A program made the position numbers and the translations under genes. Below, piece by piece: positions 1-13,056 of a stretch of DNA of 13,056 bases. Source of the stretch: Gemmatimonadota bacterium (lineage in GTDB: Bacteria; GCA-2686955); contig NYZA01000225.1 of NCBI GenBank assembly GCA_002686955.1, forward strand, positions 1 to 13,056, given 5' to 3'. Under the pieces are notes generated by a model that saw nothing but the letters and a program-made list of their open reading frames with translations, was not told the DNA's origin and did no database searches. The first letter of the stretch is position 1, and every line of letters begins with the position of its first letter.

Positions 1-301
1 GACGAGGTAGTCGAAGTCGCGCCGAGCACGGCTCGCTGTGGGCCGACGAAAGTGCCGCGCTTCGGGGGCAGGCGATCAAAGTTAGGCGACCCGCCGCCTC
101 AACCGGACCGATCTCTGCTGCAAGCATGTGCGCGTCCTGATTCTCATTTGATGTGTAGCTTCGCTGCCGATTGCGGGCCATCGCGCACCTCCATCGCGAT
201 GACCTCTACCCGGACCCTGGGCCCCGGTTTGCGGGGGCGATCGCAGATGGAAAGTGCGGGGCAAGAGCAACTACCGACTAAGCACAGAAAGCTGATCGGG
301 G

Positions 302-409
302 GAGTTGCGTGATCTCAGGCGCCGCAGGATGCGGGCGCCGGTCTTGGCGATCGGTGACGGTGCCCTCGGATTCTGGGTGGCTGTGCGTTACGAGTGGCCC
401 GAAACTCGA
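302..409 (+). pseudogene. IS256-family transposase remnant (short internal fragment)
   Basis: About 35 codons in one frame read as the middle of an IS256-family transposase. The peptide includes the segment APVLAIGDGALGFW, followed after a few residues by PETR. In intact members of this DDE transposase family this motif precedes a conserved QRCW and HKT stretch, and neither is present here. After PETR the frame runs on into unrelated sequence. No other part of the transposase (neither the N-terminus nor the C-terminal catalytic Glu region) and no terminal inverted repeats were found nearby. This is therefore a relic of a former insertion sequence and not an active element. The assignment rests on motif recognition alone. 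Confidence 0.6.
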
Positions 410-515
410 AGCGCAATCGATCCCCAACAGCAAGAAGTCAGGTTCTCGTTGAACCATTACAGCTGGCAGTTCGAACTCATCAGGCCGCGGGCTTCGGGTG
501 GAGAGAGGCGGGAGT

Positions 516-904
516 ATGGCGCTCTCATGGCAGGTCGCTGAAGCCGCCATGGGCAGACCCCTAACACGGCGGTACACCCTCATCTTGGTCGTCGTCGCGC
601 TCCTCGCGTGCGCGGCGGGTCTCATGCACGGCGTCCCGCTTTCCGGCGCCGCTCCCGGGCCCATGCAGTCCACGGTCTGTCTCCTCCTATCGCTGAAGGT
701 CCTGGACTTCCTCGTGGCCGCCATTGCCGTAGGGTATCGTGTATTCAATCTCCGCCGGGCTCGTGCTGTGACGCTGTGATCAGTGTGATCCTGGCGCTCT
801 GGGTTCCTATCGGAACCGCCGTGTTCCTGTACTGGGTCACCCGCATACGTCCCATCGAGAACGGCCTGGAGTATCCGAGACTATCGACGAGGTCGATCCA
901 GTGA
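516..904 (+). pseudogene. Small membrane protein, reading frame broken by a frameshift
   Basis: From ATG 516 (preceded by a purine-rich gaggcggga) the frame encodes a protein with two likely membrane helices. The first is LILVVVALLACAAGL and the second follows near CLLLSLKVLDFLVAAIAV. It stops at 777-779. The frame shifted by -1 continues directly as VISVILALWVPIGTAVFL, a third strong membrane segment, then a short polar tail ending at 902-904. The simplest reading is one three-helix protein of about 125 residues with one base lost near 770-778. Alternatives are a GTG start at 776 that makes a separate 42-residue membrane peptide translated by stop-start overlap, or a sequencing error. The codons are GC-rich at third positions, as in genuine genes. 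I do not recognise the family. Confidence 0.4.
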
Positions 905-1537
905 GCCTCAGAGAGGGTCTACGCGTGTGTGCGGCCCACGGGGCAAGACCGGGGCCCGTCGGCAGTCGGCATGGTCCGATCCGGCGTGCGAGGCCCGTCG
1001 TAATCCGTGTTCGTGTTCGCCACTACATGTGCCGTCTCGCGAGCGCGATCCCGATCTCGCTCGCCCCAGGACCACGCTCCCTGGGCTCGTCCTGCCTCTT
1101 CTCCCCTAAGGCTGCCTTGCCCCTGATCCGGGGAACGTTGGAGAGCAAGGGTCAGCGAGCGGAGCACGATATCCGCCTTCCCGCCCTGGGGATCAGCTTC
1201 TAGGTCCGGTCGGCCCTCTACTACGTTGACCTGGGCCACGACGATGACATGGCAAGCTTTCCCCTCGAGATCGACCGTCCGTACGCAAGCGGTCGAACTC
1301 AGGCGTCAAGGGCTCTGACGGTCGAGATCTGATCGCAGCGGCGTGTCGGCGAAGAGCTCCTTAGCGTGGACGATGAGATTGAGCAGGCATGCGCGCCTTT
1401 CCGGCTGCGGAGCAGGCGTGAGCGCGCACACAAGCGTGGCAAACCGATCGACCGAACTCCGGCATCATGCGCGTTCTTGTGAAAGGGAATCTGGCAACAT
1501 CAACCCGCATCACGACAATGCGAGACCATGGCAAACT
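905..1537. other. Gene-poor stretch, nothing recognised
   Basis: Open frames here on both strands have arginine- and proline-rich, low-information translations without motifs, hydrophobic segments or ribosome-binding sites. They look like GC-rich shadow frames. A minus-strand frame around 1315-1450 has a somewhat protein-like composition but no usable start and no recognisable family. It may be another gene fragment. Confidence 0.5.
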
Positions 1538-1861
1538 ATGGCTCTACAAGACATTACGTCGGTGTCTGCCTCGAGCGGGGCGCAGCAGCAGAGTCTGCTG
1601 TTCGGCCCTCACGAGGCGCTTGAGACGCCGAGCGAAGCTCTGGACGACGGAACAGGGCATCGAGCGCTTGAGAATCGTCATTTTCACCCGCCGGGTGAGA
1701 TCGTCAAGCTGGCGGGCAAGACCGTGTACTCCATGGCGCAGCAGGGGTGGATACCCGCATTCAAGGTGCGGGGCCAGTGGCGGATCAGGCGATCCGAGCT
1801 CGATCGGTGGATCGACGCCCAGCAGCGGAGCCGGGGAGAGGACGGCGATGGCGAAGGGTAG
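1538..1861 (+). pseudogene. Excisionase/MerR-like helix-turn-helix remnant fused to repeat sequence
   Basis: The C-terminal half (codons from 1706) reads KLAGKTVYSMAQQGWIPAFK, then a short wing-like stretch QWRIRRSELDRWID. This is the second helix, recognition region and wing of the excisionase-type helix-turn-helix domain often found just upstream of DUF1016 nucleases. The first helix expected before it is missing. In its place the frame runs back through a 79-bp sequence (1627-1705) that recurs near the right end of the window. The repeat match ends exactly where the helix-turn-helix homology begins. The open frame could still be translated from ATG 1538, but I see no convincing ribosome-binding site there. 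The 3' end overlaps the following nuclease gene by 14 bases, as expected for a coupled pair. I infer a 5'-truncated, probably inactive gene. Confidence 0.55.
1627..1705 (+). repeat. 79-bp dispersed repeat, copy A
   Basis: It aligns without gaps to the reverse complement of 11144-11222. Base-by-base comparison gives 66 of 79 identical. The match starts at GCCGAGCGAAGCTC and ends at CGGGTGAGATCGTC, with no similarity beyond either edge. In this copy it forms the N-terminal coding part of the helix-turn-helix remnant. Confidence 0.8.
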
Positions 1862-2918
1862 GTCCTGCCGAAGCAAGGGCACGCCGAAGTCCGGCGCGAA
1901 GAAGGGCGCAGCGGAGGGAGCGGCAAACCGCAAGATCGTGGCGGCCGACCAGAAGCGGGATAGGCGGACCCGCGGGCGGTCCCGTGAGGCGGCGAGCTTC
2001 CCGGTCGCGCCGACAAGTGCCGAGTTGCCCGGCGACTACCTAGCGACGCTCGCCGACATCAAGCGCCGGATCCAGGCGGAGCGCCTTCGGGTCGTCGTTG
2101 CCGCGAACACGGCCATGGTCGGCCTCTACTGGGACATCGGCCGGCTGGTTCTGGACCGACAGAGCGACGCCGGCGGGGGCGACAAGGTGATCGATAGGCT
2201 GTCGACGGACCAGCGGACCGCCTACCCGGACATGCGGGGCTTCTCAACGCGGAACCTCAAGTACATGCGGGCCTCCGCCGCCGCGTCGCACGACGCCGAA
2301 ATAGTGCGACGGGTCGTTACAAGAGTGCCGTGGCGCCGGAACATCGCCCTCCTCGAAGGTCTCGACGACTTCGAGACGCGCCTCCGGTATGCCGAACAGG
2401 CCCTGCAGCACGGCTGGTCGCAACCGATCCTACGCGTCCACATCGAGACAACCGGGACCACGAGAGTCACGGCAAGGCCATCGCCAACTTCCCCAAGACC
2501 CTGCCGCCAGCCGACTCGGACATGGCCCAACAGGTCTTCAAGGACCCGTACCTCTTCGACTTCCTCGGGACCGCCGATCCTCGACCTGCTCTTCTATCAC
2601 CTTATGCTCTGATGCTTCGTTGTCGTCGAGCTCAAGGCCGTCCCCTTCGAGCCTGCGTTCGTCGGACAGCTCAATCTGTACCTTTCGGCGGCTGACGACC
2701 TCCTTCGGCACTCGGACGACAAGCCCACCATCGGGCTCCTGCTCTGTCGCACGAAGAACAAGATCGTAGTCGAGTACGCTCTGAGTGGCTTGGCCAAGCC
2801 CATCGCCGTCGCCCAGTGGGAGACCAAGCTCGTCGAGTGGCTTCCAGATGATCTTCGAGGGAGCCTCCCGACCGTCGAGGAGATCGAGGCGGAGCTGAGC
2901 GACGGAGAGGAGCCATGA
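1848..2918 (+). pseudogene. DUF1016/YhcG-type PD-(D/E)XK nuclease, multiply broken
   Basis: The start is ATG 1848, preceded by ggggagag and overlapping the upstream frame. After a lysine/arginine-rich leader, the DUF1016 N-terminal domain is clear, with LYWDIGRLVLDRQ, GFSTRNLKYMRA and NIALLE. Three lesions follow. (1) A frameshift lies near 2448-2460, after which GKAIANFPKTLPP continues in another frame. (2) At about 2579 the sequence jumps from FDFLGTAD to LDLLFYHL, losing roughly 45-50 residues present in intact relatives and shifting back to the first frame. (3) A TGA at 2610-2612 sits where the family has Arg (CGA to TGA). The rest, CFVVVELKA to LRGSLPTVEEIEAEL, is well preserved up to the TGA at 2916-2918. 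The nuclease core Asp (DLLFYH) and ExK (ELK) remain readable, so decay is fairly recent. Intact relatives are putative nucleases of mobile or defence loci. Confidence 0.85.
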
Positions 2919-3036
2919 GTTGTACGAGGGACGCTGATCCAGCGCCAGACGATCACCGCACCGGAGACCGCATCTGTTCACGGATGTTCTCGCATTCCCT
3001 CGGTCTTTGTTGGACTGAAGCGCGAGGCGCGACCCC

Positions 3037-3059
3037 AGAAGAAAAGGCCCGAAAGCCTT
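3037..3059 (-). terminator. Possible intrinsic terminator downstream of tRNA-Ala
   Basis: Read on the minus strand, AAGGC and GCCTT form a 5-bp stem around the loop TTTCGG, followed by the T-rich run TTCTTCT. It lies about 70 bases past the tRNA-Ala 3' end. The stem is short, so support is moderate. Confidence 0.4.
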
Positions 3060-3130
3060 ATGGTAGAATGGCTTCCAGGCCTCAACCTAGTCTTCTTGGA
3101 TTCCGTTGGACGGATCTCAAAAAGTCATGA

Positions 3131-3206
3131 TGGTGGAGCCAAGGGGGATCGAACCCCTGACCTCGTGACTGCCAGTCACGCGCTCTCCCAGCTGAGCTAT
3201 GGCCCC
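3131..3206 (-). tRNA. tRNA-Ala (anticodon GGC)
   Basis: The 76-nt cloverleaf can be folded by eye. The acceptor stem is GGGGCCA with TGGCTCC, which contains the G3-U70 wobble pair that marks alanine tRNAs. The D arm is GCTC/GAGC, the anticodon stem CGTGA/TCACG with loop CTGGCAG (anticodon GGC), and the T arm AGGGG/CCCCT with loop TTCGATC. CCA is encoded. The 3' end faces the decayed accessory stretch to the left, the usual orientation for an island next to a tRNA, but I found no direct repeat of the tRNA end further left. Confidence 0.95.
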
Positions 3207-3518
3207 AGATGGAGCCGAAACGGTAGGCCATGCCCACTCCCGGGGTCAACCGCATTCGAGCTGAGCTGAGGCTTCAGTAGTCGCCACTCAACAACCCGAC
3301 GCCCAGGCAGCGCTCCTGCAGCTAGCAACGACTCGGCAGGAGCTCTTCGGCCGAGCTCAGGCCATCGATCGAATCGGCGTTCGATCGGGCGATCGCGCGG
3401 AAGTCGGGAGAAACCCGCGGATCGTTCGCGACACCGAGCCACAGATCGTGGGCGGCGCACGAGCCCGATTCTGCTTCTGGACAGCCCCCCCGGGCTCATG
3501 CCAAAGTAGCGGGTTCCA
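3207..3518. other. Intergenic region between two divergent tRNAs
   Basis: Apart from the candidate promoter for tRNA-Ala, I see no gene here. GAGCCCG and CGGGCTC near 3464-3497 could pair across a long loop before the plus-strand tRNA. This is not a convincing terminator. Confidence 0.5.
3220..3249 (-). promoter_or_regulatory. Candidate sigma70-type promoter for tRNA-Ala
   Basis: On the minus strand TTGACC (3244-3249) is followed after 18 bases by TACCGT (3220-3225), 14 bases before the tRNA. The -35 box fits well (5 of 6 to TTGACA) and the -10 box fits poorly (3 of 6). Confidence 0.35.
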
Positions 3519-3594
3519 GGGCCCATAGCTCAGCGGTTAGAGCTGCCGGCTCATAACCGGTAGGTCCCAGGTTCGAACCCTGGTGGGCCCACCA
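3519..3594 (+). tRNA. CAT-anticodon tRNA, most likely tRNA-Ile2 (lysidine type), else tRNA-Met
   Basis: This is a 76-nt cloverleaf. The acceptor stem is GGGCCCA/TGGGCCC, the anticodon stem GCCGG/CCGGT with loop CTCATAA (anticodon CAT), and the T arm CCAGG/CCTGG. CCA is encoded. CAT is used by initiator Met, elongator Met and the Ile2 tRNA, whose C34 becomes lysidine. The three G-C pairs of the initiator anticodon stem are absent. The C4-G69 and C5-G68 pairs and the short D loop AGCGGTTA match E. coli Ile2 rather than elongator Met, which has U4-A69 and A5-U68. I therefore favour Ile2. An automatic annotation would probably say Met. Confidence 0.9.
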
Positions 3595-3632
3595 TCGATT
3601 TGTTCACGCTGACCTCGATCGAGGGGGTTTCC

Positions 3633-4364
3633 TTGGCCGACACCGATATGAAGAGCGTCAACACCGCCTTGGCGCGGTTGCAGTCGCTGGACGGGCGGCT
3701 CATGGAGCTCGACCGGCAAATCGGCGGCATCCCTGGGCGGCGGGCGGCGATCGAGGCACGGCTGAGCGAGGCCAGCGGCGCGCTCGAGGCCGCCAAGGGG
3801 GGAGCCGAGGCGGATGCGGCGACGAGACGTAAGCTGGAGCGAGAGATCGAGCAGATCGAGAGCGAGCGGGCGAAGTATTTGACTCAGAGGGCGAGTGTCA
3901 AGAGCAACAGGGAGTTCGACGCGCTGAATGCCGAGATCGAGCAGGCCACGGAACGGATCTCCGCGGCCGAGGATCGGGTTCTGGATCTGCTGGAACGTGA
4001 GACGGAAAACGAAGGCGCGATCGAACATGCGGGGAGGGCGCTGCAGGCGGAGGAGTCCCGCTCGCGAGAGGATCTCGGCAAGCTCGACGCCGAGCAGGCG
4101 GCAGCCGAGGCCGAGCGCACCGAGACGACGGGAGCGAGGAACGAAGCGGCCGCCGAGTTGGGCGGAAAGCCGCTGGCGCTTTATGAGAGGATTCGACGCA
4201 CGCGCGACGGAGTCGCCGTGGTGCAGCTCGTCAACGCCTCGTGCGGAGGCTGTTATCAGGCCGTGCCACCCCAGAAAGTGGCCGAAACGCGGTCGGCATC
4301 GAAGATCGTACACTGTGAATACTGCGGGCGGATCCTGGTGAAACACGAGGCGGCCGCTTCCTGA
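3633..4364 (+). CDS. Zinc-ribbon coiled-coil protein (COG1579 / CT398-like)
   Basis: It encodes about 243 residues. I chose the TTG start at 3633 because gaggggg lies five bases upstream. ATG 3648 is the alternative, and an upstream TTG at 3600 abuts the tRNA. Residues 1 to about 180 form a long charged coiled-coil hairpin with many Glu, Ala, Arg and Leu and the pattern SVKSNREFDALNAEIEQA, typical of this family. The C-terminus has a four-cysteine zinc ribbon: C204 and C207 (SCGGC) and C228 and C231 (HCEYCG). The length matches the usual size of about 240. Members are annotated as predicted nucleic-acid-binding proteins, and the exact role is not settled. It begins 38 bases after the CAT tRNA and ends about 41 bases before RNase P RNA, a neighbourhood consistent with RNA handling. 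Confidence 0.88.
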   Translation: MADTDMKSVNTALARLQSLDGRLMELDRQIGGIPGRRAAIEARLSEASGALEAAKGGAEADAATRRKLEREIEQIESERAKYLTQRASVKSNREFDALNAEIEQATERISAAEDRVLDLLERETENEGAIEHAGRALQAEESRSREDLGKLDAEQAAAEAERTETTGARNEAAAELGGKPLALYERIRRTRDGVAVVQLVNASCGGCYQAVPPQKVAETRSASKIVHCEYCGRILVKHEAAAS

Positions 4365-4405
4365 CGCTCGTTGGAGGCGCGGCTCGAGAACGGAGGAACG
4401 GAATC

Positions 4406-4788
4406 GGGGAGCGGGTGTGACGGCCGCGGGCCCTTCGAGGGCTCGAGGAAAGTCCGAGCTCCACAGGGCACAGGTGCTGGGTAACGCCCAGGAGGGGCGA
4501 CCCTCGGAAAGTGCAACAGAGAGTAGTCCGCCGTTGGTCTCTGGCCGGCGGTAAGGGTGAAAGGGTGAGGTAAGAGCTCACCAGCGGCCCGGGTGACCGG
4601 GTCGGCTAGGCAAACCCCACCTGGAGCAAGACCAAATAGAGGAGGAGGGGTGGCCCGCCCCACTCGACTCCCGGGTTGGTCGCTCGACGCGCCGGGCAAC
4701 CGGCGTGCAAGATGGATGGTCGTCCCCTCGGCCTCGGTCCTTCGGATCGAAGCCGAAGGAACAGAACTCGGCTTACGGCCCGCTCCCC
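4406..4788 (+). ncRNA. rnpB: RNase P RNA, bacterial class A
   Basis: This is the catalytic RNA that removes 5' leaders from tRNA precursors together with the RnpA protein. The conserved blocks appear in order: GAGGAAAGTCCGAGCTCC (4445-4462), GGAAAGTGCAACAGAGAG, AAGGGTGAAAGGGTGAGGTA, GGCTAGGCAAACCCC, GCAAGACCAAATAG, AGATGGATGGTCGTC and ACAGAACTCGGCTTACGG (4761-4778). The ends were set by the P1 helix, where GGGGAGCGGG (4406-4415) pairs perfectly with CCCGCTCCCC (4779-4788). This gives about 383 nt, normal for class A. It lies between the zinc-ribbon gene and rel, about 36 bases before the rel start. No separate terminator is evident, so rel may be transcribed from the same region. Confidence 0.96.
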
Positions 4789-4824
4789 ACTCCGGTCCTT
4801 CCATTCGCGAACGAAACAAGGGCG

Positions 4825-7014
4825 ATGACTCCAGAGCAGAAGCAAGACCCGGCCCGGATGACCAAGGAGGAGTTCCTGGGTGCGGTCGATCTGCTCTCGC
4901 CCAACGTCGATCTTTCGGTCGTCTCCTCCGCCTTCGATTACGGGGAGCGCGCCCACCAAGGGCAGCTTCGTACTTCGGGCGATCCCTACTTCACGCATTC
5001 GATGGCGGTGGCGCTCAGCCTTGCCGAGTGGCACCAGGATTCGCTCACGATCGGCGCCGGACTGATACACGACGTTGTCGAAGACACGATTTCGACATCT
5101 GAAGACATCGCCCGCGAATTCGGCTCGGAGATGGCGCAAATCGTCGACGGCGTCACTAAGATCTCGACGCAGTTCGTCTTTACCTCGACCGAAGCAAAGC
5201 AGGCGGAGAACTTCCGGAAGATGCTCGTTTCGATGGCGCGAGATATTCGCGTGATCCTCGTGAAGTTCGCCGACCGGCTGCACAATATGCGCACCCTCGG
5301 TCATCTGATCGAAGCGAAGCGGGAACGGATCTCGCTCGAAACCCGAGAGATCTACGCTCCACTGGCCCATCGCCTGGGAATGGCGAAAGTGAGATGGGAG
5401 CTCGAAGATCTCGCGATGAAGCATCTCGATGCGGACGCTTACCGAATGGTCGCGGAGAAGGTCCAAGCGAAGCGCGAAGAACGCGAAGTGCTTATCGATT
5501 CGGTCCGTAACCCCCTCACCAACCGCATCGCGGAAGCAAGAATAGATGCGTCCATAGTGGGACGGCCGAAGCACTTCTACTCGATCTACCGGAAAATGTT
5601 GTCGCGAGATAAGCCCTTCGAGGAGATCTACGATCTGCTGGCGATCCGTGTTGTTACTGACTCGGTGGAGCATTGCTATCATATTCTCGGGATCGTTCAC
5701 AGTCTCTGGAAGCCGCTCAACGATCGCTTCAAGGACTACATCGCGACGCCGAAGTCGAATATGTATCAATCGCTGCATACGACGGTTGCGGGCGATTCGG
5801 GCGACCTTATCGAGATTCAGATCCGAACCGACGCGATGGATCAAACCGCCGAAGAGGGGATCGCCGCCCATTGGCTCTACAAGGAGCAGAGCGAGCGCAA
5901 CGCCGACGAGGAACAGTTCGTCTGGCTGCGTCAGCTCATGGAGAACCAAAAGGACCTTTCCGATCCGCGCGAGTTCATGGAATCGCTGAAGATCGACCTC
6001 TTCCAAGAGGAGTGCTTCGTTTTTACGCCGAAGGGAGATCTGCTGCGCTTGCCACGCGGTGCGACGCCGATCGATTTCGCCTTCGCCATCCACACCGAGG
6101 TAGGGCTGCACTGCGCCGGCGCGAAAGTGAACGGACGCTTCTCCACGCTGACCACTTCGCTCAAGAGCGGCGATATGGTCGAAGTCGTTACGTCGGCGCA
6201 ACAGAGACCCTCGCGCGACTGGCTGAACGCGGTGAAAACCAGCCGTGCGCGGGTGAAGATCCGGCAAGCGCTCCGGCGCGCCGCCAGGAAGCAGTCGATC
6301 GCGATCGGCCGGCAAATCTTCGAGCGGGACGCGCGCAAGCGACGGATGAGCATCAACCACACGAAGAGCTTCGTCGACATGCTGGCGACACTCGGTTTCG
6401 ATTCGGTCGACGATCTCTTCGTGGCGATCGCCGACGGCGAAGCATCGAGCAGCTATGTTTTGAACCGACTGGAGCCCGAAAGGAAGGAAACACGCACCTC
6501 GACGCCGGCGGTTCTCGACCGCATCATCGATCGGACGCGCCGAGTAAAAGGGGTGCGGATCGACGAGGTGGACGATGTGCTGACACGGCTGGCGGAGTGT
6601 TGCCAGCCGGTGCCGGGGGACCGTGTTTTCGGCTACATCACCCGGGGGCGCGGCTTGACGATCCACCGGGTCGATTGCCCGAACTCCTTCGCGCTTGGTG
6701 ATACCGATCGCAGAATCGACGTGCATTGGGCGGTCGAGGGGGACGAGCGCTTCGTCGTCGACGTGACGGTGGTCGGGAGCGACCGGGCAAATCTGTTGCT
6801 GGATCTGACGAAGGTGATTTCGAAGATGGGGATCAATCTGCGCGGTTCGACCATGAATGCCGAAGGAGGCGAGGTCGAGGGGCGCTTCGTGATGGAGATC
6901 GCGAACGGGACGCAGCTCAGCAAGATCTTGAGAGACCTTACGAAGGTCAAGGGGGTGACGAGTGTCCATCGCCGCTCGTCGGGGATCGAGGATTCGCGCA
7001 GAAGGGGAGGATGA
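4825..7014 (+). CDS. rel: Bifunctional (p)ppGpp synthetase/hydrolase (RelA/SpoT family)
   Basis: It encodes 729 residues, the usual length of long RelA/SpoT homologues. ATG 4825 is chosen because an aaggg element lies just upstream and the protein then starts like its relatives. An earlier in-frame ATG at 4705 lies inside the RNase P RNA and is rejected. Domain order: HD hydrolase with H58 and HDVVED (H82-D83, E86-D87), synthetase, TGS (about 397-457, CFVFTPKGDLLRLPRGATPI), and ACT at the C-terminus (about 643-717). The synthetase carries RFKD at 301-304. The RxKD form of this motif marks bifunctional enzymes, while synthesis-only RelA has ExDD. It makes and degrades the stringent-response alarmone from ATP and GTP/GDP and senses uncharged tRNA on ribosomes. 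The stop overlaps the next start (ATGA). Confidence 0.96.
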   Translation: MTPEQKQDPARMTKEEFLGAVDLLSPNVDLSVVSSAFDYGERAHQGQLRTSGDPYFTHSMAVALSLAEWHQDSLTIGAGLIHDVVEDTISTSEDIAREFGSEMAQIVDGVTKISTQFVFTSTEAKQAENFRKMLVSMARDIRVILVKFADRLHNMRTLGHLIEAKRERISLETREIYAPLAHRLGMAKVRWELEDLAMKHLDADAYRMVAEKVQAKREEREVLIDSVRNPLTNRIAEARIDASIVGRPKHFYSIYRKMLSRDKPFEEIYDLLAIRVVTDSVEHCYHILGIVHSLWKPLNDRFKDYIATPKSNMYQSLHTTVAGDSGDLIEIQIRTDAMDQTAEEGIAAHWLYKEQSERNADEEQFVWLRQLMENQKDLSDPREFMESLKIDLFQEECFVFTPKGDLLRLPRGATPIDFAFAIHTEVGLHCAGAKVNGRFSTLTTSLKSGDMVEVVTSAQQRPSRDWLNAVKTSRARVKIRQALRRAARKQSIAIGRQIFERDARKRRMSINHTKSFVDMLATLGFDSVDDLFVAIADGEASSSYVLNRLEPERKETRTSTPAVLDRIIDRTRRVKGVRIDEVDDVLTRLAECCQPVPGDRVFGYITRGRGLTIHRVDCPNSFALGDTDRRIDVHWAVEGDERFVVDVTVVGSDRANLLLDLTKVISKMGINLRGSTMNAEGGEVEGRFVMEIANGTQLSKILRDLTKVKGVTSVHRRSSGIEDSRRRGG

Positions 7015-7697
7015 CGAGATTGAGGTCCGCGGGATGGTCGGGGACGGGCGATCGGCTGATTTCGGGGAAGTTGAGAGCGATCGAGGGGGTTGGCCATGCT
7101 GTATGTCTGCCGCGAGCGGGAAAGGCGGCGAGCCCGCTCGAGGCGATCGGAACGACCGAAGAGCGCGTGCTGAGGGTGCGACAGGTGCACGGCACGCGGC
7201 TGGTCGAGTGGAGCGAGCCCGCGGAGACGATTCCCGAAGGTGACGGCGTGTTGGTGCGCCGGCCTGGCGCCTGGGCCGGGATTCGCACCGCCGATTGCGT
7301 GCCTCTGCTTCTGGTCGGCGAGGGGGCGCTGGCGGTGGTGCACGCCGGGTGGCGGGGGACGCTGGCGGGAATCGCGGCGCTGGCGGTCGGGGCTCTGGGT
7401 GGGGAGGCGCGCGCGATGACCGCCGTTCTCGGGCCTCATATCGGTGCGTGCTGTTACGAGGTGGCGGAGGAGCTCGGGGGTCGATTCAGAGAGCGTTTTG
7501 GAGCGTCGGTAGTGCGGCCGAACGGCCACCTTGGCCTCGGCGCGGCGATCCGGAGCGATCTCGAACGCGCCGGGGTCATGGCCGATCGCATCTTCGAGGG
7601 TGCACCCTGCACCTATTGCGATCCCCGCGCCTTCCCCTCGTGGCGCAGAGAAGGGGAGGGGGCGGGGCGACTGCTCACTCTGGTTGGGTTCGAGTAG
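7011..7697 (+). CDS. YfiH/PgeF-type laccase-domain protein (purine nucleoside phosphorylase/adenosine deaminase-like)
   Basis: It encodes 228 residues. ATG 7011 is preceded by ggggagg and overlaps the rel stop as ATGA, so translation is probably coupled. The three metal ligands of the family are present: H60 (RQVHGTRLVEW), C96 (IRTADCVPLLL) and H111 (VVHAGWRGTLAG). A second set of typical motifs follows: LGPHIGACCYEV and, near the end, CTYCDPRAFPSWRREG. Family members have been shown to act on purine nucleosides. The Escherichia coli homologue also helps peptidoglycan editing, and an older name is polyphenol oxidase. The N-terminus is a little shorter than the common 240-260 residues. The link to Rel suggests purine metabolism context, but this is inference. 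Confidence 0.9.
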   Translation: MTRLRSAGWSGTGDRLISGKLRAIEGVGHAVCLPRAGKAASPLEAIGTTEERVLRVRQVHGTRLVEWSEPAETIPEGDGVLVRRPGAWAGIRTADCVPLLLVGEGALAVVHAGWRGTLAGIAALAVGALGGEARAMTAVLGPHIGACCYEVAEELGGRFRERFGASVVRPNGHLGLGAAIRSDLERAGVMADRIFEGAPCTYCDPRAFPSWRREGEGAGRLLTLVGFE

Positions 7698-7711
7698 ATT
7701 TCTGCTAGTCT
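7684..7711 (+). promoter_or_regulatory. Weak candidate promoter before the exported beta-rich protein
   Basis: TTGGGT (7684-7689) and TAGTCT (7706-7711, with a TG-type extension) are separated by 16 bases. The start codon is at 7735 with ggag at 7722-7725. The boxes are poor matches and the first overlaps the end of the preceding gene. Confidence 0.2.
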
Positions 7712-7734
7712 GCATCTTTTTCGGAGAAACATCG

Positions 7735-8361
7735 ATGTTGGCGACTCGCGCCTTCGCTCTGGCTCTGTTCGCGGCGGCCCTGTCCGTGGCCTTCGCTTCG
7801 CCCGCCCACGCGCTCCTCGGCCTCGAGCTCGGCGCCCACGGCGGAAGCATGTCATTCTCGGGCGATCTCTTCTCTGGATCGGATGCGATCGAGGGGGACC
7901 CGCTCGGCACCGGTGCCTTCGGGAGCGTTCGGATCGGCGTCACCACCCTTCCGATCGTCGATGCCGCGATCGATCTGGGCATCACGCAGCGGAGCGCGAC
8001 GGCGGTGGAGGCGGCGTCGGAGACGACCGTCGACTACGATTTCACCGATCTTTCGCTCGAAGCGTCGCTCCGCGTGGCTGTCTTCGACCCCCCGCTCTCG
8101 CCGCTCTCGGTCTACTTCGGCGTCGGAGGGGGACTGCACTGGATTCCGACACTACCGGCGACCGGCATCGAAGTGGCGGGGGGGCAGCTCACGACCGAGA
8201 CGAGCCCGGAGCCGGCGGCTTTTCTTCTGGGGGGCGCACGCTTCGATCCGCCGGCGCTGCCGGTCGCGCTCTTTGTCGAAGGCTCGCTCGGCGGGGTTTT
8301 CGGCGCTGGTGACGCACTTCGCGCGACCAGGGTATCCGGCGGCCTCATGTTCGGATTGTGA
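7735..8361 (+). CDS. Exported beta-rich protein, likely small outer-membrane beta-barrel
   Basis: It encodes 208 residues. ATG 7735 follows ggagaaac. Residues 1-26 form a typical Sec signal peptide with an Arg at position 5, a hydrophobic core LALFAAALSVAFA and an AHA cleavage site at 24-26. The mature part alternates hydrophobic and small or polar residues with many glycines, for example SVYFGVGGGLHW and VALFVEGSLGG. The protein ends in SGGLMFGL. These features fit an outer-membrane beta-barrel of about 8 strands with short periplasmic turns. I do not recognise a named family and there are no catalytic motifs. It sits 37 bases after the laccase-domain gene and about 13 bases before dtd, so it probably shares their transcript. 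Confidence 0.75.
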   Translation: MLATRAFALALFAAALSVAFASPAHALLGLELGAHGGSMSFSGDLFSGSDAIEGDPLGTGAFGSVRIGVTTLPIVDAAIDLGITQRSATAVEAASETTVDYDFTDLSLEASLRVAVFDPPLSPLSVYFGVGGGLHWIPTLPATGIEVAGGQLTTETSPEPAAFLLGGARFDPPALPVALFVEGSLGGVFGAGDALRATRVSGGLMFGL

Positions 8362-8374
8362 TCGGCTCGGCGCG

Positions 8375-8824
8375 ATGAAGCTCGTGGTGCAGCGGGTCGG
8401 TCGCGCCGAGGTGCGGGCCGGCGGCGAGGTCGTGGGAGCGATCGGCCGCGGATTGATGATCCTGGCCGGCGTCGGCAGAGACACCCGGCCCGACGACGTC
8501 GACTGGCTCGCCCGCAAGATCGGCGGTCTGCGAATCTTCCCCGACGACACAGGCAGGATGAATCGCTCGGTGAAGGAGGTGGGGGGGGCGATTCTGCTCG
8601 TCTCACAGTTCACCCTTTTTGGGGACGCGCGCAAAGGCAGACGACCCTCTTTCGTTTCGGCCGCCGAGCCCGACATGGGCGAAGTGTTGTTCGAGCGGCT
8701 GAGGGAGCGATTGGAGTCGGAGGGGATCGAGGTCGCCACCGGTGTGTTCGGCGCTCAAATGCAAGTGGAGCTGGTGAACGATGGGCCGGTCACCCTGATT
8801 TTGGAGCGCTCGGGAAGTGTCTGA
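8375..8824 (+). CDS. dtd: D-aminoacyl-tRNA deacylase
   Basis: It encodes 149 residues, standard for the family. The start ATG 8375 gives MKLVVQRVGRAEVRAGGEVV, which aligns with the family N-terminus. I see no strong ribosome-binding site, only gctcggcgcg. Catalytic and chiral-proofreading motifs are intact: SQFTLFGDARKGRRPSF with T80, and NDGPVT at 135-140 containing the conserved Gly-Pro. The dimeric enzyme cleaves D-amino acids such as D-Tyr, and glycine mischarged on tRNA-Ala, from tRNA in the cytoplasm. Its final eight bases overlap the next gene, which suggests coupling. Confidence 0.95.
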   Translation: MKLVVQRVGRAEVRAGGEVVGAIGRGLMILAGVGRDTRPDDVDWLARKIGGLRIFPDDTGRMNRSVKEVGGAILLVSQFTLFGDARKGRRPSFVSAAEPDMGEVLFERLRERLESEGIEVATGVFGAQMQVELVNDGPVTLILERSGSV

Positions 8825-9434
8825 CCGGCTGATCCTGGCGTCGGCATCGCCCAGGCGCGCGGATCTGCTGACGCAGGTCGGGATCCGCTTCAGGGCGGTG
8901 CCGGCGAACACCCGGGAGCCGCGGGCGGACGAAGGGGAGCCGCCGGAGCAATTCGCGATTCGCGCTGCTTTGGTGAAAGCACTCGACGTGGCGGAGCGAG
9001 AGCGAGGGATCTGCCTCGGCGCCGACACGATCGTTGTCGTCGGCGATCGCATCTTCGGCAAGCCGAGAGACGATGAAGATGCACGAGCGATGTTGGGCGA
9101 TCTCTCCGGGCGGTGGCATCGGGTGATTACCGGCATGGCACTGGCTTTGTTGGAGCAGGAGTCCGTACCCCAGGGATGGAGCGAGAAGGAGGGCTGTTGG
9201 ACAACCGTGGAGACAACGCGGGTGCGCTTCAGAGAGCTGGACCGGGGAGAGATCGCGCGCTATATCGCGACCGGCGAGCCGATGGGAAAAGCTGGTGCGT
9301 ACGCAATTCAGGGAGTGGGGGCCGGATTGGTCGATTCGATCGAGGGTTCGTACACCAATGTGGTCGGTTTGCCGGTGGCGAGATTGATCGAGGGATTGCG
9401 GGATCGGGTGGTGTGGCCGGGGCGGCGGTATTGA
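8817..9434 (+). CDS. maf: Maf-type nucleoside triphosphate pyrophosphatase (YhdE-like)
   Basis: It encodes 205 residues from a GTG start at 8817, which overlaps the end of dtd by eight bases. Signature motifs are present: LASASPRRADLL near the N-terminus, the catalytic Asp D70 in LGADTIVVVGDRIFGKP with K82, and GKAGAYAIQGVGAGLV followed by SYTNVVGLP. The last motif matches the YhdE branch (dTTP/UTP pyrophosphatase) rather than the YceF branch. Maf proteins hydrolyse non-canonical or excess NTPs to the monophosphate and are linked to septum inhibition in Bacillus. The middle of the protein (about 116-125) carries a short insertion, SVPQGWSEKEG, that looks lineage-specific. Confidence 0.93.
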   Translation: MSDRLILASASPRRADLLTQVGIRFRAVPANTREPRADEGEPPEQFAIRAALVKALDVAERERGICLGADTIVVVGDRIFGKPRDDEDARAMLGDLSGRWHRVITGMALALLEQESVPQGWSEKEGCWTTVETTRVRFRELDRGEIARYIATGEPMGKAGAYAIQGVGAGLVDSIEGSYTNVVGLPVARLIEGLRDRVVWPGRRY

Positions 9435-9472
9435 GTCTCGCCGCGGGCGCAACCGCCGCCAAGATCTTCGAT

Positions 9473-9478
9473 TACAAT
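9473..9478 (+). promoter_or_regulatory. Candidate -10 box for the metalloprotease gene
   Basis: TACAAT lies 69 bases before the GTG 9547 start in a locally less GC-rich spot. No good -35 box is present at 16-18 bases upstream. Confidence 0.3.
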
Positions 9479-9546
9479 ACCCGACACCCGCATGGTCCGC
9501 GCCCGACCACACAACGCGCCCGACCCCACCACCTTCGGAGTGAATC

Positions 9547-10800
9547 GTGCTCACCACAGTCGCGCTGACCGCCGGGCTCACGCTCGGCGCCAATCCACTC
9601 GAGCCACTCGTGGCCGCTCCCCACCTGCGCATCGCCGACATCTCGGCCCTGGGCCTGGCCGGGGTTCCCTCTCCGCGCGGCGGGCGACCATACGGCGCCG
9701 AGCTCACCGACGTTTCTGAGTTTCTGATCGGCCGGGTGGCTCTGGCGGTGATCCTCCCTTCGAGCGACGGATCGATCGATCCCGATACCGAGGACTGGAC
9801 CCGTGCCGAGGTCGAGGCGGTGCTGCGCGGAGTGCGCGAAGGGTTGCGTTTCTGGCTCGGGCGCGGCCCCGGCGAGCTCGATTTCGCGGTCGAGTTCGAC
9901 GGACTGGTTCCAACCGGCTACGAACCGATCTCTCGACCCACCACCGACGAATCGTTGTGGGTGTCGCAGGTGCTGGAGAAGCTCGGTCACGGCGAAGGTG
10001 GGGCGCTGGCTCGGGCCTATGATCGGGTCGACCGTCTCATCTTCGAGCAGCAGGCCGACTGGGGCGGCCTTCTCTTCTTCGTCGACTCGTCGAATGACGA
10101 CGGCTACTTCGCCGACGGTTGGAGCGCCTACGCCTACTTCGGCGGTCCCTATCTGATCACGCCGACGACCCCCGCCGGCGACCCGATCGAAACTCTCGAC
10201 AGCTACGTTGCCCACGAGGGCGCCCATCTCTTTTATGCCGACGACGAGTACCTGTGGGCGATGTCGGGTTGCGATGTCGAGTCCGGCTATCTCTCGGTGC
10301 CGAATGGCAACTCAGAGTTCGGGAACTGTCCGCTCGCGGTCGACTGCATTATGAAGTACGGCTATCTGCCGGCTACAAGAGCCTGTGGCTACACATTGGC
10401 GCAGACTGGGCGACACGATCTGGACGGCGACGGGCTTCCCGCGCCGATCGACACCGAACCCTCCGTGGCTCCCCTCTGGACCCCGCCCGATACCGTAACC
10501 CTTGGGGAGCCCGTGACGATCGCGGTGAGGGCGGAGGTCAACCCGCTACCGAACCGCAACACTTGGGGCAACGGCCACGATGTCACCATCAACCGGATCG
10601 CGGCCGTGGAGTCACGCCTCGACGGCGAGCCGTGGGTGTCGCGCCCGGCATGGGACGGTGGCTACGACAATGGGATCGAGCGAGCGGGTTGGCGCGAGAC
10701 TGGGCTCGGCATCGGAGCCCATTCGATCGAGGTGAGGGCGATCAACAACGTCGGAAACGAATCGGAGACACCGCTCAGGATCGACTTCTTCGTGCACTGA
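9547..10800 (+). CDS. Putative secreted zinc metalloprotease (metzincin-like, M64-resembling) with C-terminal beta-rich domain
   Basis: It encodes 417 residues from GTG 9547, with cggag six to seven bases upstream. The N-terminus VALTAGLTLGANPL could be a weak signal peptide but lacks the usual basic residues. At 223-227 HEGAH matches the HExxH zinc motif and is followed by ADDEY at 231-235. D233 falls at the position of the third ligand in the metzincin pattern HExxHxxGxxH/D, although the usual Gly is Tyr230. DCIMKYGY with M269 resembles a metzincin Met-turn. Four cysteines surround it (SGC, GNC, VDC, RAC) and suggest disulfides in an exported protein. A DLDGDGLP segment (from 291) resembles a calcium-binding loop. 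Residues after about 310 look like an immunoglobulin- or fibronectin-type domain. Substrate unknown; catalytic activity is inferred from motifs only. Confidence 0.7.
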   Translation: MLTTVALTAGLTLGANPLEPLVAAPHLRIADISALGLAGVPSPRGGRPYGAELTDVSEFLIGRVALAVILPSSDGSIDPDTEDWTRAEVEAVLRGVREGLRFWLGRGPGELDFAVEFDGLVPTGYEPISRPTTDESLWVSQVLEKLGHGEGGALARAYDRVDRLIFEQQADWGGLLFFVDSSNDDGYFADGWSAYAYFGGPYLITPTTPAGDPIETLDSYVAHEGAHLFYADDEYLWAMSGCDVESGYLSVPNGNSEFGNCPLAVDCIMKYGYLPATRACGYTLAQTGRHDLDGDGLPAPIDTEPSVAPLWTPPDTVTLGEPVTIAVRAEVNPLPNRNTWGNGHDVTINRIAAVESRLDGEPWVSRPAWDGGYDNGIERAGWRETGLGIGAHSIEVRAINNVGNESETPLRIDFFVH

Positions 10801-10807
10801 GCGATGC

Positions 10808-11062
10808 TCACTTCCTCAGGGAGCTGCGATCGAGCGTGCGCCGCACTCGCGCGACCAACGCCGACGCGGTAAAGGGCTTCTGCAGCAGGTCCACCTCGTC
10901 TCCGAAGGCGCGCAGACTCCACAGAGTGTTGCCAGTGTAGCCAGAAACGAAGAGCACGCGGGGCAGCGGCCCATTTTCCGCCGCCTGCACCACAAAATCG
11001 GGGCCGCAAAGCCCCGGCATGATCACATCGCTGACGATGGATGTTCCCTCTGCTTCGAACAC
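10808..11062 (-). pseudogene. Response-regulator receiver domain, N-terminal half missing
   Basis: It encodes 84 residues from GTG 11062 on the minus strand, with GAGGAG directly in front and an in-frame TGA just upstream. The peptide carries the second half of a CheY-like receiver: the phospho-acceptor Asp region SDVIMPGLCGPDFV, LPRVLFVSGYTGN with the conserved Ser/Thr position, and LLQKPFTASALVARVRRTLD with the conserved Lys. The first two strands and the acidic pocket that binds magnesium, normally about 50 residues, are absent. It therefore cannot form a normal receiver. The wording MPGxxGPxFV, SGYT and KPF is typical of receivers at the C-terminus of hybrid histidine kinases, so this is probably the tail of a deleted kinase. 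The stop is seven bases from the convergent metalloprotease stop. Confidence 0.75.
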
Positions 11063-11143
11063 CTCCTCTCAGAGATTGCACTTCGGTTCGGCTTCCGGCC
11101 TGGTGGCTAGCCTTTGGCCGGGCGGGACCTGATCGCCGTCACC

Positions 11144-11222
11144 GACGATCTCACCCGCTGGGTGACATTGACGAATTTCAAGGGTTTGAGGCCCTATTCC
11201 ATCGTCCCGAGCTTCGCTCGGC
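11144..11222 (-). repeat. 79-bp dispersed repeat, copy B
   Basis: It is a gapless match (66 of 79 identical) to 1627-1705 in inverted orientation. Unlike copy A it has a preceding arm: on the minus strand ATCGT-G-CCGAGC pairs with GCTCGG-G-ACGAT around GAA, and TTCC further out pairs with GGAA. It lies directly after the stop codon of the HNH-toroid gene. Confidence 0.8.
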
Positions 11223-11243
11223 ACGATCAGGAAGTTGTTAGAC
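11190..11243 (-). other. attC-like palindrome at the 3' end of the HNH-toroid gene
   Basis: On the minus strand the box GTCTAAC (11237-11243) fits the integron core consensus RYYYAAC and contains the gene's TAA stop. It is followed by the imperfect palindrome described for repeat copy B. The expected closing box GTTRRRY is not intact: after GGAA the sequence reads TAGGGC, as if GT were lost. It is either a degenerate attC site or a repeat with a chance core box. Confidence 0.4.
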
Positions 11244-12905
11244 CTTCTTGCCTTGCAGCTCACGTGCAACCCTCACCCTGGGTACCACATCTCTAACTAC
11301 CGCCTCTCGCACCGCATGCCCAGACTCGCAGAGCGTGTCCAGCTCCGCGAGGATACTCGCTGGGATCTCCGTTCGCCCATTCAGCAATTCCTGGCACTCC
11401 TTCAGGATCGGGTCAGATCGCTCCAAGAACGTACCCTTGTCCAAAGCATCTCCCAAATCCAGCATTCGGCTGAATGTCAAGACCGCGTGCCAAGTGTGCG
11501 TGAACCATTCGGCCGGCGCGCTGTTCCATTTCAGCCCTGCTATTCCAAGCCATGACAAGCCCTCCTCCACGTCTCCGGGAGAGATGTGCGCGCGCCGCTG
11601 GAGTTGCAGCGCCGCATCGACATACGACGCACATGTACCAACATTTGGGACTGAGAAACAGCGATCACCCTCGACTCCGCCGAGTGGCATACCGTCAGTC
11701 CGTTTGCCAATGCCCTTCAAGTGCTCGAAGACCATGACGGCTTTGTCGACCCACACGGGCTCCATCCATACATCCTCTATCCGGAGAAGTTTCGCTAGGA
11801 GAAGCAGGGTGTAGAAACAGGCAGTATCTGGGTGATCGTCCGTACACCACATCGCATTCGCTGGGGAGATTGGGCTCAGCAGCGTCTCAATCCCCTGTCG
11901 GATCGCCCCACTCAATCTCTCGCGCTGCGACTTGAAGCTCATGTACTGCCGTAGCGTGCTGAACGCCTCGAGTAGCTGAATTGCGGTATGATGCATCGGA
12001 GGCCATTCGCGGGAGGCCTCCATGACCGAGAGCAACATCTCTCCCCGTTCCTCTATCCATTTCCCGATCTCTCCGCGGGCGGCCGATGATGCGACGTGAC
12101 CCCGCAGTCGCGTCAGGGTAAGGATCGCAGCGGACGTATGGCGGATCTCCTTTCGCAGACCCTGCACCTCGTCAGGGTTTCCCGGGCTCCTGGGTTGTAT
12201 CAGACCGAAGTGGGTCTCATTTCTCTCTATCCACGCCCGGATTGGGCCCGCATCTACGCAACCCGGTCGACACCCGTAGTCCCCCAGCGCCTGCAACGCA
12301 AGCGCTGTATGCGTAATGCTGCCGTCGCGCAGGTACCCGTCCTTCCCGGCGATCACGGCTGGGTCACGCGCGTAGTTCAGAAGAATGTAACGGTCTATCG
12401 TCAGTCCCCAAGTGCCTACACGCGGGATCTGATCCAGCCGCAAGAGTACGTACGCCACGCGACATAGACTTGAAGTCTCGCACGCATTTGGCACGCGAAG
12501 CGGTTCGGCCTGCCCATCGGCCTTGCCGCGTTCGCCTCTGTGCGTGCTATTGGTTTGACTTGGTCCGCTCGCTTGCCCAAGTGCATGCCCGTCTACACCC
12601 GGCCCCACCCTTTCCGCACACTCGGCCGCTTGGAGAAATTCGTACAATTCTGACCTACACTGTATCAACTCGCCTTCCGAGTAGTTCTTGGCGAAACCTC
12701 CTCTCTTCTCCACATCGTCGTGATGCTCAAGGCACAGGAATACGAGATTCGCCTCCCGGTTGTTTCTTGGGTCGCGATCGATGTGGTGTATCTGCCCCTT
12801 CCTTTCGACATCCAGTCGTCTCAAGGTAAAACACAGACAACAACGCCTCCTGCTTTTGCGCAGGAGATCCCCTTCTTGCTTCTTCGGGATCTTCTTTCTG
12901 GTCAT
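11238..12905 (-). CDS. HNH endonuclease fused to a helical alpha/alpha-toroid-like domain; possible defence cassette
   Basis: It encodes 555 residues from ATG 12905, 11 bases past a GTTAGAC box, without a clear Shine-Dalgarno sequence. Residues 15-95 form an HNH (beta-beta-alpha metal) domain: C22 and C25 (CCLC), QIHHIDRDPRNNREANL with H40/H41 and N49, and CLEHHDD giving C58 and H61/H62. These provide a CxxC...CxxH zinc site and the H-N-H catalytic set. Residues 92-143 look like a flexible linker. The rest is helical, with repeated segments such as SLCRVAYVLLRLDQ...GTWG, GSITHTALALQALGDYG and WFTHTWHAVLTFSRML, reminiscent of prenyltransferase/squalene-cyclase toroids. Its catalytic residues are not recognisable, so a sensing or binding role is as likely as enzymatic activity. 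No partner gene lies alongside. The function is unknown; a nuclease effector is inference. Confidence 0.85.
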   Translation of the reverse strand: MTRKKIPKKQEGDLLRKSRRRCCLCFTLRRLDVERKGQIHHIDRDPRNNREANLVFLCLEHHDDVEKRGGFAKNYSEGELIQCRSELYEFLQAAECAERVGPGVDGHALGQASGPSQTNSTHRGERGKADGQAEPLRVPNACETSSLCRVAYVLLRLDQIPRVGTWGLTIDRYILLNYARDPAVIAGKDGYLRDGSITHTALALQALGDYGCRPGCVDAGPIRAWIERNETHFGLIQPRSPGNPDEVQGLRKEIRHTSAAILTLTRLRGHVASSAARGEIGKWIEERGEMLLSVMEASREWPPMHHTAIQLLEAFSTLRQYMSFKSQRERLSGAIRQGIETLLSPISPANAMWCTDDHPDTACFYTLLLLAKLLRIEDVWMEPVWVDKAVMVFEHLKGIGKRTDGMPLGGVEGDRCFSVPNVGTCASYVDAALQLQRRAHISPGDVEEGLSWLGIAGLKWNSAPAEWFTHTWHAVLTFSRMLDLGDALDKGTFLERSDPILKECQELLNGRTEIPASILAELDTLCESGHAVREAVVRDVVPRVRVARELQGKKV

Positions 12906-12915
12906 CGTTCAAATG

Positions 12916-12972
12916 GTCTAACGCTCCGGTTCAGCGGCGGCGCTTGCGCCGTCCGACTGCAACCGGTTGTGT
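12916..12972 (-). other. Integron attC-like recombination site upstream of the HNH-toroid gene
   Basis: Read on the minus strand it ends in GTTAGAC (12916-12922), a perfect GTTRRRY core box. CCGGTTCAG (12926-12934) pairs with CTGCAACCGG (12957-12966), CGG with CCG, and CGGCG with CGCCG around a tiny loop. Three bases (12952, 12956, 12960) bulge from the same strand, as extrahelical bases do in attC sites. The other core box is degenerate (GTTGTGT on the plus strand). Confidence 0.65.
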
Positions 12973-13018
12973 ACGCCCGGCATGGGCGTGAGCTTACGGG
13001 GTTCAAGTCCCCCATGGA
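12971..13018 (+). other. Structured segment with two hairpins, possible group II intron fragment
   Basis: ACGCCC and GGGCGT close a small loop around 12973-12990. About 8 bases later ACGGGGTTCAAGTCCCC (12996-13012) gives GGGG/CCCC around a 7-base loop. The combination resembles a part of domain I seen in some bacterial group II introns. The second hairpin alone also resembles a tRNA T arm, but no matching acceptor or anticodon arm is present. The window ends before this can be settled. Confidence 0.3.
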
Positions 13019-13056
13019 AGGATCGAAGATGTGAGAGCATCTCTAACCATTAGCGA

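Follow-up and report, generated by a model that had tools for sequence, protein, structure and literature searches.

A complete gene on the minus strand of the analysed DNA (the window, 13,056 nt) joins an N-terminal HNH endonuclease module to a helical C-terminal region that is predicted to form an (alpha/alpha)6 toroid (Table 1). Sequence comparison suggests an integron-type cassette for a single-protein conflict effector, most likely anti-phage, in which the toroid would gate the DNase; the chances of this reading are evenly balanced. Its strongest form, a new immune system of a single gene that spread on integron cassettes, with an (alpha/alpha)6 toroid as the infection sensor that directly switches an HNH nuclease, is put forward more tentatively. 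The 555-codon gene proposed by the first-pass annotation, which named no strand for it, was confirmed as an open reading frame (ORF).

Table 1. Positions of the HNH-toroid protein gene, its parts and its flanking elements in the window (L042 is the homologue described in the text)
Feature	Positions	Strand	Details and basis
HNH-toroid protein gene	11238..12905	-	Complete 555-codon ORF; ATG at 12905, TAA 11238-11240
HNH endonuclease module, residues 1-92	12630..12905	-	56 related loci; invariant columns over 48 proteins
Linker, residues 93-147, unconserved	12465..12629	-	Full-length alignment; pLDDT about 30 or lower
Predicted (alpha/alpha)6 toroid, residues 148-490	11436..12464	-	VIA-align; low-confidence model
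C-terminal helical extension, residues 491-555	11241..11435	-	Absent from L042 (alignment ends); low-confidence model
attC-like hairpin upstream	12916..12972	-	Ends in core GTTAGAC (12916-12922), 10 nt before ATG
GTCTAAC, R''-type core over stop codon	11237..11243	-	Exact inverse of upstream core
Repeat, ~184 nt, in place of rest of attC	11057..11240	-	Starts at stop codon; copies on contigs C186, C198

The HNH module was matched by Pfam HNH_3 (PF13392) below its cut-off (19.5 vs 24.8 bits, E 7.7e-4) and by PADLOC ZorE models weakly over residues 38-86 (E 3.7e-4); an NCBIfam search of the protein gave no match. A search of GTDB genomes with residues 1-96, aligned from three sequences, placed the module in 56 loci, mostly at 40-50% identity, and residue conservation was taken from 48 full-length proteins. 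R20, C22, C25, Q38, H41, N53, L54, C58, H62, E79 and L87 were invariant and H61 was kept in 46 of the 48. Position 40 was Ala in the same number of proteins (46/48), the His at this position being peculiar to the HNH-toroid protein, and position 49 varied freely. The residues first listed as the HNH/zinc set (C22, C25, H40, H41, N49, C58, H61 and H62) are thus all present, but H40 and N49 are not conserved; because N53 is invariant and N49 is variable, N49 was dropped as the motif asparagine in favor of N53. By analogy to HNH enzymes, the zinc site most probably comprises C22, C25, C58 and H61, and the core H41, N53 and H62. The zinc Cys/His and H...N...H core that mark the HNH superfamily are, by alignment, present (C22, C25, H41, N53, C58, H61, H62). 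The family motif C[CA].CF...GQIAHxD...NLxxLC.xHHD.YDSxTSQSKG is found in the protein with its YDSxTSQSKG stretch changed: EKRGGFAKN stands where the family has DSxTSQSKG, and two near-invariant places are altered (D66 to E and Q71 to F). Since a related HNH protein of another phylum (L089) has a similar SGGFGR stretch, this change need not mean an inactive HNH domain.

The 56 loci belonged to Pseudomonadota, Planctomycetota, Acidobacteriota, Cyanobacteria, Bacteroidota, Nitrospirae, an archaeal MAG and other hosts. The module was N-terminal in every locus, and the C-terminal parts were very different: NB-ARC and TPR (L038 and L064), TPR (L055), AbiTii (L065; Pfam E 8e-8), a Shedu (SduA)/DUF4263-like part (L071 and L081), a NERD-UvrD-type helicase (L059; E 2e-20) and, by eye, a PD-(D/E)XK-like part (L090). 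Many further proteins had C-terminal domains without a recognisable family. The PADLOC endonuclease 'Effector' model (PDLC00749) weakly matched 20 of the 48 proteins and the SAVED_HNH model weakly matched seven. Viral contigs yielded one match to the module, an HNH-type stretch inside a larger unrelated protein, and plasmid matches to the HNH-toroid protein covered the HNH part only. One member, on the Agrobacterium plasmid At, adjoins qatC and qatD. Across the loci, defence genes were found both near the HNH-module genes and far from them (distal genes served as the control), which supports no claim of enrichment. In one genome two HNH-module genes stand in tandem (L088 1414-1908 and L090 1468-2211), the second being the gene with the PD-(D/E)XK-like end seen by eye.

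One constant effector on variable sensors is a design known from bacterial conflict systems (PMC7159879, PMC8195603). Mainly because the same N-terminal module sits on so many C-terminal partners, we infer that the HNH module is a swappable effector of immune type, in line with the effector module originally proposed for this gene. In these comparisons, fusion of the module to a variable C-terminal domain is common and its pairing with a toroid is rare.

The C-terminal part of the protein was not recognised in Pfam, NCBIfam or PDB sequence searches. GTWG and ALALQAL motifs, which had been taken as signs of repeated helical segments, were located at residues 164-167 and 201-207, and further motifs of (H/D/G)T type recur in inner helices at 199, 256, 306, 360, 423 and about 470 (360 and 470 read by eye). 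Because these motifs recur and the region has a genuine homologue, the helical repeat is more than chance. Prediction of the full-length structure from the single sequence gave a poor model (pLDDT 43.8), which matched a mixture of toroids, 14-3-3 proteins and designed bundles. A model of residues 137-555 was then built from two sequences (pLDDT 49.7, pTM 0.49). The VIA-align list for this model was dominated by toroid-type folds, which matched model residues 12-354 with Z of 12-15.8. GlcNAc/cellobiose 2-epimerases were the best matches (Z up to 15.8, 5.4 A over 285 residues), and GH105, GH88, complement C3d, C4d and C5, squalene-hopene cyclase, LanC and GH8 were also matched; sequence identity to the structurally matched toroid enzymes was 6-12%. 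Unrelated helical models can reach Z near 14 in VIA-align, so the toroid call rests on the uniformity of the match list. Foldseek searches with the same model gave no match with E < 0.001, and the list mixed GH76 toroids, 14-3-3, TPR and other helical repeats. Residues 148-490 are therefore likely to form an (alpha/alpha)6 toroid, whose superfamily is not assignable. The fold search on the C-terminal domain, which the first-pass annotation had named as its check, returned toroids; the toroid-like domain is favoured by the VIA-align list, but the model has a pLDDT of only 49.7 and Foldseek alone was not significant.

In the proposed mechanism, the HNH module would be a metal-dependent DNase of the type swapped between sensors in bacterial immunity, and the toroid would be the sensor, with a central cavity that takes a ligand, or else a phage or host component. 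The bound toroid would release or assemble the HNH domain, which would then cut invader DNA, or host DNA in abortive infection. Ligand binding, gating, DNA cleavage and defence are all proposed functions of the protein. Alternatively, the protein could be a restriction-type nuclease in which the C-terminal domain reads DNA itself, for example DNA that is modified or has a particular structure, and guides the HNH domain with no ligand gating. Such designs are known from SRA-HNH and phosphorothioate-dependent enzymes (PMC10853773), and the HNH family itself includes the two members with a DUF4263/SduA-like part and L090 with its PD-(D/E)XK-like part seen by eye. The matched toroids, however, bind sugar, lipid, peptide or protein and are not known DNA readers, and no DNA-binding domain was recognised in the HNH-toroid protein; a DNA-reading role is considered unlikely.

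The proposed carriage of the single gene on a cassette was examined at both ends of the ORF. The DNA fold of the upstream hairpin had z of -3.8 to -3.95, and none of 200 shuffles was as stable. GTTAGAC, a core-site sequence of integrons, occurred exactly twice on the two strands of the 13 kb window, bracketing the HNH-toroid ORF. Among 377 ORFs of the same genome (>= 60 aa, in the stretches examined), paired cores surrounded the HNH-toroid gene only; a looser paired-core test in other genomes was positive for 1 of 314 control ORFs. A strict attC pattern scan gave no match anywhere. The relaxed pattern found the upstream site but also gave 2.0 matches per shuffled window and alone is not significant, so the argument for a cassette relies on where the site lies and on the pairing of the cores. 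A complete 3' attC is missing: GTCTAAC is followed by no GTTRRRY core, and a genomic repeat starts there. On another contig (C198) the copy of this repeat also lies directly after a stop codon. Lacking a complete attC at the 3' end, the gene can be called cassette-like or a former cassette but not a complete cassette. The single-gene cassette of the first-pass annotation thus stands as to the paired GTTAGAC/GTCTAAC cores and the attC-like hairpin upstream, but not as to the downstream attC, which the repeat replaces.

A 79-nt repeat at 1627-1705 (+) is 84% identical to 11144-11222 (-), and contigs C186 and C198 carry longer copies, C147 a piece. The copy at 1627-1705 falls within an HTH frame, whose N-terminal part it apparently replaces. 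Adjoining the repeat beside the HNH-toroid gene, a response-regulator receiver-like fragment without its N-terminal half was noted by eye at 10808-11062 (-). An incomplete integrase-like match was found below the cut-off on contig C58, and no intact integron integrase was found in the assembly (84.5% complete). At one of the compared loci (L018 1258-2174, +), an integron-integrase-like frame with a VSASTQNQA motif appears broken or shortened.

Two other loci of the HNH family support, by sequence comparison, the cassette carriage of HNH-module genes. In a gammaproteobacterial MAG (L049), the HNH gene follows an attC-like site ending in GTTAGGT and has the inverse core at its stop; another HNH-type gene precedes it. 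In L087, a 131-nt attC (GCCTAAC to GTTAGGC) precedes the HNH gene, and the same two cores also flank the preceding gene. At a third locus (L041) an attC lies about 3.5 kb from the HNH gene. In L049 (1668-3281), a transposase-like gene was observed just past the HNH cassette, apparently in or beside its attC. In L087 (605-1339 and 1334-1464), a cassette gene of TIR-like or nucleotide-binding type, judged by eye, is followed by a complete attC and then by the HNH-module cassette.

According to a review, roughly 10% of V. cholerae integron cassettes showed anti-phage activity (PMC12409362). A conflict or toxin-type DNase carried on a cassette could instead serve plasmid exclusion or the stability of the cassette array, or act as a selfish toxin. 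Cassette carriage and a complete nuclease gene with no visible partner would fit such a role. No antitoxin-like partner was seen in the cassette, however, and the fusion partners of the HNH family include NB-ARC, AbiTii and Shedu-like parts; a role other than phage defence is accordingly rated somewhat lower still than DNA reading.

The single homologue with both parts, L042, is a 454-aa protein of a Nitrospirae MAG in which the HNH module is again joined to the toroid part. It aligned with the HNH-toroid protein at 26% identity over residues 1-407 (104 bits). When the last 455 residues were searched separately, the C-terminal match alone had E 2e-7 among 57 candidates, with 25% identity over 276 columns. 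The architecture is thus, by alignment, one that occurs in two phyla. R255, H256, W353 and H358 are common to both proteins and could line the cavity. In the L042 locus (293-4811), the gene was seen by eye downstream of guaA-, ispA- and dxs-like core genes, as a lone accessory gene of an ordinary chromosome.

These shared residues also bear on another possibility: the toroid might itself have enzymatic activity, like an epimerase, lyase or cyclase, and either produce or use up a signal, with the HNH domain responding to the product or acting alone. GlcNAc/cellobiose 2-epimerases and GH105/GH88 enzymes head the structural matches, and the four residues could belong to such a cavity. Against this, the protein shows no recognisable catalytic set, shares only the low identity given above with these enzymes and had no significant match in PDB sequence searches; an enzymatic toroid is judged improbable.

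Further cases of the pairing were sought widely. No close full-length relatives were found in genome or viral contigs or in phages. Searches with the toroid profile turned up no additional true homologue among 386 diverse genomes, in viral contigs, in plasmids or among 395 genomes from the phylum of L042; the matches of E about 0.0025 in these 395 were at chance level. A full-protein search of 195 genomes of the Myxococcus phylum and a full-length profile search of 80 genomes of a further phylum returned only HNH matches and one weak linker match. Within the genomes, viral contigs and plasmids searched, the HNH-toroid pairing is rare, with two cases identified, and no description of it was found in the openly accessible literature. 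The pairing had been called unusual, which agrees with these two cases, but an HNH module with a variable C-terminus is in itself common.

The 4.28 Mb assembly (84.5% complete) contained one copy of the gene, at the position given in Table 1. The contig, which also carries relA/spoT, a laccase-domain gene and maf, breaks off at 13056, only 151 nt beyond the start of the gene, and this cuts off the view of any cassette array. The setting is an ordinary chromosome with housekeeping neighbours, not a defence island. The gene was absent from the single other genome of the same family and phylum compared, which is the whole comparison base in this poorly sampled phylum. Because of that absence it is not a conserved housekeeping gene, and a housekeeping role was ruled out on this ground together with the single copy. 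Elsewhere in the window (1467-2612, +), an HTH_17 excisionase-like frame is followed by a DUF1016-like coding sequence that is apparently frameshifted; a second mobile or conflict gene pair has probably left these frames as remnants. That the HNH-toroid gene is itself a decaying passenger with no present function, as the incomplete downstream attC, the lack of an intact integron integrase among the contigs and the frameshifted look of the HTH and DUF1016-like remnants might suggest, is very improbable given its intact 555-codon frame, the retention of all core HNH residues and the conservation of toroid motifs with the distant homologue L042.

Were the nuclease indeed gated by the toroid, the ligand of the toroid would represent an infection signal of a new type. 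The fold is known from sugar epimerases, terpene cyclases and complement C3d. The comparisons also bring out a widespread HNH effector module, below Pfam and NCBIfam cut-offs in the proteins examined, that sits on many putative sensors, and add a toroid-type domain to its partners. The module offers a handle for finding more single-gene defence candidates in integron arrays, and the HNH-toroid gene, as a single self-contained ORF, is directly testable in E. coli.

Among known systems, the HNH effectors of CBASS (Cap5, SAVED-HNH) are similar in that an HNH DNase is gated by a C-terminal ligand-binding domain, a gating that is proposed for the HNH-toroid protein. The latter differs as a single gene with a putative toroid-type sensor in place of a SAVED domain, for which the protein gave no match; up to the contig end close upstream, the main ORFs of the window included no recognised CD-NTase or SAVED gene. 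ZorE of Zorya II shares an HNH domain, through the weak PADLOC match at residues 38-86. That match, however, involves the C-terminal end of the profile, and the toroid part is unrelated to ZorE; zorA and zorB were likewise not seen among the main ORFs up to that contig end. Anti-phage integron cassettes (PMC12409362) resemble the HNH-toroid gene as small self-contained genes with integron-type cores, whereas for the latter the downstream attC is incomplete and no intact integron integrase was found in the assembly. The predicted overall fold is shared with GlcNAc 2-epimerase, GH105, C3d/C4d, squalene-hopene cyclase and LanC, from which the protein differs in its 6-12% identity, in the lack of a recognised catalytic set and in its fusion to a nuclease. 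Finally, the STAND and TPR conflict proteins show the same arrangement of one N-terminal effector on many sensors, including NB-ARC/TPR in the same HNH family; the toroid, however, belongs to neither the NTPase nor the TPR type and is absent from the sensors described in the available portions of PMC7159879 and PMC8195603.

What the first reader, a model, noticed from the sequence alone, without database searches (positions are those of the whole stretch)
12916..12972. attC-like site with same-strand bulged bases just upstream of the HNH-toroid gene
The perfect GTTAGAC box, the palindromic arms and three bulges on one strand together fit integron attC architecture. The gene's ATG begins 11 bases past the box, as in many cassettes. 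This implies a chromosomal or mobile integron array extends beyond the right edge of the window.
Basis: partly seen in the sequence, partly recalled or inferred. Interest (0 to 1): 0.62.

Follow-up and report, generated by a model that had tools for sequence, protein, structure and literature searches.

The report
attC site interrupted by group-II intron
The hairpin just upstream of the HNH gene is a genuine integron recombination site (attC), and its far edge is cut by the first 86 bases of a known kind of mobile intron that homes to attC sites, where the contig also stops; it is a well-formed example of a known association, in a scarcely sampled bacterial lineage.

Summary
Confirmed: 12916-12970 is an attC site, read top-strand on the minus strand. 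It has a perfect GTTAGAC R' box, a 17-bp hairpin and three single-base bulges (T12952, A12956, C12960), all on the recombinogenic bottom strand. A covariance model trained on 12 other attCs finds it as the best match in the window (20.6 bits, E=0.0011; next 8.9). The HNH gene starts 10 bases past the box, like a cassette gene. A 92%-identical intron end lies at the same position in a second attC of this genome (contig C169); joining its flanks gives a perfect 60-bp attC. Across other genomes, introns with this 5' end abut attC sites (25 of 82 junctions), while the similar GTGCG-type introns do not (0 of 37). No intact integrase was found in the 84.5%-complete genome, only a broken intI-like remnant. 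So attC and a cassette-type gene: yes. An integron array to the right is plausible but not seen; what lies there first is an intron. New member of a known kind.

The parts
12916..12922 (-). attC R' box GTTAGAC (consensus GTTRRRY), next to the cassette gene start
   Evidence: exact match; covariance-model alignment
12926..12966 (+). attC L'/L'' hairpin, bottom strand: 17-bp stem with extrahelical T12952, A12956 and C12960, all on the 3' (L'') arm; T and C are separated by 6 paired bases plus the extra A
   Evidence: DNA fold z=-3.95; R1 hit 12916-12976(-) 20.6 bits
12967..12970 (+). TTGT: 5' exon end (IBS1), holding the GT of the interrupted R'' box
   Evidence: same TTGT|GTACG junction in C169; consensus TTGT/T in PMC7923331
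12971..13056 (+). 5'-terminal 86 nt of a group IIC-attC intron (GTACGCCCGGCATGGGCG...), cut off by the contig end
   Evidence: 92% identical to the C169 copy; 5' motif shared with 82 junctions in other genomes
11238..12905 (-). 555-aa cassette-type gene: weak HNH (HNH_3) near the N terminus, helical remainder; no other family
   Evidence: ORF; Pfam HNH_3 E=7.7e-4, below cut-off; no relatives in plasmids or viral contigs
11237..11243 (-). GTCTAAC overlapping the gene's TAA stop: candidate R'' box of the cassette's own 3' attC; the rest is not recognised
   Evidence: sequence; no model hit there at E<=10

Best explanation
12916-12970 is an integron attC site whose bottom (+) strand folded into a hairpin and was used as the landing site of a group IIC-attC intron. 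The intron RNA-protein complex recognised the hairpin plus TTGT (IBS1) and inserted between GT and T of the R'' box, in the orientation opposite to the cassette gene. The result is R' and L boxes intact next to the HNH gene, and R'' split with the intron in between. Shown here: attC architecture, intron 5' end, junction position and orientation, a second event of the same kind, and a restorable empty site in that second copy. Inferred: the reverse-splicing step, that the HNH gene arrived as a cassette, and that splitting R'' hampers recombination there until the intron is lost.
For: attC model R1, trained on 12 attCs from plasmid class 1 integrons and intI-linked loci, ranks the site first in the window and gives the C169 site 41.5 bits, E=4.8e-8. 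Hairpin z=-3.95 with three bulges on the bottom strand only. The exact TTGT|GTACGCCCGGCATGGGCG junction occurs twice in the genome and both times abuts an attC. The C169 flanks join to GCCTAAC...GTTAGGC with both R boxes perfect. GTACG-type junctions elsewhere: 25 of 82 have an antisense attC hit ending at the junction, against 0 of 37 GTGCG-type; other attC hits of 18 bits or more in the same loci 31 against 1. 22 of 38 genomes holding such loci have an intI over cut-off; 0 of 14 controls. Position, strand and orientation equal the published rule for IIC-attC introns (PMC7923331).
Against: The R'' box cannot be read, so the score is modest (E=0.38 for the whole genome). Only 86 nt of intron are in hand: no ribozyme core, no reverse transcriptase and no 3' junction in this copy. 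The site has an extra bulge (A12956) beyond the usual two. No second attC is recognised in the window, and no intact intI in the genome. Only about a third of GTACG junctions are called attC by this small model.
Confidence: 0.92

Rival explanations
1. One reading: an attC of a live integron, with the array continuing directly to the right.
For: attC is real; other attC hits in the genome and in the sister genome.
Against: The next sequence is an intron, not R'' plus another cassette; no intact intI found; each contig examined shows single attCs rather than dense arrays. The genome is only 84.5% complete, so an integrase could be missing.
Confidence: 0.2
2. An ordinary transcription-terminator hairpin hit by a generic group IIC intron, not an attC.
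For: Generic IIC introns insert after terminator hairpins, as the GTGCG-type loci show.
Against: No T-run; the intron end is of the GTACG type; perfect R' box, same-strand bulges and the attC model hit; the same intron in C169 sits in a perfect attC.
Confidence: 0.04
3. A chance palindrome next to a chance heptamer.
For: The heptamer alone is at chance level; the DNA is G+C-rich.
Against: 0 of 200 shuffles fold as well; the 22-nt junction motif with up to 3 mismatches is expected 0.00 times and sits exactly at the hairpin end.
Confidence: 0.01

Closest known systems
Integron attC sites of small (about 60-bp) cassettes, e.g. attC of aadA1/aadA2
   Same: GTTRRRY R' box, imperfect L boxes, extrahelical bases on the bottom strand; T and C bulges 6 paired bases apart, comparable with the T-N6-C sites of PMC3053210; gene start right after R'.
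   Different: R'' is interrupted; one extra bulged A between the two usual extrahelical bases.
Group IIC-attC introns (S.ma.I2, UHB.F1; PMC7923331, PMC8876359)
   Same: Inserted in R'' of the attC bottom strand at TTGT/T, antisense to the cassettes.
   Different: Starts GTACG rather than the GUGYG consensus (a feature shared by 82 junctions found here); only its first 86 nt are available in the window.

Membership tests
integron attC site | R' box GTTRRRY | tested here: met
   GTTAGAC 12922-12916(-)
integron attC site | R'' box RYYYAAC pairing with R' | tested here: inconclusive
   only GT (12969-12970 +) of it is left before the intron; in the C169 copy R'' is restored perfectly
integron attC site | imperfect palindrome with extrahelical bases on the bottom strand | tested here: met
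   17-bp stem, bulges T, A, C on one arm, z=-3.95
integron attC site | covariance-model match | tested here: met
   20.6 bits, E=0.0011, best in window
integron attC site | recombination by an integron integrase | not testable with these tools
   needs an assay
complete integron | intact intI gene | tested here: not met
   no match over the TIGR02249 cut-off in the 84.5%-complete genome; broken remnant on C58
complete integron or CALIN | two or more attC sites at cassette spacing | tested here: not met
   one model hit in the window, one on C169; contigs are short, so absence is weak evidence
group IIC-attC intron | insertion at TTGT/T in R'' of the attC bottom strand, opposite to the cassette gene | tested here: met
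   12967-12971(+), gene on -
group IIC-attC intron | intron 3' end with R'' resuming after it | tested here: inconclusive
   contig ends in this copy; in C169 the intron ends ...ACCCGAT|TAGGC
group IIC-attC intron | intron-encoded reverse transcriptase/maturase | tested here: inconclusive
   none in this fragment; the C265 fragment (RVT_1 and GIIM) falls among proteins of mostly GTACG-type introns but is not linked to this copy

The most novel reading that the evidence does not exclude
The 555-aa HNH plus helical-repeat protein is a cassette-borne, previously undescribed defence effector, carried like the SIR2-like and AAA/OLD-like genes beside other attC-like sites of this genome.
Probability: 0.2. 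Interest if true: 0.5.

Novelty: new member of a known kind. Interest (0 to 1): 0.27.

Why it matters
It documents attC sites and attC-homing introns in a lineage whose phylum has only two genomes held here, and suggests why the contig breaks at this point: a repeated intron. It also shows from raw sequence that the intron's first five bases (GTACG or GTGCG) largely separate attC-targeting from terminator-targeting group IIC introns, a handy marker for finding hidden cassettes. Otherwise the association is already described.

Tried and rejected
Rfam at gathering thresholds found no intron or attC in the window. A strict RYYYAAC...GTTRRRY pattern scan of intI loci found no more than shuffled sequence and a looser one 32 against 31, so only hand-picked attCs went into the model. 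A search for integrons in the phylum held only two genomes and says nothing about absence. Relatives of the HNH protein: none in viral contigs, plasmids or PDB sequences; the single-sequence AlphaFold model is poor (pLDDT 44) and was not searched. No sigma-70-like outward promoter was found in the 86 nt of intron.

Full report
Observation. The minus strand carries GTTAGAC at 12922-12916, ten bases before the ATG (12905) of a 555-aa ORF. The heptamer class is at chance level in the window (14 against 11.7 expected), so the case rests on the rest. The + strand 12916-12972 folds as DNA into one hairpin with bulges T12952, A12956 and C12960 on a single arm, -18.7 kcal/mol, z=-3.95, with 0 of 200 shuffles as good. 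Among all 14 RYYYAAC boxes of the window this one has by far the most stable adjoining hairpin.

Covariance model. No attC model is in the libraries at hand, so one was built from twelve attCs: six from class 1 integron cassettes on plasmids (aadA1, aadA2, ereA2, the small cassette after dfrA12, aac(6')-Ib, dfrA27) and six from loci with an intact intI, some with their long central loops trimmed by hand. It finds 12976-12916(-) as the best match of the window, 20.6 bits, E=0.0011; the next scores 8.9 bits. Genome-wide the same hit has E=0.38: by itself suggestive, together with what follows firm.

What interrupts R''. On the bottom (+) strand the hairpin is followed by TTGT (12967-12970) and then GTACGCCCGGCATGGGCG. 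The 22-nt motif is expected 0.00 times in the shuffled window even with three mismatches. The genome has two copies: this one, and C169:13419-13329(-), 92% identical over the 86 nt. The C169 copy also follows an attC directly (41.5 bits, E=4.8e-8). There the intron has been invaded by an IS21-like element, but its 3' end ...GGCTACCCGAT|TAGGC is present. Joining the two flanks gives GCCTAACAAGTCGATGAAGCTGGCGAGGCTTCGCCTCGCAGCTTATCGACGGCGTTAGGC, with both R boxes perfect and bulges spaced C-N6-C. The R'' box begins a few bases after the stop of an upstream ORF, and a SIR2-like ORF starts 18 bases past R': a textbook cassette junction.

The intron family. Junctions split by the intron's first bases: of 82 that start GTACG, 25 have an antisense attC model hit ending at the junction; of 37 that start GTGCG, none does, and 24 follow a T-rich tail as at a terminator. 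Other attC hits of 18 bits or more in the same loci number 31 against 1. Of 38 searched genomes that hold loci of this set (nearly all GTACG-type), 22 have an integron integrase over the curated cut-off, against 0 of 14 control genomes. Published work describes group IIC-attC introns inserted in R'' of the attC bottom strand at TTGT/T and opposite to the cassettes (PMC7923331). The window fits in every respect that could be tested. The start GTACG differs from the GUGYG consensus but is shared by the whole set.

The rest of the intron in this genome. C265 begins inside a maturase (RVT_1 and GIIM) that continues to an intron 3' end with the same terminal sequence as in C169; C181 holds a fragment 73% alike. 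The C265 protein falls among those of mostly GTACG-type introns, with weak inner support. Which of these, if any, continues the window's copy cannot be told.

The larger claim. The window is a whole contig, so the advised 20 kb to the right do not exist. No complete integron integrase was found; C58 has an intI-like N-terminal remnant (84 bits, cut-off 265) with a frame change and no C-terminal half. Further attC-like model hits are on C198, C232 and C181; those on C198 and C181 follow a shared repeat end that resembles an IS110-type element (Pfam DEDD_Tnp_IS110 only E=0.039). The sister genome has two hits (34.1 and 29.6 bits). So cassettes have circulated in this lineage, but a complete integron or a dense array is not shown.

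Function. The gene starts right after R' as cassette genes do. Its stop codon overlaps GTCTAAC (11243-11237), an R''-like box followed by an imperfect hairpin, but the model does not recognise an attC there, so the cassette's own 3' attC is unproven or decayed. IIC-attC introns are reported to carry outward promoters that can drive cassette genes (PMC8876359); none was seen in the 86 nt here.

Limits. The model is small and partly hand-trimmed; E-values are rough. The GTACG/GTGCG comparison uses the first 119 stretches of a capped scan.

Noticed in passing
window 11240-11057 (-); L019 2163-2346; L020 about 4823-5018 (-): A repeat of about 185-196 bp with 91-94% identical copies on C186 and C198; the window and C198 copies start right at a stop codon (TAAC/TGAC), attC-like at the start. 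It contains a sub-threshold group II intron D1 match (RF02005, 20.7 bits, cut-off 49). A further 79 bp at window 1627-1705, inside an HTH/excisionase-like ORF, resembles it at 84%.
   Followed up: partly
L022 (contig C71) 2070-4040 (-): A full-length 1,907-nt group II intron (GTGTG...CCGAT, maturase TIGR04416 372 bits) sits in an attC-like hairpin whose restored box is GT|TAGAC. Bulges lie on the intron strand's 5' arm, so it appears inserted in the TOP strand, unlike IIC-attC introns; it is followed by an AAA_15/OLD-like gene.
   Followed up: partly
L020 6392-6940, L201 7030-7169, L202 6355-6480: Several attC-like hairpins directly follow a shared repeat end (GGCCAGCCTGGCCTTGCCC...GGAGGGGGCTCAATGA) next to an IS110-like transposase start, reminiscent of IS1111-attC elements.
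   Followed up: partly
L009 (contig C169) 8102-15656: Cassette-like ORFs around the second attC: a Sll1717-family P-loop ATPase, a SIR2-like protein and an IS1595 transposase; the intron there is split by an IS21-like element.
   Followed up: partly
L010 (contig C58) 1258-2174 (+): intI-like pseudogene: N-terminal part of an integron integrase with a frame change and no C-terminal half.
   Followed up: partly
window 4407-4791 (+); 3519-3591 (+); 3134-3206 (-): RNase P RNA class A (286.6 bits) and two tRNA genes, ordinary.
   Followed up: no
genome G000: Only two genomes of this genome's phylum are held, so the lineage is very thinly sampled.
   Followed up: no
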